The notes beneath the pieces were generated by a model. That model worked only from the letters and a program-made list of their open reading frames with translations, did no database searches and had not been told where the DNA came from. Made by a program: the position numbers and the translations under genes. DNA of 64,000 nucleotides, from positions 4,786,001 through 4,850,000 of the forward strand of contig NZ_CP114904.1 of the NCBI RefSeq assembly GCF_027497215.1. Direction: 5' to 3'. Origin of the DNA: Micromonospora sp. WMMD812 (GTDB lineage: Bacteria > Actinomycetota > Actinomycetes > Mycobacteriales > Micromonosporaceae). This document shows positions 1 to 64,000 of the stretch, piece after piece (the first letter of the stretch is position 1; each line of letters starts with the position of its first letter).

Positions 1-288
1 GGCGAACCGGGCCGGGTCGAGCGTCTCGTCCACCCCGAAGAAGACCAGGGGGAGCAGCAGCCAGCCGAGCACCAGCAGGCCGCCGCCGAAGGCGGCCACC
101 ATGAGCGCGTACCGGCCGCCGTCGGCCAGGCCCGGGGCGGCGAACACGAAGAACCCGCTGGCCGCGAACCACAGCCCGACCAGCGAGCCGATCACGAACA
201 GCGCGATCCGCCAGCCCTGGCCGCGGAAGTTGTTGCCCATCACCCGCAGCTTGAGCCGGACGAAGTGCCGGGCGGAGACGGGCCGCAC
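1..288 (-). CDS. ABC transporter permease, N-terminal part (runs off the left edge)
   Basis: The 96 visible residues begin at a GTG 17 bases after the stop of the upstream ATPase gene, on the same strand. After a basic N-terminus (RHFVRLKLRVMGNNF) there are two hydrophobic stretches, about residues 28-52 and 61-85, followed by FFGVDETLDPARF. I read this as the membrane subunit of the exporter whose ATPase lies at 306-1070. The tight spacing and shared strand make a two-gene operon likely. The C-terminal part is outside the window, so total length and number of membrane segments cannot be given. The cargo is unknown. Confidence 0.75.
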   Translation of the reverse strand, partial: MRPVSARHFVRLKLRVMGNNFRGQGWRIALFVIGSLVGLWFAASGFFVFAAPGLADGGRYALMVAAFGGGLLVLGWLLLPLVFFGVDETLDPARFA

Positions 289-305
289 CGGCCCGGGCGC
301 TGCGC

Positions 306-1070
306 TCAGTTGGACAGCCACGCCAGCTCCTCGCCGGTCGCCACGCGCCCGCCGACCACCTCGACGAAGACGTCCTCCAGCGAGCGGTCGCCGCGCACCT
401 GGCCGATGGTGCCGACGCGCTTGATGGTGCCCTCGGCCAGGATCGCCACGTGCGAGCAGAGCCGCTCGACCACCTCCATGACGTGGCTGGAGAAGACGAC
501 CGTCCCGCCGCCGCCGACGTACCGCTGGAGGATGTCCCGGATCAGCGCCGCCGATACCGGGTCGACCGCCTCGAACGGCTCGTCGAGCACCAGCAGGCGG
601 GGCCCGTGCAGCAGCGCGCAGGCCAGGCCGATCTTCTTCTTCATGCCGGCCGAGTAGTCGACCACCAGGGTGCGGCCGGCGTCGGACAGCGCCAGCACGT
701 CGAGCAACTCGGCCGCCCGCTGGTCGACCACCGCCGGGTCCATCCCGCGCAGCAGGCCGTGGTACGCGAGCAGCTCCGCCCCGCTGAGCCGGTCGAAGAG
801 GCGTACGCCGTCGGGCATGACGCCGAGCAGCTGCTTCGCGCGGACCGGGTCGGCCCAGACGTCGTGCCCGAGCACCCAGGCCTGGCCGTGGTCCGGCCGG
901 AGGAGCCCGACCGCCATCGACAGGGTGGTGGTCTTGCCGGCGCCGTTCGGGCCGAGCAGGCCGTAGAAGGAGCCGGCCGGGACGTCCAGGTCGACGCCGG
1001 CCACCGCGACCTTGCTGTCGAACCGCTTCGCCAGGCCGCGCAGCGCCAGCGCCGGGTGCTCACCAGTCAT
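306..1070 (-). CDS. ABC transporter ATP-binding protein
   Basis: This is a 254-residue ABC ATPase. The Walker A motif GPNGAGKTT is at about residues 40-48, the signature is in the variant form YSAGMKKK, and Walker B is LLVLDEPF followed by the D-loop. Length and motif order match single-domain ABC-2 type export ATPases that energise a separate permease. The ATG chosen leaves a normal ABC N-terminus; the frame stays open 30 codons upstream, but that part reads as non-coding. The gene is followed by the permease at 1-288 and faces a sigma-factor gene across a region with a perfect 13-bp-arm palindrome at 1111-1139, which could control it. The substrate is not evident. Confidence 0.93.
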   Translation of the reverse strand: MTGEHPALALRGLAKRFDSKVAVAGVDLDVPAGSFYGLLGPNGAGKTTTLSMAVGLLRPDHGQAWVLGHDVWADPVRAKQLLGVMPDGVRLFDRLSGAELLAYHGLLRGMDPAVVDQRAAELLDVLALSDAGRTLVVDYSAGMKKKIGLACALLHGPRLLVLDEPFEAVDPVSAALIRDILQRYVGGGGTVVFSSHVMEVVERLCSHVAILAEGTIKRVGTIGQVRGDRSLEDVFVEVVGGRVATGEELAWLSN

Positions 1071-1110
1071 GCGTCCGACCGTATCCGTCCCGCACCAGAA
1101 CTGCGGCCGC

Positions 1111-1153
1111 CGCAGGGATGACCTCCGGTCATCCCTGCGATTGACCCGGGTCA
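1111..1153. promoter_or_regulatory. two adjacent perfect palindromes in a divergent promoter region
   Basis: Positions 1111-1123 (CGCAGGGATGACC) and 1127-1139 (GGTCATCCCTGCG) are exact inverted 13-bp arms with a TCC spacer. A second palindrome, TGACCCGGGTCA, follows at 1142-1153. They lie between the divergent starts of the ABC ATPase (1070) and the sigma factor (1213). Symmetry and position suggest an operator for a dimeric repressor, but no regulator gene adjoins. Confidence 0.6.
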
Positions 1154-1212
1154 GCTGCAACCGGTTCGCCCGCTGGCGGGTGACGAAGGCAGGGACGCGA
1201 GAGGGAGGGACA

Positions 1213-1713
1213 TTGGGAAACGACGACGGGTTCGAGGAGTTCTATCGAACCACCAGACATCGGGTCGTCACGGTGCTCTACGCACTCGGCGGCGACCTGG
1301 CCGAGGCGCAGGACGCCGCGCAGGAAGCGTACGTGCGGGCCTGGCAGCGGTGGGAGCGGATCAGCGCCTACGGCGATGCGGAGGCGTGGGTGCGGACGGT
1401 CGGTCACCGGTTGCTGATCAACCGGTGGCGCAAGATCCGGAACGGGCTCGTCGCCTACCGCCGGCACGGCACGGACCCCGCCGTGCCGCCACCTTCGGAG
1501 AACACCGTCGCCCTGGTGGCGGCGCTTCGCCGGTTGCCCGCCGAACAACGCGAGGCCATCGTGCTGCACCACCTGGCCGATCTGTCGGTCGCCGAGATCG
1601 CGGCCCAGACCAGCGCCCCGACCGGAACCGTCAAGGCCCGCCTCGCCCGCGGCCGGAAATCCCTGGCCACCATGCTCGACACCGTCCTCCCGGAGGAGGT
1701 CACCCATGCCTGA
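1213..1713 (+). CDS. SigE-family ECF RNA polymerase sigma factor
   Basis: The protein has 166 residues. Sigma-70 region 2 is at about residues 10-80 (FEEFYRTTRHRVVTVLYAL, then AQDAAQEAYVRAWQRW) and region 4 at about 105-155 (LRRLPAEQREAIVLHHLADLS, then IAAQTSAPTGTVKARLARG, a helix-turn-helix). This is the size and pattern of the actinobacterial SigE-like ECF class. I chose a TTG start because GAGGGAGGGA lies directly before it and the protein then begins at the usual point; the frame is open further upstream but reads as non-coding. It overlaps the next gene by 8 bases, so the two are translationally coupled. The target promoters are unknown. Confidence 0.88.
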   Translation: MGNDDGFEEFYRTTRHRVVTVLYALGGDLAEAQDAAQEAYVRAWQRWERISAYGDAEAWVRTVGHRLLINRWRKIRNGLVAYRRHGTDPAVPPPSENTVALVAALRRLPAEQREAIVLHHLADLSVAEIAAQTSAPTGTVKARLARGRKSLATMLDTVLPEEVTHA

Positions 1714-2551
1714 CCAGCTCTTCACCGATCTCTACCGGCACACGGAGAACCTGACCTGGGCGCCCACCGACCAGGTGCGCCGGCGCGGCCGGCAACGCAC
1801 CCGGCGTGCCCGGGTGGCCGCCGGCCTCGCCGGCGTCGTCGCGGTGGCCGTGATCGCCACCGGTGCCGTGGCACTGGCCGGTGGCCCGGACGCGGCCCCG
1901 CCCTTTCCGCCCGCCACCGACTCGCCGACGCCCACTCCGTCCACCGGGCCGAGCCGCGCCGCCGATCCGACGCCGAGCAACAGCGGCAGCCCCACCGGTC
2001 GGACGCCGTCGAATCCGGCGACGGCCGACGGCGGACCGGCCACGTCGAACGTGGACATCCCCCCTGCGGCGATGCTGCAACTGGCCGACCTGCCGTCGGG
2101 CTTCACCGCGGCGGACGAGGCTCCGGACGGCGACTGGACCCTCGCGTCGACCACCGTTTACTGCCGCAACCAGTCGCCGTCGCTGGCCGTGCGCCAGGTC
2201 GCCGACCGGGACCGGGTCTTCGACTCGCCCACCGACTCGGTGATCCAGCGCGTCACCCGGCACTCCGGCGATGGCGCCGCGAGTTCCATGGACCGGGTAC
2301 GCGACCTGGTCGGTGACTGTGTTCCCTACCGGCCCGGCGACTCGCTGTCGATTCTGGCGGACGGCCTCGGTGGGGACGAGTCCCTGCTCGTCGGCTCGCT
2401 CATCGAGGGGGAGCCGAGCCGGTGGCTCTTCGTCCGGCGGGGTGATCTCGTGGCGCAGCTCCGGATGGACGAGGCCACCACACCGGCGGAGGCCCGCGGG
2501 TATGCCCGGAAGGTGGCCGACCGGCTCTGCGCCGGCACCGACGCCTGCTGA
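1706..2551 (+). CDS. membrane-anchored partner of the sigma factor, probable anti-sigma-like protein
   Basis: This 281-residue protein has a short cytoplasmic N-terminus (LYRHTENLTWAPTDQVRRRG), one membrane helix at about residues 37-59, a Pro/Thr/Ser-rich linker at about 63-115, and an external globular domain. The same layout recurs in the partners of the other two sigma factors here (10014-10832 and 58119-59006), especially the Arg-rich patch just before the helix. No zinc-binding anti-sigma motif (HxxxCxxC) is visible, so the anti-sigma role is inferred only from operon position and topology. The external domain could sense the extracellular signal. The gene overlaps the end of the sigma gene. 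Confidence 0.7.
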   Translation: MPDQLFTDLYRHTENLTWAPTDQVRRRGRQRTRRARVAAGLAGVVAVAVIATGAVALAGGPDAAPPFPPATDSPTPTPSTGPSRAADPTPSNSGSPTGRTPSNPATADGGPATSNVDIPPAAMLQLADLPSGFTAADEAPDGDWTLASTTVYCRNQSPSLAVRQVADRDRVFDSPTDSVIQRVTRHSGDGAASSMDRVRDLVGDCVPYRPGDSLSILADGLGGDESLLVGSLIEGEPSRWLFVRRGDLVAQLRMDEATTPAEARGYARKVADRLCAGTDAC

Positions 2552-2581
2552 CTCGCGGCGCCCGGCGGCCCTGTGCGGCCC

Positions 2582-4222
2582 TTATGGCCGGAGCGCCTCG
2601 GGGGCGTGCAGGCGGAGCATCGTGGCCCCCACATCGGCCGGGGCGCGGCGACGGGAGGCGATCGACACCACCACCATGACGGTGAAGGCGAGGGGGACCG
2701 TCCAGGCGGCCGGCTGCGCGATGAGCGTGGCCGGCCAGCCGTCCAGTGCCGGCCCGAGCACGGTTACCAGCACCGCGGCGATCGCGGCGCCGCCGCCGAC
2801 CAGGATGCCGGCGGCCGCGCCGAGGTCGGTCAGCCCGCGCCACCAGATGCCGAGCACCAGCAGCGGGCAGAAGCTGGACGCGGCGACCGCGAACGCCAGC
2901 CCGACCACCTGCGAGACGTCCAGCCCCGAGACGTTCAGCGCGAGCACCGCGGGCACCGTCCCGGCGATCACCGTGGCCAGCCGGAAGCCGCGCACCGAGC
3001 CGCGGCCGAGCACATCCGTCGAGATCACCCCGGCGACGCTGGTGAGCAGGCCGGAGGAGGTGGAGAGGAAGGCCGCGAACGCGCCGGCCGCGACGAGCGC
3101 GGCGAGCAGCCGACCGGTCAGCCCGTCGCCGAGAGCGGCGCCGGGAAGCAGCACCACCACCGCGTCGGTCTGCCCGGTGACCAGCAGTTGCGGCGTGTAG
3201 ATCCTGCCGAGCACCCCGTACAGCGTTGGCAACAGGTAGAACGCGCCGACCAGCGCCAGCACGACCAGGGTCGTGCGCCGGGCCGCCGCGCCGTCCGGAT
3301 TGGTGTAGAAGCGCACCAGCACGTGCGGCAGCCCCATCGTGCCGAGGAAGGTCGCCAGGATCAGCGAGTACGTGGCGAAGAGGCCCCGGTCGTCGTCCCC
3401 GGCCGCGCTGGGCAGCAGCCAGTCGGCGGCCCCGGTGGCCACCCCGGACACCTCGGGCACCGGGTCGCCGGCGGCGAAGGAGAGCTCGTCGCCGGGGCGT
3501 ACCTCCCGGGTCGCGCCGTCGGGGAGGGTGAGGGTGGCGCGGTGCTCGACCACGACGGTGGTGGCGGTCCGGAAGGTCGGCCCGTCGGGCGGGGTCACCG
3601 CCGGGCGGGCGTCGGCCTGCCACTGGAGGGCCAGGAAGATCGCGGGTACGGCGAGCGCGGTCAGCTTCAGCCAGTACTGGAACGCCTGGACGAAGGTGAT
3701 CGCCCGCATCCCGCCCAGCGCCACGTTGGCGGTGACCACCACGGCCACCAGCACGGCGCCCACCGGGTACGCGGAGCCGGCCACCGTGGCCAGCGTGAGC
3801 CCGGCGCCCTGGAGCTGCGGCACCAGGTAGAGCCAGCCGATGAAGATGACGAAGGCCGTGGCGAGGATGCGCAGCCGGCGGGAGCCGAGCCGCAGCTCGC
3901 AGAAGTCCGGCAGGGTGAACGCGCCGGAGCGGCGCAGCGGGGCGGCCACGAAGAGCAGCAGGGCCAGGTAGCCGGCGGCGAACCCGACCGGATACCAGAG
4001 CACGTCCACGCCGTACTTCAGGATCAGGCCGGCGACCCCGAGGAAGGACGCCGCCGACAGGTACTCCCCGCCGATGGCTGCGGCGTTCCAGGTCGGGCTG
4101 ATCGCCCGGGAGGCGACCAGGAAGTCGGAGGTGGTCCGGGCGAACCGCAGCCCGTAGAAGCCGATGCCGACGGTGATCAGGGTGACCGCGACGATCGCCG
4201 GGACGACGAGCCCGTTGCCCAT
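2582..4222 (-). CDS. sodium:solute symporter, cation/acetate symporter type
   Basis: This 546-residue polytopic protein has about 13 hydrophobic segments spread over its whole length. The N-terminal region (FARTTSDFLVASRAISP, then NAAAIGGEYLSAASFLG) is characteristic of the SSS family, in the branch close to ActP acetate permeases. These import small monocarboxylates together with sodium. A hydrophilic insert at about residues 205-265 interrupts the membrane segments. The gene lies one base after the stop of the DUF485 gene, an arrangement typical of acetate/pyruvate uptake systems. Substrate specificity cannot be read from the sequence. Confidence 0.9.
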   Translation of the reverse strand: MGNGLVVPAIVAVTLITVGIGFYGLRFARTTSDFLVASRAISPTWNAAAIGGEYLSAASFLGVAGLILKYGVDVLWYPVGFAAGYLALLLFVAAPLRRSGAFTLPDFCELRLGSRRLRILATAFVIFIGWLYLVPQLQGAGLTLATVAGSAYPVGAVLVAVVVTANVALGGMRAITFVQAFQYWLKLTALAVPAIFLALQWQADARPAVTPPDGPTFRTATTVVVEHRATLTLPDGATREVRPGDELSFAAGDPVPEVSGVATGAADWLLPSAAGDDDRGLFATYSLILATFLGTMGLPHVLVRFYTNPDGAAARRTTLVVLALVGAFYLLPTLYGVLGRIYTPQLLVTGQTDAVVVLLPGAALGDGLTGRLLAALVAAGAFAAFLSTSSGLLTSVAGVISTDVLGRGSVRGFRLATVIAGTVPAVLALNVSGLDVSQVVGLAFAVAASSFCPLLVLGIWWRGLTDLGAAAGILVGGGAAIAAVLVTVLGPALDGWPATLIAQPAAWTVPLAFTVMVVVSIASRRRAPADVGATMLRLHAPEALRP

Positions 4223-4223
4223 C

Positions 4224-4637
4224 TCAGCGCTCCGGCCGCTGGACCAGGTCGGTGAAGTCCTGCTCGTTGCGTTCGGCCAACCGCACGTAGGCCCAGCCCA
4301 CCCCGATCAGGAACGGGAAGCTGGCCACCCCGAGCAACAGCCAGGGCAGGTTCACCCCGAAAACGGTGACCCGGCCGACCGAGGGCGCGATGGCGAAGAG
4401 CCAGGGCAGCCCGCCGAGCCCGATCGCCACCACCAGGGAGAGCCGCAACGCCAGGGCGAGCTGCGCCCGCACCAACCCCCGGACGAGGGCTTCGCCGACC
4501 TGGGTCTGCTGGGTCAGCTCGGCGCGGGTGCGCATCACCCGGTCGTCCCGCCGGGCCACCTCGGCCAGCACGATCCGCGTCCGCGCGGGCGGTTCCGGCG
4601 CCCGGGGCGCCGGTACGGGATCGTCGGCAGGAGTCAC
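4224..4637 (-). CDS. DUF485 family membrane protein, symporter partner
   Basis: The protein has 137 residues. A Pro-rich N-terminus and a basic segment (RTRAELTQQTQVGEALVRGLVRAQ) precede two membrane helices at about residues 65-85 and 95-118, then a short charged tail (RLAERNEQDFTDL). DUF485 proteins are small two-helix proteins almost always encoded just before ActP-like symporters, as here. Their exact role is unsettled, and an accessory function in the transporter is a fair inference. It is the first gene of the pair, so the region 4638-4741 with its DnaA-box cluster is the likely promoter region. Confidence 0.88.
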   Translation of the reverse strand: MTPADDPVPAPRAPEPPARTRIVLAEVARRDDRVMRTRAELTQQTQVGEALVRGLVRAQLALALRLSLVVAIGLGGLPWLFAIAPSVGRVTVFGVNLPWLLLGVASFPFLIGVGWAYVRLAERNEQDFTDLVQRPER

Positions 4638-4688
4638 CTGGGCAGTCTCACCCGATCGGCCCGATTGTCAAGGGAGCCGGTCGACGCC

Positions 4689-4728
4689 TGTGGACAACCT
4701 GTGGAGAACGGATCACCCCTGTGGACAA
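4689..4728 (+). promoter_or_regulatory. cluster of three DnaA-box-like 9-mers
   Basis: TGTGGACAA occurs at 4689-4697 and 4720-4728, and the one-mismatch variant TGTGGAGAA at 4700-4708, all in the same orientation. TTGTCCACA, the reverse complement, is the consensus DnaA box of high-GC actinomycetes. The cluster lies upstream of the DUF485/symporter operon and just downstream of the DUF4173 gene. Confidence 0.55.
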
Positions 4729-4741
4729 CCGTCCCGACGGC

Positions 4742-6850
4742 TCACCAGCGGGCCGGGTACGGGCAGGTCGCGCCCGGGTCCACCGGATCCGTGCCGAGCA
4801 GCGCCCGGGCCCGCGCGCGCCCCAGGTTCGCGGCGCGGAGCCCGTCCTCGGGCAGATCGGCGGCGATGCTCCGCAGCGCGCAGGACCGCAGCGGCTCGGG
4901 GAGCCGGTCCAGGGCCGGTACGGCGTCCGCCGAGAGACCGGCGAGATAGCCGACGTCCAGCCGGCCGGTCGCCCGGTACCGGTCGACGTTGCGTTCCGCG
5001 ATCGTCCGGTCCGGGTTGACCGCCGCGAGACCGAGCAGGGCGATCACCGCCGTGGCGACCACGAGCCGTGGCAGCCACGCGCCGCGCAGCCGGAGGACGG
5101 TCACCCCGACCAGGACGAACAGCACCCCGAGCCACAGTTCGACGGTCGCCACGAAGAGCCGGAGCCGGGTCGCCCCGTACGCCTCGGTGTAGACCTGCAT
5201 CCGGTACAGCGCCGACGCCACGACGACCAGGCTGAGCAGGGTGAGCGTGCCGAGCAGCGCGCGGATCAGCACCCGGTCCGCACGGCTGCCGTGTGGCGCC
5301 CAGCGGACCGCGCCGCCGATCACCAGCAGGGTGAGCGCGGACACCGCGAGCAGTTGCCAGAAGCCGCTGCGGGCGTACTGGGCGTAGCTCAGACCGGCGG
5401 TGCGCAGCACGTGGCCCGAGCCACCGAACAGCACGGTGAGTTGCACGAGCACGAAGGCGGCGAAGAGCGCATCGAGCGTGGCGAGTGGCAGCGCCCAGTC
5501 CAGCCGGCGGACCGTGCGGGCCGGTGCCCCGCGCAGGCCGTCCAGGTCCGGTGGCCGGGTCAGCAGGTACGCCCCGCCGAGCAGGCCGGCGCCGATGAGC
5601 AGCCAGCGCAGTGTCCAGCTGGTCACCCCGGGCGCCGAGATGTCCGGCAGCAGATCGGTCACCAGGTCGGCGAAGATCGCGTCGGCGGAGGAGAAGAGGA
5701 TCCCGAACAGGGCCAGCAGCCCGATCGAGACCGCCACACTCGCGAGGGTCCGCCCGAACCCGGGGGCGTTCGGCCGGCTGGCGGACAGGCCGCGGGCCCC
5801 CCAGGGCAGAGCGCGCGCCGCCGCCGCCGGCGGCAGCACCGCCGACACCAGGATTCCCAGCGGCGTACGGCCGCCGGTCAGCGCGAGGCTCGCGGTCACC
5901 GCCGCGGCGAGCACGCAGAGCACGAAGAGCCACCCGGCGGCGCGTACCGAGCCGACCGCGACCAGCGCGATCGTCGCGGCGGCCCAGGCGACCCGGACCA
6001 CCCGTCCCGGTGCCCCCGTGGCACCGGGACGGGTGTCCGCATCGGCCGGCCCCCCGCCGGCCGCCGCCGGCGCGCTGCGCGTCCGCGCGTCTCCGCCGGT
6101 CGTTGGCGCGCCCGCCGGAATCGGCCCCGATACCGGCGTGTCCGATGCGGTCGGCTCGCCGGTCGACGCCTGCTGTGTGGACGGCTCGGCGTTCGGCCGA
6201 TCCGGTGCCTTCGGCGCGCCGGTCGGCGGCTTCGGTCCGTTCGACTCGGCGGCCGGCGCATCCGGCGCGGCGGGCGGTCCGGACGGGGTGACGCGAGGGC
6301 GGACGGCGGCAGCCGTGCCCAGCGCTCCGGCGCCGGCCAGCGAGGCCAGCAGCCATCCGGCGCCGGGGCGGTCGAACGGCACGACGGACGCGGCCACGGC
6401 CGCCGCCACGGTCACCGCCCCGAGGACCACCGGCTGGGCGCCGCCCGCCGGTCCGGGCCAGCGGCGCCGGAGCGCCGACGGTGCCGGCGGCGTGGCGGGC
6501 AACTGTGGCCGGGGCTGCCCGACAGCGGTCGGCGGGACCGTCCACTGCCCGGCCCAGGCGCCGGTGCCCGGCTCGCCCGCCGGCGCCGGCGCCGGACGTC
6601 CGGCACCGGGCCCGACGGTCGACGGTGCGGGCGCGGCCCACTGCCCGGGGCCGGGGCCGGCCGGCGGTGCGGCCGGGTGGCCCGGTCCGTGACCGGCGGC
6701 CGGCGGCGGCGCGCTCGGGTGGGCTGATCCCGGACCGGCGGCCTGCGGCGGCACGGTGCGGCCGGTGTCCGGACCGGCGGCGGCCGGAACCGTGGGTGGT
6801 GCGGAGGGAGTCGGCTCGGCGGACGGGGGCGTCGGTGCGGAGTCGGTCAT
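4742..6850 (-). CDS. DUF4173 (DUF4153-like) polytopic membrane protein with Pro/Ala-rich N-terminus
   Basis: The protein has 702 residues. About the first 140 residues are low-complexity Pro/Ala/Gly/Thr. A pair of helices, a second low-complexity block (about 215-310), and then roughly ten membrane segments follow. The C-terminal half contains WTLRWLLIGAG, SYAQYARSGFWQLLAVSAL and LYRMQVYTEAYGATRLRL, which mark the DUF4173 family. The function of the family is unknown. Its start overlaps the stop of the histidine-kinase gene (ATGA), so the three genes regulator-kinase-DUF4173 form one translationally coupled operon. This suggests an envelope-stress or envelope-sensing role. About 20 hydrophilic C-terminal residues end the chain. 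Confidence 0.85.
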   Translation of the reverse strand: MTDSAPTPPSAEPTPSAPPTVPAAAGPDTGRTVPPQAAGPGSAHPSAPPPAAGHGPGHPAAPPAGPGPGQWAAPAPSTVGPGAGRPAPAPAGEPGTGAWAGQWTVPPTAVGQPRPQLPATPPAPSALRRRWPGPAGGAQPVVLGAVTVAAAVAASVVPFDRPGAGWLLASLAGAGALGTAAAVRPRVTPSGPPAAPDAPAAESNGPKPPTGAPKAPDRPNAEPSTQQASTGEPTASDTPVSGPIPAGAPTTGGDARTRSAPAAAGGGPADADTRPGATGAPGRVVRVAWAAATIALVAVGSVRAAGWLFVLCVLAAAVTASLALTGGRTPLGILVSAVLPPAAAARALPWGARGLSASRPNAPGFGRTLASVAVSIGLLALFGILFSSADAIFADLVTDLLPDISAPGVTSWTLRWLLIGAGLLGGAYLLTRPPDLDGLRGAPARTVRRLDWALPLATLDALFAAFVLVQLTVLFGGSGHVLRTAGLSYAQYARSGFWQLLAVSALTLLVIGGAVRWAPHGSRADRVLIRALLGTLTLLSLVVVASALYRMQVYTEAYGATRLRLFVATVELWLGVLFVLVGVTVLRLRGAWLPRLVVATAVIALLGLAAVNPDRTIAERNVDRYRATGRLDVGYLAGLSADAVPALDRLPEPLRSCALRSIAADLPEDGLRAANLGRARARALLGTDPVDPGATCPYPARW

Positions 6851-7929
6851 GCCGCGTCCTCTCGGGTCGGTCCGGCGCCGGGGATGGCGACCCGGATGCG
6901 GCAGCCGGGGCCGGTGCCGCGGCTGGGATGGTCGGGGTCGAGCACCTGGATGCTTCCGCCGTGGAGTTCCACGACCCACCGGGCGATCGCGAGCCCCAGG
7001 CCCGTCCCGCCGTCGGCGGCCCGGTCGCCCCGGGTGAACCGCTCGAACACCCGCGAGCGCTCCGCCGCCGGGATGCCGGGGCCCTCGTCGGTCACCTCGA
7101 CGTGCAGTTCGCCGGCGTGTTGCTCGGCGATGACCCGGACCGTTCCGCCGGCCGGGCTGTGTCGGGCGGCGTTGTCCAGCAGGTTGGCGAAGACCTGGTG
7201 CAGCCGCCACGGGTCGGCGTGCACGGTCAGCGGCGCGGGCAGGTCCCGCAGCTGGAACCGGACGTCGAGCCCGGCACCGACGGCGCTCGCGGTGGCGTGC
7301 TCGACCGCCTCGTCCAGGAAGTCGGCGACGTCGATCCGGACCCGGCGCAGGGGCGCCACGCCGGCGTCGAGCCGGGAGATGTCCAGCAGGTCGGCGACGA
7401 GATGGCCGAGTCGCTCGGTCTGTGCGAGCGCGGCCCGCAGACTGGCCGGCTCGGGGGCGGCCACGCCGTCCACCATGTTCTCCAGCACTCCCTGCAGCGC
7501 GCTGATCGGCGTGCGCAGCTCGTGCGACACGTTCGCGATCAGCTCGCGCCGCCGCTGGTCGGCGGCGTGCAGGTCCTCGGCCATCTTGTTGAAGGCCCGG
7601 GCCAGCTCCCCCACCTCGTCCCGCGAGGTCGCGCGTACCCGGCGGGTGTAGTCGCCTCGGGCCATCGCCCCGGCCGCGGCGGTCATCTCGCGCAGCGGCG
7701 AGGTCATCCCGTGGGCCAGCACCTGCGAGGTGAGCAGCGCGACGAGGATGGCGGTGGCCGCGGTGCGGGTCGGGAGCCAGCCGATCGCGTACCAGAAGTA
7801 GGAGAGACCGGCGGCGCCGGAGCTGACCAGCAGGATCCCCAGCTTCAGCTTGATCGACCGCAGCGGGTCGAGGGGTCGGGGGAGCAGTTCGAGGATCCGG
7901 TCCACCCGGGCGACCAGCGCGGGGCTCAC
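6847..7929 (-). CDS. sensor histidine kinase (HAMP-HisKA-HATPase)
   Basis: The protein has 360 residues. Two N-terminal membrane segments (about residues 28-46 and 55-75) are separated by almost no external loop, so the kinase probably senses within the membrane. A HAMP domain follows (SPLREMTAAAGAMARGD), then the phospho-acceptor box NVSHELRTP, N-box LLDNAARHS, G1 DEGPGIP and G2 GTGLGLAIA. The GTG start overlaps the stop of the response-regulator gene (GTGA), and the stop overlaps the start of the DUF4173 gene (ATGA). It is the cognate kinase of the regulator encoded just before it. Confidence 0.95.
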   Translation of the reverse strand: MSPALVARVDRILELLPRPLDPLRSIKLKLGILLVSSGAAGLSYFWYAIGWLPTRTAATAILVALLTSQVLAHGMTSPLREMTAAAGAMARGDYTRRVRATSRDEVGELARAFNKMAEDLHAADQRRRELIANVSHELRTPISALQGVLENMVDGVAAPEPASLRAALAQTERLGHLVADLLDISRLDAGVAPLRRVRIDVADFLDEAVEHATASAVGAGLDVRFQLRDLPAPLTVHADPWRLHQVFANLLDNAARHSPAGGTVRVIAEQHAGELHVEVTDEGPGIPAAERSRVFERFTRGDRAADGGTGLGLAIARWVVELHGGSIQVLDPDHPSRGTGPGCRIRVAIPGAGPTREDAA

Positions 7930-8603
7930 GCCGGGACCTCGAGCGCGTAGCCGATGCCGTGCACGGTACGGATCAGGTCCGGACCGAGCTTGCGCCGCAA
8001 CGCCTTGACGTGGCTGTCGACGGTGCGGGTGCCGGAGCTGTCGGCCCAGCCCCAGACATCGGCGAGCAGGGCCTCCCGGGGCAGCACCGTCCGGGGCCGG
8101 CCGGCGAGGTGCACCAGCAGGTCGAACTCGGTCGGCGTGAGGTGCACATCCGCACCGGCCTTGCGGACCCGGCGCTCGGCCTGGTTGATCTCGATGTCGC
8201 CGAGGCGCAGGGCGGGCGCTGGCGTGGCCGACGCCCGGTCGACCCGGCGCAGCAGGACGTGCACCCGGGCGGCCAGCTCGCGCATGGAGAACGGCTTGGT
8301 GAGGTAGTCGTCGGCCCCCACCGCCAGACCGACCAGCAGGTCCGTCTCGTCGTCCCGCGCGGTCAGCATCAGCACCGGCACCGGGCGGTCCGCCTGGATC
8401 CGCCGGCACACCTCCAGCCCGTCGAACCCGGGCAGCATGACGTCGAGCACGACCAGGTCGGGCTGCCCGACCCGGAACCGCTCGACGGCGCTCGGGCCGT
8501 CACCCGCGATGTCGACCGTGAAGCCCTCGGCGCGCAGCCGCGCGGCGACCGATTCGGCGATGGTCGGTTCGTCCTCCACCACCAGTACCCGGCGTTCCCT
8601 CAT
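7926..8603 (-). CDS. OmpR/PhoB-family response regulator
   Basis: The protein has 225 residues. The receiver domain has acidic residues ED at 10-11, phospho-acceptor D54 in LVVLDVMLPG, a Thr in MLTAR, and Lys in YLTKPFS. A winged-helix DNA-binding domain follows at about residues 130-222 (LTPTEFDLLVHLA, then RTVDSHVKALRRKLG and RTVHGIGYAL). It is the first gene of the regulator-kinase-DUF4173 operon. Its regulon is unknown; autoregulation through 8604-8711 is plausible. Confidence 0.95.
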   Translation of the reverse strand: MRERRVLVVEDEPTIAESVAARLRAEGFTVDIAGDGPSAVERFRVGQPDLVVLDVMLPGFDGLEVCRRIQADRPVPVLMLTARDDETDLLVGLAVGADDYLTKPFSMRELAARVHVLLRRVDRASATPAPALRLGDIEINQAERRVRKAGADVHLTPTEFDLLVHLAGRPRTVLPREALLADVWGWADSSGTRTVDSHVKALRRKLGPDLIRTVHGIGYALEVPA

Positions 8604-8711
8604 GGGCCCTGACTGTAGGGACGTGCCGTGGAGATCGGTGGCTCACGTTGTGAACGATCTGTGGAGAACCGCCGGTCACCGGTCACCGGTCGACGCGCGG
8701 CCGCGCCCGCC

Positions 8712-9374
8712 TCACCCGAGCCCGACGCGTACCGGGTGGGCGGAGGCGGAGCCGAGCCAGGTGTGCGGGTTGCCGTACCAGCACCAGCCGAGCTTCGGCG
8801 CGCCCTGGCTGATCCAGATCGCGGGCACCCGCTTGTCGCCGCAGCGCGAGCCGACCAGCGAGAAGCACTTGTTCTTGGCCAGCGCGGCCGGATACAGGCT
8901 GACGAAGGCGAGCCCCTCGTCGATGGTGATGGGCAGCCGGTCCTGACCGGTGATGACCTCCATCGCCCCGGAGGGGGCGAGGTTCAGCGTCTCCTCACCC
9001 CGGTCCACGTCGAAGAGCAGGTACGCGGGGCCGGCCGGCGCCTCCAGCTCCTTAATCGGGTCGAAGCGGGCCAGGTCGCCGTCGGCGAAGTGGCGGTCCA
9101 GGAAGCCGGGCTTGCGCTTGCCGGCCAGCGTGGTCAGCGCGAGCCGCTCCTCCACCGGGATCAGCTCGCGGGTGATCACCAGCAGGAAGGGCACCCGCCC
9201 CTCGGTGGGGGCCGCCAGGCCGGCCGCGCCGGCGACGGCCGCCGCACGCAGCGGGGCGACCAGGCTCCGGAAGTCCTCCACGGTCATCCGGGCAAGCGCG
9301 GGGTAGCCCAGTTCCACCAGGCGGTCGAGCTGACGGTCGAACTCGGTCGCGGCGTCGAACGGGACATCGGTCAC
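8712..9374 (-). CDS. DUF5701 family protein
   Basis: The 220-residue soluble protein has no signal peptide or membrane segment. Recognisable stretches are LGYPALARMTVEDF near the N-terminus, PFLLVITRELIPVEERL, YLLFDVDRGEE in the middle, and KRVPAIWISQGAPKLGWCWYGNPHTWLG near the C-terminus. I assign it to the actinobacterial DUF5701 family, whose function is not known. The GTG start is preceded by GAGG and faces the second sigma-factor gene across 135 bases containing a TCGTACG-type dyad. Upstream parts of the open frame read as antisense to the sigma gene and are not coding. Confidence 0.8.
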   Translation of the reverse strand: MTDVPFDAATEFDRQLDRLVELGYPALARMTVEDFRSLVAPLRAAAVAGAAGLAAPTEGRVPFLLVITRELIPVEERLALTTLAGKRKPGFLDRHFADGDLARFDPIKELEAPAGPAYLLFDVDRGEETLNLAPSGAMEVITGQDRLPITIDEGLAFVSLYPAALAKNKCFSLVGSRCGDKRVPAIWISQGAPKLGWCWYGNPHTWLGSASAHPVRVGLG

Positions 9375-9389
9375 GGTGGCCTCCTCGAA

Positions 9390-9418
9390 GTCGTACGGCC
9401 TACCGTACAGCGTACGAC
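9390..9418. promoter_or_regulatory. dyad GTCGTACG-N13-CGTACGAC in a divergent promoter region
   Basis: Exact 8-bp inverted arms at 9390-9397 and 9411-9418. The longer word GTCGTACGGCC at 9390-9400 is repeated directly at 9470-9480. It lies between the DUF5701 gene and the second sigma-factor gene, and could bind a regulator or form part of an autoregulated sigma promoter. Confidence 0.4.
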
Positions 9419-9509
9419 CAAGAGGATTATTCCCGACACGGCGATGCAACCCCGTGCTGCGGGTGGTCCGTCGTACGGCCGTGATGGTCGACAGAGAGGT
9501 GGGACCGCG

Positions 9510-9998
9510 GTGAGGCGCGCCGACGAGGACGACTTCCGGGCCTACGTCGCCGACCGGATGGATCGCTGGCGGCGCAGCGCGTTCCTGCTCTGTCAGGACT
9601 GGCACACCGCCGACGACGTCGTGTCCGTCGCGGTCGCGCGGCTCTACCGGAGCTGGGGCACGGTGAGCCGGGCGGACAACCGCGACGCGTACGCGCAGCG
9701 GGTGCTGACCCGCTGCTGGCTCGACGAGCGGCGTCGGCCCTGGAACAACCGGGAGCAGTCGTGGGCCCAGGTGCCGGACACCGTCGGCGTGGCGCAGGAC
9801 GTGACCGACCGGGACGGGCTCGCCGCCCTGCTGCGGTCGCTCGGACCACGACAGCGCGCGGTGCTCGTGCTCCGCTACTACCTCGACTACTCGGTCGAGG
9901 AGACGGCCGAGGTGCTCGGTGTGTCCGCCGGCACGGTCAAGAGCCAGTCCGCGCGCGGGCTGGCGAACCTGCGTGTCGTCCTCGACGGCCAGTCCTGA
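9510..9998 (+). CDS. SigE-family ECF RNA polymerase sigma factor
   Basis: The protein has 162 residues. Region 2 is at about residues 5-70 (FRAYVADRMDRWRRSAFLLC, DWHTADDVVSVAVARLYRSW) and region 4 at about 105-155 (LRSLGPRQRAVLVLRYYLDYS, then TAEVLGVSAGTVKSQSARGL). The GTG start follows AGAGAGGTGGGA and gives the length typical of the family; the frame continues upstream through non-coding sequence. It is 15 bases ahead of a membrane-protein gene with the layout of the other sigma partners in this window. Its promoter targets are unknown. Confidence 0.9.
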   Translation: MRRADEDDFRAYVADRMDRWRRSAFLLCQDWHTADDVVSVAVARLYRSWGTVSRADNRDAYAQRVLTRCWLDERRRPWNNREQSWAQVPDTVGVAQDVTDRDGLAALLRSLGPRQRAVLVLRYYLDYSVEETAEVLGVSAGTVKSQSARGLANLRVVLDGQS

Positions 9999-10013
9999 GT
10001 AGACGGGGGAATC

Positions 10014-10832
10014 GTGACTCACCAGGTGTTCGACGAGTTGATCGGCACGCCACCGCCGTCGCGGGTCGACGTCGACGGCATCGTCCGCAGGGAACGACGG
10101 AGCCGGAGCGCCCGGCGACTCGGCGGCGCACTGGCCGCCGTGCTGGCCCTGGCGCTGGCCGTCGGCGTACGCGACCGGCCCGGCGCTGCCGAGGTCACGC
10201 CCCGGGCCAGCGCCTCCTCGCCCACGGCGGACACCCGGTTCCGGTTGGTCTTCGACACGGACGAGACGGCCGACGCCACCGCGCGGCGGCTCGGCCAGGA
10301 GTTGGACCGGGCGATGCGAAAGGTGGCGCCCGGTGCGGTGTGGTTCTGGATGCCCGACCAGCCCGGCGAGCCCCGGCGGCCGGACGGGCAGGCGCCGACG
10401 TTCTCGCACCGGGGCCGCGCGGACCTCATCAACGGCTCCTCCGGGTTGTCGTACCAGGGTCGCCGGGGGGCGCTGAGACTGTCGATCAGCCCCGAGGTCC
10501 ACAGCGACGCGTCGTCCGGACCCGTCAGTTACTACTGGGCGTGCCGGATGCCGCCGGACGTCCGGGAGGACAACCGCTACCACCGGGTGTGCGAGGAGGC
10601 GACCAGCCCCGGCGGCGCCCGGATGAAGATCCAGACCTACACCGGCAAGCGGCAACCGACCGTCCAGCACCTCGTCGTGGTCCAGCTGCCGGACAACCGG
10701 ACGTTGGAGCTGAGCGTGCAGAACATGGTCGGGGTCGACGAGTCGGCGGTGCCGGCACAACCGGAGGCGCCGCTCTCCCGGGAGCAGGTGCGGGAGATCG
10801 CCGTGCAGATCGCGGACCAGATCAAGAGCTGA
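10014..10832 (+). CDS. membrane-anchored partner of the second sigma factor
   Basis: This 272-residue protein has a cytoplasmic N-terminus of about 36 residues ending in a basic run (RRERRSRSARR), a single membrane helix at about 37-52, and an external domain of about 215 residues. The external part carries little that I recognise; it contains FWMPDQPGEPRR and a pair of Cys-containing segments (YYWACRMPPD and YHRVCEEATS) that could form a disulfide outside the cell. By analogy with the other two cassettes it may restrain its sigma factor, but no known anti-sigma domain is visible. Confidence 0.7.
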   Translation: MTHQVFDELIGTPPPSRVDVDGIVRRERRSRSARRLGGALAAVLALALAVGVRDRPGAAEVTPRASASSPTADTRFRLVFDTDETADATARRLGQELDRAMRKVAPGAVWFWMPDQPGEPRRPDGQAPTFSHRGRADLINGSSGLSYQGRRGALRLSISPEVHSDASSGPVSYYWACRMPPDVREDNRYHRVCEEATSPGGARMKIQTYTGKRQPTVQHLVVVQLPDNRTLELSVQNMVGVDESAVPAQPEAPLSREQVREIAVQIADQIKS

Positions 10833-10859
10833 CGGCGGAGCGAGCAGGGCTGGGCCGGG

Positions 10860-11657
10860 TCAGCGGTTCCAGTCCTGCTTCGCCGCGCGGACCAGCTTGT
10901 CCTTCAACTCCCGGGTGTGCCGCCGGCTCACCGGCAGCTCGGTGCCGTCGATCACCACCACGTAGCCGGAGTTGACCAGCCGCAGCTCGGCGATGAGCTT
11001 CAGCTGCACCAGGTACGACCGGTGGATCCGGACGAAACCGGCGTCGGCCCAGCGCTCGGCGAGCGTGGCCAGCGAGACCCGGACCAGGTGCGAGCCGTCC
11101 CCGGTGTGCAGCCGGGCGTAGTCGCCCTGCGCCTCGACCCAGCGCACCGCCGAACGGGGCAGCATCCGGGTCGTGCCGGCCAGCTCGATCGGGATGGTCG
11201 GGTCCTCCTCCGCCCGGGCCAGCGCCGCCGGGTGCGACGGCACCACCCGAGAGCCGATCACCCGGCGCAGCGACTCGGCCAGCCGCTCCGCGCGTACCGG
11301 TTTGCGCACGTAGTCGGTGGCCCCGAGGTCGAACGCGTCGACCGCGCCGTCGTCGTACGCGGTGACGAAGACGATCGCCGGCGGGCGGGCGAACCGGCGC
11401 AGCACCCGGGCCAGCTCCATCCCGTCCAGGCCGGGCATCCGGATGTCCAGGAAGACCACGTCCACGTCGCCGTCGCGGAGCAGTCGCAGCGCCTCGGTCG
11501 CGTCCCCGGCCGTGTGCAGCCGGGCCACCCGCGGGTCGGCCCGCAGGTGGTACGCCAGCTCGTCGAGCGCGGGCGGCTCGTCGTCGACCGCCAGCACCCG
11601 GAGGAAACCGGACGCGTTCACCGCACCGACCCGGTCGGCCCGCTCGCGCTCGCTCAC
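10860..11657 (-). CDS. LytTR-family response regulator
   Basis: The protein has 265 residues. The receiver domain has DDE at about residues 25-27, phospho-acceptor D71 in VVFLDIRMPG and Lys in YVRKP. The C-terminal LytTR DNA-binding domain spans about residues 160-262 (RMLPRSAVRWVEAQGDYARLHT, FVRIHRSYLVQL, VSRRHTRELKDKL). The start is a GTG that overlaps the stop of an upstream 20-codon mini-ORF (GTGA) and is preceded by AGGGTGGCGCC. It is the partner of the LytS-like kinase at 11772-12998, with two 59-bp repeat units in between. Confidence 0.95.
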   Translation of the reverse strand: MSERERADRVGAVNASGFLRVLAVDDEPPALDELAYHLRADPRVARLHTAGDATEALRLLRDGDVDVVFLDIRMPGLDGMELARVLRRFARPPAIVFVTAYDDGAVDAFDLGATDYVRKPVRAERLAESLRRVIGSRVVPSHPAALARAEEDPTIPIELAGTTRMLPRSAVRWVEAQGDYARLHTGDGSHLVRVSLATLAERWADAGFVRIHRSYLVQLKLIAELRLVNSGYVVVIDGTELPVSRRHTRELKDKLVRAAKQDWNR

Positions 11658-11769
11658 GGCGCCACCCTTGTTCGCGACTGCGGGGCTCGCAACCCCGGCT
11701 CACTCCTCGCGCTCACGGCGCCACCTTTGTTCGCGGCTGCGGGGCTCGCAACCCCGGCTCACTCCTCGC
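11652..11769 (-). repeat. two tandem 59-bp units between kinase and regulator genes
   Basis: Copy one is 11652-11710 and copy two 11711-11769; they differ at two positions. Read on the minus strand, each contains GGGGTTGCGAGCCCC, which can fold as a small hairpin. Each ends in AAAGGTGGCGCC or AAGGGTGGCGCC, a ribosome-binding site 5-6 bases before the next GTG. The period of 59 equals 63 (20 codons plus stop) minus a 4-base GTGA overlap. Confidence 0.95.
11654..11716 (-). CDS. 20-codon mini-ORF in repeat copy one
   Basis: The frame starts at a GTG that overlaps the stop of the neighbouring mini-ORF and ends in a TGA that overlaps the GTG of the LytTR regulator gene. It encodes a basic peptide beginning VSARSEPGLRAPQS. 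A peptide function is doubtful. The more likely role is to pass ribosomes from the kinase gene to the regulator gene. Confidence 0.4.
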   Translation of the reverse strand: MSARSEPGLRAPQSRTRVAP

Positions 11770-11775
11770 GCTCAC
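11713..11775 (-). CDS. 20-codon mini-ORF in repeat copy two
   Basis: The GTG start overlaps the stop codon of the LytS-like kinase gene, and the TGA stop overlaps the start of the second mini-ORF. The peptide begins VSARSEPGLRAPQP and differs from its tandem neighbour by two residues. Conservation of the frame in both copies follows from their near identity, so it does not by itself prove translation. Confidence 0.4.
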   Translation of the reverse strand: MSARSEPGLRAPQPRTKVAP

Positions 11776-12998
11776 GAACCCGCCCGTACGCCGGGGTGGA
11801 ACTTCGGGACCCGCATGCTCACCTTCGTGCCCGAGCCGAGCCCGGTCTCCACGACCAGGCCGAACTCGTTCCCGAAGACCGACCGGAGCCGCTCGTCGAC
11901 GTTGGAGAGCCCGACGTGCTGGCCGGAGTCGTCCCCCGGATCGCCGTTGCTGTGGGCCAGCTCGGCGATGCCGGCGGTCAGCGTGGTCGGATCCATCCCC
12001 ACTCCGTCGTCCTCCACCGTGATGTGACACTCGGCACCGGCGTCCCGGGCCTCGATGCTCACCATGCCCGTGCCGGGCTTGCGGGACAACCCGTGCCGGA
12101 CGGCGTTCTCCACGAGCGGCTGGAGGCAGAGGAACGGCAGGGTCACCGGCAGCACCTCGGGAGCGATCTGCAGGCGCACCTGGAGCCGGTCGCCGAACCG
12201 GGCCCGCTCGATGGTCAGGTAGCGGTCGATCGAGCGCAGCTCCTCGGCCAGCGTGGTGAACTCCCCGTGGGCCCGGAACGAGTACCGGGTGAACTCGGCG
12301 AACTCCAGGATCAGCTCGCGGGCCCGCTCCGGGTCGGTGCGGACGAACGAGCCGATCGCGGTCAGCGCGTTGTAGATGAAGTGCGGGCTGATCTGGGCGC
12401 GCAGCGCCCGGACCTCGGCCCGGGCCAGCCGCTCCCGGGACGAGTCCAGCTCGGCCAGAGCGAGCTGGTTGCCGGCCCAGTGCGCGGTCTCCAGGGTCGC
12501 CTGCACCAGCCCCGGGGCGGGCGGCCCGTCGGCGACCGCGACCAGCGCGCCGACCACCCGACCGTCCGCGCCGGTCAGCGGGGCGACCACCGCGCCGCGT
12601 ACCGGGCAGTCGACCCGGTCGCAGTGCAGCTCCGCGTCGCCGAGCACCGTCGAGCGCTCGGCGGCCACGGCCCGGCGGGCCGCGCCCAGCAGCTGCTCGC
12701 CGTGGTGTGCGCCGCGCCCGTCGAGGGCGAGCAGCTCCGTCCGGTCGGTCAGCGCCAGGCCGACCGCGCCGACCAGGGCCCGCAGATGGCGTACGGACTT
12801 GGCCGCACCGGCCGGGCTCAACCCCGCGCGCAGCGGCTCGGCGGCCAGCCCCGCGGTGTGCAGCACCTCGTAGGTGGCGCGCTGGGTGGCGGTGGCGATG
12901 CCGCGCCGGGCGCGCAGCCGCCCGACCGCGAAGAGGGCCGCGACCAGCGCGGTGACCAGCGAGAGTACGGCGAAGACGGCCGAGAGGTTGCCACCCAC
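11772..12998 (-). CDS. LytS-type sensor histidine kinase
   Basis: The protein has 408 residues. It has one N-terminal membrane segment (about residues 4-24), then a GAF-like region (about 60-190) and a His_kinase domain (ISPHFIYNALTAIGSFVR, with the acceptor His in SPHFIYNAL). A HATPase domain follows with PLVENAVRHGL, EDDGVGMDP and GLSNVDERLR. This is the kinase class that pairs with LytTR regulators, and the LytTR gene follows it. The GTG start is in a region without other good candidates. The stop overlaps the GTG of the first 59-bp repeat unit. Confidence 0.93.
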   Translation of the reverse strand: MGGNLSAVFAVLSLVTALVAALFAVGRLRARRGIATATQRATYEVLHTAGLAAEPLRAGLSPAGAAKSVRHLRALVGAVGLALTDRTELLALDGRGAHHGEQLLGAARRAVAAERSTVLGDAELHCDRVDCPVRGAVVAPLTGADGRVVGALVAVADGPPAPGLVQATLETAHWAGNQLALAELDSSRERLARAEVRALRAQISPHFIYNALTAIGSFVRTDPERARELILEFAEFTRYSFRAHGEFTTLAEELRSIDRYLTIERARFGDRLQVRLQIAPEVLPVTLPFLCLQPLVENAVRHGLSRKPGTGMVSIEARDAGAECHITVEDDGVGMDPTTLTAGIAELAHSNGDPGDDSGQHVGLSNVDERLRSVFGNEFGLVVETGLGSGTKVSMRVPKFHPGVRAGS

Positions 12999-13040
12999 GC
13001 CCAGATCCTGGTGGTTCGGGGGTGGCTTACGCCAGCCCCG

Positions 13041-14624
13041 TCAGTACGCGCCCTTGCGGGCCAGCACCACGCCGACCGTGCGCCACAGGATGCTCAGGTC
13101 GTACGCGAGTGACCAGTTGTCGACGTAGTAGAGGTCCAGCCGGACCGCCTCGTCCCAGGAGAGGTCGGAGCGGCCGGAGACCTGCCAGAGGCCGGTCATG
13201 CCCGGCCGGACCAGCAGCCGCCGGCGTACGTCGCCGAGGAAGTCACCGTCGTCGGCCGGCAGCGGACGCGGCCCGACCAGCGACATCTCACCCCAGAGCA
13301 CGTTGATCAGCTGCGGCAGCTCGTCGAGCGAGGAGCCGCGCAGGAAGCGGCCCACCGGGAAGACCCGGGGGTCCTGCTTCATCTTGAAGAGCATGCCGTC
13401 GGTCTCGTTCTGGTCGACCAGGCTGGCCAACCGCTCCTCGGCGTCGACGTACATGGTCCGGAACTTCCACACCCGGAACGTGCGCCCCTCGTGCCCCACC
13501 CGGGGCTGCCGGAAGAAGACCGGCCCGGGGTCGGAGATCTTGATCGCCAGCGCGATGGCCACGAACACCGGGACCAGCGCCAGCAGCCCGAGCCCGGCGG
13601 CGACCCGGTCCATCAGGTTCTTGGCGAGCAGCGCCGGGCCCGACAGGGTCGGCTCCTCGACGTGCAGCAGCGGCAGGCCCTCGATCGGCCGGATGTGCAC
13701 CCGGGGGCCGGCGATGTCGGTGAGCTGCGGGGCGACGACCAGGTCGACGCCGGAGCCCTCCAGCTGCCAGGCGAGCCGGCGCAGCTCACCCGGCTCGGCG
13801 CTGGCCGAGCCGCACACCGCGATGGTGTCGCCGCCCACCTCCCGCACCAGGGCGAGCACGTCCCGCCCGGCGTACACCGGGACCGGGGTCTGCATGCCCC
13901 GGGCCGCCGCGTAGCCGTCGGTGATGTGGATGGCCACCGGGACGAGGCCGGCGGCGGGGTTGCGGGTGACCGCGGTGTAGACCTCCAGGCACTCCGGCAG
14001 CGTGCCGACCAACACCATCCGGTGGCCGCCCTGACCGATGTTGCGCCGGACCACGTGCAGGACGAACCGGGCGAGAATGCGGCCCAGCAGGATCAGCAGC
14101 AGGGCGCCGAGCAGCGCGGTGCCGACCGTGTAACGGGACAGGTCGGTCTTGGTGGCGAAGGCGAGGAAGGAGACCGTGGCCGCGACGGCGACGCCGGCCC
14201 GGATCACCCGCTTGAACTCGTCCGGCCCCAGCCCGAGGTAGCGCCGGTCGTACGCCCGGTTGCCCCAGAGGATGATCACCCAGCCCAGCGGCAGCAGCAC
14301 GAACGCCACCGTGAAGAACCAGGTCGGGTCCTCCTGGGCGTTGTAGAAGCCCGACCGGGCCTGGTCGAAGGTGTGGATCGCGGTGAAGCTCGCGAACGCC
14401 GCCGCCGCGATGTCGAGCAGCAGGAGGATGGCGGTGTAGGGACGGTGCCACCGGGAGACGCGGCGCCGGGCCCGGGCCCATGCCGACCGGGGTACGCCGT
14501 TGTGCGACGGCGGCGCCGGCGGCTGGATCTCGAAGCTGTCGACGTGCCGCACGAGTTTGCTCCGGCCTTCGTTGGATACCGGGCGCTGGAGGCTTGTCGT
14601 CACCTCACCCATGTCCTCCCGCAT
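13041..14624 (-). CDS. polyprenyl-phosphate sugar-1-phosphate transferase (exopolysaccharide initiating enzyme)
   Basis: The protein has 527 residues. The N-terminal half has about four membrane helices (residues about 60-170) and a CoA-binding/Rossmann-like middle region (GGHRMVLVGTLPE). A fifth helix near residue 340 precedes the C-terminal bacterial sugar transferase domain (FFRQPRVGHEGRTFRVWKFR, LRGSSLDELPQLINVL, GEMSLVGPRPLP, RPGMTGLWQVSGRSDL). These enzymes move a hexose-1-phosphate from a UDP-sugar to undecaprenyl phosphate at the inner membrane face and start exopolysaccharide repeat units. Starts at 14624 or 14610 are both possible. No flippase or polymerase genes adjoin. Confidence 0.93.
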   Translation of the reverse strand: MREDMGEVTTSLQRPVSNEGRSKLVRHVDSFEIQPPAPPSHNGVPRSAWARARRRVSRWHRPYTAILLLLDIAAAAFASFTAIHTFDQARSGFYNAQEDPTWFFTVAFVLLPLGWVIILWGNRAYDRRYLGLGPDEFKRVIRAGVAVAATVSFLAFATKTDLSRYTVGTALLGALLLILLGRILARFVLHVVRRNIGQGGHRMVLVGTLPECLEVYTAVTRNPAAGLVPVAIHITDGYAAARGMQTPVPVYAGRDVLALVREVGGDTIAVCGSASAEPGELRRLAWQLEGSGVDLVVAPQLTDIAGPRVHIRPIEGLPLLHVEEPTLSGPALLAKNLMDRVAAGLGLLALVPVFVAIALAIKISDPGPVFFRQPRVGHEGRTFRVWKFRTMYVDAEERLASLVDQNETDGMLFKMKQDPRVFPVGRFLRGSSLDELPQLINVLWGEMSLVGPRPLPADDGDFLGDVRRRLLVRPGMTGLWQVSGRSDLSWDEAVRLDLYYVDNWSLAYDLSILWRTVGVVLARKGAY

Positions 14625-14877
14625 GACACGTGCCGCTCACTCGCCGTGAGGGCCCGAGTCGCCCACCGTCCCAGTCTCCCACGCGGACCCCGGCCGGGCG
14701 CCGACCCGAAGGAGTTTGCGCCCGATGGTGCCGGCGGGGTTCTGGCCGGCTCCACGCCATATCAGAAGCCGGGGACCGAGTCACTATACCGATGGATGGC
14801 GGGGTCGGAAGAACTGCCGACCGGGACCTTCGCCGATCTCCGGTCGATTTCGCTCCGTAACCGGCGGGTGGCGTTAC

Positions 14878-15738
14878 TCACCGTACGAGACGGGACAACC
14901 GTCGGTCAGCGAGTGGCTTGCCGCCCGTCTGACAGGTCGCGCAGTACTGGAGGCTCGAGTCGGAGAAGGAGACCTCCCGGACGGTGTCGCCACAGACCGG
15001 GCAGGGCAGTCCGGTGCGCGCGTGCACCTTCAGCCCGGAGCGCTTCTCGCCCTTCAGCTCGGCCGCGCGCTGGCCGAGCGACCGGTCGACCGCGTCGCCG
15101 AGCACCTGGCGGGTCGCCACGTGCAGGGCGGCCAGCTGGTCGTCGGTCAGCCGGTCGGTGATCGCGAACGGGGAGAGCTTGGCCGCGTGCAGGATCTCGT
15201 CGGAGTACGCGTTGCCGACCCCGGAGAGGACCGACTGGTCGGTCAGCACGCCCTTCACCTGCCCCCGCCGGCTGCGCAGCCGCTCGGCGAAGGTGGGCAG
15301 GTCGGCGGCGAGCGCGTCCGGGCCGAGCTTGGCGACCCCCGGGACGGCTCCCGGGTCGGTCACCAGGTACGCGGCGAGCTTCTTCTGGGTGCCGGCCTCG
15401 GTCAGGTCGAAGCCGGAGCCGTCGTCCAGGCGGACCCGAAGGGCGATCGGACCCTTGCCGGGGCGCAGCGGGGCGGCCGAGGGGAACGCCTCCCGGTAGT
15501 GCAACCAGCCCGCCCGGGCCAGGTGCACCACCAGGTGCAGGTCGCCGTCGAGGACGACGTCGAGGAACTTGCCGTGCCGGCGCGCGTCCACCACCGTCCG
15601 GCCGGTGGCCGCGGTCGGCGCCGGGTCGTACGTCTTGAGGGCGCTGATCGCGGCGACCTCGAGCCGGTCGACGCGCCGCCCCACCGCGCGCTGGCGCAGG
15701 TAACCCGCGAGCGCTTCAACCTCCGGTAGTTCGGGCAC
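14878..15738 (-). CDS. Fpg/Nei-family formamidopyrimidine-DNA glycosylase
   Basis: The protein has 286 residues. After removal of the initiator, the chain begins PELPEVE, with the catalytic Pro and Glu of the family, which fixes the GTG start. RRHGKFLDVVL carries the conserved Lys of the beta-hairpin region, and SVLSGVGNAYSDEIL is the helix-two-turn-helix. The C-terminal zinc finger has CPVC and CATC pairs. It excises oxidised bases and nicks the strand by beta/delta elimination. Whether it prefers 8-oxoguanine (Fpg) or oxidised pyrimidines (Nei) is not certain. It diverges from the GT4 gene across only 24 bases. Confidence 0.93.
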   Translation of the reverse strand: MPELPEVEALAGYLRQRAVGRRVDRLEVAAISALKTYDPAPTAATGRTVVDARRHGKFLDVVLDGDLHLVVHLARAGWLHYREAFPSAAPLRPGKGPIALRVRLDDGSGFDLTEAGTQKKLAAYLVTDPGAVPGVAKLGPDALAADLPTFAERLRSRRGQVKGVLTDQSVLSGVGNAYSDEILHAAKLSPFAITDRLTDDQLAALHVATRQVLGDAVDRSLGQRAAELKGEKRSGLKVHARTGLPCPVCGDTVREVSFSDSSLQYCATCQTGGKPLADRRLSRLVR

Positions 15739-15762
15739 CAGCCAACGGTAGCCTTCTTTCCC

Positions 15763-17031
15763 GTGAGAATCGTGGTGGCGCACAACCGGTACCGGGAGGC
15801 TCAGCCGTCCGGCGAGAACACCATCGTCGACGCGGAGATCAACCAGCTCACCGCGGCCGGGGTCGAGGTGCTGCCGTTCATCCGCAGCTCGGACGAGATC
15901 CCGTCGATGTCGACGGCGGCGAAGGCGCTGCTGCCGATCTCGCCGATCTGGGCCCCGCGCGCCCAGCACGACCTGAGCCGGCTGCTCACCGAGCACCGGC
16001 CGGACGTGCTGCACCTGCACAACCCGTACCCGCTGCTCTCCCCCTGGGTGGTGCGGACCGCGCACCGGCACGGGGTGCCGGTGGTCCAGACGGTGCACAA
16101 CTACCGGCAGGTCTGCTCCTCCGGGATCTACTTCCGGGACGGCGTGATCTGCCAGGACTGCAAGGGCCGGGCGCTGGGCGTGCCGGCGATCAAGCACCGC
16201 TGCTACCGGGACTCGGCGGCGCAGAGCGCGCTGATGGCGACCACCCTGGCCGTGCACCGCGGCACCTGGCGGTCGGTGGACCGGTACATCGCGCTCACCT
16301 CGGCCATCGCCGACCACCTGCGCGACTACGGCATTCCGGACGAGCGCATCGTGGTCAAGCCGAACGCCGTGCCGGACCCGGGCCGCCCCGCGCCGCTCGG
16401 CGACGGGTTCCTCTACATGGCCCGGCTCTCCCCGGAGAAGGGCGTCGACCTGTTGCTGGACGCCTGGCGTCGGCATCCGGTGGGCGCGCTGGGCACGTTG
16501 CGCGTGGCCGGCGACGGCGAGCTGCGCCCGCTGGTGGAGGCCGCCGCCGCCGAGCGCCCCGACGTCGTCTACCTGGGCCAACTCGACCGGGCCGGGGTGC
16601 GCGCGGCGGTCGAGGCGAGCGCGGTGGTGATCGCCGCCTCCATGTGGCACGACGTGCTGCCGACCGTGATCATCGAGGCGCTGGCCAGCGGCCGGCCGGT
16701 GCTCGGCACCGCGCTGGGCGGCATTCCGTACCTGGTGGGCGCGGACGCTCCGCGCGAGCCGGCCGGCACCGGGCCGGCCGAGGTCGCCTCGGCCGTCGCC
16801 GGGGACGGCGGGTCGCCGATGCCGGCCGGCATCGAGGCGGGCGAGGCCGGCTGGGTGGTGGCCCCGGAGCCGGCCGCGCTGGCCGCCGCCCTGCCGATCG
16901 CCCGGGCGGGGGCCGCCGCGCTCGCCCCGGCCGCCCGGACCCGCTACGAGCGGACCTTCCACCCCGACGTGGTCACCAGGCAGCTCATCGACATCTACGC
17001 CGGCCTGTCCCGCACCCCGAGCCGCGCCTGA
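15763..17031 (+). CDS. GT4 family glycosyltransferase
   Basis: This 422-residue soluble GT-B enzyme has an N-terminal acceptor domain beginning RIVVAHNRY. The C-terminal donor-binding domain has MARLSPEKGVDLLLDAW and the EX7E region in DVLPTVIIEALASGRPVLG. A Cys-rich patch (YFRDGVICQDCKGRALG) is shared with the WbuB/WcaI-like relatives of GT4. A GTG start follows a weak ribosome-binding site. It probably adds a sugar to a lipid or polysaccharide carrier. It may belong with the sugar transferase and the CDP-alcohol operon around it. A strong palindromic terminator lies 8 bases after its stop. Confidence 0.9.
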   Translation: MRIVVAHNRYREAQPSGENTIVDAEINQLTAAGVEVLPFIRSSDEIPSMSTAAKALLPISPIWAPRAQHDLSRLLTEHRPDVLHLHNPYPLLSPWVVRTAHRHGVPVVQTVHNYRQVCSSGIYFRDGVICQDCKGRALGVPAIKHRCYRDSAAQSALMATTLAVHRGTWRSVDRYIALTSAIADHLRDYGIPDERIVVKPNAVPDPGRPAPLGDGFLYMARLSPEKGVDLLLDAWRRHPVGALGTLRVAGDGELRPLVEAAAAERPDVVYLGQLDRAGVRAAVEASAVVIAASMWHDVLPTVIIEALASGRPVLGTALGGIPYLVGADAPREPAGTGPAEVASAVAGDGGSPMPAGIEAGEAGWVVAPEPAALAAALPIARAGAAALAPAARTRYERTFHPDVVTRQLIDIYAGLSRTPSRA

Positions 17032-17038
17032 GCCGCCG

Positions 17039-17060
17039 GCCCGCTCCCCGGGGAGCGGGC
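17039..17060 (+). terminator. perfect 11-bp-arm hairpin after the GT4 gene
   Basis: GCCCGCTCCCC is followed at once by GGGGAGCGGGC, a self-complementary 22-mer, 8 bases after the GT4 stop. No T-run follows, as is usual for terminators in this GC range. Confidence 0.7.
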
Positions 17061-17172
17061 TGTGCCCGCACGATCGCGCCGGATCCCGCAAGGAGGGGCT
17101 TCGGCGGCGCTCCGACACCACTCTTTCCAGGATCGAGCAGGATCAAGGAAGTAGCGGTGGGCCCGGCGGCGG

Positions 17173-17913
17173 TCAGCGGAGGCTGGCGCGGGCGCTGAAG
17201 AGGATGCTGGCCAGCAGGAAGACGCCGTTGACCACGGTGAACGCGACCATCACCCAGAGCACCAGGGCCGGGGCGAAGAGCAGCACCAGCGCGGCCACGA
17301 AGATCACCGCGCCGTAGTCGCGGACCAGCTTCACCAGCCGCACCGGCAGCGAGGTCGAGGTGACGATGCTCGCCGCGTTCGGGCCCGCCTGCATGACAGA
17401 CGTGACCAGGTTCACCATCCAGGTGCCGGCGAACGCGGCGACCAGCCACGTCGGGGTGGACGGGTGCTGCGCCACCGCGGTCGCCCCGAGGGCCGCGACC
17501 AGGGCGATCTGGGCGGCCACGTCGCAGAGCACGTCGACCCGCGCGCCCGCCGGGCTGCGCTGGCCGGTCACCCGGGCGAGCTGGCCGTCCGCGCAGTCCA
17601 GGGCGTACGCCACCTGCCAGCCGACCAGCGCGAGCAACCCGACCACCCAGGCCGGCACCTCGCCCGCGGCGACCGGGCCGGCGAGCGCGACGACGCTCAC
17701 CGAGGTGGCCAGCCCGATCACCAGGTTCGTGATCGTCAGTGCGGTCGGGCGGAGCCCCAGACGGTGCCCGGCGACCGCGAAGGCGGCCCCCAACCACTGG
17801 CTGATCGACTCGCTGAACAGGCCGCCGCCCCGGTTGGTCCGGTGGAAGTCGGCCGCGGTCGGCTGGACGGGCTCAGCCAAGGTGGTCACGAAGGGCGTCA
17901 ACGTAGTCTCCAA
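17173..17913 (-). CDS. CDP-alcohol phosphatidyltransferase family protein
   Basis: The protein has 246 residues. The family signature D-x2-D-G-x2-A-R-x8-9-G-x3-D-x3-D is complete: DCADGQLAR, then PAGARVDVLCD. About six membrane helices surround it. These enzymes join a CDP-activated alcohol to another alcohol in the membrane to make a phosphodiester lipid. The first 41 bases overlap the end of the dehydrogenase gene in another frame, so the two are tightly coupled. With the nucleotidyltransferase at 18928-19659 it forms a plausible pathway: make a polyol phosphate, activate it with CTP, transfer it. The true acceptor is unknown. Confidence 0.9.
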   Translation of the reverse strand: METTLTPFVTTLAEPVQPTAADFHRTNRGGGLFSESISQWLGAAFAVAGHRLGLRPTALTITNLVIGLATSVSVVALAGPVAAGEVPAWVVGLLALVGWQVAYALDCADGQLARVTGQRSPAGARVDVLCDVAAQIALVAALGATAVAQHPSTPTWLVAAFAGTWMVNLVTSVMQAGPNAASIVTSTSLPVRLVKLVRDYGAVIFVAALVLLFAPALVLWVMVAFTVVNGVFLLASILFSARASLR

Positions 17914-18940
17914 GCCGGGTCCGCAGGTCGCCGGCGGACAGCGAGAGGTGTTCGAGGATGGTGTAGCGGTCCGGCCGGGTGCTGGGCGCGTAGTGGACCG
18001 CCTCGACGAACTGGTCGTCGGTCAGCCCCAGCTCCGCGGGGGTGGTGGCCAGGCCGTGCCGGTGCAGGCACCGGGCCAGCTGGCCGAACCGCTCCGGCTC
18101 GCCGCGCAGGAACGTGCAGAACAACGCGCCGAGCCCGGCCTGCTCCCCGTGCGAGGCGGTGCCGGGGAAGAGGTGGTCGATGGCGTGCGAGATCTCGTGG
18201 TCGCCGCCGCTGGCCGGCCGGGTCGACCCGCACACCGAACTCGCGAGCCCGCCGAGGATGAGCGCCTCGGCGAGCGTGGTGAGGAAACCGTCGTCGGTGA
18301 TCTTGCCGGGGTGGTTGACCAGGGCCTCGGCGCCGGACCGGGCCAGGGTCACGGCGAGGCCGTCGATCGGCTCGCCCCGGACCTCGTGGGCCAGCTCCCA
18401 GTCGGCGCAGGCGCTCAGGTTGCTCACCGCGTCCCCGATGCCCGCCTGGGTCTGCCGGTCCGGGCCGTTCTCCACGAAGTCCAGGTCGACGATCACCGCG
18501 ATCGGGATGTGCACCCCGTAGGAGCCCTTGCCGCCCTCGTGGTCCAGGGAGGCGGTCGGTGAGGCGATGCCGTCGTTGGCGAGCGAGGTCGCCACGCTCA
18601 CCATCGGGATGCCGTACCGGGTGGCGGCGTACTTGGCCGTGTCGATGGTCTTCCCACCGCCGATGCCGACCACGGCGTCGTACGAGCGGGACCGGAGCCG
18701 GTCGCCGAGCTCGTTCGCCGCGTCGATGGTGCCGCCGGCCACGGTGAAGACGTCGGCCGAACCCAGACTGGGCCGGCACAGCTCCACGATCTTCTCGCCC
18801 TGCCCCGGGCCGACCACCACGGCGACGTCGCCGCCGGCCGAGATGCGGCGGTCGGCGAGCAGCGGGCCGAGGTCCGCCACCGCGCCCCGCCGGACCTCGA
18901 TCAACAGGGGGGTGTTGACGGTACGGGCTAGTAGCGGCAC
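17873..18940 (-). CDS. glycerol-1-phosphate dehydrogenase-like iron-containing alcohol dehydrogenase
   Basis: This 355-residue enzyme belongs to the dehydroquinate synthase / group III alcohol dehydrogenase fold, closest in pattern to AraM/EgsA glycerol-1-phosphate dehydrogenases. Visible are the nucleotide-binding VVGIGGGKTIDTAKY, the metal-site region SLANDGIASPTASL, and the His cluster GGDHEISHAIDHLFP with SHGEQAGLG. Such enzymes reduce dihydroxyacetone phosphate (or a related keto-phosphate) to sn-glycerol-1-phosphate. It sits between a nucleotidyltransferase and a CDP-alcohol transferase and overlaps both, so its product is probably the polyol phosphate they use. Substrate identity is inferred. 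Confidence 0.88.
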   Translation of the reverse strand: MPLLARTVNTPLLIEVRRGAVADLGPLLADRRISAGGDVAVVVGPGQGEKIVELCRPSLGSADVFTVAGGTIDAANELGDRLRSRSYDAVVGIGGGKTIDTAKYAATRYGIPMVSVATSLANDGIASPTASLDHEGGKGSYGVHIPIAVIVDLDFVENGPDRQTQAGIGDAVSNLSACADWELAHEVRGEPIDGLAVTLARSGAEALVNHPGKITDDGFLTTLAEALILGGLASSVCGSTRPASGGDHEISHAIDHLFPGTASHGEQAGLGALFCTFLRGEPERFGQLARCLHRHGLATTPAELGLTDDQFVEAVHYAPSTRPDRYTILEHLSLSAGDLRTRLGDYVDALRDHLG

Positions 18941-19659
18941 GCGATCTCCCGCGCCCGGGCCAGGTCGGCGTGGTTGTCGACCTCGACCCAGGGGACGTCG
19001 CCGATGGGCGCCGCCCGCACCTCACCGCCCCGGTCGGCGAACTCCTGGTAGCCGTCCTCGTAGTAGAGGTTCGGGTCCCGCCGCCAGGTGGCCTCCAGCG
19101 CGTCGGCGAGCGCATCGGCCACCTGCGGCTCGATCAGCGTCGCGCCGATGTACTCCCCGTACGCCTCGCCCGGGTCCATCACCTTGGTGATCCGGGTGAG
19201 CTGGCCGGCGGCGTCGAAGGTGGTCTTCATCTCCTCCTCGGCCAGCGGCTTCAGGGTGTCGACGGCGAGCAGGATGCCCGGCCCGCGCTCGGCGAGCAGC
19301 GTCTTCTCCACGCTGACCGGGTGCACGGTGTCGCCGTTGACCAGCAGCACACCCCGCGCGAAGTGCTCGCGGGCCAGCCAGAGCGAGTACGCGTTGTTCC
19401 ACTCCTCGGCCTTGTCGTTGTGCACCAGGGTGAGGGTGACGCCGTACCGCTTCTCCAGGTCGGCCTGCCGATCCCGGACGGCGTCGGCCGCGTAGCCGAC
19501 CACGATCACGATCTCGGTGAGCCCCACCTCGGCCAGGTTGCCGAGGGCGATGTCCAGGATGGTGACGTCGCCGTCTACCGGGACGAGCGCCTTGGGCAGT
19601 GTGTCGGTGTACGGGCGCAGCCGGCGCCCCGCCCCGGCTGCGAGCACCATCCCGATCAT
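18928..19659 (-). CDS. sugar/polyol-phosphate nucleotidyltransferase (phosphocholine cytidylyltransferase-like)
   Basis: This 243-residue protein is a single NTP-transferase domain. It has the pyrophosphorylase signature VLAAGAGRRLRPYTDTLPKAL at the N-terminus, LLVNGDTVHP with the metal-binding Asp, and ITKVMDPGEAYGEYIGATLI near the centre. It most resembles LicC-type cytidylyltransferases. I start it at the ATG giving MIGMVLAAG; an in-frame ATG lies 11 codons upstream. It is the first gene of the three-gene operon and overlaps the dehydrogenase gene by 13 bases. CTP rather than UTP as donor is inferred from the CDP-alcohol transferase in the same operon. Confidence 0.88.
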   Translation of the reverse strand: MIGMVLAAGAGRRLRPYTDTLPKALVPVDGDVTILDIALGNLAEVGLTEIVIVVGYAADAVRDRQADLEKRYGVTLTLVHNDKAEEWNNAYSLWLAREHFARGVLLVNGDTVHPVSVEKTLLAERGPGILLAVDTLKPLAEEEMKTTFDAAGQLTRITKVMDPGEAYGEYIGATLIEPQVADALADALEATWRRDPNLYYEDGYQEFADRGGEVRAAPIGDVPWVEVDNHADLARAREIACRY

Positions 19660-19904
19660 CCCGGCTTCCCCCCTCGTACGACTCCCGGTCACCGGGCGAG
19701 GATAGCGCCGCCTGCCGGCCGGCCTCCGGTCAACCGGGGTTCACCCGATGCTCATCCGGAGTATCCCTGGTGTCGCCGTCCGCGCGACAGCCCGGTTCGG
19801 CGGGCGAAGTCCCGGCGTGGCGAGGATGTCCGGTCTTGTCCCCGTAACATCGACGGCCCACCATGTCCCTACCGGATGCCACCGTCCCAAAGGGGTGATG
19901 CGTG

Positions 19905-20297
19905 ATGCAGGTACGGGAAGCGATGTCGAGCCAGGTTCTCGTGGTCGGTCCGGAGCACACGCTCCGACAGGCGGCGACGATGATGTCGGCCCGCGGGATC
20001 GGTTCGGCCGTCGTGATCGACCCGGACTCCGAGGGGATCGGGATCATGACCGAACGCGATGTGCTCAACGCCATCGGAGCCGGGTTGGACTGTGACGTCG
20101 AGCGCACCGGCGCCCACCTGACCTGGGACGCCGTCTACGCCGGGCCGGACTGGACCATCGAGGAGGCGGCCGCGGCGATGGCCCGCGGCGGCTTCCGGCA
20201 CCTGGTGGTGCTCGACGGCCGTGAGGTGGCCGGGGTGATCTCGGTCCGGGACATCATGCGGGTCTGGGCCGAGACCCGGATGGTCAACGCCGGCTGA
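19905..20297 (+). CDS. two-CBS-domain protein
   Basis: The 130-residue protein is built of two CBS motifs: residues about 1-60 (VREAMSSQVLVVGPEHTLRQ, GIGSAVVID, GIMTERDV) and about 70-125 (DWTIEEAAAAMARGGFRHLVVLDG, GVISVRDIM). Stand-alone CBS pairs bind adenine nucleotides or similar ligands and modulate other proteins. A GTG directly before the ATG is an equally possible start; AAGGGG lies 6-9 bases upstream. It is separated by over 200 bases from the divergent nucleotidyltransferase gene and shows no obvious functional partner. Confidence 0.88.
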   Translation: MQVREAMSSQVLVVGPEHTLRQAATMMSARGIGSAVVIDPDSEGIGIMTERDVLNAIGAGLDCDVERTGAHLTWDAVYAGPDWTIEEAAAAMARGGFRHLVVLDGREVAGVISVRDIMRVWAETRMVNAG

Positions 20298-20429
20298 CCG
20301 GTGTCCGACCTCGCCGGCCACGGGGTCGACCCGCCGTGCGGGCGACGTCGTGGCAGGTGTGGCGGGCGGATAGACGGGTAAGGATCCCTCACGGGCCCGG
20401 AGAGGCCGCGGCCCGTGGGGGAGGCCGTC

Positions 20430-20888
20430 ATGCGCAGCGCGGAGCGGTTGGTCGAGCAGCAGTACGCGATGCTCCTGCGGCGCGACGTCGCCCGGCTGCC
20501 CGACCTCTACGCCCGGGACGCCTTCTATGCGATGCCCGGCGTCACGGTGCGCCCGATCGAGCTGCCCGCCCTGCTCCGGACCTGGACCGGCGCCTTCCCC
20601 GACCTGCGGGTGGACCCCGTCGGCCGGGTGCAGACCACCGGCGGGGCGGCCGTGGAGCAGCGCCTCACCGGCACCCACACCGGGGTGCTGCACTCGCCGT
20701 TCGGCACGGTCGCGCCGACCGGGCGGACGGTCAGCTGGGACGTGGTGGACGTGGTCCGGGTGCGCCGGGGGCGCATCGCCGCCTGGCGGTCCTACTTCGA
20801 CTGGGCGCAGCTCCTCGCGGCGCTCGGCCTGCACCTGGAGGGGCTTTCGCGCGAGCCGCAGCACGACCCGCTCGCCCTTCCGGTCTGA
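20430..20888 (+). CDS. SnoaL-like / ester cyclase family protein (NTF2 fold)
   Basis: This 152-residue protein has the small alpha-beta barrel pattern of NTF2-like proteins: VEQQYAMLLRRDVARLPDLYA at the N-terminus, TWTGAFPDLRVDPVG in the middle, and DVVRVRRGRIAAWRSYFDWAQLLAALG at the C-terminus. Members include polyketide cyclases, limonene-epoxide-hydrolase-like enzymes and many of unknown function. I chose the ATG because GGGGGAGG lies 6 bases before it; a GTG lies 15 bases upstream. Its substrate is unknown. Confidence 0.82.
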   Translation: MRSAERLVEQQYAMLLRRDVARLPDLYARDAFYAMPGVTVRPIELPALLRTWTGAFPDLRVDPVGRVQTTGGAAVEQRLTGTHTGVLHSPFGTVAPTGRTVSWDVVDVVRVRRGRIAAWRSYFDWAQLLAALGLHLEGLSREPQHDPLALPV

Positions 20889-20995
20889 CTTGCCGACCAG
20901 CGGGTCCACCCAGGTCACCCGACCCGGTGGCTCAGGATGCGGACATCGCCGTGCCGTCGGCGCGCCCCCGGTGGCCGGCCGTACGCTCAACAGCC

Positions 20996-22090
20996 ATGAC
21001 CGCCGAGCAGCTGATCTCCTTCGCCCGTGGGGCTCCGTCGCTGGACATCGTCGATGTCGAGGGGCTCAAGGCCGCCGCCGTCCGCGCCTTCGACGCCGAC
21101 CCCTCGGGGATCACGGCGTACGGCACCTCCGTCGGCTACCCGCCCCTGCGGAAGTGGATCGCGGAGAAGCACGGGGTGGCACCGGAGCAGGTGCTGGTCA
21201 CCAACGGCTCGCTCCAGGCCGACGCCTTCCTCTTCGACCACCTGGTCCGCCCCGGCGACGCGGTGGTCGTCGAGCGCCCGACGTACGACCGGACGCTGCA
21301 GAACCTCCAGCGGATGGGGAGCGAGCTGCACGGCGTCTCGATCCAGCCGGACGGCCTCGACACCGCCGAGCTGCGCAAGCTGCTGGAGTCCGGCGTCCGT
21401 CCCCGGCTCGCACACATCATTCCGAACTACCAGAACCCGGCCGGTGTGACGCTCTCTTTGGAGAAGCGACGCGAGCTGCTCGACCTCGCCGCGGAGTACG
21501 AGTTCACGATCTTCGAGGACGACCCGTACGCGGACATCCGGTTCCGGGGCGAGGCGCTGCCGTCGATGCTCTCGCTGGACACCCGCCACGTGGTGGTGCA
21601 CGCCTCCAGCTTCACCAAGACGGTCTGCCCCGGCGTCCGGGTCGGCTACCTGGTCGGCCCGGCGGACCTGATCGCGGACATCGCGAAGAACGCGACCAGT
21701 CTCTACATCTCGCCCGGCATGGTCGCCCAGGCGATCGTGCACCAGTTCTGCGTCTCCGGCGAGATCGACCGCTCGATCGAGACCGTCCGGGCCGCCCTGG
21801 GCGAGCGGGCCCGGGTGCTCGCCGAGTCGCTGCGCCGGCACCTCCCGCAGGCCCGGTTCGTGGAGCCCGACGGGGGCTACTTCCTGTGGGTGGAGTTCCC
21901 GGAGGACGTCCTGGCCGACCGGCTCGCCCCGGCCGCCGCCGAGCGTGGCGTGGCGGTGGTCAAGGGCAGCGACTTCGTGGTCGACGGCGGGCGGCACGCG
22001 CTGCGGCTGGCCTTCTCCGCGGTCACCGCCGACAAGATCGACGAAGGGGTCCGCCGGCTCGCCGAGGCCGTGGAAGCGGTCCGCTCCTGA
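20996..22090 (+). CDS. PLP-dependent aminotransferase, fold type I (2-aminoadipate/MocR-catalytic type)
   Basis: The enzyme has 364 residues. N-terminal substrate and cofactor segments are SFARGAPSLD and GYPPLRKWIAEKHG, then VLVTNGSLQADAFL. IIPNYQNPAGVTLSLEKR carries the conserved Asn and the pyridine-ring Asp region follows (FTIFEDDPYADIRF). The Schiff-base Lys is in SSFTKTVCPGVRVGYLVGP, and the C-terminal Arg in GRHALRLAFSAV. This matches the aminotransferase domain of MocR/LysN-like proteins without a DNA-binding domain. Amino acid specificity is not readable. A perfect 10-bp hairpin follows the stop by one base. Confidence 0.92.
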   Translation: MTAEQLISFARGAPSLDIVDVEGLKAAAVRAFDADPSGITAYGTSVGYPPLRKWIAEKHGVAPEQVLVTNGSLQADAFLFDHLVRPGDAVVVERPTYDRTLQNLQRMGSELHGVSIQPDGLDTAELRKLLESGVRPRLAHIIPNYQNPAGVTLSLEKRRELLDLAAEYEFTIFEDDPYADIRFRGEALPSMLSLDTRHVVVHASSFTKTVCPGVRVGYLVGPADLIADIAKNATSLYISPGMVAQAIVHQFCVSGEIDRSIETVRAALGERARVLAESLRRHLPQARFVEPDGGYFLWVEFPEDVLADRLAPAAAERGVAVVKGSDFVVDGGRHALRLAFSAVTADKIDEGVRRLAEAVEAVRS

Positions 22091-22091
22091 A

Positions 22092-22115
22092 ATTCTGTCG
22101 GGTTTCCGACAGAAT
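22092..22115 (+). terminator. 10-bp-arm hairpin directly after the aminotransferase stop
   Basis: ATTCTGTCGG (22092-22101), loop GTTT, CCGACAGAAT (22106-22115) are exact inverted arms. It is less GC-rich than the surroundings, begins one base after the stop codon and lacks a T-run. Terminator is the likeliest role; an operator for the CorA gene 330 bases downstream is possible. Confidence 0.6.
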
Positions 22116-22446
22116 GACGGTACCGGCCGTTCCGGGACTCCCCTCCGGGCGGCCGACGGCCCACAATGCTGCGAGCGTCACTCACCACGTGTAGCCGACG
22201 TCACCGCCCGAGCCTGCGGCCATCGCGCCGGCAGGTCGCCGGGCCGGCTCGCGCGATCATCACGATGAGTGGCGTGACCAGCACAACCCCCGCCCCCACA
22301 GGGCGCCGGGTGGGCCGGGTCGTCCCCTTCTACCCCCCGATGCGACCCGGCCCGCCCGGTGCCACCACGGCCCGTGCCGTCACGGGCGGTGACCGTTGCG
22401 TGCGGCGTAACCTGCAATCCGCAGCGGAATGTGGAGAGGGGGCGCG
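22116..22446. other. 331-base gap before the CorA gene
   Basis: No reading frame with convincing coding character was found here on either strand. The last bases before the CorA start hold its ribosome-binding site (GGAGAGGGGG). No riboswitch pattern (M-box or similar) was recognised, although a magnesium transporter follows. Confidence 0.5.
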
Positions 22447-23595
22447 ATGACCTATCGGGCGCAGCAGGGGCGGACGCCCCCGGAACAGGGCGAACGGGCG
22501 CACCGGCCGCGGGCCTGGGCGGCCCCGGTCCGGGCGATGAGCCGCATCCTCAGCGCCGACGGCTCCCACCCCACGCCCGCCCCGGCCGGGGTGGGGCACA
22601 ACGCGGTGGTCGACTGCGCGCTCTACGTCGACGGCCGGCGGCAGCCCGGTGACTGGACCTACGCCGACGCGCTGGCCGCCGCCCGCCGCGAGGAGAACGG
22701 CTTCGTCTGGCTCGGGCTGCACCAGCCGGAGCTCGAGGAGATGACCGCCATCGCGGAGACGTACGGCCTGCACGAGCTCGCCGTCGAGGACGCGGTCAAG
22801 GCAGAGCAGCGGCCCAAGCTGGAGCAGTTCGGCGACGTCAGCTTCCTGGTCCTGCGGACCGCACGGTACTGCGAGCACGCGGAGCTGACCGAGAACTCGG
22901 AGGTGGTCGAGACCGGGCAGGTGATGCTCTTCATCGGCCCGAACTTCCTGATCAGCGTCCGGCACGGGGACGCCTGCCGGCTCTCCCCGGTCCGCGCCGA
23001 CCTGGAGACCAAGCAGGACCTGCTGCTCCAGGGGCCCTGGGCGGTCGCGTACGCGATCACCGACCGCGTGGTCGACCTCTACCTGGAGGTGGCCGACCAG
23101 ATCGAGGACGACCTGGACGTGCTGGAGGCCGAGGTCTTCGACCGCAACGGCAGCGGACGGATCCAGCGGATATACCAGATGAAGCGCGAGCTGGTGGAGT
23201 TCAAGCGGGCCGTGGTGCCGCTACAGCGCCCGCTGCTGACGCTGACCTCCCAGGTCAACCGCGAGGTGCCGAAGGAGATCCGGCGCTACTTCCGGGACGT
23301 GCAGGACCATCTCAGCCGCACCGTCGAGCAGGTGAACTCCTACGACGACCTGCTGAACTCGATCCTCCAGGCCCGGCTCGCCCAGGTCACCGTCGACCAG
23401 AACAACGACATGCGCAAGATCGCCGCCTGGGCCGCCATCGCCGCGTTCTGGACCGGTGTCGCCGGCATCTACGGCATGAACTTCGACAACATGCCCGAGC
23501 TGAAGATGAGGTACGGCTACCCGACCGTGCTGGCCCTGATGCTCGCCGTCTCCCTCTACCTCTACCGCTGGTTCCGCCGCAACGGCTGGCTCTGA
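22447..23595 (+). CDS. corA: CorA-family magnesium/cobalt transporter
   Basis: The protein has 382 residues. A long cytoplasmic domain (to about residue 320) contains the helical stalk (VDLYLEVADQIEDDLDVLEAEVFD and KRELVEFKRAVVPLQRPL). Two C-terminal membrane helices follow, with the invariant loop motif GMN in GIYGMNFDNMPEL, and a short basic tail. The family forms pentameric channels for Mg2+ uptake. The N-terminal about 45 residues are Pro/Arg-rich and poorly conserved. ATG with GGAGAGGGGG ahead. It stands alone and converges on the gene at 23750-24502. Confidence 0.95.
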   Translation: MTYRAQQGRTPPEQGERAHRPRAWAAPVRAMSRILSADGSHPTPAPAGVGHNAVVDCALYVDGRRQPGDWTYADALAAARREENGFVWLGLHQPELEEMTAIAETYGLHELAVEDAVKAEQRPKLEQFGDVSFLVLRTARYCEHAELTENSEVVETGQVMLFIGPNFLISVRHGDACRLSPVRADLETKQDLLLQGPWAVAYAITDRVVDLYLEVADQIEDDLDVLEAEVFDRNGSGRIQRIYQMKRELVEFKRAVVPLQRPLLTLTSQVNREVPKEIRRYFRDVQDHLSRTVEQVNSYDDLLNSILQARLAQVTVDQNNDMRKIAAWAAIAAFWTGVAGIYGMNFDNMPELKMRYGYPTVLALMLAVSLYLYRWFRRNGWL

Positions 23596-23696
23596 CCGCA
23601 CCGACTGGCGCTGACCGCACCGGCGTCGGCCGACGACGGCGGCCCGGGATCGGGCCGGCCCGGCGGTGCGCGGTGAACCACGGCCCGAACACGAAA

Positions 23697-23731
23697 GCGC
23701 CGGCGTGGCGGGTCACCCCGCTCGCCGGCGC
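23697..23731. terminator. bidirectional hairpin between convergent genes
   Basis: GCGCCGGCG (23697-23705) and CGCCGGCGC (23723-23731) are exact arms, and the interior GCGGG/CCCGC can extend the stem with a mismatch. It is flanked by GAAA and CTTCC and lies between corA and the gene at 23750-24502. Confidence 0.7.
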
Positions 23732-23749
23732 CTTCCGTTGTCGCCGCGG

Positions 23750-24502
23750 TCAGCGACGCCCGTTGGTGCGGGCGGTGTCCTTGCCCAGCGCCTTGGTGAG
23801 GTCGTCCGCCGGGCGGCCGGAGACGTCCTTGGCGCCCTCGGCCACCGACGGGACCTTGTCCGTCGGCTGGACCTTCGACTTGGTGGTCGCCGGGGTGGTG
23901 GAGGCACTGCTGCCACCGGCCACGGCCGAGCTGCCGGCCCCGGTCGGGCCACCGCCCATTCCGGACGCGCTCGCGTCGGCCATCTTCGCTCCGGCCGCCG
24001 TCGGGCGGGTCTGCACCTCGATGGTGTCCACCTCGTCCCGCATCGGCTCCAGGTTGCGGGTCGGGTCGTACTCGGCCCACTCCTGCTGCTCGCGGCGGCG
24101 CCGCATGGCCATCGCGCCAGCCAGACCGGCGATCGCGCCGGCGGCCAGCAGGCCCGTCATCATCGAACCGCGACGCCGCGGCTGCTTCTTCTTCCCGCTG
24201 ATCCGCATGTTCCTCGACTTCGCCTTCCTGGTCATCGAACCTGCCTGCACGGCGCCCTCGCGGGCGGCCGCGGCGAGCGGTGCGAGCGAGGTGCGCGTCG
24301 TCCCCCAGCCGGTCGCGGCGCCGTCACGCATCCTCGCCGCCGTCGGTCCGACGTAGTCCCGGGCCGCCTGGACCCGCGGGCCGACGGTCGCACCGGCGCC
24401 CCTCGCGGCGTACGTGGCCGCCTGCATCAGGTGGCTGATGCTCTGGTTCAGCTCGGCCCGGGCCAGCTGCCCCTGGGACTTGCGTCGTCCCATTCCAAAC
24501 AC
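23750..24502 (-). CDS. uncharacterised actinobacterial protein with one membrane helix and disordered tail
   Basis: This 250-residue protein is not one I can name. Residues about 1-90 are Ala-rich and helical (ARAELNQSISHLMQAATYAARG, then RDYVGPTAARMRDG). A basic stretch (SRNMRISGKKKQPRRRG) leads into a hydrophobic Ala/Gly helix at about 113-130, then MRRRREQQEWAEYDP, and a low-complexity Ser/Thr/Ala C-terminus of about 90 residues. I set the start at a GTG seven bases after AGGAGG, which gives VFGMGRRK. It converges on corA and diverges from the cyclophilin gene. The function is unknown. Confidence 0.7.
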   Translation of the reverse strand: MFGMGRRKSQGQLARAELNQSISHLMQAATYAARGAGATVGPRVQAARDYVGPTAARMRDGAATGWGTTRTSLAPLAAAAREGAVQAGSMTRKAKSRNMRISGKKKQPRRRGSMMTGLLAAGAIAGLAGAMAMRRRREQQEWAEYDPTRNLEPMRDEVDTIEVQTRPTAAGAKMADASASGMGGGPTGAGSSAVAGGSSASTTPATTKSKVQPTDKVPSVAEGAKDVSGRPADDLTKALGKDTARTNGRR

Positions 24503-24619
24503 GGTCCCACCTCCTGGGAGTTGTTCCTTCGTCATCCTCCACCTTCGGATGCCTCCGCGATGCCAGATCGGGCACATGGGAGGATCCGCATGGAACTGAC
24601 CAACGAGTGAGGAGTACCC

Positions 24620-25150
24620 GTGGCCGAGGCTGTCTACGCCACCTTGCACACCAACGCTGGCCCGATCCGGCTGGAGCTCTTCCCCAACCACGCGCCGAAG
24701 ACCGTCCGCAACTTCGTCGAACTGGCCGAGGGGAAGCGCGAGTACACCGACCCGCGCACCGGCCAGCCGGGCAACGGGCCGTATTACGACGGCACCATCT
24801 CGCACCGCGTCATCGCCGGCTTCATGATCCAGATGGGTGACCCGACGGGCACCGGTCGCGGTGGGCCGGGCTACAAGTTCGCGGACGAGTTCCACCCGGA
24901 ACTGCGCTTCGACCGGCCGTACCTGCTCGCCATGGCGAACGCCGGGCCGGGCACCAACGGCTCGCAGTTCTTCATCACCGTCGCCCCGACGCCGCACCTG
25001 ACCAACCGGCACACCATCTTCGGGCAGGTCGCGGACGAGCAGTCGGCGAAGGTCGTGGACTCGATCGCCAACACCCCGACCGGTCCGAGCGACCGTCCGC
25101 TCCAGGACGTGGTCATCGAGCGGGTCGAGATCGAGGGCAACGCTGACTGA
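24620..25150 (+). CDS. peptidyl-prolyl cis-trans isomerase, cyclophilin type
   Basis: The enzyme has 176 residues, a single cyclophilin domain without a signal peptide, so cytoplasmic. Catalytic landmarks are HRVIAGFMIQMGD (active-site Arg, Phe and Gln-Met), GPGTNGSQFFITVAPTPHLTNRHTIFGQV, and the C-terminal VIERVEIEG. It speeds isomerisation of Xaa-Pro bonds during folding. The GTG start is preceded by GAGGAG. The rhomboid protease gene follows 55 bases later on the same strand, a frequent actinobacterial order. Confidence 0.95.
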   Translation: MAEAVYATLHTNAGPIRLELFPNHAPKTVRNFVELAEGKREYTDPRTGQPGNGPYYDGTISHRVIAGFMIQMGDPTGTGRGGPGYKFADEFHPELRFDRPYLLAMANAGPGTNGSQFFITVAPTPHLTNRHTIFGQVADEQSAKVVDSIANTPTGPSDRPLQDVVIERVEIEGNAD

Positions 25151-25205
25151 GGCGTCCGCGAGGTACCTTTGCTCGCATGACTGAGCGCTCCGGAGGGCGG
25201 GGACG

Positions 25206-26120
25206 GTGAGCGAGTCGCCGCCGACCACCCCGGTCTGCTACCGACACCCGGGCCGGGAGACGTACATCCGTTGCACCCGCTGCGACCGGCCGATCTGCCC
25301 GGACTGCATGCGGGCCGCGTCGGTGGGGCACCAGTGCCCGGAGTGCGTCAGCGAGGGACGCCGTAGCGTCCGGCCGGCGCGCACCGCCTTCGGTGGCGGT
25401 GCCGCCGGCCGGCACGGCTACGTGACCAAGGCCCTGATCGCGCTGAACGCGCTGCTCATGCTGCTCTCCATCGCCTCCGACCGGGGCGGGGACGCGGCGG
25501 TCGGCGGCTCCGGCTTCGGCGGCCTGCTGGGCGGCAACACCCCACTCACCGACTGGGGGTCGGTGATCGGGCTGGCCGTCTTCCCCGACGGGACGGTGGG
25601 CGGCGTCGCCGACGGCGAGTGGTACCGGCTCGTCACGGCGATGTTCCTGCACTACGGCGTGGTCCACCTGTTGCTGAACATGTGGGCGCTCTGGGTGCTG
25701 GGCCGGTCGCTGGAGGCCAACCTCGGCCCGCTGCGTTTCCTGGCGCTCTACCTCATCGGTGGCTTCGGCGGGAACGTCGCGGCCTACCTTTTCAGCGCGC
25801 AGAACACCGCGTCCGCGGGCGCGTCCACCGCGATCTTCGGGCTCTTCGCCGCGATCTTCGTGATCATGCGACGGCTCGGCCGGGACACCTCGGCGATCCT
25901 GCCGATCCTCGTCATCAACCTGGTCTTCACGTTCACCGTGCCGGGCATCTCCATCGCCGGGCACCTGGGCGGCCTGGTGGCGGGCGGGCTGATGGCCCTG
26001 GTGCTGGCGTACGCCCCCCGGTCCCGACGCGCGCTGGTGCAGTCCGCCGGCGGCGCGATCATCGTGGTGGCCCTGATCGGCCTGGCGCTGATCCGGACCG
26101 CCCAACTCCTCGCCGGCTGA
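25206..26120 (+). CDS. rhomboid-family intramembrane serine protease with N-terminal zinc finger
   Basis: The protein has 304 residues. The N-terminus has Cys/His pairs spaced like a B-box zinc finger (CYRHPGRETYIRCTRC, CPDCMRAASVGHQCPEC). Six or so membrane helices follow from residue 75. The rhomboid catalytic Ser is in GASTAIFG, the catalytic His in AGHLGGLVAG, and the loop-1 region has a WxR-like ALWVLGRSLE. It cleaves membrane-anchored substrates within the bilayer. The GTG start follows GGGACG. The substrate is unknown. It ends before the long palindrome at 26172-26219. Confidence 0.93.
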   Translation: MSESPPTTPVCYRHPGRETYIRCTRCDRPICPDCMRAASVGHQCPECVSEGRRSVRPARTAFGGGAAGRHGYVTKALIALNALLMLLSIASDRGGDAAVGGSGFGGLLGGNTPLTDWGSVIGLAVFPDGTVGGVADGEWYRLVTAMFLHYGVVHLLLNMWALWVLGRSLEANLGPLRFLALYLIGGFGGNVAAYLFSAQNTASAGASTAIFGLFAAIFVIMRRLGRDTSAILPILVINLVFTFTVPGISIAGHLGGLVAGGLMALVLAYAPRSRRALVQSAGGAIIVVALIGLALIRTAQLLAG

Positions 26121-26171
26121 CGGACGGGCGGGCGGCGCGGGCGGCGCGGCCTGCGGTGCACCGACCCTGTG

Positions 26172-26219
26172 GAGCGTTATGACGCAGAGGCATAAATATG
26201 CCTCTGCGTCATAACGCTC
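26172..26219. terminator. 48-bp perfect palindrome (23-bp arms, AA centre) between convergent genes
   Basis: The arms 26172-26194 (starting GAGCGTTATGACGCAGAGG) and 26197-26219 are exact inverted complements around AA. It sits between the rhomboid gene (plus) and the PH-domain gene (minus), the position of a bidirectional terminator. Its AT content is well above the surroundings. Confidence 0.7.
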
Positions 26220-26309
26220 GTCGCACCAGGTCCGGCGCCGAGAGCCGACGGCCGACCGGGCTCCACGGACCGCCGACCGTCGGCGCGGCGTCCGCACGGG
26301 GGGTCGCGG

Positions 26310-26774
26310 TCAGGCGCCCGCCGCGCGGCGGGCGGCGCGCAGCGTCCCGGCCACCTCCTCCGGTGTGGTGCCCAGGTCGTACCGGCCGAACAGGTGCAGC
26401 GACGAGCCCGCGTCGATCTCCAGTGTCTCGGTGGTGAGCCCGAGCCGCGGCCGGCGGTCCACGCTGATCACCTCGATCGCCGACCAGGGCAGGCGACGCC
26501 GCCGGGCGAAGCCGTGGACGACGGTGACGCCGGCGTCGTCCACCGCGAGGCGGACCGGCGCGACCAGGTCGCGTACCGCCCAGCCGGCCAGCCCGGCCGC
26601 GACCAGGGCGGCCAGCGCCAGCCGGATCGGGTCGCCGTCGGCGAACAGCAGGCCCAGGGCGACCAGCAGAGCCCCGCCGACCAGCTTCGCCGCCGGCAGG
26701 CTCCCCGGCACCCGCCACTCCCGGGTCAGGGAGGCGTCATCCATCCGCTGCCGGTCGGGGGAGGCGTCATCCAT
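26310..26774 (-). CDS. PH-domain-like membrane protein
   Basis: The protein has 154 residues. Two closely spaced membrane helices (about residues 28-45 and 50-66) are followed by a bacterial PH-like domain (VRLAVDDAGVTVVHGFARRRRLPWSAIEVISV, then TLEIDAGSSLHLFGRYDLG). Such proteins are widespread in actinomycetes, usually next to riboflavin-synthesis or other unrelated genes, and their role is unknown. Two start codons 30 bases apart lie within a direct repeat, so residues 1-10 and 11-15 both read MDDAS; neither has a clear ribosome-binding site. Confidence 0.75.
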   Translation of the reverse strand: MDDASPDRQRMDDASLTREWRVPGSLPAAKLVGGALLVALGLLFADGDPIRLALAALVAAGLAGWAVRDLVAPVRLAVDDAGVTVVHGFARRRRLPWSAIEVISVDRRPRLGLTTETLEIDAGSSLHLFGRYDLGTTPEEVAGTLRAARRAAGA

Positions 26775-26778
26775 CCGC
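26729..26778. repeat. 20-bp direct repeat carrying the start codon of the PH-domain gene
   Basis: GGGAGGCGTCATCCATCCGC occurs at 26729-26748 and again at 26759-26778, a 30-base period that keeps frame. Each copy encodes the same start, MDDAS, on the minus strand. Confidence 0.85.
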
Positions 26779-26926
26779 CCAGCATGCCAGCGCCAGCCCG
26801 AGCCCAACCGCATCCCCTGGCCGCGCCCCGAAGGCGCCGGCATCGGTACCTCGCCCGCCCGGGGGCGGACGGCCGGTCCCCGGACGACGTAGGATCGGGG
26901 GCAACGCAAGTTACCGGGGAGTAGAG

Positions 26927-28099
26927 ATGAGTGACGCGGTTATCGTCGGCGCCGTACGCACCCCGGTGGGGCGGCGCAAGGGCAGCCTGGCCGGCGTACA
27001 CCCGGTCGACCTGTCGGCCCACGTGCTGCGCGCGTTGGCCGAGCGCACCGGCATCGATCCGACGCAGGTCGACGACGTGTTCTGGGGCTGCGTGTCGCAG
27101 GTGGGCGAACAGTCGTGGAACATCGCCCGCAACGGTGTGCTCGCCGCCGGCTGGCCGGAGTCGGTGCCCGGCACCACGCTGGACCGCCAGTGCGGCTCCA
27201 GTCAGCAGGCCCTGCACTTCGCCGCCGCGACCGTCCTCTCCGGACAGGCCGACCTGGTGGTGGCCGGCGGGGTCGAGTCGATGACCCGGGTGCCGATGGG
27301 CTCCAGCGTCGCCGGTGGGATGCCGTTCAGCGACCAGCTGCGGGACCGCTACCGCGGCGTCGAGGGCTTCGCCGAGGACTCCCCGCTGCCGTTCAACCAG
27401 GGCGTCGGCGCCGAGTTGATCGCCGAGCGGTGGCGCTTCTCCCGCACGCAGCTCGACGAGTTCGCGCTGGCCAGCCACGAGAAGGCGGCGGCCGCGCAGG
27501 ACGCGGGCGCGTTCGATCCGGAGCTCGCGCCGGTGGCGCTCGCCGACGGCGGCAAGTTCGCCGTCGACGAGGGCATCCGCCGGGAGACCTCGCTGGAGAA
27601 GCTCGGCGAGCTGGCCACCCCGTTCCGCGCCGACGGTGTGGTCACCGCCGGGTCGGCGTCGCAGATCTCCGACGGCGCCGCCGCCCTCGCCGTCACCACC
27701 TCCGAGTGGGCCAGCCGGCACGGACTGCGTCCGCTGGCCCGGATCCACACCGCGGTGGTCGCGGCCGACGACCCGGTCACCATGCTCACCGCCCCCATCC
27801 CGGCCACCGCGAAGGCGCTGCGCCGCGCGGGGCTGGGCATCGAGGAGATCGGGGTGTACGAGGTGAACGAGGCGTTCGCCCCGGTGCCACTGGCCTGGCT
27901 GGCCGAGACCGAGGCGGACCCGGAGCGGCTCAACCCGCGGGGCGGCGCGATCGCCCTCGGGCACCCGCTCGGGGCGTCCGGGGCCCGGATCATGACCACG
28001 ATGCTCCAGCACATGCGGGACAACGGCATCCGCTACGGGCTGCAGACCATGTGTGAGGGCGGCGGCATGGCCAACGCGACGGTCGTCGAGCTGCTCTGA
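26927..28099 (+). CDS. acetyl-CoA C-acyltransferase (thiolase)
   Basis: The enzyme has 390 residues, full length for the family. The acyl-binding Cys is C89 in LDRQCGSSQQAL. NEAFAPVPLAW carries the NEAF motif, GGAIALGHPLGASG the His, and the second catalytic Cys is in MCEGGGMANA. It cleaves 3-ketoacyl-CoA to acetyl-CoA and a shortened acyl-CoA, or runs in reverse as acetoacetyl-CoA synthase. No beta-oxidation partner genes adjoin, so the direction is open. The ATG follows GGGGAG. Confidence 0.95.
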   Translation: MSDAVIVGAVRTPVGRRKGSLAGVHPVDLSAHVLRALAERTGIDPTQVDDVFWGCVSQVGEQSWNIARNGVLAAGWPESVPGTTLDRQCGSSQQALHFAAATVLSGQADLVVAGGVESMTRVPMGSSVAGGMPFSDQLRDRYRGVEGFAEDSPLPFNQGVGAELIAERWRFSRTQLDEFALASHEKAAAAQDAGAFDPELAPVALADGGKFAVDEGIRRETSLEKLGELATPFRADGVVTAGSASQISDGAAALAVTTSEWASRHGLRPLARIHTAVVAADDPVTMLTAPIPATAKALRRAGLGIEEIGVYEVNEAFAPVPLAWLAETEADPERLNPRGGAIALGHPLGASGARIMTTMLQHMRDNGIRYGLQTMCEGGGMANATVVELL

Positions 28100-28170
28100 G
28101 TCCGGTGTCGCACACCCGGTGCGACCGCCGTACGTGGAAGTTGCAAAATCTCGACGTGACCCACGTCACC

Positions 28171-28194
28171 CCTGCCCGGAGGTCGTTGGGCAGG
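28171..28194 (+). promoter_or_regulatory. 7-bp hairpin with the ribosome-binding site in its loop
   Basis: CCTGCCC (28171-28177) and GGGCAGG (28188-28194) are exact arms around the loop GGAGGTCGTT, which contains the GGAGGT site for the gene starting at 28197. The site-to-start distance of about 13 bases shrinks if the stem forms, so translation could depend on this fold. Confidence 0.4.
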
Positions 28195-28196
28195 GC

Positions 28197-28709
28197 ATGG
28201 ACGTCTTCTCCCGAACGTTCCTTCCGGCCGCCGCCGAGGCCGGCATCGCTGTGCAGACCGTGAGCAGGCACATGCCCGTCTTCCGCCGCTGCGTCGGCTC
28301 GGGCGACGCCACCATCCTGGTCACCCGGTGCAGCCGACCCGACCGTCCGGTCGCCGGCGAGTACCTGCTCCTGCTCACCCACCGGCGGCTCGTGGTCACC
28401 CAGCAGACCCGGGTGCTGCACCGGCTCCGGCTGCACCTCAACACCGAGCTGCGTGAGCTGAGCAACGTCACGTGGAGTCCCGACCCGCGGCTGCACTCGG
28501 TCGAGCTGGCCGCCACCGCGATCGACGGCATCCGCGAGCGCTTCCTGATCCGGACCACCCACCCGAAGCAGGTGTGGCAGCTGGACGCGCTGCTCAACCA
28601 CGCCTTCCGCACCCGCCTCCGCGCCGCCCGGGAGCGGATCGTCGCCACGATCGGCGAGGCGCCGGCCGGCACCCGGCCCGTCACGTTCCGCCCGGCCGCC
28701 GTCCGCTGA
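28197..28709 (+). CDS. uncharacterised soluble protein
   Basis: I do not recognise this 170-residue protein. It has no signal peptide or membrane segment. Beta-rich stretches (GEYLLLLTHRRLVVTQQTRVLHRLRLHLNTEL) and IDGIRERFLIRTTHPKQVWQLDALLNHAFRTRL suggest a PH-like or similar beta-barrel with a C-terminal helix, as in proteins that carry a bacterial PH domain. The codon use is like that of the neighbours. The start is the ATG near GGAGGT within a small hairpin. It lies 98 bases after the thiolase gene and upstream of a two-component pair. Confidence 0.7.
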   Translation: MDVFSRTFLPAAAEAGIAVQTVSRHMPVFRRCVGSGDATILVTRCSRPDRPVAGEYLLLLTHRRLVVTQQTRVLHRLRLHLNTELRELSNVTWSPDPRLHSVELAATAIDGIRERFLIRTTHPKQVWQLDALLNHAFRTRLRAARERIVATIGEAPAGTRPVTFRPAAVR

Positions 28710-28785
28710 CCGGCGGGCCGGCCTTTACCGAACCCGAACATACCCGGACCGGCACCGGGGGCACCCGGTCCGCAATCATGGGCCG

Positions 28786-29478
28786 GTGACCGTCGAGCCG
28801 CCGAACCGCGGGCTCGTCCTCGTGGTCGAGGACGAGCCGGCCATCGCCGACCTGGTCCGGCTCTATCTGAGCCGGGACGGGTTCGGCGTACACCTGGAGC
28901 GGGACGGCACCGCCGGCCTGGCCGCCGCCCGCCGGCTGCGTCCGGTGGCGTGCGTGCTGGACATCGCGCTGCCCGGCCTGGCCGGCACCGAGATCTGCCG
29001 CCGGCTGCGCGAGGCCGGCGACTGGACGCCGGTCATCTTCCTGACCGCTCGGGACGACGAGGTGGACCGGATCGTCGGCCTGGAGCTGGGCGCCGACGAC
29101 TACGTCACCAAGCCGTTCAGCCCGCGCGAGCTGGTCGCGCGGGTGCGGGCGGTGCTGCGGCGCACCGCCGGGCCACCGGAGGGGGTGGACCGGCCGCGGG
29201 TCGTCGGCGCGGTGACCCTCGATCCGGCCCGCCGGACGGTGACCGCCGCCGGCGACCCGGTGCAGCTCACCTCGACCGAGTTCGACCTGCTCGCCCACCT
29301 GATGGCCCGCCCCGGCCGGGTCTTCACGCGGGAGGAGTTGCTGGCCGGCGTCTGGGGGTACGCGGCGCACGCCGGCACCCGGACCGTCGACGTGCACGTG
29401 GCGCAGGTCCGCGCGAAGCTCGGCGCGGCCAGCGTGATCCGGACCCACCGCGGCGTGGGGTACGCGGCGGATGCCTGA
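28786..29478 (+). CDS. OmpR/PhoB-family response regulator
   Basis: The protein has 230 residues. The receiver domain has ED at 15-16, phospho-acceptor D59 in CVLDIALPG, Thr in FLTAR and Lys in YVTKPFSPREL. The winged helix is at about 130-227 (LTSTEFDLLAHLMARPG, RTVDVHVAQVRAKLG, RTHRGVGYAAD). A GTG start overlaps no other gene. Its stop overlaps the ATG of the kinase gene by 8 bases, so both are co-translated. Confidence 0.95.
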   Translation: MTVEPPNRGLVLVVEDEPAIADLVRLYLSRDGFGVHLERDGTAGLAAARRLRPVACVLDIALPGLAGTEICRRLREAGDWTPVIFLTARDDEVDRIVGLELGADDYVTKPFSPRELVARVRAVLRRTAGPPEGVDRPRVVGAVTLDPARRTVTAAGDPVQLTSTEFDLLAHLMARPGRVFTREELLAGVWGYAAHAGTRTVDVHVAQVRAKLGAASVIRTHRGVGYAADA

Positions 29479-30916
29479 GCACCCGACCGTGGCGCTTCCG
29501 GTGCTCGGTGCCGCGCCGCCCGCGCCGCCCAGGTCCCGGCTCGGCCGGACGCTGACCGCCCGGGCGGTGCTGGTCACCTGCGCGGTGGCCCTGGTCTCCG
29601 TCCTGGTCACCGCGATCGTCGCGGTGCCCATCGGGCTGCGCGGCGCGGAACGGCGTGACCAGGAGGCGCTGGCCGCGCAGGCCCGTCTCGCCGCCGAGGT
29701 GCTGCGTACCCGGGTCGACCGCGGTCGCACCGCCGACGAGGAGCGGCTGATCCGCCAGTTGCGCGCCCAGGGCATCGACGCGTACCTGATCCGGGGCGGC
29801 GCGGTGGACCGTCCCGGCCTGCCGCCGCGGGTGGTGCAGCGGGTCGCCGAGGGGCGCAACGTCTCCACGCGGCGGCCGGTGGACGGGCGGCGCGCGCTGA
29901 TCGAGGGACGCACGCTGCCGGCCGGCAACGGGGTGGTGCTCGCCCGGCCCGTCACCACCGGGCTCTGGCGACAGGTGCTGCTCAGCCTCTGGGCGCCCCT
30001 GCTCGCCGGTCTCGCGGCCGGCGTGGTCGCCGGACTGCTGCTGGCCCGCCGGCTCGCTCGGCCGATCCGCATCGCCGCGAGCGCCGCCGCCCGGCTGCGT
30101 GCCGGCGACCGGGCGGTCCGGGTGCCGGTCGAACCGCCGGACGAGGTCGCCGACCTGGCCACCGCCCTGAACGGGCTGGCCGCCGCGCTGGCCACCAGCG
30201 AGGGGCGGCAGCGGGAGTTCCTCCTCTCCGTCTCGCACGAGCTGCGCACCCCGTTGACCGCGATCCGGGGCTACGCCGAGGCGCTGGCCGACGGGGTGAT
30301 CGAACCGGACGACGCGGCCGGTACGGGCCGCACGGTGCTGGCCGAGGCCGAGCACCTGGATCGGCTGGTCAGCGACCTGTTGGCGCTCGCCCGGCTGGAG
30401 GCCGCGGACTTCCCGCTGGAGCCGGTGCCGGTCGACCTGGCCCGGCTGGCCGCCGACGCGGAGCCGACCTGGGCGGGGCGGTGTGCGGCGGTCGGTGTTC
30501 CGTTCCGGATCGAGAGTCCGGGCGGTCCGGTGCCGGCGTACACCGATCCGGGTCGGATCCGGCAGGTGGTCGACGGGCTGCTGGAGAACGCGCTGCGGGT
30601 CGTACCGCCGGGGGCGCCGGTGGTGCTCGCGGTCCGGCCGGCGGCGCCGGACCCGGCGGCCGGCGGGATCGTCGAGGTCCGCGACGGCGGACCGGGCTTC
30701 ACCGACGACGACCTGGCGGTGGCGTTCGAGCGCGGCGCGCTGCACCAGCGCTACCGGGGAGTGCGCAAGGTGGGTAGCGGGCTCGGCCTGGCGCTCGCCG
30801 CCGGTCTGGTCCGCCGCCTCGGCGGCGAGATCGTGGCGGGGCACGCCCCGGAGGGCGGGGCGGCGTTCACCGTCCGGCTGCCGGCGGATCCTTACGTCAC
30901 CCGAACATCGGCCTGA
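29471..30916 (+). CDS. sensor histidine kinase
   Basis: The protein has 481 residues. Two membrane helices (about residues 32-52 and 170-192) bracket an external sensor domain of roughly 115 residues. HAMP follows (RRLARPIRIAASAAARLRAGD), then the His box SVSHELRTPLTAI, N-box LLENALRVV, G1 DGGPGF and G2 GSGLGLALA. It is translationally coupled to the regulator gene upstream. The lipoprotein gene 57 bases downstream may belong to the same operon and could be the accessory or the output of the system. Confidence 0.94.
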   Translation: MPEHPTVALPVLGAAPPAPPRSRLGRTLTARAVLVTCAVALVSVLVTAIVAVPIGLRGAERRDQEALAAQARLAAEVLRTRVDRGRTADEERLIRQLRAQGIDAYLIRGGAVDRPGLPPRVVQRVAEGRNVSTRRPVDGRRALIEGRTLPAGNGVVLARPVTTGLWRQVLLSLWAPLLAGLAAGVVAGLLLARRLARPIRIAASAAARLRAGDRAVRVPVEPPDEVADLATALNGLAAALATSEGRQREFLLSVSHELRTPLTAIRGYAEALADGVIEPDDAAGTGRTVLAEAEHLDRLVSDLLALARLEAADFPLEPVPVDLARLAADAEPTWAGRCAAVGVPFRIESPGGPVPAYTDPGRIRQVVDGLLENALRVVPPGAPVVLAVRPAAPDPAAGGIVEVRDGGPGFTDDDLAVAFERGALHQRYRGVRKVGSGLGLALAAGLVRRLGGEIVAGHAPEGGAAFTVRLPADPYVTRTSA

Positions 30917-30973
30917 CGTCACGCTCGCCGCGGCGCGGGAGGCTGGGCACCTCGACGGACGAGAGGGAGAGTC

Positions 30974-31573
30974 ATGGCACGTTGGGGTTTCGTTGCCGGC
31001 ACCGCGCTGCTCGCGGCGGTCACGCTCGGCGTGAGCGGCTGCGGCGTCGCCGAGCGGGCCGGCCAGCCGGCGCGGGAGGCGGCCGTCGAGGTCGCCGCGG
31101 CGATGGGTGCCGAGGGTCAGGCGCTCGCCGCGATGGGCTTCGACGCCGACGAGCTGGACGTGGTGGACGTCGCCGCGCAGGCGTCGCCCTCGGCCGCGCC
31201 CACGCCGACCGCGACCGGTGACAAGCCGCGCCGCGAGCGGGCCGAGGAGCTGCGTAAGCGCCGCCAGGCCCGGGTGCTGCTGCGGAAGAACACCCTGCAC
31301 GGCGAGGCGGTGGTGCAGACCAAGGACGGCGGTACGAAGACGGTGGCCGTGCAGCGCGGCGAGGTGACCGCGATCGACGGCGACTCGATGACCGTGAAGT
31401 CCACCGACGGCTTCAACATGACCTGGCGGTTCGGCGACGATCTCCGGGTGGTCGAGCGGCGGACGTCGGTCCAGCCGAGCGACGTCAAGGTCGGCACCAC
31501 CCTCGGGGTGGCCGGCGCGAAGGACGGCGACGCCGGAGTCGCCCGCCTGATCGTCGTCCCGCGGAAGAAGTAA
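30974..31573 (+). CDS. lipoprotein with a DUF5666-like domain
   Basis: The protein has 199 residues. The signal peptide ends in the lipobox VSGC, so the mature protein is lipid-anchored at the outer face of the membrane. An Ala-rich segment and a charged linker (KPRRERAEELRKRRQARVLL) lead into a beta-rich domain at about 112-195 (GEVTAIDGDSMTVKSTDGFNMTWRF). That domain resembles DUF5666/OB-like folds. The ATG follows GAGAGGGAGAG. It lies directly behind a two-component pair on the same strand. The function is unknown; a sensor accessory role is conjecture. Confidence 0.75.
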   Translation: MARWGFVAGTALLAAVTLGVSGCGVAERAGQPAREAAVEVAAAMGAEGQALAAMGFDADELDVVDVAAQASPSAAPTPTATGDKPRRERAEELRKRRQARVLLRKNTLHGEAVVQTKDGGTKTVAVQRGEVTAIDGDSMTVKSTDGFNMTWRFGDDLRVVERRTSVQPSDVKVGTTLGVAGAKDGDAGVARLIVVPRKK

Positions 31574-31621
31574 CCACCGCTCGCGGCGCGCGCGGACAGG
31601 TGACGCGCGCCGACCCGCGGG

Positions 31622-31656
31622 CAGAGGGGCCACACCGCACCGGTGTGGCCCCTCTG
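31622..31656. terminator. 15-bp-arm bidirectional terminator
   Basis: CAGAGGGGCCACACC (31622-31636), loop GCACC, GGTGTGGCCCCTCTG (31642-31656), then TTC. Exact arms between the convergent lipoprotein and hydrolase genes. Confidence 0.85.
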
Positions 31657-31672
31657 TTCGGGACGAGCGTGA

Positions 31673-33271
31673 TCAGTAGACGCGGGAGCCGATGAAGTCG
31701 TCGTGGCCGTAGCCGACGGGGTTGGCGACGTTGCGGGACTCGAAGGACCACTGCTGGCGGGTGCTCGTGGAGCAGCCGGCCAGCCGCAGCCGCGGCGTGC
31801 CCAGCCACGGGCTGTCGAAGGCCAGGCAGAGGCTGCTGTTGCCGGCCGGCCTGATCTGGTTGCCGGCGAAGACGAACTTCTGGTTGGCGCCGCCGTGGCA
31901 GTCGTGGATGTTCACCGCCGTGCCGGAGGTCAACGACCCGTTGGCGACGTCGAGGCACCGGTCGTGGGACAGCTCCGAGTGCAGCGACTGGCGGGTGGCG
32001 TCGTACCAGAAGCCCTGGTTACGGCCGCCGTGACAGGCGTACGACTGTTGCTGCGTGCCGTTGCGTGAGTCGTACCCCTTGCCGTCCACGCAGGTGCCGG
32101 TGGCCGCGTTGCGCAGCTGCTTGAACTCGAACAGCCCATTGTAGAGCACGCCGTTGCCGGTGCTGGCCGGGTCGACGCAGGTGGCCCGCTGCTGCCCGGA
32201 GTTCCAGAACTGGGTGATGCACTGGGCGAACATGCCGTGCCCCCGGAAGTTGGGGTGGAACGACTGCCGGGCCGCGTTCTCGTCCCAGATGCCGACCTCG
32301 ATGTAGAGCCCGCGGACCGAGGTGTTGTCCGTGCACACCTCGTGGCCGTGGAAGAGGCGGCTGGCGTCCAGGTAGCGGGTGCCGGTGTTGGTCGCGGCGG
32401 CCCGCAGCGCGGACTCGAAGAGCGGCACCGCCTTGTTCCGGGCGAACGCCGCGTCGTGCAGGTAGAGCAGGCAGCCGCCCGTGTACCAGCCGGGGAAGTT
32501 CGGGTTGTCCTCGACGTCCGGGCTGCCCGGGCTGGGGTACGACATGAGCACCAGCTCGTAGTCCGTACGCAGGTAGCCGGCCTTGGTCATCGTGTTGCGG
32601 ATGTCGTTGAGCGCATCCTCGACGGCCTGGCGGCTGCCGTTGGTGCGAACGGTCCACTGGTCGGTGTAGGTCGGGTAGCAGGGGCCCTGGAAGAAGACCC
32701 GGCGGATCGTGCAGTCGGTGGCGACCGGGCCGAACTGGATCGTGCCGTCGCCGTTCGCGCCGACCACGACCCAGAGCAGCCGGATGTGTGTGTTGCGCGC
32801 CTTGATCGCCAGGTGGTCGCCCTGGTTCAGCTCGTTGTGCTGGGTCGGCCCACCGGCGATCAGGTTCCAGGGCGTCGCCCCGGAGCAGGCGATGTTGTAC
32901 CGCTCGTCGGCCGCGATGCCGGTGCGGAACACCGCTTGGTCGTACGAGCGGTCGCACCAGTTGCCGGGCTCGTGGGTGCCGGGCACGTAGTTGCCCACCC
33001 CCTCGCCGGAGATCTCGCTGTCACCCATGGTGATCAGCGCGGTGCGGCGCTGCTCGATCGGGCGGATGCCCGGCGAGCCGTAGAGGGCGGTCGCCTCGGC
33101 GGCGCGGATCGCCTCGAGGTTGGCGGGGAGGGGCTGGACGGCCGGTCGGTCGGCCGCGGCGGCGGGGGCGGCCGTTCCGACCAGCATGGGCAGGACGAGA
33201 GCGGCGGCGACGGCGACGGCGAGCGCCCGCCGTCGAATGGCCCGTTCGCGCCTGGCGGAGGAGACAGGCAT
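31673..33271 (-). CDS. secreted SGNH-type hydrolase with C-terminal ricin B lectin domain
   Basis: The protein has 532 residues. A Sec signal peptide has a basic start and a hydrophobic core, with an AAPAAAA-type cleavage site near residue 40. The hydrolase part (about 60-370) has the nucleophile motif GDSEISGEG and, near its end, FHPNFRGHG, which fits the catalytic His. Residues about 385-525 form a beta-trefoil with DGKGYDSRNGTQQQ, NQGFWY, CLDVANGS, NQKFVF and RQQWSF, the QxW-type repeats of ricin-like carbohydrate-binding domains. It probably deacylates a polysaccharide or lipid outside the cell. AAGGAG lies 8 bases before the ATG. Two dyads sit in its upstream region. Confidence 0.85.
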   Translation of the reverse strand: MPVSSARRERAIRRRALAVAVAAALVLPMLVGTAAPAAAADRPAVQPLPANLEAIRAAEATALYGSPGIRPIEQRRTALITMGDSEISGEGVGNYVPGTHEPGNWCDRSYDQAVFRTGIAADERYNIACSGATPWNLIAGGPTQHNELNQGDHLAIKARNTHIRLLWVVVGANGDGTIQFGPVATDCTIRRVFFQGPCYPTYTDQWTVRTNGSRQAVEDALNDIRNTMTKAGYLRTDYELVLMSYPSPGSPDVEDNPNFPGWYTGGCLLYLHDAAFARNKAVPLFESALRAAATNTGTRYLDASRLFHGHEVCTDNTSVRGLYIEVGIWDENAARQSFHPNFRGHGMFAQCITQFWNSGQQRATCVDPASTGNGVLYNGLFEFKQLRNAATGTCVDGKGYDSRNGTQQQSYACHGGRNQGFWYDATRQSLHSELSHDRCLDVANGSLTSGTAVNIHDCHGGANQKFVFAGNQIRPAGNSSLCLAFDSPWLGTPRLRLAGCSTSTRQQWSFESRNVANPVGYGHDDFIGSRVY

Positions 33272-33288
33272 CGACGCACTCCTTTCCG

Positions 33289-33327
33289 CTCAATCGCGGG
33301 ACGTCGATTGAGTTACCAGAAGGTAAC
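33289..33327. promoter_or_regulatory. two abutting dyads upstream of the secreted hydrolase
   Basis: CTCAATCG-N8-CGATTGAG at 33289-33312 and GTTACC-AGAA-GGTAAC at 33312-33327 are both exact. They start 18 bases upstream of the hydrolase start codon and may be operators or leader hairpins. Confidence 0.45.
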
Positions 33328-33421
33328 CTGCGGAGTCAGGTATGTGAATGCGTCTCGCAATCCTTGCGCGGTGTGCCGAACCGCACCCTTCGGACGATCC
33401 GGGCGTGCGATCGCGGCGCTC

Positions 33422-35662
33422 TCAGCGGCCGGGCGGCAGGGCGTAGCCGACGTAGCCGCGGTACTCGACCCGCCACCCGGCCGGCACCAGCTTCGTGCAC
33501 GCCGGCCGGCTGCCGGTGCAGACGATCGCGTCCACCGAGGACGGATCGGCCGGTGGCCGCTCCGGCAGCACCGACTGGAGCGCCACCAGCTCCGGCGGCC
33601 GGCCGGCAGCGTCCCGCAGCAGCAGCCACCACGGGTACTCCCAGTTGTCGTTCTGCTCGACCAGGCCGATCCGGCGGGCGCCGCTGTCGCGTACCGCGTC
33701 GGCGGCCCAGCGGAACTCGTCCGCCCACTGCGGGCGGCGCAGGAACCGGGTGTCCCACTCGGAGGTGGCGAAGACCGAACCCGCACCGACCAGCCGGCGC
33801 GGGAACCCGTACGACACCGCGAGCACCCCGGCGAGCGCGGAGGTGGCCAGCACGGTCACCGCCGCCAGGGCGGCCAACGACCGCCGACCGCGGATGGCCG
33901 AGCCGGCGCCGGTGGCGCTCGGGCCGTCGGCCGGAGCGACCGCCCCGGTGCGGCGGCGGAACAGGGCGTCCAACCAGAGCCCGGCCAACGGTACGGCCAG
34001 CAGCAGGCCGTACAGCAGCAGCCGGTTACCCCACGGCTGCCACTTGATCATCGCGGTGTGCAGCGCCAGCGCGGCGACGACCACCGTCGCGTACGCCCGC
34101 AGGGACCCCGCGCGCGCCGGGCTGATCCGGGCCGGCCGGGTCAGCGCGAAGACCGCGCCGAGCAGGGCCAGCGAGCCGGCCAGCGGGAACGCCACCCGAT
34201 CCTCGTCCGGGTACCAGGCCGGCACCGGGAAGACCTCCCGGCCGAACGTGATCGCCCGGTCCTGCGCGTCGACGCCGATCGCGCCGGCGCCGTCGATGAT
34301 GGCCTCGGCGCCGGCCCGACGCAGCGGCGCCAGCGGCGTGTCGAACGCGGTGTGCCCGATCCGCAGCGCGTTGACCAGGATCGAGGCCGGGTCGTGCCGC
34401 TCCATCGGGATCGACTCGCGCAGCCGGGGCGGCCCGAGCGGGTGGCCGAACTCGGCGGTCACCCGGGCCAGGAACGGGCCGACCACCGCCACCGCGACGA
34501 GCATGATCAGGACTGACCCGACGACCGTACGGGCGACGCCGCCCGCGCGAGGCGCCGCGACCGGCCGTGCTGCGGAGCCCGCCGCGCGGGCGCCCTGCCC
34601 GGCGACCCGGGCCAGCCGGAGCTGGGCGAGGCCCCAGAGCACCAGCAGCGGGCCGACCGCGATCAGGCCGCTGGTCTTGGTCACCGCGGTCAGCCCGGTG
34701 GCCGCACCGAGACCGAGCAGGGTGCCCAGGCCGGTACGCCGGCGCAGCCCGTCCAGCGCCAGGGTCGCGACGCAGCCGACCCAGGCCGCGACCACCAGGT
34801 CGGTCTGCGTGCTGGTCGCCTGGAGCGCCACCATCGGCGTGGTGGCCAGCACGAACGCGGCGACCAGCTGGGCCCGCCGACCCCCGCCGAGCTGCGCCGT
34901 GATCCGCGCGGCCAGCAACAGGCAACCCACCCCGGCCGCCCACTGCACCAGGTTGTGCAGCCCGTCGCCGCCGGTCAGCAGGCGCAGGTGCAGCAGCAGA
35001 TACTCGGCGCCGGGCGGGATGGTCACCTGCCGGTGGATGGCGGTCGGCCAGAAGTCCAGGTCGCCCTGGGCCACCCAGTGCTCCACCTTGGGCAGGTGGT
35101 ACGTCTGCGAGTCGAAGTTGTTCGGCTCGGCGAGCAGCGCGATCAGCAGTTCGACGAGGACCAGCCCGCCCACCGTGCCGGCCAGCAGCCGCTCGCCGCG
35201 CCCCGCCGTACGCCACCGCTCGGCCAACCGCGCCCGCCACCCGGCGCCGACCGGCCGAGCGTCGGGAGTCGGCGCGGTCGCGACCGCGCGCGCGTCGTCC
35301 GTCGTGGCGGCGGAGGTGTCGGTGACCGGCCCGGCGGCCGCGCCGACCAGTGCCTGCCGGGGTGCGGCCGTGACCGTCTGCCCAGACCGCGCGGCGTCCC
35401 GCCGGCGACGCCAACCGGCCGCCCCGGCCGCGGCCGCCAGGAAGACCAACCAGGCGCTCAGGAACGCGGGCCGGGTCAGCGCGCCCACCGCACCGAGCGC
35501 CTCGACGGTGAGCACCGCGAAGCTTCCGGTGATCAGCGCGGCCCGGACCACGGCCAGCCGTAACGGCGCCGTCACACCGTCGCCGGCGGGCCGGCTCGCG
35601 ACGACGAGAAGGAGCATCGCGGCGGCCGGCGCCACCGCGAGAAGGGAGCCGGCTGCCGACAT
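33422..35662 (-). CDS. large polytopic membrane glycosyltransferase-like protein (GT-C fold)
   Basis: The protein has 746 residues. About a dozen membrane helices occupy residues 1-60 and 120-600. A soluble C-terminal domain of about 130 residues follows (FATSEWDTRFLRRPQWADEFRW, then PPADPSSVDAIVCTGSRPAC). The first loop contains SQTYHLPKVEHWVAQGDLDFW, with acidic and His residues where GT-C enzymes of the ArnT/PMT type place theirs. These use polyprenyl-phosphate sugars at the outer face of the membrane. Start codons at 35662 (ATG) and 35698 (GTG) are both possible without a clear ribosome-binding site. The GT2 gene at 35788 diverges and could supply the polyprenyl-linked sugar. Confidence 0.8.
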   Translation of the reverse strand: MSAAGSLLAVAPAAAMLLLVVASRPAGDGVTAPLRLAVVRAALITGSFAVLTVEALGAVGALTRPAFLSAWLVFLAAAAGAAGWRRRRDAARSGQTVTAAPRQALVGAAAGPVTDTSAATTDDARAVATAPTPDARPVGAGWRARLAERWRTAGRGERLLAGTVGGLVLVELLIALLAEPNNFDSQTYHLPKVEHWVAQGDLDFWPTAIHRQVTIPPGAEYLLLHLRLLTGGDGLHNLVQWAAGVGCLLLAARITAQLGGGRRAQLVAAFVLATTPMVALQATSTQTDLVVAAWVGCVATLALDGLRRRTGLGTLLGLGAATGLTAVTKTSGLIAVGPLLVLWGLAQLRLARVAGQGARAAGSAARPVAAPRAGGVARTVVGSVLIMLVAVAVVGPFLARVTAEFGHPLGPPRLRESIPMERHDPASILVNALRIGHTAFDTPLAPLRRAGAEAIIDGAGAIGVDAQDRAITFGREVFPVPAWYPDEDRVAFPLAGSLALLGAVFALTRPARISPARAGSLRAYATVVVAALALHTAMIKWQPWGNRLLLYGLLLAVPLAGLWLDALFRRRTGAVAPADGPSATGAGSAIRGRRSLAALAAVTVLATSALAGVLAVSYGFPRRLVGAGSVFATSEWDTRFLRRPQWADEFRWAADAVRDSGARRIGLVEQNDNWEYPWWLLLRDAAGRPPELVALQSVLPERPPADPSSVDAIVCTGSRPACTKLVPAGWRVEYRGYVGYALPPGR

Positions 35663-35787
35663 GGCGGGAAGTAAACACCATCGGACTGGATTCGCCACGC
35701 CGGTTGCCCTACGGTGGCGGCCACCGCCCCGCTGACCTGCCAGGCTAGGCTAGGCCAGATATATTGTCCGCCACCGTGGAGAATCCC

Positions 35788-36492
35788 GTGAAGCTCTCGA
35801 TCCTCATGCCGGTCTACAACGAGGAAGAACGCATCGCGGATGCCCTGAAGCAGGCATTGGCGGTCGATTACCCGTGCGAGATCGAATTGGTCGTGGTCGA
35901 CGACGGCAGCCGTGACGGCACCGGGGAAATTCTCGGTCGCGCCGACGACCAGCGGTTGCGGGTCATCACCCACCAGCGAAACGCGGGCAAGGGCGCGGCC
36001 ATCAAGACGGCGGTGGACAGCGCCGAGGGTGAATACATGGTCATCCTCGACGCCGACCTGGAGTACGACCCGCAGGACATTCCCAAGCTGCTCGACCCGG
36101 TGCTCGACGGGCGCGCCACGGTGGTCTACGGCAATCGCACCTTCGGCAGCCACAGTGCCTACAGCTTCTGGTACGTGATGGGCAACAAGGGCGTCACGAT
36201 GGCGGCCAACGTGCTGTTCAACTCCTACATCGGCGACCTGGAGACCTGCTTCAAGCTGATGCCGGTCGCGCTCTACCGCTCGCTCGACGTCCGGTCTCGC
36301 GGCTTCGGCATGGAGGCCGAGGTCACCGGCAAGCTGCTGCGCCGCCGGATCCGCCCCTACGAGGTGCCGATCAGCTACCGCGCCCGGAATCGCGAAGAGG
36401 GCAAGAAGATCACGTGGAAGGACGGCGTCGAGGCGCTCTGGATCCTCGGCCGGGAGCGCACCCGCCGCCGTCCCACCGCGCCGGCCCGCTGA
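35788..36492 (+). CDS. GT2 family glycosyltransferase (dolichyl/polyprenyl-phosphate sugar synthase-like)
   Basis: The enzyme has 234 residues with no C-terminal membrane helices. The GT-A core has SILMPVYNEEERI at the start, VVVDDGSRDGTGEIL, and the metal-binding DAD in MVILDADLEYDP. RSRGFGMEAEVTGKL precedes the active-site region. The set is typical of polyprenyl-monophosphomannose or -glucose synthases. I start it at the GTG preceded by TGGAG at 6-7 bases, which gives KLSILMPVYNEE; TTG and GTG codons further upstream are in frame. It faces the GT-C protein gene, with which it would form a donor-synthesis and transfer pair. Confidence 0.9.
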   Translation: MKLSILMPVYNEEERIADALKQALAVDYPCEIELVVVDDGSRDGTGEILGRADDQRLRVITHQRNAGKGAAIKTAVDSAEGEYMVILDADLEYDPQDIPKLLDPVLDGRATVVYGNRTFGSHSAYSFWYVMGNKGVTMAANVLFNSYIGDLETCFKLMPVALYRSLDVRSRGFGMEAEVTGKLLRRRIRPYEVPISYRARNREEGKKITWKDGVEALWILGRERTRRRPTAPAR

Positions 36493-36576
36493 GGCCCGCG
36501 CCCGCAGTCAATCGCACAAGCCCGGCGCTCGCAGCTGGTCGCAGAGGCCCGGCGCCGGCGGCGACCCGCCCGCCGC

Positions 36577-37479
36577 TCAGTGGCCGACGGGCACCAGCGC
36601 CGAATCCAGGAAGCCGGCGACCGACCGGCGCAGGCCGGCGGCGTCCAGGCCGTGCCACCGGGTGTGGTCCTCCGGCGCGCCGTAGCGGCGCAGATCCTCC
36701 CGCCCCACCCCCAGGGCCAGCAGCCGGTGCGGCCGGTCGGCCAGCGCCGCCGACACCACCCGGCTCGACGTGCCGGCCAGGTACGGCTCCACCAGGATCA
36801 CCTCGGTACCGGCCAGCGACCGCAGCCCCGCCGTGTCGAACGGCCGCGGCCGGTTGGTGTACGCCACCGTCACCGGCAGGTCGGCCACCGCGGCCACCGC
36901 CGCGTCCAGCGCCGGTCCGACCGCCACCAGCAGCGGCGCGCCCGGGCCCGCGTCCCGCACCACCGCGAGCGCGCCGTCGCCGCCGAGCGGCCGGTCGTTC
37001 CGCAGCGTCGAGAGCCGTACGTACGCCGACCCGTCGCCGGCCACCACGTCGCGCAGCAGCGCGGCCACCTCGCCGGGGTGCCCGGGCACGTGCACGGCCC
37101 AGCCGTTCAGGGTGTCGATCAGTGCGACGTCGGCCGGTGAGAGGTGGGTCCGCCCGGCCGCCGCCCGGTCGTACGAGGCGCCGACGCTGACCAGCACCGC
37201 GTTCGCGCCCTGGTGGTCCAGGTCCAGCTTGAGCTGCTCGTACGCCCGCTCGACCAGGAACGGCGCGTAGCTGTGCACGATCGGTCGCAGCCCGGCGAGG
37301 GCGAGCCCGCCGGCCACCCCGACCATCAGCTGCTCCCGGATGCCCACGTTCAGCACCCGGTCCGGGTGCCGTTCGGCGGCCGGCGCGAAGGCGGCGGCGG
37401 AGATGTCGGCGAGCACCAGCGCGGTGCGTGGGTCCTCGGCCAGCAGGTCCGTCGCGGTGTGGACGAAGGTCTCCCGCAT
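36577..37479 (-). CDS. transketolase, C-terminal subunit
   Basis: The protein has 300 residues and corresponds to the pyrimidine-binding plus C-terminal domains of transketolase. VLNVGIREQLMVGVAGGLA carries the Glu that activates the thiamine ring, and HLSPADVALIDTLNG and DGSAYVRLSTLR follow. ATG is chosen because GGAGGAG lies five bases before it; a GTG six bases upstream would have no spacing. Its start follows the stop of the N-terminal subunit gene by 2 bases. The two subunits form one split transketolase, which exchanges two-carbon ketol units between sugar phosphates. Confidence 0.93.
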   Translation of the reverse strand: MRETFVHTATDLLAEDPRTALVLADISAAAFAPAAERHPDRVLNVGIREQLMVGVAGGLALAGLRPIVHSYAPFLVERAYEQLKLDLDHQGANAVLVSVGASYDRAAAGRTHLSPADVALIDTLNGWAVHVPGHPGEVAALLRDVVAGDGSAYVRLSTLRNDRPLGGDGALAVVRDAGPGAPLLVAVGPALDAAVAAVADLPVTVAYTNRPRPFDTAGLRSLAGTEVILVEPYLAGTSSRVVSAALADRPHRLLALGVGREDLRRYGAPEDHTRWHGLDAAGLRRSVAGFLDSALVPVGH

Positions 37480-37481
37480 CG

Positions 37482-38231
37482 TCACTCCTCCCCGTCGACG
37501 ACCGCGACGACGACGTGCGGCCGGTGGTTGTCGTGCCCGGTGAGGGCGGCGTGCAGCGCGTCGTGGTCGCGCCCGTCGACGGTGGCGGCGGTCCAGCCGT
37601 TCACCGCGAAGCAGGCGGCCGCGCCACCGTTCCAGCCGTGGGTGGCCGAGCGGTTGTCGACCACCACCACCGTCAGGTTGGCCAGGCCGGTGGCGCCGGC
37701 GTACGCGATCGCCTCGTGGTTGGAGCCCTCGTCCAGTTCCGCGTCGCCGATCAGCACGTACACCCGGGGGGTGAGCAGGCCCTGCGCCCGCAGCCCGAGC
37801 GCGGTGCCGATGCCCAGGCCGAGACCGTGGCCGAGCGACCCGGAGCCGATCTCCACCCCGGGCACCAGCGTCCGGTCCGGGTGGTCGCCGAGCCGGCTGC
37901 CGGGCCCGCCCTGGTCGTCCAGCCAGTCGTCGGGGATGAAGCCCTTCGCGGCGAGCACCGCGTAGTAGCCGGCGACGGCGTGGCCCTTGGAGAGCAGGAA
38001 CCGGTCCCGCTCGGGGTCGTCGACGCTGTCCGGGGTGATCCGGAGGATCCGGTCGTAGAGCACCCAGAGCACGTCGACGGTCGAGTACACGTTGGCGCCG
38101 AACTCGCGGCCGGCGCGTACCCGGTGCAGCGCGGCCGCGACCGGCTCCGGCACCGGTGGCGCCGGCACCGTCCGGTGCACGGCGGCCGGGTTGGCCGTGG
38201 TCGGGGCGGCGTTGGCGGTTGTCGTGGTCAT
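37482..38231 (-). CDS. transketolase, N-terminal (thiamine-diphosphate-binding) subunit
   Basis: The protein has 249 residues. The diphosphate-binding motif GDG...N is present in the variant VYVLIGDAELDEGSNHEAIAYAG, ending in VVVVDNRSAT. LSKGHAVAGYYAVLAAKG and GSLGHGLGLGIGTALGLR are also typical. The first about 30 residues are an Ala/Thr/Pro tail. It is the first gene of the split transketolase pair and diverges from the soxR-like gene across a 20-bp dyad. Split transketolases occur in pentose metabolism and in some secondary pathways; which applies here is not shown. Confidence 0.93.
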   Translation of the reverse strand: MTTTTANAAPTTANPAAVHRTVPAPPVPEPVAAALHRVRAGREFGANVYSTVDVLWVLYDRILRITPDSVDDPERDRFLLSKGHAVAGYYAVLAAKGFIPDDWLDDQGGPGSRLGDHPDRTLVPGVEIGSGSLGHGLGLGIGTALGLRAQGLLTPRVYVLIGDAELDEGSNHEAIAYAGATGLANLTVVVVDNRSATHGWNGGAAACFAVNGWTAATVDGRDHDALHAALTGHDNHRPHVVVAVVDGEE

Positions 38232-38245
38232 GCGGATAGCCTGCA

Positions 38246-38265
38246 AGTTGAAGCCCACTTCAACT
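38246..38265. promoter_or_regulatory. probable SoxR/MerR operator
   Basis: AGTTGAAG-CCCA-CTTCAACT is an exact dyad with AAG-N4-CTT at its centre, the geometry of SoxR boxes (CAAG-N4-CTTG). It lies 14 bases before the regulator start and 12 bases after the tkt start codon's end, in the shared divergent promoter. Confidence 0.7.
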
Positions 38266-38277
38266 CAAGGCGACAGG

Positions 38278-38751
38278 ATGCACGAGTCGATCACCATCGG
38301 TCAGCTCTCCGCCCGCAGCGGGGTGGCCCCGTCCGCGCTGCGCTACTACGAGCGGCTGGGTCTGATCCGCGCCGAGCGCACCGGCGGCAACCAGCGCCGG
38401 TACCCGCGCACCGAGCTGCGCCGGGTGGCCTTCATCCGGATCTCCCAGCAGGTCGGCGTCTCGCTGGAGGAGATCCGGGCCGCGCTCGACTCGCTGCCCG
38501 CCTCGCGTACGCCGACCGCGTCCGACTGGGCGCGGCTCTCCGCGACCTGGCGGCAGCGGCTGGACGAGCGGATCCGGCTGATGACCAAGCTCCGCGACGA
38601 CCTGGACGGCTGCATCGGTTGCGGCTGCCTGTCGTTGCAGCGCTGCACCCTCTACAACCCGGGCGACACCCTGGCCGGCGAGGGGCCGGGCGCACGACTG
38701 ATGCTGCCCCGCCCGGCCGACGACGCGGAAGCCGCCGTCATCCCGTCGTGA
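38278..38751 (+). CDS. soxR: SoxR-type redox-sensing MerR-family regulator
   Basis: The protein has 157 residues. The MerR helix-turn-helix is at about 6-75 (TIGQLSARSGVAPSALRYYERLGLI). A dimerisation helix follows. The [2Fe-2S] cluster motif C-x2-C-x-C-x5-C is complete at Cys 112, 115, 117 and 123 (CIGCGCLSLQRC). In actinomycetes such regulators respond mainly to redox-active compounds and activate oxidoreductases and exporters. The divergent split transketolase genes share its putative operator. Its 3' end overlaps the quinone oxidoreductase gene tail-to-tail by 14 bases. Confidence 0.95.
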   Translation: MHESITIGQLSARSGVAPSALRYYERLGLIRAERTGGNQRRYPRTELRRVAFIRISQQVGVSLEEIRAALDSLPASRTPTASDWARLSATWRQRLDERIRLMTKLRDDLDGCIGCGCLSLQRCTLYNPGDTLAGEGPGARLMLPRPADDAEAAVIPS

Positions 38752-39712
38752 GCAGCACCTTGCCGACGTGGTCGCCCTCGATCAGCCGGTGCGCGTCCGC
38801 GGCCGCCGCCATCGGCAGCCGGTGGTCCACCACGGGCCGCACCCGTCCCGCCTCGACCAGCGGCCACACCTCGTCCCGGACGCCCCGGACGATCTCGGCC
38901 TTCTCCTCCGGCGGCCGGGACCGCAGCGTGGTCGCGGCCACCGTGCCCCGCTTGGTCATCAAGGCGCCGAGGTCCAGCTCGGCCTTGCGGCCGCCCTGCA
39001 TGCCGATCACCACCAGCCGGCCGCCGGTGGCCAGCGCCGCCACGTTCCGACCCAGGTAGGACGCGCCCATGATGTCGAGGACGACGTCCGCGCCCCGGCC
39101 GTCGGTGATCCGCTCCACCTCCGCCACGAAGTCCTGCTCCCGATAGTCGATCGCGTACGCGGCGCCCAGCTCGCGGAGCCGGTCGTGCTTGGTCGCGCGG
39201 GCGGTCACCAGCACCGTGGCGCCGAGCGCCACCCCGAGCTGGATCGCGAACGTGCCGATCCCGCTGCCGCCGCCGTGCACCAGCAGCGTCTCGCCGGCGC
39301 GCAGCCCGGCCTGCCGCACCACGTTCGACCAGACGGTGCAGGCCACCTCGGGCAGGGCCGCCGCGTCGACCAGGTCGACGCCGGCCGGCACCGGCAGCAG
39401 CTGCCCGGCCGGCACCGCCACCCGCTCGGCGTATCCGCCGCCGGCGAGCAGCGCGCAGACCTCCTGGCCGACCTCCCAGCCGGCCACGCCCGGCCCGGTC
39501 GCGCTGATCACCCCCGAGCACTCCAGCCCGGGGTACGCCGGGGCGCCCGGCGGGGGCGGGTAGTGCCCCTGCCGTTGCAGCAGGTCCGCCCGGTTGACCG
39601 CGCTGGCCCGCACGTCCACCAGCACCTCACCGGGGCCCGGCTCGGGGTCGGGCACCTCCGTCCAGACCAGCGCGTCGGGTCCACCGGGCTCGGGAACGGT
39701 GATCGCTCGCAT
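38738..39712 (-). CDS. NAD(P)H:quinone oxidoreductase, zinc-independent MDR family
   Basis: The enzyme has 324 residues. The N-terminal GroES-like domain has ASAVNRADLLQRQGHYPPPPG. The nucleotide-binding fold has LLVHGGGSGIGTFAIQLG, with the NADPH-type AxxGxxG variant GGGSGIG, and TARATKHDRLRELGA. LDIMGASYLGRNVAAL and GTVAATTLRSRPPEEKAEI follow. No zinc-ligand Cys set is visible. It matches the PIG3/QOR group that reduces quinones with NADPH. It overlaps the end of the soxR-like gene. Quinone reductases are common SoxR targets, but this gene reads from its own promoter upstream of 39712. Confidence 0.93.
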   Translation of the reverse strand: MRAITVPEPGGPDALVWTEVPDPEPGPGEVLVDVRASAVNRADLLQRQGHYPPPPGAPAYPGLECSGVISATGPGVAGWEVGQEVCALLAGGGYAERVAVPAGQLLPVPAGVDLVDAAALPEVACTVWSNVVRQAGLRAGETLLVHGGGSGIGTFAIQLGVALGATVLVTARATKHDRLRELGAAYAIDYREQDFVAEVERITDGRGADVVLDIMGASYLGRNVAALATGGRLVVIGMQGGRKAELDLGALMTKRGTVAATTLRSRPPEEKAEIVRGVRDEVWPLVEAGRVRPVVDHRLPMAAAADAHRLIEGDHVGKVLLTTG

Positions 39713-40049
39713 GGCCCAGTCTTACCCGATTCCCCCGCCCGGGCACGTGGGGGGCCCACACCCCCGGCTGCCAGCCCTCGGCGAGGTGTTTGCCGCACCG
39801 TACGGTCCGCGCCCGACCCGGTGTCCGGGCTCGGCCGGGCCGAGCCGGAACGCCGCCATCGGCGCATCCGGCCGGATGCTCGACGATGCGGCCACTGTGG
39901 ACCGCGGCGCGGCGCGATCCCGGTGGTCAGCGGGCCCGCCTGGCCCCGCCTCACACCGGTGCCGCGTCCGGCCGGAGTAACGCCACCGCTCGCCCGACCC
40001 CGCGGCATGGCAGACTAGGCACGGCCGCGCACCTCCGGGGCGCGGCCCG
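39713..40049. other. 337-base gap between the oxidoreductase gene and tRNA-Ser
   Basis: No convincing gene was found. A GCCGCGC / GGCGCGGC hairpin lies just before the tRNA at about 40023-40047, and an AT-richer patch (GGCATGGCAGACTAGGC, near 40002-40018) may be the -10 region of the tRNA promoter. Confidence 0.45.
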
Positions 40050-40139
40050 GGAGGGTTCGCCTAGTGGCCGATGGCGCTGGTCTTGAAAACCGGTAAGGCA
40101 GCGATGTCTTCGTGGGTTCGAATCCCACACCCTCCGCCA
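40050..40139 (+). tRNA. tRNA-Ser (anticodon TGA)
   Basis: Ninety bases including an encoded CCA. The acceptor arms GGAGGGT / ACCCTCC pair, with discriminator G. The anticodon stem CTGGT / ACCGG encloses loop CTTGAAA with TGA. A long variable arm is present, and the T-arm GTGGGTTCGAATCCCAC is exact. It reads UCN codons. Confidence 0.97.
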
Positions 40140-40150
40140 ATCCGCAGGCC

Positions 40151-40309
40151 TTAGTCAGGCGGGTCCGCCGGCCGTCGCTCCTGGCGGATCTTCTCCTCGG
40201 CCAGCCGCCGCACCGCGCGCCGGCGCTCTTCGGCGATCGCCCGACCGTCCGGACGTCGCCGGATGGCGTCCACCAGGGCGGCGAGGAAGTCGCGCCAGAT
40301 TCTGGTCAA
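40151..40309 (-). CDS. small basic protein (52 residues), uncharacterised
   Basis: A TTG start with GGGAGA six bases upstream opens a 52-codon frame ending in TAA 12 bases from the tRNA-Ser end. The sequence (TRIWRDFLAALVDAIRRRPDG, then IAEERRRAVRRLAEEKIRQER) is amphipathic and helical with many Arg and Glu. Nearly all codons end in G or C, as in the neighbouring genes, which supports coding. I cannot assign a function. It converges on nothing and is transcribed toward the tRNA. Confidence 0.5.
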   Translation of the reverse strand: MTRIWRDFLAALVDAIRRRPDGRAIAEERRRAVRRLAEEKIRQERRPADPPD

Positions 40310-40472
40310 GAATTTTCTCCCGCGACGGTTGCTTCCTCAACGGTAGTGAGGTGACGGGTGAAGGGGCTGAGACGAACGGCTCGGTGACACCTGGCGCTTC
40401 CGGTCGATTACCGGGGCGTCGCAGGGTAAGAAGGGGCAGAAGTCTGCGCGCAACCCGGAAGGACGCGTTTCG

Positions 40473-41015
40473 ATGACCCTGGAACGACCCATCGCCCCGG
40501 ACCCGTACGAGCTGCTGCCGACCGTGCCGTCGTTCACGCTGACCAGTGACGACGTGCAGAACGGCGAGCCGATGGATGTGCGGCACGCGCACGGCAGCGT
40601 CGGCGGCGAGAACCTCTCCCCGCAGCTCACCTGGTCGGACTTCCCCGCGGAGACCCGGAGCTTCACGGTGACCTGCTTCGACCCCGACGCCCCCACCGGC
40701 AGTGGATTCTGGCACTGGGTGCTGGTCAACGTGCCGGCCACCGTCACCCAGCTGCCGACGGGCGCGGGCGGCGCCGCGGGCGCCGACCTGGGCGGGGCCT
40801 TCGCCGTCCGCAGCGACTACGGCGAGCAGGGCTACGGCGGCGCCGCCCCGCCCGCCGGCGACCGGCCGCACCGGTACGTCTTCGCCGTGCACGCCCTGGA
40901 CGTGGACCGGCTCGACCTGACTCCGGACGCCAGCCCCGCCTACGTCGGCTTCAACCTGACCTTCCACACCCTGGCCCGAGCGGTGATCCGCCCCACGTAC
41001 CAGATCAAGGAGTAG
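40473..41015 (+). CDS. YbhB/YbcL-type phosphatidylethanolamine-binding (PEBP) protein
   Basis: This 180-residue soluble protein has the PEBP ligand-site motifs ENLSPQLTW, TCFDPDAPTGSGFWHWVLVNVP and the C-terminal GFNLTFHTLARAVIRP. DRPHRYVFAVHALDVD supplies the usual His. Bacterial members bind small anionic or phospho-ligands, and their roles are unclear. ATG start with GGAAGGA upstream. A long palindrome follows the stop and separates it from the convergent methyltransferase gene. Confidence 0.93.
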   Translation: MTLERPIAPDPYELLPTVPSFTLTSDDVQNGEPMDVRHAHGSVGGENLSPQLTWSDFPAETRSFTVTCFDPDAPTGSGFWHWVLVNVPATVTQLPTGAGGAAGADLGGAFAVRSDYGEQGYGGAAPPAGDRPHRYVFAVHALDVDRLDLTPDASPAYVGFNLTFHTLARAVIRPTYQIKE

Positions 41016-41027
41016 TCCCCCGCCCGC

Positions 41028-41112
41028 CTCTCCCGCGATCTTGCACTTTGCGCCCCGACGAACGGGGCGAATGCCGCGAAACAGGGGCCGAAACTGCAAG
41101 ATCGCGGGAGAG
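41028..41112. terminator. 85-bp palindromic element between convergent genes
   Basis: Outer arms 41028-41045 and 41095-41112 (CTCTCCCGCGATCTTGCA and its complement) are exact over 18 bp. Inside, TTT/AAA and GCCCC/GGGGC extend the stem after short mismatches, and CGCCCCG-ACGAA-CGGGGCG forms an internal hairpin. It sits between the PEBP gene and the methyltransferase gene, as a bidirectional terminator would. Confidence 0.7.
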
Positions 41113-41140
41113 CGGCGGGGGCCGGCGGTGCGGGGGCGGG

Positions 41141-41851
41141 TCAGGCGGGGACGCGGGCTACGGCGAAGACGGACTGGCCGAAGGGCGGGCGGACCACCTG
41201 TTCGGCGGCCTTCGTGGCCGGCAGCACGAGGGTGTCGTAGACCTTGACCATCGGGCCCTCCTTCGGCATCAGCCGGAAGACCTTGGTCGCCATGAAGTAG
41301 CCCAGCAGGCCGAGCGCGTTCGCGTAGTGGATCTTCTCCACGGTGAGCCCGGCCCCGGTCATCGCCGCCGACAGCGTCTTCTTCGTGTAGCGGCGCACGT
41401 GCCCGGTGGCGATGTCCGCCGGGCTCATCGCGAACTGGAAGGCCGGCACGATGATGACCACCGCGCCGCCGGGCCGGACCAATTCGCGCATGCTGCGCAG
41501 CGCGCCCACATGGTCCTCGATGTGCTCCAGGACGTTGTACGAGACCACGGCGCTGTAGTCGCCCCGCTCCGAGTGCGGCAGAAGCATCTCGCGGACGTCG
41601 ATGCTCGGCTGGTCGGCCAGCCGCTCCTTGAGCTGGAGCAGCCGGTCCGGATCCGCCTCGGTCGCGGTGAACCGGGGCAGGCGCTCGGCCCACTCCAACG
41701 CGTAGTCGCCGAGCCCGCTGCCGATCTCGATGGGGTTGTCGCCGAGGTACGGCACGGCCAGTTCGACGAACCACCGGCGGTGGTTGACGGCCGTCGCGAG
41801 GCCTTCCAGCACCTCGGACTGGACGCGCTGATCCCCAGTGATTTCTGCCAT
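41141..41851 (-). CDS. class I SAM-dependent methyltransferase
   Basis: The enzyme has 236 residues. SAM-binding motif I is NPIEIGSGLGDYALE, motif II has EADPDRLLQL, and SVVSYNVLEHIEDHVGAL-like sequence (YNVLEHIEDHVG) carries the acidic motif. RPGGAVVIIVPAFQF and GHVRRYTKKTLSAAM follow, as in methyltransferases acting on lipids or on glycan/polyketide intermediates. GAGGAA lies 7-8 bases before the ATG. The gene diverges from the large membrane protein at 42063. The substrate is unknown. Confidence 0.9.
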   Translation of the reverse strand: MAEITGDQRVQSEVLEGLATAVNHRRWFVELAVPYLGDNPIEIGSGLGDYALEWAERLPRFTATEADPDRLLQLKERLADQPSIDVREMLLPHSERGDYSAVVSYNVLEHIEDHVGALRSMRELVRPGGAVVIIVPAFQFAMSPADIATGHVRRYTKKTLSAAMTGAGLTVEKIHYANALGLLGYFMATKVFRLMPKEGPMVKVYDTLVLPATKAAEQVVRPPFGQSVFAVARVPA

Positions 41852-42062
41852 GCGTCGATTCCTCACGGTATGAACTCGACCCGCGCCTGGACCGACAGAG
41901 TGAATCATCCGCGCGGACGGCAGAAGAATCGGGGCGACGTTGTTGCCGAATTGCGGTCGGGGGGTGGCGCGTGATCGGCGGTCAGCGAACCCGGCACATA
42001 GTACGGCAGTACCCCGAAACATGTCACGTCGGTGCCATACGCTGACTACGCTGCGAATTGTT

Positions 42063-43889
42063 ATGACTACTCCTGAATCGGACCCCCCGGCCGGTGCTGC
42101 CCGGGCTGGGACGCCGGAGGGCGGGCCCGACCGGGGCGAGGGTGTGCGGCGTGGGCGACGGATCGACGCGCTCGCCGTGCTGAGCTTCGTGGCACTCGGT
42201 TTCTGGGTCACCGCACGGCTCTGGATCGACCCCCGCAACGGGGTCCGGGACAACCGCTCCGATCAGGCGCAGTTCGAATGGATGATGGCGCACGGTGCGC
42301 GAGTGGTCACGCATTTCGCCTATCCCTTCACCTCGGACCGGATGAATGTGCCGGACAGCGTCAATCTCATGGCGAACACATCCGTACTATCCGTTTCGCT
42401 GCCAATGACGCCGATCACGCTGTTGTTCGGGCCGCGTACCTCCTTTCTGCTCTTTCTCACCTTCGGGATGATCGCCACCGCGGTGGCCTGGTATTTCCTG
42501 CTCTCCCGGGTGCTGGTCGGCACTCGAGGGCCGGCCTGGCTGGGGGCGGCATTCTGCGCGTTCGCGCCGGCGATGGTGTCGCACGCCAATGCGCATCCGA
42601 ACATCGTGTCGCAGTTCGTCGTCCCCCTCATCATCTGGCGGACCCTGCGGCTCGCGGAGCCCGACCGCTGGCTGCGCAACGGCGTCCTGCTCGCGCTCGT
42701 GATCGTCTGGCAGGCGTTCCTCAACCTCGAGATCCTGTTGATGACCGCGATCGGGCTGGGCGTGGTAGTGGCCGCGCTCGCCATCGGGCGGCGGGACCTG
42801 CGGCTACGCGCCCGCCCCTTTCTCGCCGGCCTGGGCGTCGCCGCCGCCGTCGCGCTGCTGCTGCTGGCTTACCCGCTCTACGTGCAGTTCTTCGGGCCGG
42901 GGGCGTATCAGGGGCTGTCCCGGCTGATCCGGGGCTATTCCAGCGACCTGGCGTCGTTCGTGGCGTACTCGCGGGAGTCGCTCGCCGGCAACCCGAGGAC
43001 CGCCGAGCACCTGGCGAAGAACCCGACCGAGGAGAACAGCTTCTTCGGCTGGGCGCTGGTGGTGCTGGTGCTCGCCCTGGCCTGGTGGCTGCGGCGCAAC
43101 GTGGTGGTGCTCGGCCTGGCCGTGCTCGGGCTGCTCTTCGCGATCCTGTCGCTCGGTCGCGAGGTGATCTTCGACGGGCGGGAGACCGGCGTACCGAGTC
43201 TCTGGGCCCTGCTGGAGGACCTGCCGATCCTGCACTCGGTGGTGCCGACCCGGTGGGCGCTGGCCATCACGCCGATCATCGGGGTGCTACTCGCGTACGG
43301 CGCCGAGCGGTCGCGAAGCCTGGCCGCCCGCCACCCGGTGGCCCGACCACAGATCCGGTTCGCGACGGTGACGATACTGACCATGGCGCTGCTGCCCATC
43401 GCGCCCACCCCGCTGCCGGCGACGCATCTCGACCCGATCCCCCAGTTCGTCACGTCCGGCGAGTGGCGGCCGTACGTGACCGGCGGGCGCAGCGTGGTGA
43501 CCCTGCCGCTGCCGGACACCAACTACGCGGAGCCGTTGCGCTGGTCGGCCGCCACCCGGCTGGACATGCCGCTGGCCCGGGGCTACTTCCTGGGGCCGGA
43601 CACCCGGCACGGGTCGGAGGAGGGCGGGGTCGCGCTCTTCTCCGCCCCACCCCGCCCGACCAGCAGCTTCTTCAGCGTGATCCGGCGTACCGGGGCGGTG
43701 CCGCCGATCACCCCGCAGAGCCGGGTGAACGCGGTCGACGACCTGCGGTACTGGCGAGCCGGCGTGGTGATCCTCGGCCCGCACCGGAACGCCGACGCGC
43801 TGCGCCGGGGGATGACCGAGTTGACCGGCATCCAGCCGATCTTCACCGGCGGTGTCTGGGTCTGGGACGTCCGCCCGCTGACCGACTGA
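42063..43889 (+). CDS. large polytopic membrane protein, GT-C-like, uncharacterised
   Basis: The protein has 608 residues. A charged N-terminus of about 35 residues is followed by roughly ten helices between residues 38 and 460, and then a C-terminal soluble domain of about 150 residues. The first external loop carries DNRSDQAQFEWMMAHGARVV, which places acidic residues where GT-C enzymes hold their catalytic base. ENSFFGWALVVLVL and LPILHSVVPTRWAL are other recurring stretches. It probably transfers a sugar from a polyprenyl carrier, but this is inferred from topology. No ribosome-binding site is obvious before the ATG. Confidence 0.75.
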   Translation: MTTPESDPPAGAARAGTPEGGPDRGEGVRRGRRIDALAVLSFVALGFWVTARLWIDPRNGVRDNRSDQAQFEWMMAHGARVVTHFAYPFTSDRMNVPDSVNLMANTSVLSVSLPMTPITLLFGPRTSFLLFLTFGMIATAVAWYFLLSRVLVGTRGPAWLGAAFCAFAPAMVSHANAHPNIVSQFVVPLIIWRTLRLAEPDRWLRNGVLLALVIVWQAFLNLEILLMTAIGLGVVVAALAIGRRDLRLRARPFLAGLGVAAAVALLLLAYPLYVQFFGPGAYQGLSRLIRGYSSDLASFVAYSRESLAGNPRTAEHLAKNPTEENSFFGWALVVLVLALAWWLRRNVVVLGLAVLGLLFAILSLGREVIFDGRETGVPSLWALLEDLPILHSVVPTRWALAITPIIGVLLAYGAERSRSLAARHPVARPQIRFATVTILTMALLPIAPTPLPATHLDPIPQFVTSGEWRPYVTGGRSVVTLPLPDTNYAEPLRWSAATRLDMPLARGYFLGPDTRHGSEEGGVALFSAPPRPTSSFFSVIRRTGAVPPITPQSRVNAVDDLRYWRAGVVILGPHRNADALRRGMTELTGIQPIFTGGVWVWDVRPLTD

Positions 43890-43906
43890 GCGCGGGATTG
43901 TCGGAG

Positions 43907-44725
43907 TCAGCCCTGGCGGACGCAGCAGCCCTGGCAGACCTTCGGCCGGGGCAGCGTGAACGCGAGGCAGCAGGTCCGCCGCTGCACCGTCGGCTCCCCG
44001 GCCGGGCCGGGCACCAGGTCCACCAGGTCGCGCAGGTCGAGGGCGCCGAGCAGGGTGTCGATCGTCTCGGCCGAGGAACCGGGCAGCCCGTCCGCGGCCC
44101 GCAGGATGCCGTGCGCGATGCCGGAGGCGACCGAGCCGAGCAGCGTACGGGTGCCGACCCGCACCTCCGCCTGGATCGACGCGACCATCGGGGCGAGGTG
44201 GGCGTCGAGCAGGGAGGCCCGGAGCGCGGCGAGCAACTCGGCCTCGCCGGTGACGATCCGCACCTCGGGGCTGCCGGAGAGGGCCAGCGGATCACTGGGC
44301 AGCACCGCGACGGTGGTCGAGCGGCGCAGCCCGAGGGTGACCAGCGGCCGGTGGTCCTCGAAGTGGAGAAGCACGTCGCTCGGGTCGACCAGCGGCACCC
44401 GACGGGCGGAGGCCCAGCCGAGCACCACCGGCAGGGCCATCCAGTAGCTGTACGACTTCCAGGCCAGCGCCGCGCAGGCGTGTGGGGTGCCGCCCCAGCG
44501 CAGCGTCGCCGCGTGCAGGAACTCGGGCAGTCGGGCGCCGTCGACCAGCGTGGTGGCCGGGGCCCAGCCGAGCTCGTCGGTGACCAGCAGGCCGGGCGCG
44601 AGCCCGGGCACGTCGTCCGTGCCGAACATGGCGCGCAGGGCGGCCGTGACCGGTGCGAGCGGCGTGGCGGTGCGATCCCGCCCCGGCATCACCGCAGTCA
44701 CTCGATCATCCCCTGTCCCCAGCAT
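43907..44725 (-). CDS. FhuF-like ferric siderophore reductase
   Basis: The protein has 272 residues. The C-terminal [2Fe-2S] motif C-C-x10-C-x2-C is complete (TCCLAFTLPRPKVCQGCC), which defines the FhuF family. The central region contains ACAALAWKSYSYWMALPVVLGWA, also typical. Such proteins release iron from imported siderophores by reducing Fe3+ in the cytoplasm. A near-consensus IdeR/DmdR iron box lies 13-31 bases upstream of the start, so it is expected to be repressed by IdeR when iron is plentiful. No siderophore synthesis or import genes are nearby. Confidence 0.92.
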   Translation of the reverse strand: MLGTGDDRVTAVMPGRDRTATPLAPVTAALRAMFGTDDVPGLAPGLLVTDELGWAPATTLVDGARLPEFLHAATLRWGGTPHACAALAWKSYSYWMALPVVLGWASARRVPLVDPSDVLLHFEDHRPLVTLGLRRSTTVAVLPSDPLALSGSPEVRIVTGEAELLAALRASLLDAHLAPMVASIQAEVRVGTRTLLGSVASGIAHGILRAADGLPGSSAETIDTLLGALDLRDLVDLVPGPAGEPTVQRRTCCLAFTLPRPKVCQGCCVRQG

Positions 44726-44737
44726 GGTCAGTTGAGC

Positions 44738-44756
44738 TAAGGCTAGCCTAACCACA
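44738..44756 (-). promoter_or_regulatory. IdeR/DtxR-type iron box
   Basis: Read on the minus strand, TGTGGTTAGGCTAGCCTTA matches 15 of 19 positions of TTAGGTTAGGCTAACCTAA, the DtxR-family consensus. It lies directly upstream of the FhuF-like gene, where a repressor would block transcription. Confidence 0.8.
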
Positions 44757-45010
44757 GCTTCCCGGTGGCAGGAAGGTCGGGTTCCGGCAGATCGGGAGGC
44801 CTGGGTCACCCGGAAGCCCGACCGGCGGGCGTCCCGGCGCCCGCTCGTACTACCCGGAGCGGGGCCGGAAAAACGCCGGAGCGGCTGGTGGGGCCGCCGC
44901 AGGATCGACGGTCATCGGTGGATTGTCAAGCAGACTGTCGGCAAGGTGCCACTTCCGTGTGCGCCTCGCCACGGAACGTGAAACTGAGATTCCCGGCCAC
45001 GAGGAAGCCG

Positions 45011-46537
45011 ATGACGACCTCACCCCTCGATCGTGCCGCCGACTCCTTCGCCGCTGAACTCGCCCACCAGCGGACCGCGCGGGGGCTGTCCAAGAAACAG
45101 CTCGCGGTGCTCATGGGCTTCGACCCCTCCTACGTCAGCCACGTCGAAGGGCGGCGGCACCGCCCGACCGAGGACTTCGCCCGCCGCGCGGAGGCCGTCC
45201 TGGAGGCCAGCGGCGCGATCTGGCAGCGCTTCCGGGAGTACGACGACCTGCGGCAGGCCCGCAACGGCCAACCACACCGCGAACTGCCCCTCCCCGGGCA
45301 GTGGCTGCCGCCCGGCACCGGCCTGGTGGTCGAGCGGGAGGTCGCCAGCCTCATCCACACCGACGAGGGCTACCGGTGTGTCATCCGCCGCGAGCTCTAC
45401 AACGCGGGCACCGAACCGGTCACCCGCTACCTGGTGCGGGTGGCGGTCGACCGTTACCCGAACGACCCGGGCCGGTCCAATCGGCACCACCGGGAGCATC
45501 CGCTCACCTTCGCCGAGCTGCAGCTGCGCGCGTACCGGGACGAGGGCGGCGGCGAGCGCGAGCCGATGCACTGGCGGGCCAAGCACGACCGGGACGCGTT
45601 CAAGGAGATCTGGCTGCTCTTCGAGAACGGCGACCGGCGGTTCCCGCTCTATCCGGGCGACCGGGCCATCATCGAGTACGCCTACCAGGTCGGCGCGGAG
45701 AAGTGGGGGCCCTGGTTCCAGCGTGCGGTCCGGCTGCCCACCCGGCACCTCGCCGTACGCCTGGACCTGCCGGCGGCCCTCGATCCGCAGGTGTGGGGCG
45801 CGGAGACCTCGCTCTCGGCCGAGGAGGGCCCGCTGCGCACCCCCGTGCAGCGGCACGACGAGGGTGACCGGGCCGTCTTCGACTGGCAGACCGACGATCC
45901 ACCGCTGAACGCGCGCTACCGGATGCAGTGGCGGTTCCGGGCCCGGCCCGAGCCGGAGCACGACGCCGAGCCGAACGGCCGGATCCGCCCGAGCGACCGG
46001 ATGCGGGCCGCCGGCGTGGTGCAGCGCGGTGCCGACCTGCTGCGCCAGCCGGCGCTGCCGTTCGACCTGCCCGGCGAGGAGGCGGTCGCGCGGGACATGG
46101 TCGACCGGCTCTCCGCCGCGCTGGTCCGCCTCGACGAGTTGCACCCGTTCAGCAAGGGAGTCGGGATCGCGGCCCCGCAGCTCGGCGTCGGCCGCGCGGC
46201 GGCCGTGGTCCGGCCACCGGACCGGGCCGCCGAGCCGGTCGTGCTGCTCAACCCCCGGGTGGTCGACGTCGCCCCGGACACCGACGAGCAGTACGAGGGC
46301 TGCCTCTCCTTCTTCGACCACCGAGGGTTGGTGCCCCGGCCGCTGCGGGTCGACGTCGAGCACGCCCAGTGGGACGGCAGCCGGATCATCACCTCGTTCG
46401 AGTACGGCATGGCCCGGCTGGTGGCGCACGAGATCGACCATCTGGAGGGGCGGCTCTACGTCGACCGGATGGCGCCGGGCGTACCGCTGGTGCCGGTGGA
46501 GGAGTACCGCGAGACCGGTCACCCGTGGCGATACTGA
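45011..46537 (+). CDS. helix-turn-helix protein fused to peptide deformylase
   Basis: The protein has 508 residues. An XRE-type helix-turn-helix occupies about residues 15-75 (HQRTARGLSKKQLAVLMGFD, YVSHVEGRRHRP). A beta-rich central region of about 240 residues follows, with no family I can name (LVVEREVASLIHTDEGYRCV, FKEIWLLFENGDRRF). The C-terminal 150 residues are peptide deformylase: motif 1 GIAAPQLG (385-392), motif 2 EGCLS with metal-ligand Cys431, and motif 3 HEIDH (473-477). All three metal ligands and the catalytic Glu are intact, so it is probably an active enzyme. The ATG follows GAGGAAG. No related gene adjoins. Confidence 0.9.
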   Translation: MTTSPLDRAADSFAAELAHQRTARGLSKKQLAVLMGFDPSYVSHVEGRRHRPTEDFARRAEAVLEASGAIWQRFREYDDLRQARNGQPHRELPLPGQWLPPGTGLVVEREVASLIHTDEGYRCVIRRELYNAGTEPVTRYLVRVAVDRYPNDPGRSNRHHREHPLTFAELQLRAYRDEGGGEREPMHWRAKHDRDAFKEIWLLFENGDRRFPLYPGDRAIIEYAYQVGAEKWGPWFQRAVRLPTRHLAVRLDLPAALDPQVWGAETSLSAEEGPLRTPVQRHDEGDRAVFDWQTDDPPLNARYRMQWRFRARPEPEHDAEPNGRIRPSDRMRAAGVVQRGADLLRQPALPFDLPGEEAVARDMVDRLSAALVRLDELHPFSKGVGIAAPQLGVGRAAAVVRPPDRAAEPVVLLNPRVVDVAPDTDEQYEGCLSFFDHRGLVPRPLRVDVEHAQWDGSRIITSFEYGMARLVAHEIDHLEGRLYVDRMAPGVPLVPVEEYRETGHPWRY

Positions 46538-46599
46538 GCGGCTGCCGTGACGCTGGCGGCCTGGCCGGACGCGTGACGTCGGGCCGGGCCGGGCCGGGG

Positions 46600-46639
46600 C
46601 CGGGGCGCGTGCCCCAGGGGGCAGGGGCACGCGCCCCGG
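46600..46639. terminator. 16-bp-arm bidirectional terminator
   Basis: CCGGGGCGCGTGCCCC (46600-46615), an eight-base loop, then GGGGCACGCGCCCCGG (46624-46639). Exact arms between the convergent deformylase-fusion and flavohemoglobin genes. Confidence 0.85.
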
Positions 46640-46657
46640 CTGGGGGGAGAAAAGCCT

Positions 46658-47773
46658 CTAGAGCTCGCCGAACGTGTCGTACCGGATGTGCGGCGGCGGG
46701 ACGTCGTCCGCGGCGAGCACCCGCAGGGTGGCCCGGACCATCCGCGCCGAGCCGGACACGTAGCAGTCGTGCGCCGTCCACGGGCCGAAACGGCCGACCA
46801 CGTCCGAGATGTCGCCCTGCTCCCCGTCGAACTCCGGGTCCTCGCTGCACGCCGGGGTGACCGATAGCCACGGGTGCGCGGCGACCATCTCCCGCAGCCC
46901 GGCCAGCGCGTAGAGGTCCGCCGACTGGCGCGCGCCGTAGAAGACGTGCACCCAGCGGGTCCGGTTGTAGCTGGCCAACTCCTCCACCAGCGCCTTGATC
47001 GGGGCCAGCCCCACCCCGCCGGCCACGCAGAGGATGTCCCGCTCCGAGGCGCGGTCCAGGGTCATCGAGCCCATCGGCGCGGCCAGCCGGAGCAGGTCAC
47101 CCGGCTTCACCCGGCGGACCAGCGCCCCGGAGACCCAGCCCGCCCCCTCGGCCCGGACGTGGAATTCCAGCACGTTGTCGTCGTTGGGCGCGTTCGCCAC
47201 CGAGTACGTCCGCCACACCCGTGGGTGGTGGCGCGGCACCTCCAGGCTCACGTACTGGCCGGCCTTCCACGGCAGCGGGTGTTGGAGGGCCCGCACGGTC
47301 AGCACGGCCGTGTCGACGCCGTGCCGCTCGTGGGTGAGCACCTCGGCGTGCCAGAACGGCGGGTTCTCGTCGGCCGCCGCGCCGTCCAGCATCTTCTCCG
47401 TGATCGCCTTGTACGCGTCCCGCCACGCCTGGTCGTACTCCAGGTTCCAGCCGTCGCCGGCGGTGCTGCGCAGCGCGTCGAGCAGGGCGACGCCCATCGT
47501 CGCGTAGTGCTCGGCGTCGACGTGGTACTTGCGGTGGTCCCGGCCGAGCGCGCGGAGGAACTCGTCGAAGCTCTCCGGGTCGCCGACGGTGTGGATCGCG
47601 GTGATGATCGCTTCCAGCAGCCGGTCGCCCTGACCGGACATCTGCACCGGGAAGAGCTGCCGCAGGTCGGGGTCGAGCAGGAAGAGCCGGGCGTAGAAGT
47701 GGCCGCTCAGCCGCTCCCGGTGCTCCTCGACCAGGGTCCAGCTCTCCTTCAGCAGCCGTGCGAAGTTGTCCAC
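46658..47773 (-). CDS. flavohemoglobin (nitric oxide dioxygenase)
   Basis: The protein has 371 residues. The globin domain (1-135) has SGHFYARLFLLDP with the B10 Tyr, and HRKYHVDAEHY with the proximal His. The FAD domain has WRTYSVANAPND (RxYS motif), and the NAD domain has CVAGGVGLAPIKALVEEL. DIRYDTFGEL-type C-terminus (HIRYDTFGEL) ends the chain. It converts NO and O2 to nitrate with NADPH or NADH, and its cytosolic role is NO detoxification. The GTG start is preceded by AAGGAG at 9 bases. It is shorter than Hmp-type proteins by about 25 residues, mostly in loops. Confidence 0.92.
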   Translation of the reverse strand: MDNFARLLKESWTLVEEHRERLSGHFYARLFLLDPDLRQLFPVQMSGQGDRLLEAIITAIHTVGDPESFDEFLRALGRDHRKYHVDAEHYATMGVALLDALRSTAGDGWNLEYDQAWRDAYKAITEKMLDGAAADENPPFWHAEVLTHERHGVDTAVLTVRALQHPLPWKAGQYVSLEVPRHHPRVWRTYSVANAPNDDNVLEFHVRAEGAGWVSGALVRRVKPGDLLRLAAPMGSMTLDRASERDILCVAGGVGLAPIKALVEELASYNRTRWVHVFYGARQSADLYALAGLREMVAAHPWLSVTPACSEDPEFDGEQGDISDVVGRFGPWTAHDCYVSGSARMVRATLRVLAADDVPPPHIRYDTFGEL

Positions 47774-47915
47774 GGACGCGCTCCTTCTCCTGACGGCGAA
47801 TGGGCGCCCACAGAATCTCCACGGAGCGTGTCGACCGGTCGCACAGAATGTGCGATCGGCTCGCAAGGGGTGTTCGGCGGTGCCGACGGGCGCCTCCGTC
47901 GGGCAGAGTGGTGCG

Positions 47916-48686
47916 GTGACCCTTGAGCTCACCCGCCCGGTGTCCCGTCGGCTGCTGGGCACCGAGACGCTGCTGGTCCTCGGCCTCTCGCTCGGCCAGT
48001 CGGCCGTCTACGCGGTCGTGTCGATCATCGCGAAACTGACCGCCGAAGGTGGGCTCTCCCGGCAGACCGCCGCGCTGAACACCTCAGCCTCGACCCGGCA
48101 GTGGCTGGACCTGACGTACCAGTTGCTCGGCATCGTCTTCGCGCTGCTGCCGGTGCTGCTCGCCGTACACCTGCTGAGCCGCGACCCCGGCGACCCGGCG
48201 CGGACGCTCGGCCTGGACACGCGGCGGCCCGGGTCCGACCTGGCCCGGGGCGCCGGCCTGGCGGCACTGATCGGCCTGCCCGGGTTGGCGCTGGTCTGGG
48301 TGGCGGCCCAGCTCGGCCTCAACGCCACGCTGGTGCCGGCCGCGCTGCCCGACGTCTGGTGGGCGGTGCCGGTGCTGATCCTCGCCGCCGTGCAGAACGC
48401 GGTGCTGGAGGAGGTGATCGTGGTCGGCTACCTGGTCACCCGGCTGCGCCAGCTCCAGTGGCGGGTCGGCGCGATCATCGCGGCGAGCGCGCTGCTGCGC
48501 GGCTCCTACCACCTCTACCAGGGCTTCGGCGCGTTCGTCGGCAACGCCGTGATGGGCGTCGTGTTCAGCCTCTTCTACCTGCGTACCCGACGGGTGATGC
48601 CGCTGGTCGTCGCGCACACCCTGCTCGACGTGGTCGCCTTCGTGGGCTACGCGCTGCTACCCGAGTCCTGGTTCGACTGGCTGTAG
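47916..48686 (+). CDS. CPBP-family intramembrane metalloprotease (Abi/CAAX protease-like)
   Basis: The protein has 256 residues and about six to seven membrane helices. The first motif of the family, EE-x3-x-G (LEEVIVVGYLVTRL), and the later His motifs (GSYHLYQGFGAFVGN and VVAHTLLDVVAFV) are all present, as required for the metal-binding glutamates and histidines. Bacterial members process peptides or confer immunity to bacteriocins; the substrate here is unknown. The GTG start has only a weak ribosome-binding site. It diverges from the flavohemoglobin gene. Confidence 0.88.
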   Translation: MTLELTRPVSRRLLGTETLLVLGLSLGQSAVYAVVSIIAKLTAEGGLSRQTAALNTSASTRQWLDLTYQLLGIVFALLPVLLAVHLLSRDPGDPARTLGLDTRRPGSDLARGAGLAALIGLPGLALVWVAAQLGLNATLVPAALPDVWWAVPVLILAAVQNAVLEEVIVVGYLVTRLRQLQWRVGAIIAASALLRGSYHLYQGFGAFVGNAVMGVVFSLFYLRTRRVMPLVVAHTLLDVVAFVGYALLPESWFDWL

Positions 48687-49342
48687 CCCGGCGCTGCGCG
48701 GGCGGCTTTCCCGATCGGTCCGTGGCCGGTCCGTGGCCGGCCCCGCGGCTCGTTGATCGGTCCCGCGCTGCCCGGCCCACGCTGACCGGCAGGCGGGCCC
48801 GCCCCGGCCCTGACCGGCCCAGCGCTGGTGCACCGACTCGCCAGCCTTGATCCACTCCGTATCGCCGATATGGCGGCATCCGGGTCATCGGGACACCGCC
48901 ATGTCGGCGACATGGAGTCGACCATTCCGGCTCTTGTTCCGTCGGGACCAGTCCTCCGCGCCCTTTAGAGCTGATGACGCAAACGATTCAGCCCGGCCAG
49001 CAGGGAGGCGCGGGCCAGACCCAGCCAGGTCGAGCGCAGTCCGGTCGAGCACAGTCCCGGCCCGGCCGAGCACAGTCCGGTCCGGTACACGTACCAGCAC
49101 CGCCAACACGATGGTGATCACCAAGGGCGTCCGCCCGGCTGCTGGCAAGGGGCGGCACAGGCCGGCGCGGGCCATGAAAAGGCCACCGGGTGAGGCTGGT
49201 GGCCGTCGGCTACCCGGGTCAGTAGCGGCGCACCTCGCTTGAGCTGGCCCGCCGTCAACTGAAGGCCAGGTTCCGGCGTGATCGGCCGGCGGCAGATGGG
49301 TGCCCGACCGGTCCGGCGCTCCGGTACCGGCCGGGCGATCCG
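48687..49342. other. 656-base intergenic region with repeats but no gene
   Basis: Open frames across this stretch show no protein-like composition on either strand. It holds the imperfect palindromic element at 48848-48925 and, further on, three imperfect copies of a 14-mer at 49029-49042, 49044-49057 and 49065-49078 (GTCGAGCGCAGTCC and close variants). Confidence 0.6.
48848..48925. repeat. 78-bp imperfect palindromic intergenic element
   Basis: The left part, from GATCCACTCCGTATCGCC on, pairs with the right part ending GGCGACATGGAGTCGACC with three mismatches in 22 core positions. The right part contains the perfect CCATGTCG-G-CGACATGG. The loop is about 20 bases. The sequence is unrelated to the palindromes at 26172 and 41028. 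Confidence 0.65.
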
Positions 49343-51163
49343 TCAGCCGGTCCGGGGCGGTCGGTAGGCGGTGACCGCGCGAGCGGCGAGCCGTTCGGCT
49401 GCCGCCGCGTCGCCGGCCGCGGCGGCGAGCGCCGCCGCCCCCGGCAGCAGCCGGGACGCCAACCGCAGCGCCAGCCAGCCGCTGGCCTGCGCGGCGAGTG
49501 GCGCCGCGAGCCGCCAGGCGGCCTCTGCCGCCCGGGACCAGGGCGCGTCGGCCGGTTCGTCGGCCGTCCGTGCGGCGTCCAGCGCGGTACGCGCGCTCGC
49601 CGCGTCGGGGTGCACCTGGCTCAGCACCAGCAGCTCGACGGCCCGGTCCGGGTGGGCCGGGTCCCGGCCGTACGCCGCCGCGAGATGTAGCACCAGGTTG
49701 GCCTGGGTCCAAAGCACCGAGGCCAACTCGGCGACCGGCGCGAGCACACCGGCGAGCGCGGCGGCTGCCCCACCCGCGCCGGCCATCCGGACGAACCGGC
49801 GGGTGGCGAGTCGGGCCAGGCCGTCCGGCGACGCCTCGGGGTACGCACTGCGGCGCCGTTCGGCCCACTCCCGGGCGCCCGGCCCGAGCGCCTCCACCGC
49901 AGCCAGGGCCAGTAGCTCCGGTGCGAAACCGGGATGCTCGAGCACCCGCCCGGCGACCGCGCGGAGCTGCGTGGCGGGCTGCTCGAGCACCCTCCCCTCG
50001 ACCGCGTGGAGCTGCGGGCTCGGCGAGGTGGGAGTGGTCGGTGCGCTTCTCCCCGGTGCGGGTGCCTTCCGGCCGACCGCCGGTTCTTCGGTGAGCGCGC
50101 TCTCCGCCGGCCGGGCCGCCCTGCTGGCGGGAGTCGCCTTCTTCGCCCGCGTGACCGCTGGTCGACGTGCCGGCTCCACCACGGTCGTAGCCGGCCGATC
50201 GACGTCCGTCCCCGATGCCTCGGGCGTGACCGGAGCCGGCCCAGTCCCGGGCATTGCCCGCCCGGCCGCGGTCGCCGCGGTCGCCTCGGCCGAGGTCGCC
50301 TCGGTCGAGGTCGCCTCGGTCGCCTCGACCACGGGCCCGGCCGGGGTTGGCTGTGCCGTCCGGTCGCCGGGCTCGGCCGGGGTTGGTAGTGCGGCGTGCG
50401 CGCTGGGCCCGGCCGGGGTTTGTGTGGCGTGCGCGCTGGGCTTGGCCGGGGTTGGTTGTGCGGCTTGGTCGGCGGGCTTGGCCGGGGTCGGCGCTGCCGC
50501 CTGCTCGGCCAGGGCCGGAGGTGCCGCCGGCTCGATCGGCTCGGCTGGCATCGCCTCGACCTTGGCCGGGCCGGCAGTCTTGCGGGCGGGGGCCCGCCTC
50601 GCGCGGGGCGCCGCCTTCTTCGCCGACGTGGCCTTCCTCGGTGCTGCCCGCTTCGCGGTCGTGTCCACCGCGGTCGCCGAGTCGCCAGCCGTCCCCGAAC
50701 GGCCAGCCGCCTCCACGGGCTGAGCCTCCGCAGCCGACGGCGCGGGCGGGCGGTCGGGCACGACCGGGGCCTCCGTCGGGTCCGGCGCCGCGGCCGGCGC
50801 CGCCGGCACCGCCGGGCTGGCCGGTGCCTCTTCAGGCGCGACTACCACGACCTCGGACGGTGCTGGCCGCTCAGCAGCCTCGTCGGCGGCCGCGCTCGTG
50901 TCCGGGGTCGACGCGGGTGGAGCCTCCCCGTGCCGTGCGGGCTGGCGGGGCAGCGGCTGGTCAGGATCGGGTGGCCGGAACAGGACGGCCGGGGCGGCCT
51001 TGGCCCGTCGTGTCCGTTTCGCCTGATCAGCGGCCGGAGGAGAGGCCGGCTCGGTGGCCGTGGGTGGCATGGAGGGCGGGGTGAACGTGGCCTTCGGGGA
51101 GCGGCGTCGCGCCCCCTCAGCAGGCTCGCGGCGGCTCGGCTCGCTCGGGGGCTGCTCCTGCAT
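49343..51163 (-). CDS. Ala/Pro/Lys-rich protein with C-terminal EcsC-like domain
   Basis: The protein has 606 residues. Residues about 1-370 are low-complexity, with Lys/Arg/Ala/Pro patches resembling histone-H1-type tails (KRAAPRKATSAKKAAPRARR, ARRPAVTRAKKATPASRAAR) and Pro/Thr/Ala repeats such as QPTPAKP. The C-terminal about 200 residues (LGPGAREWAERRRSAYP, then LHLAAAYGRDPAHPDRAVELLVL) resemble EcsC-family helical domains, with a hydrophobic stretch in the middle. The role is unknown; binding of nucleic acid or the membrane surface by the basic tail is possible. The minus-strand frame has strong GC3 bias, so it is a real gene despite its composition. Confidence 0.7.
   Translation of the reverse strand: MQEQPPSEPSRREPAEGARRRSPKATFTPPSMPPTATEPASPPAADQAKRTRRAKAAPAVLFRPPDPDQPLPRQPARHGEAPPASTPDTSAAADEAAERPAPSEVVVVAPEEAPASPAVPAAPAAAPDPTEAPVVPDRPPAPSAAEAQPVEAAGRSGTAGDSATAVDTTAKRAAPRKATSAKKAAPRARRAPARKTAGPAKVEAMPAEPIEPAAPPALAEQAAAPTPAKPADQAAQPTPAKPSAHATQTPAGPSAHAALPTPAEPGDRTAQPTPAGPVVEATEATSTEATSAEATAATAAGRAMPGTGPAPVTPEASGTDVDRPATTVVEPARRPAVTRAKKATPASRAARPAESALTEEPAVGRKAPAPGRSAPTTPTSPSPQLHAVEGRVLEQPATQLRAVAGRVLEHPGFAPELLALAAVEALGPGAREWAERRRSAYPEASPDGLARLATRRFVRMAGAGGAAAALAGVLAPVAELASVLWTQANLVLHLAAAYGRDPAHPDRAVELLVLSQVHPDAASARTALDAARTADEPADAPWSRAAEAAWRLAAPLAAQASGWLALRLASRLLPGAAALAAAAGDAAAAERLAARAVTAYRPPRTG
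50262..50530 (-). repeat. degenerate tandem repeats coding for Pro/Thr/Ala/Glu segments
   Basis: Within the 606-residue gene, units coding for variants of PTPAxPxxxA recur several times, and a GTCGCCTCGGTCGAG-type unit codes for alternating Glu-Ala-Thr. Such arrays can change length by slippage. Confidence 0.6.
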
Positions 51164-51308
51164 ATCGATGGAGCGTAGTCCCGATCACGCCGGTGCACAG
51201 CGTGGAATCGCGGCGGGCGGGTAGCCTCGTCGGTGGGCTGGGGAAGTCGCTTTGCTCCCCGTGGGTGGGGACCTGTATCCTCGGGCGCGGTGGTCTGCGG
51301 GCCACCGA

Positions 51309-51399
51309 GGAGACTTCGCCTAGTCTGGTCTATGGCGCCGCACTGCTAATGCGGTTGGGGTCTTAAAGCCCCTCCCGGGTTCGAATCCCGGAGTCTCCG
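51309..51399 (+). tRNA. tRNA-Ser (anticodon GCT)
   Basis: Ninety-one bases. The acceptor arms GGAGACT / AGTCTCC pair, with discriminator G and no encoded CCA. Anticodon stem CCGCA / TGCGG holds loop CTGCTAA. A long variable arm is present, and the T-arm CCGGGTTCGAATCCCGG is exact. It reads AGC/AGU codons. Confidence 0.97.
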
Positions 51400-51434
51400 C
51401 GCGAAAGCCGGGTGTGTAGACTGGCCGAGCACAA

Positions 51435-51507
51435 GCGCCCGTAGCTCAACGGATAGAGCATCTGACTACGGATCAGAAGGTTAGGGGTTCGAGTCCCTTC
51501 GGGCGCG
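51435..51507 (+). tRNA. tRNA-Arg (anticodon ACG)
   Basis: Seventy-three bases without encoded CCA. GCGCCCG / CGGGCGC acceptor stem, D-arm AGCTCAACGGATAGAGC, and anticodon stem TCTGA / TCAGA with loop CTACGGA. The T-arm is AGGGGTTCGAGTCCCTT. It lies 35 bases after tRNA-Ser(GCT) and is probably co-transcribed. Confidence 0.97.
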
Positions 51508-51570
51508 CAAGACAGGGAGAAGCCCTCGACCAGCCGAAATGGCGGTCGGGGGCTCTCTCGTATCCGGTGT

Positions 51571-52653
51571 TCACCAGCTGATTTTGGCCGCCACCGGCAG
51601 GTGGTCGCTGCCGGTGGCCGGCAGCACCCACGAGCTCTCCGGCTCCACGCCTCTGACCAGGATCTGGTCGATCCGCACCACCGGGAATCTTGCCGGCCAG
51701 CTGAAGCCGAAGCCATCCCCGGCCGCGTCCTGGGCCGAGCGCAGCTGCGAGGTGATGCCCGCGAACGCGCGGTCGTCCATGGTGCCGTTCAGGTCACCGA
51801 GCAGCACCACCCGCTCGTTCCGCTCGGCGGCGATGGCCTGGCCGAGCGCCTGCGCGTTTCTGTCTCGATGGACCGTCCAGAAGCCCGCCCTGGGATTCAC
51901 CCGTGCGGACCCCAGGTGGGCCACATACACCGCCAGCGGACCGTGGTCCGTGGTCACCGTGGTGCGCAGCGCCCGGGTGTAGGTCATCGTGATGTCGCGC
52001 GGCTTGGTGGCCGCCAGCGGCCCGTAGTCCATCTTGATGTCGACCGGCTCGGTGTCCGACAGGGGCAGCTTGCTCCACAGCCCGACCGTGCCGTGCACCG
52101 TGTGATAGGGGTACGCCGAGGCCAGCTCCTGCTCGTACGTGCCCCGGGCCTGCTCGGTCAGCTCCACCAGGGCCAGCACGTCCGCCCCGGAGGCGGCCAG
52201 GTCGCGGGCGGTGCCGGCCGGGTCGACATTGGCGGCGCCGACGTTGTGCTGGGCGACGGTGAGGTCGCCGCCCGGGTGGGACTTGTCGTCGAGCAGCCCG
52301 CCGAAGAGGTTCAGCCACACCACGACCGGCAGCAGCAGCGCGGCGACCGCGGAGGCGGAGCGGCGCCACAGCGCCCCGATCAGCAGCACGGGGATGAACA
52401 GGCCGAACCACGGCAGGAAGGTCTCTACCAGGCTGCCGAGGTTCCCGAGCCGGTTCGGGATCGTCGCGTGCAGCAGCATGAGCGGCCCGAGCAGCAGCGC
52501 CAGCGCCGCGAGCACCCGGCCGCGTTTCCAGGGGCCCGGCCGGGAGGCGGCGCGTATCGCCCGGTGGATGCGCGCGCGCCAGGTCCCGGCATCGGTACCC
52601 CGGCGGCCGGCGCCGCCGCCCTGCCCGCTCTCCGCCGTGTCCACCCGCGTCAT
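51571..52653 (-). CDS. endonuclease/exonuclease/phosphatase-family membrane protein
   Basis: The protein has 360 residues. Three N-terminal membrane helices (about residues 45-62, 75-97 and 100-118) are followed by an EEP-domain (about 128-358). Its motifs are TVAQHNVGAAN, DVLALVELTEQ (metal-binding Glu), VYVAHLGSARVNP, VLLGDLNGTMDD (the Asp-Leu-Asn set) and the C-terminal ATGSDHLPVAAKISW with the catalytic Asp-His. The domain faces the outside by topology. Substrates could be extracellular DNA, phospholipid or another phosphodiester. It lies just downstream of the two tRNA genes, on the opposite strand. Confidence 0.9.
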   Translation of the reverse strand: MTRVDTAESGQGGGAGRRGTDAGTWRARIHRAIRAASRPGPWKRGRVLAALALLLGPLMLLHATIPNRLGNLGSLVETFLPWFGLFIPVLLIGALWRRSASAVAALLLPVVVWLNLFGGLLDDKSHPGGDLTVAQHNVGAANVDPAGTARDLAASGADVLALVELTEQARGTYEQELASAYPYHTVHGTVGLWSKLPLSDTEPVDIKMDYGPLAATKPRDITMTYTRALRTTVTTDHGPLAVYVAHLGSARVNPRAGFWTVHRDRNAQALGQAIAAERNERVVLLGDLNGTMDDRAFAGITSQLRSAQDAAGDGFGFSWPARFPVVRIDQILVRGVEPESSWVLPATGSDHLPVAAKISW

Positions 52654-53011
52654 GTCTGTCCTCGCTCACTGCCGGTCGTTGCTGCATCCTCGGGTCCCGG
52701 GTGGGGGTTGGCCCGCTTGGTCGGGTAGCCGTCGGCGTCGAGCCCGCGGCCTCCACCCGGTCCCGGATATCGGGGGCCGCGCTGAGCAGCAGCACGCGGG
52801 CGCGGGCGGCGAACCCGGGGAGGCGCCGGCACACCCGACCGCTTCCGCTTCCCGTGGTCCCTCGTCTTCCGGCATACGCTCTCAAAAGGAGTTAAGGGTT
52901 CGATAAACACCCGCCGGAGCCATCCTCCACGCCGTGGCCCGGGACGGTCCGACGCGGCAGCGAACGAGCGGAGCCTCGACCAGACGTTTGCCGACGTTCC
53001 TGGCTGGCCTC
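52654..53011. other. 358-base gap with no gene
   Basis: Neither strand shows a frame with protein-like content. It contains the promoter of the EEP gene (near 52654-52700). An isolated AAAAGGAG at about 52885 is not followed by a usable start. Confidence 0.5.
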
Positions 53012-53752
53012 TTACCGCGTCGCGTCGGGAAGGGCGGCGGCGATGCCGTTGAGCACGTGGTCCAGTCCGTACTGGAAGCGCGTGTCGGGTGACAGGTGCG
53101 ACAGCCGCCCCTCGCGGATGGTGCGGTTGAACATCGGGTACTTGCCGGACTCGATCACGTGCTTGACGTACGGTCCGACGTACTGCGCCATCCACTGTCT
53201 GCGGTCCATGCCGGTGTGCCGGGCGTGCTCGAGCCAGCCGATCTCGTCCCGCACGGCGCTGGCGACGTAGTCGCTCACCATGCCGCAGAGGCTGGTCATC
53301 TCGTCGATCTCCAGGCCGAACCCGTCGAGGGTCGTGAGCATGAAGTCGTAGACCCGTAGCGAGTTGGGGCCGAGGGCGGGGCGTCGGGCCAGCGTGGCCT
53401 GCCAGGGGTGGCGCAGACCGACCGCGCGGGTCTCGTGGGCCACCAACGAGAGATCCGTACGCCAGTCACCGCCGGACGGCTCGGGCAGCACGATCTCGCC
53501 GAGCACCGCGTCGAGCATGAGGTCGATCAGGTCGTCCCGCTTGGGGACGTACCGGTACAACGACATCGCCCCGGTGCCCAACTCCTGGGCGATGCGACGC
53601 ATGGTCGCGGCGTCGATGCCCTCCGCGTCCGCGATCGAGATGGCGACCTCGGTGATCTGGGCCCGGCTGTAGCCCGGCCGACGGCCCGGGCCGGAGCGGA
53701 CAACGTTCTCGGGGCGCATCCAGATACTGACCTGTTGCTCGGCGGCGGACAT
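53012..53752 (-). CDS. TetR-family transcriptional regulator
   Basis: The protein has 246 residues. The N-terminal helix-turn-helix is at about 30-75 (SRAQITEVAISIADAEGIDA, MRRIAQELGTGAMSLYRYVP). The C-terminal ligand-binding domain is of the TetR_C type seen with drug-exporter regulators. I use the ATG with AAGGAGAGG ahead; a GTG directly upstream is also possible. It diverges from an MFS/FMN-reductase/SDR operon and should bind the 19-bp-arm inverted repeat at 53769-53817. The inducer is unknown. Confidence 0.92.
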   Translation of the reverse strand: MSAAEQQVSIWMRPENVVRSGPGRRPGYSRAQITEVAISIADAEGIDAATMRRIAQELGTGAMSLYRYVPKRDDLIDLMLDAVLGEIVLPEPSGGDWRTDLSLVAHETRAVGLRHPWQATLARRPALGPNSLRVYDFMLTTLDGFGLEIDEMTSLCGMVSDYVASAVRDEIGWLEHARHTGMDRRQWMAQYVGPYVKHVIESGKYPMFNRTIREGRLSHLSPDTRFQYGLDHVLNGIAAALPDATR

Positions 53753-53768
53753 CACACCTCTCCTTCTT

Positions 53769-53817
53769 GCGTACATCGTACTCGAAAGCTACCGTCTATT
53801 TCGAGTACGGTGTACGC
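53769..53817. promoter_or_regulatory. TetR operator, 19-bp inverted arms
   Basis: GCGTACATCGTACTCGAAA (53769-53787) and TTTCGAGTACGGTGTACGC (53799-53817) match at 18 of 19 positions, with an 11-base spacer. Each arm itself contains GTAC repeats. It spans the promoter region between the TetR gene (start 53752) and the MFS gene (start 53832). Confidence 0.8.
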
Positions 53818-53831
53818 GATTGGAGTGGACC

Positions 53832-55341
53832 GTGAGTCGATCTCTGTACGTGGGTGTGGTCGGGGTGATCCTCGGCATGATCACGGCGCCGCTCGACGGG
53901 ATGATGCTCGGGCCCGCGCTGCCGGTGATCGTGAACGATCTCGGCGGCCTGGAGCACTTCTCGTGGGTCGTGACGGCCTACCTCGTCGCCATGGCCACCT
54001 CGACGCCGGTCTGGGGCAAGCTCGGCGACCTCTACGGGCGCAAGCGGGCATACCTGTCGGCGATCGTCCTGTTCCTGCTCGGGTCCGGGCTGTCCGGAGC
54101 GGCCCAGGACATGACCCAGCTCATCGGTTTCCGCGCCGTGCAGGGTCTCGGCGCCGGCGGCCTCATGGTCGGCGCCCTCGCGCTCATCGCCGAACTGGTG
54201 CCGCCCCGCCAGAGCGGTCGGGTCATGGGCCTGTTCGGAATGATGATGCCCGTCGCCTTCATCGCCGGCCCCGTGCTCGGGGGCCTGTTCGCCGACCACC
54301 TCGGCTGGCGGTGGGCCTTCTCCGTGAACATCCCGGTCGGTGTCGCCGCCGGGGTGCTCATCGCCACCGCGGTGCCGGCCTCGCCCCGACGGATGAAGGC
54401 CCGCATCGACTTCCCTGGCGTACTGCTGCTCACCGCCGCTCTGGTCGCGCTGAGCCTGCTGGCCAGCTGGGCCGGCAGCCGGTACGCCTGGGTGTCGACG
54501 CCGATCGCCGCGCTCGCCGTCGTGAGCCTCGTGGCCCTGGCGGCGTTCGTCGCGGTCGAACGTCGCGCCGCCGAGCCGGTCGTGCCGCTGCGCCTGTACG
54601 GCGACCGCAACTTCACCGTCGCCCAGATCCTGCGGCTGTTGGCCGGTGCCGGAATGATGGTGTTCGCCACCTTCCTGCCGCAGTACATGCAGCTGGTCAA
54701 GGGCGCATCCGCCACCGCCAGCGGCATGTTGATCCTGCCGGCGATGCTCGGCATGGTCGTCGTGCTGATCGGCAGCGGCCAGCTCATCAGCCGCACCGGC
54801 CGCTACCGTGCCTACCCGATCCTCGGCGGCGCGCTCCTGGCTGGCGGCCTGCTCGTCCTCCTCGCAGTCGGGCCGGGCACCGGCGTGGCACTCGCGTCGG
54901 CGCTGACACTGTTCGGCGGCGCGGGTGTGGGCCTGCTGATGCAGAGCACGACGATCGTCACGATCAACAGCGCCACCGCGCGACCTGGGTGCGGCAAGCG
55001 GCTCGGTCACGCTCTGGCACACGATGGGCGCCTCGCTCGGTGCCGCCTCGCTCGGCGCCCTCTACACCAGCCGGCTCGAGGGCACGCTCCAAGACCGCCT
55101 CGGCGCCGCCGAGGCGGGCCGGATCCTCTCCGGTGGCGAGCTGACCGCCGACGCCGTCCAGCACTTCCCCGCCGGCGCGGGGGACGCCGTACGCGCCGCG
55201 GTCACCAGCGGCGTACACGCCATCGCCATCGTCGGTGCCGCCCTCGGCGCCGTCGCGTTCGGGCTCGCCTGGCTCGTCCGCGAGACACCGCTACGGGAAA
55301 GCCCCGCCCCCACACCCGTTCTGGAGGAGACCCATGTCTGA
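53832..55341 (+). pseudogene. MFS drug transporter (DHA2, 14-helix type) with an apparent frameshift
   Basis: From the GTG at 53832 (TGGAG ahead) the frame encodes a normal DHA2 transporter: LDGMMLGPALPVI, the loop GKLGDLYGRKRAYL, and RAVQGLGAGGLMVGA. It continues to VTINSA near 54971. The rest of the protein (PPRDLGAASGSVTLWHTMGASLGAASLGALY to the stop at 55341) continues in the +1 frame. One extra base or two missing bases near 54972 explain this. The correct C-terminal part overlaps the FMN-reductase start. It is either a pseudogene, a sequencing error or, less likely, a programmed shift. The restored protein would have about 500 residues. Confidence 0.8.
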
Positions 55342-55936
55342 CCATCGACTACAGGTGGCCGTCATCCTCGGCAGCGTCCGAGATGGACGGATCGGCCCGA
55401 CCGTGGCCAACTGGTTCGTCGGCGAGGCCAAGCGCCGCGACGACATGCTCGTCGACCTCGTCGACCTGGTCGACGTGCCGATCGGCTCGGCCGCGCCGAC
55501 GATGTCGCCCCCGCCGGAGGCTCTGGCGGCGCTGCGCGAGCTGACCCCGCGTCTCGACGCCGCCGACGCGTTCGTCGTGGTGACCCCGGAGTACAACCGC
55601 AGCTATCCCGCCGGACTGAAGAACGTCATCGACTGGCACAACGTCCAGTTCCACGCCAAGCCGGTGGCGTTCGTCTCGTACGGCGGAATCTCCGGCGGTT
55701 TGCGTGCGGTCGAGCACCTGCGTGCCGTCTTCGCCGAGCTGCACGCCGTCACCACCCGGGACACGGTCAGCTTCCACAACGTGTGGGAGCAGTTCGACGG
55801 GAACGGCAACCCCACGGACCCGCGACGACCGGCCGCCGCGGCCACCATGCTCCTCGACCAGCTGCTCTGGTGGGCATGGGCCCTCAAGGACGCGCGGAGC
55901 ACGTCCCCCTACCGAACCCCGAGCACGACCCGATGA
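55334..55936 (+). CDS. NADPH-dependent FMN reductase family protein
   Basis: This 200-residue flavodoxin-fold protein has the FMN-phosphate loop VILGSVRDGRIGPTVANW and the motif VVVTPEYNRSYPAGLKNVIDW. KPVAFVSYGGISGGLRAVEHL is also typical of azoreductase/chromate-reductase-like members. It reduces flavin or quinone-like compounds with NADPH. It begins within the end of the MFS gene (8-base overlap) and is followed by the SDR gene. All three are expected under the TetR regulator at 53012-53752. GGAGGAGA lies before its ATG. Confidence 0.92.
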   Translation: MSDHRLQVAVILGSVRDGRIGPTVANWFVGEAKRRDDMLVDLVDLVDVPIGSAAPTMSPPPEALAALRELTPRLDAADAFVVVTPEYNRSYPAGLKNVIDWHNVQFHAKPVAFVSYGGISGGLRAVEHLRAVFAELHAVTTRDTVSFHNVWEQFDGNGNPTDPRRPAAAATMLLDQLLWWAWALKDARSTSPYRTPSTTR

Positions 55937-55950
55937 GAGGCGCACCAGAC

Positions 55951-56700
55951 ATGACGACCCTGGCTGGGAAGACGGTGCTGGTCACCGGCGGCGGTCGAGG
56001 AATCGGCCGGGCCATCGCCGAACGCCTCGGGCGCGACGGCGCCCGCGTCGCCGTGCACTACGGCAGCAACGAGACCGCCGCCAAGGAGACCGCCGCGGCG
56101 ATCGAAGCGGCCGGTGGCCAGGCGTTCACCGTCCACAGCCGGCTCGGCGTGGCCAGCGACGCCGAGACGCTGTGGGCCGCGTTCGACGCGCAGGCGGACG
56201 GCCTGGACATCCTGGTCAACAACGCGGGAATCCTGGGTGAGCAGGCCGAGCTCCAGGAAGTCAGCGGTCGCCACTACGACCAGGTGTTCGCGGTCAACAC
56301 CCGGGCGCCGTTCTTCATCACCCAGCACGGGCTGCGACGACTGCGGAACGGTGGCCGGATCATCAACATCTCCACGATGCTGACCCGCGGATCGGCGATG
56401 TCCCGGTCGATCACCTACGCGATGTCCAAGGGCGCCCTCGACGTCCTCACCGCGACGCTCGCCAAACAGCTCGGGCCACGCGGCATCACCGTCAACACCG
56501 TGGCGCCCGGCGTCATCGACACCGACATGCACGAGGGACGGCTCGTCGGCGACGCCTTGGCCTGGCTGTCGTCGCTGTCACCGATGGGCCGGATCGGCAC
56601 ACCCGAGGATGTCGCCGACACCGTGGCCTTCCTCGCGTCCGACGACAGTCGTTGGGTGACCGGCCAATGGATCGACACCTCCGGCGGCACGCTGCTGTAG
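55951..56700 (+). CDS. short-chain dehydrogenase/reductase (SDR)
   Basis: The enzyme has 249 residues, a classical SDR. The cofactor motif is TGGGRGIG at residues 12-19, then NNAG, the catalytic YAMSK with Ser upstream (NISTMLTRGS), and PGVIDTDM. The C-terminus has WVTGQWIDTSGG. The ATG at 55933 overlaps the FMN-reductase stop and gives six extra residues; I prefer 55951 for its conventional N-terminus. It is the third gene of the TetR-controlled operon. The substrate is probably a ketone or alcohol related to the exported compound. Confidence 0.93.
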   Translation: MTTLAGKTVLVTGGGRGIGRAIAERLGRDGARVAVHYGSNETAAKETAAAIEAAGGQAFTVHSRLGVASDAETLWAAFDAQADGLDILVNNAGILGEQAELQEVSGRHYDQVFAVNTRAPFFITQHGLRRLRNGGRIINISTMLTRGSAMSRSITYAMSKGALDVLTATLAKQLGPRGITVNTVAPGVIDTDMHEGRLVGDALAWLSSLSPMGRIGTPEDVADTVAFLASDDSRWVTGQWIDTSGGTLL

Positions 56701-56735
56701 CGAGCCGGAACGCGGTACTCATCCCTGCGCACCCT

Positions 56736-56764
56736 GACCTGACGGCCAGCGGAACCGTCAGGTC
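56736..56764 (+). terminator. 10-bp-arm terminator after the SDR operon
   Basis: GACCTGACGG (56736-56745) and CCGTCAGGTC (56755-56764) are exact arms with a nine-base loop. It follows the SDR stop by 35 bases. Confidence 0.75.
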
Positions 56765-56832
56765 GGGTGTGTCGATCGGTGGATCCGGGTAGCCGCGAAA
56801 GGTGAGTTGGCGCCGAACGGGACAGGAGCACC

Positions 56833-57204
56833 ATGAGTCGTACCACTCGCGAGGTACTGGATGACCACCTCCGCCGCCGCCTGCACGGCGACCTGGAGGG
56901 CGACCTTCGCGAGAACTACCACCCTGACATTCGCCTGCTCTCCGCCGAGGGCGTCCACCAGGGCCATGACGGCGTACGGTATCTCGCGGGCATCCTGCGC
57001 AGCTACGTGACGGACGGCGAGTACCGGTACCGGCAGGTGCTGGCCGACGGGGACGTGGGCATGCTGATCTGGTCGGGCCGGTGTTCGGCCACCGACATCG
57101 CTCTCCACGACGGGGTGGACTCCTACGTCGTCCGCGACGGGCTGCTGGTCGTGCAGACGATCCACTATTCGACGGGCCCCATCGCGGAACATCCCGGCTG
57201 CTGA
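56833..57204 (+). CDS. SnoaL-like NTF2-fold protein
   Basis: The protein has 123 residues. It has the NTF2 pattern: VLDDHLRRRLHGDLEGDLRENYHPDIRLL at the N-terminus, then GHDGVRYLAGILRSYV and a C-terminal sheet (VDSYVVRDGLLVVQTIHYST). The ATG follows GGACAGGAG. It lies after the SDR terminator, so is transcribed separately. The function is unknown; many such proteins are lyases, cyclases or stress-related binders. Confidence 0.82.
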   Translation: MSRTTREVLDDHLRRRLHGDLEGDLRENYHPDIRLLSAEGVHQGHDGVRYLAGILRSYVTDGEYRYRQVLADGDVGMLIWSGRCSATDIALHDGVDSYVVRDGLLVVQTIHYSTGPIAEHPGC

Positions 57205-57220
57205 CGCCACGGCCGGCTCG

Positions 57221-57778
57221 TCAGCCAGCATTCGGAGATCCGGTCCTGGTGACTCGCTGGACGTCGACCCAGTACCGGCGGACGGCACCGATCTCGGTGT
57301 CCTGGATTCCCTCGAGGACGCCGCCGTGGCGCTCGATCGTCTTCGCCGACGCGAGGTTGTCCGCCGCGCAGACGATCAACACCCGGTCCAGGCCGAGCTC
57401 ACGCGCCTCGGCGAGCATCCGGCCCAGCGCCCAGGCGGCCAGCCCACGCCGGCGCGCCGAGGGCCGTACGCCGTAGCCGATGTGGCCGACCCGCCGCACG
57501 AAGTCGTTCTCCCCGTGCCGTAGCGCGATCGCGCCGAGCACCTGGTCGTCCTCGACGATCCATCGGTACGTGCAGTGCACCGATCCGGCGTCGAGCGGCC
57601 TCGCCGGATCGGACGCCTCGGTGAGCCGGCGCACCCAGGTTGCGAACCCGGCCGGCGAGTCCACCTCGTCCGACGGCCGCAGCCCGAACCCGTCCTCGTG
57701 GACGCCGGGACCCCAGTCGTCGCGCGCCTCCCGCCAGGCGGCGTGCAGCCGGACGGTGGGCGCGATCAGCTCGGGCAT
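57221..57778 (-). CDS. GNAT-family N-acetyltransferase
   Basis: The enzyme has 185 residues. The acetyl-CoA binding region is GHIGYGVRPSARRRGLAAWALG, followed by ELGLDRVLIVCAADNLASAKTIERHGG. The sequence matches small-molecule acetyltransferases of the GNAT fold. It ends 16 bases from the stop of the convergent NTF2-like gene. Upstream of its start lies the scar described at 57803-58020. The substrate is unknown. Confidence 0.92.
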   Translation of the reverse strand: MPELIAPTVRLHAAWREARDDWGPGVHEDGFGLRPSDEVDSPAGFATWVRRLTEASDPARPLDAGSVHCTYRWIVEDDQVLGAIALRHGENDFVRRVGHIGYGVRPSARRRGLAAWALGRMLAEARELGLDRVLIVCAADNLASAKTIERHGGVLEGIQDTEIGAVRRYWVDVQRVTRTGSPNAG

Positions 57779-57802
57779 CCAGCGACGATAGCGCCGCCCG
57801 CC

Positions 57803-57940
57803 TCAGCCCTTCCGCTGCACCAGCTCCAGCGGGTTGCCGACCGGGTCCGCGACCCAGCAGACGCGCAGCCGGCCGCCCTGGAAGTCGTGCGGCTCGCGGA
57901 GCCCGGCCGCCCCGGCGCCGAGCGCCCCCGACGTGGCGCC
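57803..57940 (-). pseudogene. C-terminal remnant of a VOC/glyoxalase-family gene
   Basis: On the minus strand a frame ending at 57803 encodes LREPHDFQGGRLRVCWVADPVGNPLELVQRKG, the characteristic end of a VOC-superfamily domain (WxxDPxGNxxELVQ). Upstream of about 57940 the frame turns into low-complexity Ala/Pro codons and no start or N-terminal half exists. It is a truncated gene end. Confidence 0.5.
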
Positions 57941-58020
57941 GGCGCCTGGCGGCGCTGCTGCTGGCCGTACCGCTGGCAGCAGTCGGATTCGCGCTGCTCA
58001 CGGTCGCCCGTTTCGGCTGA
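57931..58020 (+). pseudogene. C-terminal remnant of a membrane-protein gene
   Basis: The plus-strand frame ending at the TGA of 58018-58020 encodes TWRRRLAALLLAVPLAAVGF and a short tail, a basic-flanked hydrophobic helix like the last helix of a membrane protein. Nothing coherent precedes it. It abuts the VOC remnant head to head, as if an internal segment had been lost or rearranged. Confidence 0.35.
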
Positions 58021-58118
58021 ACCCGGCACCCGCCGGACCGGCCCCGGGACGCCGGACGGCGACGCTGCCGGCGACCGTCAGGTCGCCGGCAGCTGGTCGC
58101 CGGGGGGTCAGGAATGGA

Positions 58119-59006
58119 TCACCGCGTGACCGGAACGACGTCGGCCGGGCGCTCCACCCGCACCGCGACGCCGTAGTCGAACAGTTCGAGCGTCGAGGCG
58201 AAGGTGCCCTTGTCGAGCCGGCCCTTCGCCGTCGACTGCCACGTGCCGGTGAGGGCCACCTTCGCGATCCGACCGTCGCCGTCGAGCGTGACGTCACCCC
58301 GCGTGGTGGTCGAGCCCTTGTCCTCCGAGGTCGCGTACTCGAAGTGCAACGTCCCGTCCGGGTTCTCGGTGATGGTGGCGTTGGCGTTCTTCAGCGCCAC
58401 GAACAGGGCCGCCGGGTCGGGCGCCGCGGCACCGAGGACGCCGCTGCCGTCGGCGTACAGGGACAGCCGGTCGTACCTGCCGGGGTACTGCCCGTAGCGG
58501 CCGTACGTCTCTCCCGGACCCTTGTCGGCCGGCAGCGGGCCCTGCGGTCGTTCCCCACCCTCGTAGCGGGTGCCGTTGATCAGCAGCTCGGTCATCACCG
58601 AGTCGTCCAGGGCAACTCGGACGTAGCCGGTCGCGGTCCTCGGGTCGAAGGCCCCCTCGTACGTCAGCCCGCCCGGCCCGGAGTTGGTCAGCCGCATCCG
58701 GTAGCTGAGGTTCTCGCTGGCGGTGGCGGCCGAGACCAGCTTCATCTCCGGCGACGCCGGCCGCTCCTGCGGTGATCCTCCGGCGGTGACGCCCGGACGG
58801 CCGGACGTGGGAGTCGTCACGACGGTCGCCGCAGTGGCGGCGCCCAGCGCCAGCAGCGCGCACGTCGCGCTGACCATCGCGGTGGTCCGGCGCCGCCGTG
58901 CCCGCCGGCCACGACCGAGCAGGGCCCCCACCGGGGGTACGGAGTCCGGCTCGCCGTCGACGATGTCGTGCAGCCGGTGTGCGAGTTGCTCATCAAGGTT
59001 GTTCAT
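58119..59006 (-). CDS. membrane-anchored partner of the third sigma factor
   Basis: The protein has 295 residues. The cytoplasmic N-terminus (LDEQLAHRLHDIVDGEPDSVPP) ends in a run of Arg (RRARRRR), followed by one membrane helix at about 42-63. An external domain of about 230 residues follows, with LSYRMRLTNSGPGGLTYEGAFD and a beta-rich body resembling LolA/LppX-like or similar lipid-carrier folds. The gene follows the sigma gene by 6 bases and is the analogue of the partners at 1706 and 10014. No known anti-sigma motif is visible. Confidence 0.72.
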   Translation of the reverse strand: MNNLDEQLAHRLHDIVDGEPDSVPPVGALLGRGRRARRRRTTAMVSATCALLALGAATAATVVTTPTSGRPGVTAGGSPQERPASPEMKLVSAATASENLSYRMRLTNSGPGGLTYEGAFDPRTATGYVRVALDDSVMTELLINGTRYEGGERPQGPLPADKGPGETYGRYGQYPGRYDRLSLYADGSGVLGAAAPDPAALFVALKNANATITENPDGTLHFEYATSEDKGSTTTRGDVTLDGDGRIAKVALTGTWQSTAKGRLDKGTFASTLELFDYGVAVRVERPADVVPVTR

Positions 59007-59012
59007 GACATG

Positions 59013-59540
59013 TCACCTGCTTGTCGCGTAGGAGGGTTCGTCGAGGAGGTGGCGCAGCTTGTCCAGCGCGCGTGCGTTCTGGCTCTTGACCGTGCCCACC
59101 GAGCAGCCGAGCACCTGAGCGACCTCGCGCTCGGTCAGGTCCTCGTAGTGGCGGAGCACCACGACCGCGCGCTGTTTCGCCGGCAGCGACATCAGCGCCC
59201 GGCGCAGGACGACGGCGTCTGGACCGATGTCGCCCCCGGGGGTGGCCCGGTCGGGGACGTCCGCGACGAGGCTCTCCCGCCTCCGACGCCGCCAACTGGA
59301 CGTGTGGTTGTTGACCAGCGCGCGGCGCAGGTAGGCGTGCACGTCGTCGAGCCGGGACAACCGTCGCCACCGCTCGTAGACCTTGACGAGGCTGTCCTGG
59401 AGCAGCTCCTCGGCCCGCCACCGGTCGCCGGTCAGCAGCATGGCCAGGCGGATATGTCGCTGCCAGGCCACCTCGACGAACGCCACGTACGACGCGTCCG
59501 CCGTCGACAGTGGTTCTGTTTGGTCGGTCACGCCCCTCAC
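59013..59540 (-). CDS. SigE-family ECF RNA polymerase sigma factor
   Basis: The protein has 175 residues. Region 2 is FVEVAWQRHIRLAMLLTGDR, then AEELLQDSLVKVYERWRRL. Region 4 is LMSLPAKQRAVVVLRHYEDLT, then VAQVLGCSVGTVKSQNARAL. Starts at 59540 and 59531 are both GTG; neither has a strong ribosome-binding site. The membrane-protein partner follows 6 bases after its stop. It is the third sigma cassette of this design in the window. Confidence 0.9.
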   Translation of the reverse strand: MRGVTDQTEPLSTADASYVAFVEVAWQRHIRLAMLLTGDRWRAEELLQDSLVKVYERWRRLSRLDDVHAYLRRALVNNHTSSWRRRRRESLVADVPDRATPGGDIGPDAVVLRRALMSLPAKQRAVVVLRHYEDLTEREVAQVLGCSVGTVKSQNARALDKLRHLLDEPSYATSR

Positions 59541-59846
59541 ACGTAACGGCCCCGCGAAAGGTTGTCAGGGGGCGCGAGCGCGTCCGGCGTCGCCGACCCA
59601 CCGGACCGGCCAGGACGCGGGCGAGTCGGCCTGGACTCGCGGCCTCCCATGCGACGCATGGCACACACGGTAGGCGCAGCCCGCCGCTCGGCGCTGCGGG
59701 CGACGCCCCGGTCTCGGCCGGCCGGCAGGCCAGGCCGAGAGCGGAACCGCTACCCGGTGCGATCCGGCGGATGGTCCCCGGTCAGCCGTTGACTGCCTGG
59801 GCGGCCTACCAGGCGACCGCACGGTTGAAGCGGCGCTGCCCGCCGG
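59541..59846. other. 306-base region without a gene
   Basis: This stretch lies between the third sigma gene and the coiled-coil gene. It has no frame of convincing coding character. It should contain the sigma gene promoter. Confidence 0.5.
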
Positions 59847-60242
59847 CTAGAGATCGCTCAGGTGGTCGTTCGACTCCGCCACGGTGGCCCGTATCCGGCG
59901 GAGGGTCGCGTCGGGTGCCATCACCGCCGTACGCCACCGGTCCAGCGTCCGCCGCAGCGTCCGTACGGCGGCCTGCAACTGCTGCACCTGACGGCGCATC
60001 GTGGCCAGCTCCTCCCGGGCCGCCAGCGCCTCGTGTTCGAGTTCGGTCACCCTCGTCCGCAACGGCTGCACCAGGGTGAGGGCGGCGTCCGTGAGGGTGT
60101 CGGCGGCGTCGGCCTTGAACTTGCCCCGCTGGATGACGACGGCGGCGATCGCGGCGAGGCCGCTGGCGCCACCGAGCGCGGCGAGCCCGGAGAGTAGGGC
60201 CTGCACCCACTGCGGGGCGGCGGGGGACGGTGGCGCGCTCAT
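59847..60242 (-). CDS. membrane-anchored coiled-coil protein, uncharacterised
   Basis: The protein has 131 residues. One hydrophobic helix at about 12-37 (LLSGLAALGGASGLAAIAAVVI) is followed by a charged region with heptad spacing (LRTRVTELEHEALAAREELATMRRQVQQLQAAVRTLRRTL) that should form a coiled coil. The ATG overlaps the stop of the upstream four-helix protein gene (ATGA). I do not recognise a family; the pair recalls small phage-type membrane proteins, but that is only a resemblance in size and order. Confidence 0.72.
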   Translation of the reverse strand: MSAPPSPAAPQWVQALLSGLAALGGASGLAAIAAVVIQRGKFKADAADTLTDAALTLVQPLRTRVTELEHEALAAREELATMRRQVQQLQAAVRTLRRTLDRWRTAVMAPDATLRRIRATVAESNDHLSDL

Positions 60243-60685
60243 TGCACATCGCCGATCAGCTCGGAGGGTTCGGGTTGGCTGGCGCGGGCGAGGCGCCGAA
60301 GGTCGAGGATGATCTGGGTGGAGCGCCAGAACGATCCGGTCGCGACCGCGGTGACGAACGAGGTCGCGGCGATCGACTGTCGGCCGGAGATCACGGCGAG
60401 GGTCAGTGCGTACATTCCGGCGAACGTGCCGAGCATGAGGAGCGCGGCCAGCTCGATGCCCAGGCCGGTCGAGGTGCGACCGGGCCAGAGGACGCCGGAC
60501 AGCCCGATCAGCCCGACCACGACCAGGCCGATCCGCCAGCCGGTCTGGATCGCCGGCGGCATGGCCATCTCGACGGACGGCGGACCGACGTCGAGCAGGA
60601 TCAGGAGGAGGCCGCAGACGGCGGCGGCCACGAGGATGGCGATCTCGAACGGCTGGCGCCGGGGGCGGATGCGGATCGGCGACAC
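60239..60685 (-). CDS. small four-helix membrane protein, uncharacterised
   Basis: The protein has 148 residues and four hydrophobic segments (residues about 14-34, 48-66, 74-94 and 98-118), with a charged C-terminal tail (RSTQIILDLRRLARASQPEP). A GTG start with GAGGAG six bases upstream. It is translationally coupled to the coiled-coil gene. The function is unknown; a two-protein membrane complex is a fair inference. Confidence 0.75.
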   Translation of the reverse strand: MSPIRIRPRRQPFEIAILVAAAVCGLLLILLDVGPPSVEMAMPPAIQTGWRIGLVVVGLIGLSGVLWPGRTSTGLGIELAALLMLGTFAGMYALTLAVISGRQSIAATSFVTAVATGSFWRSTQIILDLRRLARASQPEPSELIGDVQ

Positions 60686-60993
60686 GGGGACTCCTCAGCG
60701 GGTCTGCCGTTCCGTTCCGAAGGGTGCGCCGGCGCGGCGCAGGACGTGTGACGTGTGGTGGCCTCGCCACCCCTGTGTGGTGGAGCCGCGTCGGGGACGC
60801 GCCGAGGTGCCGCTCGGGACGGAGGGCATCGAGTGTGCGACGCGGCGCCGTTGGCGGGCCGATGCTCAAGTCGTACCACCCGGCGAGAGTCGACGTCCAC
60901 TCCGATTCGGGTCGCATTTCCGCAGGTCAGGACGCTAGAGGAGGCGGCTCGGCCGATGGCCGTGGGGCCGTCCGGACACCGGGCGCGGGGGCG
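60686..60993. other. 308-base gap without a gene
   Basis: No convincing reading frame was found. It should hold the promoter of the membrane-protein pair, near 60686-60740, and the 3' end of the TetR gene region beyond it. Confidence 0.5.
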
Positions 60994-61632
60994 TCAGCCC
61001 GGCTGCTCCGCGGGCCGGCGGTAGATGCCGTACCACCAGGTCGCGGCGAGCTCGCGGGCCGCCGCGTCGTCGCCGCTGCCGTCGTCGGTGACGATGTGCT
61101 GGGCCAGGAACCGGTCCCCGCCGATGACGATCAAGCGGCTGGCCTGCACCGGGTCCAGGTCCCGGGGCGCCCGGTCGCTCTCCTGCTCCACCCGGATGAA
61201 CCGCTCGGTGTTCCGGACGAACTGCTCCAGCCGCCCGTTCCAGAACTGGCGGACCGTCGGGTCGTACGCGGAGACCTCGGTGATCGCCGACAGCACCGCG
61301 GCGTGCTCCCGGTAGATCCCGATGACCTGGCGGAAGATCTCGGTCAGCGAGGGCAGGGCCTCGGCGCCGGGCTCCGGCCGCCAGGTCGCCGTCACGTCGA
61401 ATGACGTCTTGCTCATCGACTCGGCGAGCCGCATGAGCAGCTGCGTCTTGTCCGCGAAGTGGGTGTAGAAGGTCGACCGGGCCACCTCCGCCTCCCGGGC
61501 GATGCGCTGCACCCCCAGCTCGGTGAAGGTCACCCCCTCGGCGAGGAGGCGCTGGGTGGTGGCGAGGATCCGGGCCTCCACCGGCAGGCGGCGGTCGGCT
61601 CCGCCGGACGGGCGCCGAGTGATGGATGGCAT
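60994..61632 (-). CDS. TetR-family transcriptional regulator
   Basis: The protein has 212 residues. The helix-turn-helix is at about 15-65 (EARILATTQRLLAEGVTFTE, VQRIAREAEVARSTFYTHFADKTQL). The C-terminal ligand domain contains WRPEPGAEALPSLTEIFRQVIG. It diverges from the aldo/keto reductase gene, and the intervening region has several overlapping GACAG/CTGTC dyads that it probably binds. The inducer is unknown. Confidence 0.92.
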   Translation of the reverse strand: MPSITRRPSGGADRRLPVEARILATTQRLLAEGVTFTELGVQRIAREAEVARSTFYTHFADKTQLLMRLAESMSKTSFDVTATWRPEPGAEALPSLTEIFRQVIGIYREHAAVLSAITEVSAYDPTVRQFWNGRLEQFVRNTERFIRVEQESDRAPRDLDPVQASRLIVIGGDRFLAQHIVTDDGSGDDAAARELAATWWYGIYRRPAEQPG

Positions 61633-61685
61633 ACGCGGATCCTAGGCAACCCCGTCGTCGCTGGCCGTGGCCCCGGCTACGCTGA

Positions 61686-61723
61686 TCGGACACACTGTCC
61701 GACAGTTTGTACGACAGCCTGTC
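61686..61723. promoter_or_regulatory. cluster of GACA/TGTC dyads, probable TetR operator
   Basis: TCGGACA-CAC-TGTCCGA (61686-61702), ACACACTGTCCGACAGTTTGT (61690-61710, one-base centre) and GACAG-C-CTGTC (61713-61723) overlap between the divergent TetR and aldo/keto reductase genes. Confidence 0.7.
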
Positions 61724-61766
61724 CGAGGGCGGACGGCGAGGTCGGGCGCGTACAGGAGGAGCTCAC

Positions 61767-62798
61767 GTGAAGTACCGACTTCTCGGGAACACCGGCGTCT
61801 GGGTTTCCGAGATCTCACTCGGCGCGATGACCTTCGGCGGCGAGAACCACCCCGTCTACGGGAGCCTGGGTGCCCTGGGGCGCGAGGACGCCGACCGCAT
61901 GGTGGCGGCGGCGCTCGACGCGGGCGTCAACCTCATCGACACCGCCGACGTCTACAGCGACGGCGAGAGTGAGGAACTGCTCGGCCACGCGCTGCGCCGG
62001 CGCCGGGACGACGTGGTGCTCGCCACCAAGGTGCATGCGCCGACCGGGCCCGGCCCCAACGACGCCGGCTGGTCACGGCTGCACGTGATGCAGGCGTTGG
62101 ACGCGAGTCTCCGCCGGCTCGGCACCGACCACATCGATCTCTACCAGCTGCACAACTTCGACCCGCTGACCCCGTTCGAGGAGGTCCTGGCGGCGCTCGA
62201 CGACGCCGTACGCCAGGGCAAGGTCCGCTACATCGGCTGCTCGAACCTGGCGGCCTGGCAGGTCAGCCGGGCACTGGGCGTGTCGGCCGCGCGCAACCTG
62301 AACCGCTTCGTGTCCGTCCAGGCCTACTACTCGCTCGTGGGCCGGGACGCCGAACGTGACCTGGTGCCCATGGCGCAGGCCGAGGGTGTGGGGCTGCTGG
62401 TGTGGAGCCCGCTGGCCGGCGGGTTCCTGACCGGGAAGGTCAAGCGGGAGGGGGCGTCGACCGAGGTGGGCCGGCGGAACACCGACGGCCACATCGACTT
62501 CCCGCCGGTGGACCGGGAGCGCGGTCACGACGTGGTCGACGTGCTGCGGGCCGTGGCCGCGCGGCACGGGGTGAGCGTGTCCCGGACCGCGGTCGCCTGG
62601 CTGCTGGCACAGCCGGCGGTCACCAGCGTCACCGTGGGCGCGCGCAAGATCGAGCAGCTCACGGACAATATCGGCGCGAGCGGCCTGGTGCTCACCGAGC
62701 AGGACCTGGCCGACCTGGACGAGGTGAGCAAGCTGCCTCCGGCCTACCCCAATTGGATCCAGGCGGCCTTCGCCTCGGCCCGCCAACCCAACGGCTGA
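61767..62798 (+). CDS. aldo/keto reductase
   Basis: The enzyme has 343 residues, a TIM-barrel AKR. It has LIDTADVYSDGESEELLG with the catalytic Tyr region, VLATKVHA with the Lys, and HIDLYQLHNFDPLTP with the His. RNTDGHIDF and KIEQLTDNIGASGL, for NADPH contacts, are also present. The GTG start follows AGGAGGAGC. It is divergent from its probable regulator, so expression likely depends on the ligand of the TetR protein. The substrate is unknown. Confidence 0.95.
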   Translation: MKYRLLGNTGVWVSEISLGAMTFGGENHPVYGSLGALGREDADRMVAAALDAGVNLIDTADVYSDGESEELLGHALRRRRDDVVLATKVHAPTGPGPNDAGWSRLHVMQALDASLRRLGTDHIDLYQLHNFDPLTPFEEVLAALDDAVRQGKVRYIGCSNLAAWQVSRALGVSAARNLNRFVSVQAYYSLVGRDAERDLVPMAQAEGVGLLVWSPLAGGFLTGKVKREGASTEVGRRNTDGHIDFPPVDRERGHDVVDVLRAVAARHGVSVSRTAVAWLLAQPAVTSVTVGARKIEQLTDNIGASGLVLTEQDLADLDEVSKLPPAYPNWIQAAFASARQPNG

Positions 62799-62948
62799 CG
62801 CGTCGACGCCCGCTCCCGGGGATCCGATGTGCCGCCCGTCCCCGGCGGCCGCCCCGCCCGCCGGTCCGGGCGGAGGCGCGCGGGTCCCGCCACCGGACGG
62901 TGGCGGGCCCCGCACGCTCCCGGGCCGGCGGGTCCGCGTACGCCCGCG

Positions 62949-64000
62949 TCAGCCCGCGGCGGTCGTGGCCCGGCGGCTGCGCTCGGCCCGGCGGCGCACC
63001 TGCTGGTACGCCCCGGTCAGACCCATCGCCCGACGGACCTCGACCATGGTCTGCCGCACCTCCCGGCGGGTCCGTTCGGTGCCCTCCACGATCAACTGGT
63101 CGACCAGGCCACGGTCGGCCTCGATCCGGGCGCGGCGCTCCCGGATCGGGTCGAGGAACCGGTTCACCGCGACCACCAGCTTCTCCTTGACCTCGACGTC
63201 GCCGACCCGCCCGGCCCGGTAGCGCTGCTTCAGCTCCTCGACCTGCGCCCGGTCCGGGTTGAACGCGTCGTGGTACGCGAAGACCGGGTTCCCGTCGACC
63301 GTGCCGGGCACGTCGGCCCGGACCCGGTTCGGGTCGGTGTACATGCCCAGCACGATGCGGCGCACGGTCTCCGGGTCGTCGGAGAGCAGGATGCTGTTGC
63401 CCCGGCTCTTGCTCATCTTGGCCTGCCCGTCGGTGCCGATCAGGGACGGCGTGTCGGCCGGGATCAGCTCCGGGACCGGAAACACGTCGCCGTAGAGGTG
63501 GTTGAACCGCCGGGCGATCTCCCGGGTCACCTCGACGTGCGCGGCGTTGTCCTTGCCGACCGGGACCACCTGGCCCTTCACGCAGAGGATGTCCGCCGCC
63601 TGGAGGACCGGGTAGCCGAGCAGCCCGTACGGCATCTCCTCCTTGCCGGAGTCCCGGGCCATGTCCTTGAGCGACGGCACCCGCTCCAGCCGGGGCACGG
63701 TCACCAGGTTCTGGAGGAGCGTGTTCAGATCCCCCACCTCGGGGATGGCCGACTGGAGGTAGAAGGTCGCCCGCGCCGGGTCGACGCCCGCGGCGAGGAT
63801 GTCGGTCACCATGTCGCGGGCGTTGCGGGACACCTGGTCGATGTCCTCGCGTCGGTTCCTCGTGGTGAGCATGTGCAGGTCGGCGATGATGAAGAAGCTC
63901 TCGTACCGCTGGTGCAGCCGCACCCGGTTGGCGATGCTGCCGACGTAGTGGCCGAGGTGCAGCCGCCCCGTCGGGCGGTCTCCGGTGAGCATCCGTGCAA
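62949..64000 (-). CDS. trpS: tryptophanyl-tRNA synthetase (N-terminal end outside the window)
   Basis: At least 347 residues are visible. The HIGH-like motif is in RLHLGHYVGS near the start of the visible part. KMSKS is in AKMSKSRGNSILL, and KDNAAHVEVTREIARRFN is also typical of TrpRS. The N-terminal LTGDRPTG form belongs to the branch found also in many Firmicutes. The ATG at 63992 has no ribosome-binding site and open codons continue to the window edge, so the true start is probably beyond 64000. It attaches Trp to tRNA(Trp). Confidence 0.95.
   Translation of the reverse strand, partial: ARMLTGDRPTGRLHLGHYVGSIANRVRLHQRYESFFIIADLHMLTTRNRREDIDQVSRNARDMVTDILAAGVDPARATFYLQSAIPEVGDLNTLLQNLVTVPRLERVPSLKDMARDSGKEEMPYGLLGYPVLQAADILCVKGQVVPVGKDNAAHVEVTREIARRFNHLYGDVFPVPELIPADTPSLIGTDGQAKMSKSRGNSILLSDDPETVRRIVLGMYTDPNRVRADVPGTVDGNPVFAYHDAFNPDRAQVEELKQRYRAGRVGDVEVKEKLVVAVNRFLDPIRERRARIEADRGLVDQLIVEGTERTRREVRQTMVEVRRAMGLTGAYQQVRRRAERSRRATTAAG

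Follow-up and report, generated by a model that had tools for sequence, protein, structure and literature searches.

We propose, at a probability of roughly 0.8, that the two 59-bp tandem units found between a histidine kinase gene and a LytTR regulator gene of Micromonospora sp. WMMD812 are copies of a short dispersed cassette, probably mobile and translationally transparent, that is inserted 5' of an NTGA start. The repetition seen at this junction is confirmed as real and beyond chance, given at least 35 matches to the unit (E ≤ 0.01) in the 7.13-Mb WMMD812 genome and copies in all 101 genus genomes searched. This repeat is termed family A in the following, and a second repeat of the same build family B.

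Anatomy of the kinase/regulator junction

The window analysed comprises 64,000 nucleotides (contig NZ_CP114904.1, positions 4,786,001 to 4,850,000), and the features of the junction are as follows:

11772..12998, minus strand: upstream gene, sensor histidine kinase (His_kinase PF06580, HATPase_c)
11717..11775, minus strand: family A cassette unit 1 (59 bp), mini-ORF 11713-11775, 20 codons plus TGA
11721..11728, minus strand: SD-like AAAGGTGG of unit 1, 4 nt 5' of the unit 2 GTG
11658..11716, minus strand: family A cassette unit 2 (59 bp), mini-ORF 11654-11716
11662..11669, minus strand: SD-like AAGGGTGG of unit 2, 4 nt 5' of the GTG at 11657
11622..11657, minus strand: apparent 36-bp in-frame leader GTGAGCGAGCGCGAGCGGGCCGACCGGGTCGGTGCG, with other leader lengths at this junction in relatives
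10860..11657, minus strand: downstream gene, response regulator (Response_reg, LytTR), open from the GTG at 11657

The units (GTGAGCGCGAGGAGTGAGCCGGGGTTGCGAGCCCCGCAGYCGCGAACAARGGTGGCGCC, 11775-11658) repeat with a period of 59 bp and 97% matches. Both hold a complete 20-codon frame that starts with GTG and terminates in the TGA of the following GTGA, resulting in 4-nt stop/start overlaps; the peptide is VSARSEPGLRAPQPRTKVAP for unit 1 (11775-11713) and VSARSEPGLRAPQSRTRVAP for unit 2 (11716-11654), each followed by the stop. The units, their coordinates, period and frames had been read correctly from the sequence alone, as had the SD-like site before each next GTG. The kinase stop TGA (11774-11772) lies within the first GTGA, that of unit 1, and unit 2 terminates in the GTGA at 11657. 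Four consecutive GTGA junctions had been claimed in the sequence-only reading, which however named only three. These three stand, and the extra GTGA downstream of them, at 11621, is probably the conserved start of the regulator and not the closure of a unit. In relatives such as L052, L065 and L071 the regulator starts at the position equivalent to 11621 and directly overlaps the kinase stop, and given these starts the stretch 11657-11622 looks like a 36-bp in-frame leader rather than a closing unit. Annotated from 11657, the regulator would gain 12 residues if its start is GTG 11621. The junction may have a layered history, in which a plain overlap was followed by a short leader, as in several relatives, and then by the two units, in WMMD812 only.

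The small hairpin that had been ascribed to each unit was not borne out. The fold z-scores of four family A units range from -0.20 to 0.56; a consensus fold of 20 copies shows a long imperfect pairing of two conserved blocks, in which none of 12 pairs is changed on both sides; and the fold energy of an alignment of 127 units is not below that of column-shuffled controls, 81 of 200 controls being at least as low. A conserved RNA hairpin, folding no better than shuffled sequence, was therefore rejected. Rfam at its gathering threshold gave no match at the unit site, and three tRNAs were matched elsewhere in the window. A cluster of overlapping short tandem repeats with periods of 15-69 bp lies at 50259-50534 of the window.

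Dispersal, position and frame of family A

The WMMD812 genome was searched with a query of 65 bases, consisting of unit 2 and six further bases, and 40 of 43 first-look candidates were scored; two main forms of family A were evident, of 59 bp (VSARSEPGLRAPQSR...) and 56 bp (VSARSELASPAVANER...), both of length 3n-4. Copies lie at unrelated junctions such as nuoL-M-N, before bioD and before sbcD. Family A is present in 97 of 200 genomes of the Micromonosporaceae, representing 25 of 44 genera with the own genus counted, in agreement with the recurrence in this family that the sequence-only reading had suggested; a search of the genus, as that reading had proposed, gave copies in 101 of 101 genomes. 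Among 296 genomes of the class, family A was seen beyond three genus genomes only as two weak partial matches, and there was no match in same-order genomes outside the Micromonosporaceae. In this search, as in the class and outside-class searches for family B, three candidates per genome were scored, and counts outside the family or the class are therefore lower bounds. Family A was found at two places in one plasmid record and was absent from the phage records searched. On a plasmid of Micromonospora terminaliae (L332, NZ_CP045310.1) the cassette lies 5' of a glycerol-3-phosphate dehydrogenase gene, and in the annotation a lysophospholipid acyltransferase gene terminates at the first GTGA, with the next gene starting exactly 59 bp further; the upstream acyltransferase protein appears twice in this record.

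To locate the copies relative to genes we examined 100 arrays, a non-random sample consisting of 23 from WMMD812 and of best-scoring or hand-picked copies from other genomes, with a frame taken as coding if it was open over 60 or more codons and had a third-position GC of 0.8 or above (0.75 for the family B counts). The earlier picture of an element inserting neatly at gene starts agrees with the result, as 84 arrays lie directly 5' of a downstream NTGA start (67 GTGA, 16 ATGA, one TTGA) and in sense orientation. Another type of start follows 12 arrays and no start was found for four, and these 16 of 100 without NTGA count against the cassette explanation. An upstream coding frame ends at the first GTGA of the element in 71 arrays, and 62 have both this stop and a downstream NTGA start. 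In 22 of the 84 NTGA-start arrays an upstream coding stop is missing or lies at another place, yet the element is directly adjacent to the start codon all the same; the apparent target is therefore the start codon rather than the stop. Arrays consist of one to four units, with two or more in 54 of the 100, and the variation in copy number that had been anticipated is thus observed.

The earlier scans for arrays and internal units required a unit to begin with GTGA. When this requirement was dropped, 103 well-formed first units were found to begin with GTGA and one with ATGA (L155), a further exception being the ATGA at the 5' end in L213 (nuoL/nuoM). This ratio of 103:1, set against 16 of 84 ATGA downstream, indicates that the 5' GTGA belongs to the element and the 3' NTGA to the gene. 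In the same scan L016 and L036 proved damaged at the 5' end, and most other motif matches look like chance by eye.

The length of the last unit before NTGA is 3n-4 (mod 3 = 2) in 76 of 84 cases, with seven of mod 3 = 0 and one of mod 3 = 1. Within WMMD812 this holds for 19 of 22 last units and all six internal units; the other three last units are of 54 bp, which counts against the cassette explanation. Exact closure is seen in 62 of 88 internal units, and the 26 that do not close (periods 54, 55, 57, 60 and 61), likewise counting against it, comprise 19 with periods of 54, 57 or 60, in which the frame continues in register, and seven with 55 or 61. Frame closure is a rule and not a law, arrays also growing with other periods: of the prediction that copies would keep GTGA ends and frame, the 5' GTGA is present in 103 of 104 well-formed first units and lengths are mostly 3n-4, while closure fails in part of the last and internal units. 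No premature in-frame stop occurs in the 88 internal units, and three of 77 last units have one (L026, L177, L197), again counting against the explanation. A second GTGA lies 13 bp into the unit and, counting distinct copies, ends frame 2 in 71 of 72 56-mers and in 18 of 21 59-mers. The stop of frame 1 falls within the unit's first GTGA; a ribosome entering in any frame would therefore mostly meet a stop/start overlap. The GTGA at +13 may also rescue the 55/61-bp arrays. In two arrays with a 61-bp period (L161, L169) the frame closes only via this internal GTGA.

The evidence for selection on the peptide is mixed. Substitutions among the 56-mers are distributed over the codon positions as 82, 114 and 89, without a third-position excess, and this too counts against the cassette explanation. 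Synonymous changes (55/121 in 56-mers, 42/113 in 59-mers) exceed the approximately 0.26 expected, in copies that share ancestry, while 5/20 in the few 57-mers does not. Over 127 distinct units, the final 20 bases ahead of NTGA resemble an SD (mean of -10.0 kcal/mol, compared with -6.9 kcal/mol in mononucleotide shuffles), as do the 20 native bases preceding the element (-9.9 kcal/mol, 71 arrays), the energies being calculated against what we take to be the 16S tail.

A second family, and orthologous junctions with and without the element

A search of the WMMD812 genome for the short-leader motif gave eight matches, with none in the control, and led to family B, a repeat of 80 bp (RTGAGCGAGCGCAGCGAGCGAAYCAT...) with a stop-terminated frame (M/V)SERSERI... 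and an NTGA architecture like that of family A (WMMD812 loci L238, L240-L243 and L245). Of 61 genus genomes, 59 contain it. At the level of the class it occurs with diverged bodies in 41 of 296 genomes, which represent 21 of 114 genera when the own genus is counted, many of them through short partial matches only. Outside the class only short partial matches were seen, at three candidates per genome, and family B is absent from the plasmid and phage records searched. Comparison of two family A strings with one family B copy by blastn-short gave no match at E ≤ 10.

From 40 loci, including own-genus genomes and one from a genus designated g45, 38 family B arrays were recognised, 37 of them with an NTGA start, and all 37 close, at lengths of 65, 74, 77, 80, 104 and 113 bp. 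Adding the genus loci gives 73 last units, 67 of which have an NTGA start. Closure across many sizes in 64 of these 67, versus a background of 4 of 27 other NTGA sites within family B stretches, is the strongest argument for preservation of the frame as such, although these copies share ancestry and are not independent events. The three that do not close are L244 and two motif matches beginning with CTGC, the latter probably due to chance. A family B copy in L213 has an internal duplication of 30 bp, and at 110 bp still closes. The first bases at both ends are equal in 59 of 67 (55 A/A, four G/G), as would also be expected from duplication or from plain base bias. In g45, presumably Mycobacterium, a pattern search of 60 genomes allowing three mismatches gave 17 matches in 14 genomes versus six control matches. 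One of nine g45 loci read, L301, holds a single family-B-like copy of 65 bp with ATGA at both ends that closes exactly, and the NTGA cassette architecture was not seen in the other eight. A different repeat (ATGAGCGCGCGCAGCGCGCGAAGAGAGCC...), spaced at 55 bp in L310, is found in L303 and L310 of the same genus, away from gene starts by the coding test.

The kinase/regulator junction was read at 80 loci including WMMD812, from 81 (L114 having no kinase in reach), the named relatives being Micromonospora and other Micromonosporaceae. Family A occupies it in WMMD812, with two units, and in Micromonospora sp. C31 (L057), with one; in 30 of the 80 loci the genes overlap directly or are separated by at most 11 bases. 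In the 56 loci that make up the tree, a family A motif scan with up to two mismatches identified no locus other than WMMD812 and L057; the remaining 24 loci were judged by eye. Allowing three mismatches added L041, L043, L048, L049, L069, L072 and L115, which have short leaders without the rest of the unit. In L045 and L050 the 19 bases before the site are those of WMMD812 and the two units are absent, the leader being 30 versus 36 bp. In the tree of 56 kinase and regulator sequences (FastTree, midpoint rooted, given without support values) WMMD812 and L057 branch in separate parts, with unfilled sites between them.

A similar distribution is evident at nuoM/nuoN (gene names confirmed by NCBIfam best matches), where clear units, between one and three in number, are seen in seven of 30 genomes and remnants in a few, the filled junctions being scattered over the NuoM tree with fill states set by eye. 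At nuoL/nuoM, readable in only about half of the loci, three junctions are filled. WMMD812 itself (L201, C1:5340412-5342146) has one 59-bp unit at nuoL/nuoM and three 56-bp units at nuoM/nuoN. The empty nuoM/nuoN junction of L214 reads CAG/ATGA/GCC and that of its filled tree neighbour L217 reads CAG/GTGA...CTG/ATGA/GCC. This pair shows that the element comes with a GTGA of its own and does not alter the native ATG; the base that differs is at position three of the final codon upstream. Orthologous junctions without the element include plain NTGA overlaps, which argues for insertion at the start codon, and the patchy presence among relatives suggests mobility.

Proposed translational transparency, alternatives and known repeats

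In the explanation that we favour, the cassette would insert directly 5' of an NTGA start, most often one that overlaps the stop of the preceding gene. The cassette has a purine-rich, SD-like tract close to the 3' end, and with its usual length of 3n-4 the mini-ORF ends in a TGA overlapping the native start; the native SD would then serve the mini-ORF and the cassette SD the native gene. Ribosomes could then terminate and restart at each junction and pass through the units in a coupled manner, and neither flanking protein would be broken. Tandem copies could be added because each unit ends at another NTGA. The cassette is most likely tolerated because every junction would function as a stop/start overlap within range of an SD, and we infer that the architecture persists through translational harmlessness and not regulation, and that its patchiness stems from mobility rather than repeated loss.

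A regulatory role, in which copy number tunes the ratio of kinase to regulator or the units carry a promoter as in senX3-regX3, seems unlikely to us. Promoter activity of the MIRU-containing senX3-regX3 intergenic region is reported in PMC4213456, and the number of units differs between genomes at one junction (one to three at nuoM/nuoN), but the occurrence of copies at such unrelated places as nuoL-M-N, bioD and sbcD, and their patchiness among relatives, speak against it. It is very improbable that these are old, static repeats that grew by local slippage at GTGA junctions: arrays of one to four units with local differences would fit such growth, but one sequence at many unlinked places in a single genome would not, nor would filled junctions in WMMD812 and L057 with intervening tree lineages unfilled.

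REP/RAYT elements and IS200/IS605-derived MITEs are short and dispersed and have a fixed tetranucleotide at one foot, all of which is true of family A. A selfish element of the REP or IS200/IS605 kind, moved by an HUH (Y1) transposase and with NTGA target, structured ends and coding features as by-products, could explain the fixed tetranucleotide at the junction, the tandem growth at element ends and the absence of an evident target duplication in L214 versus L217. Insertion beside a fixed tetranucleotide without target duplication, as for IS200/IS605, would fit family A at this one empty/filled pair. However, the Y1_Tnp domain of RAYT-type transposases (PF01797) has no match in the WMMD812 genome and is present in five of 13 genus genomes, as opposed to family A in all 13, and a Y1/RAYT mobiliser was rejected for want of a candidate in WMMD812; the missing transposase counts against the cassette explanation as well. 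Neither conserved RNA structure nor the conserved imperfect palindrome of REP elements is found in family A, which sits at start codons in sense orientation, and target choice alone leaves the 3n-4 rule over six family B sizes unexplained. We therefore regard such an origin as quite unlikely.

Two links go beyond the sequence-only reading, namely the second family of the same build in the WMMD812 genome and the architecture of the mycobacterial MIRUs. In PMC12548453, citing Supply 1997, MIRUs are described as apparently mobile, inserting at start codons and having an internal ORF coupled at -4 nt. According to PMC3914561, H37Rv has 41 such loci, with tandem repeats measuring 46-101 bp, and PMC4213456 gives units of 77 and 53 bp at senX3-regX3, both of which are 3n-4 by arithmetic. 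The MIRU is the closest known system, and since MIRU units were compared by description, and family A was not found in the sampled order-mates, we class family A as MIRU-like and not as MIRU. The likeness rests on architecture, location, size and tandem behavior: a short tandem unit dispersed at dozens of loci, start-codon insertion in the sense of the gene (84/100 arrays and the empty sites), an internal ORF with the -4 nt overlap (76/84 last and 62/88 internal units), and, as at senX3-regX3, repeats between a sensor kinase and its regulator. The differences are the lineage, occurrence in mycobacteria having no counterpart for family A in the order-mates sampled, and the existence here of no fewer than two families, one of 56/59 bp and one of 80 bp.

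The -4 nt NTGA overlap is given in PMC12548453 as the commonest gene overlap in prokaryotes, and the junctions described here resemble those of such translationally coupled gene pairs, except that an inserted repeat multiplies them. The bicistronic design leader ORFs named in the same text are also short ORFs handing ribosomes to a downstream gene, but are engineered leaders and not dispersed repeats. No description of repeats like these outside mycobacteria was found among the matches listed in the literature searched, which lacks many subscription papers; MIRUs, best known as typing markers, are discussed in it for mycobacteria only.

The like architecture in other families, together with the 3n-4 lengths of family B over many sizes, makes coupled, translation-neutral repeats testable through statistics and ribosome profiling. 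It may also account for an annotation hazard, as cassette codons would be read as N-terminal extensions of real genes, and the cassettes, as natural bicistronic leaders, may be reusable as tools. On balance we lean towards the wider view that actinomycetes carry a class of mobile, ribosome-transparent start-codon cassettes, of which MIRUs would be the first described case, family A (56/59 bp) a representative in the Micromonosporaceae, and family B (80 bp, with variants of 65-113 bp, MSERSERI) one in several families of the class. Their bodies would diverge while selection on translation keeps the frame and both NTGA overlaps, leading to lengths quantised at 3n-4, and the cassette would spread because the ribosome hides it from the host operon.
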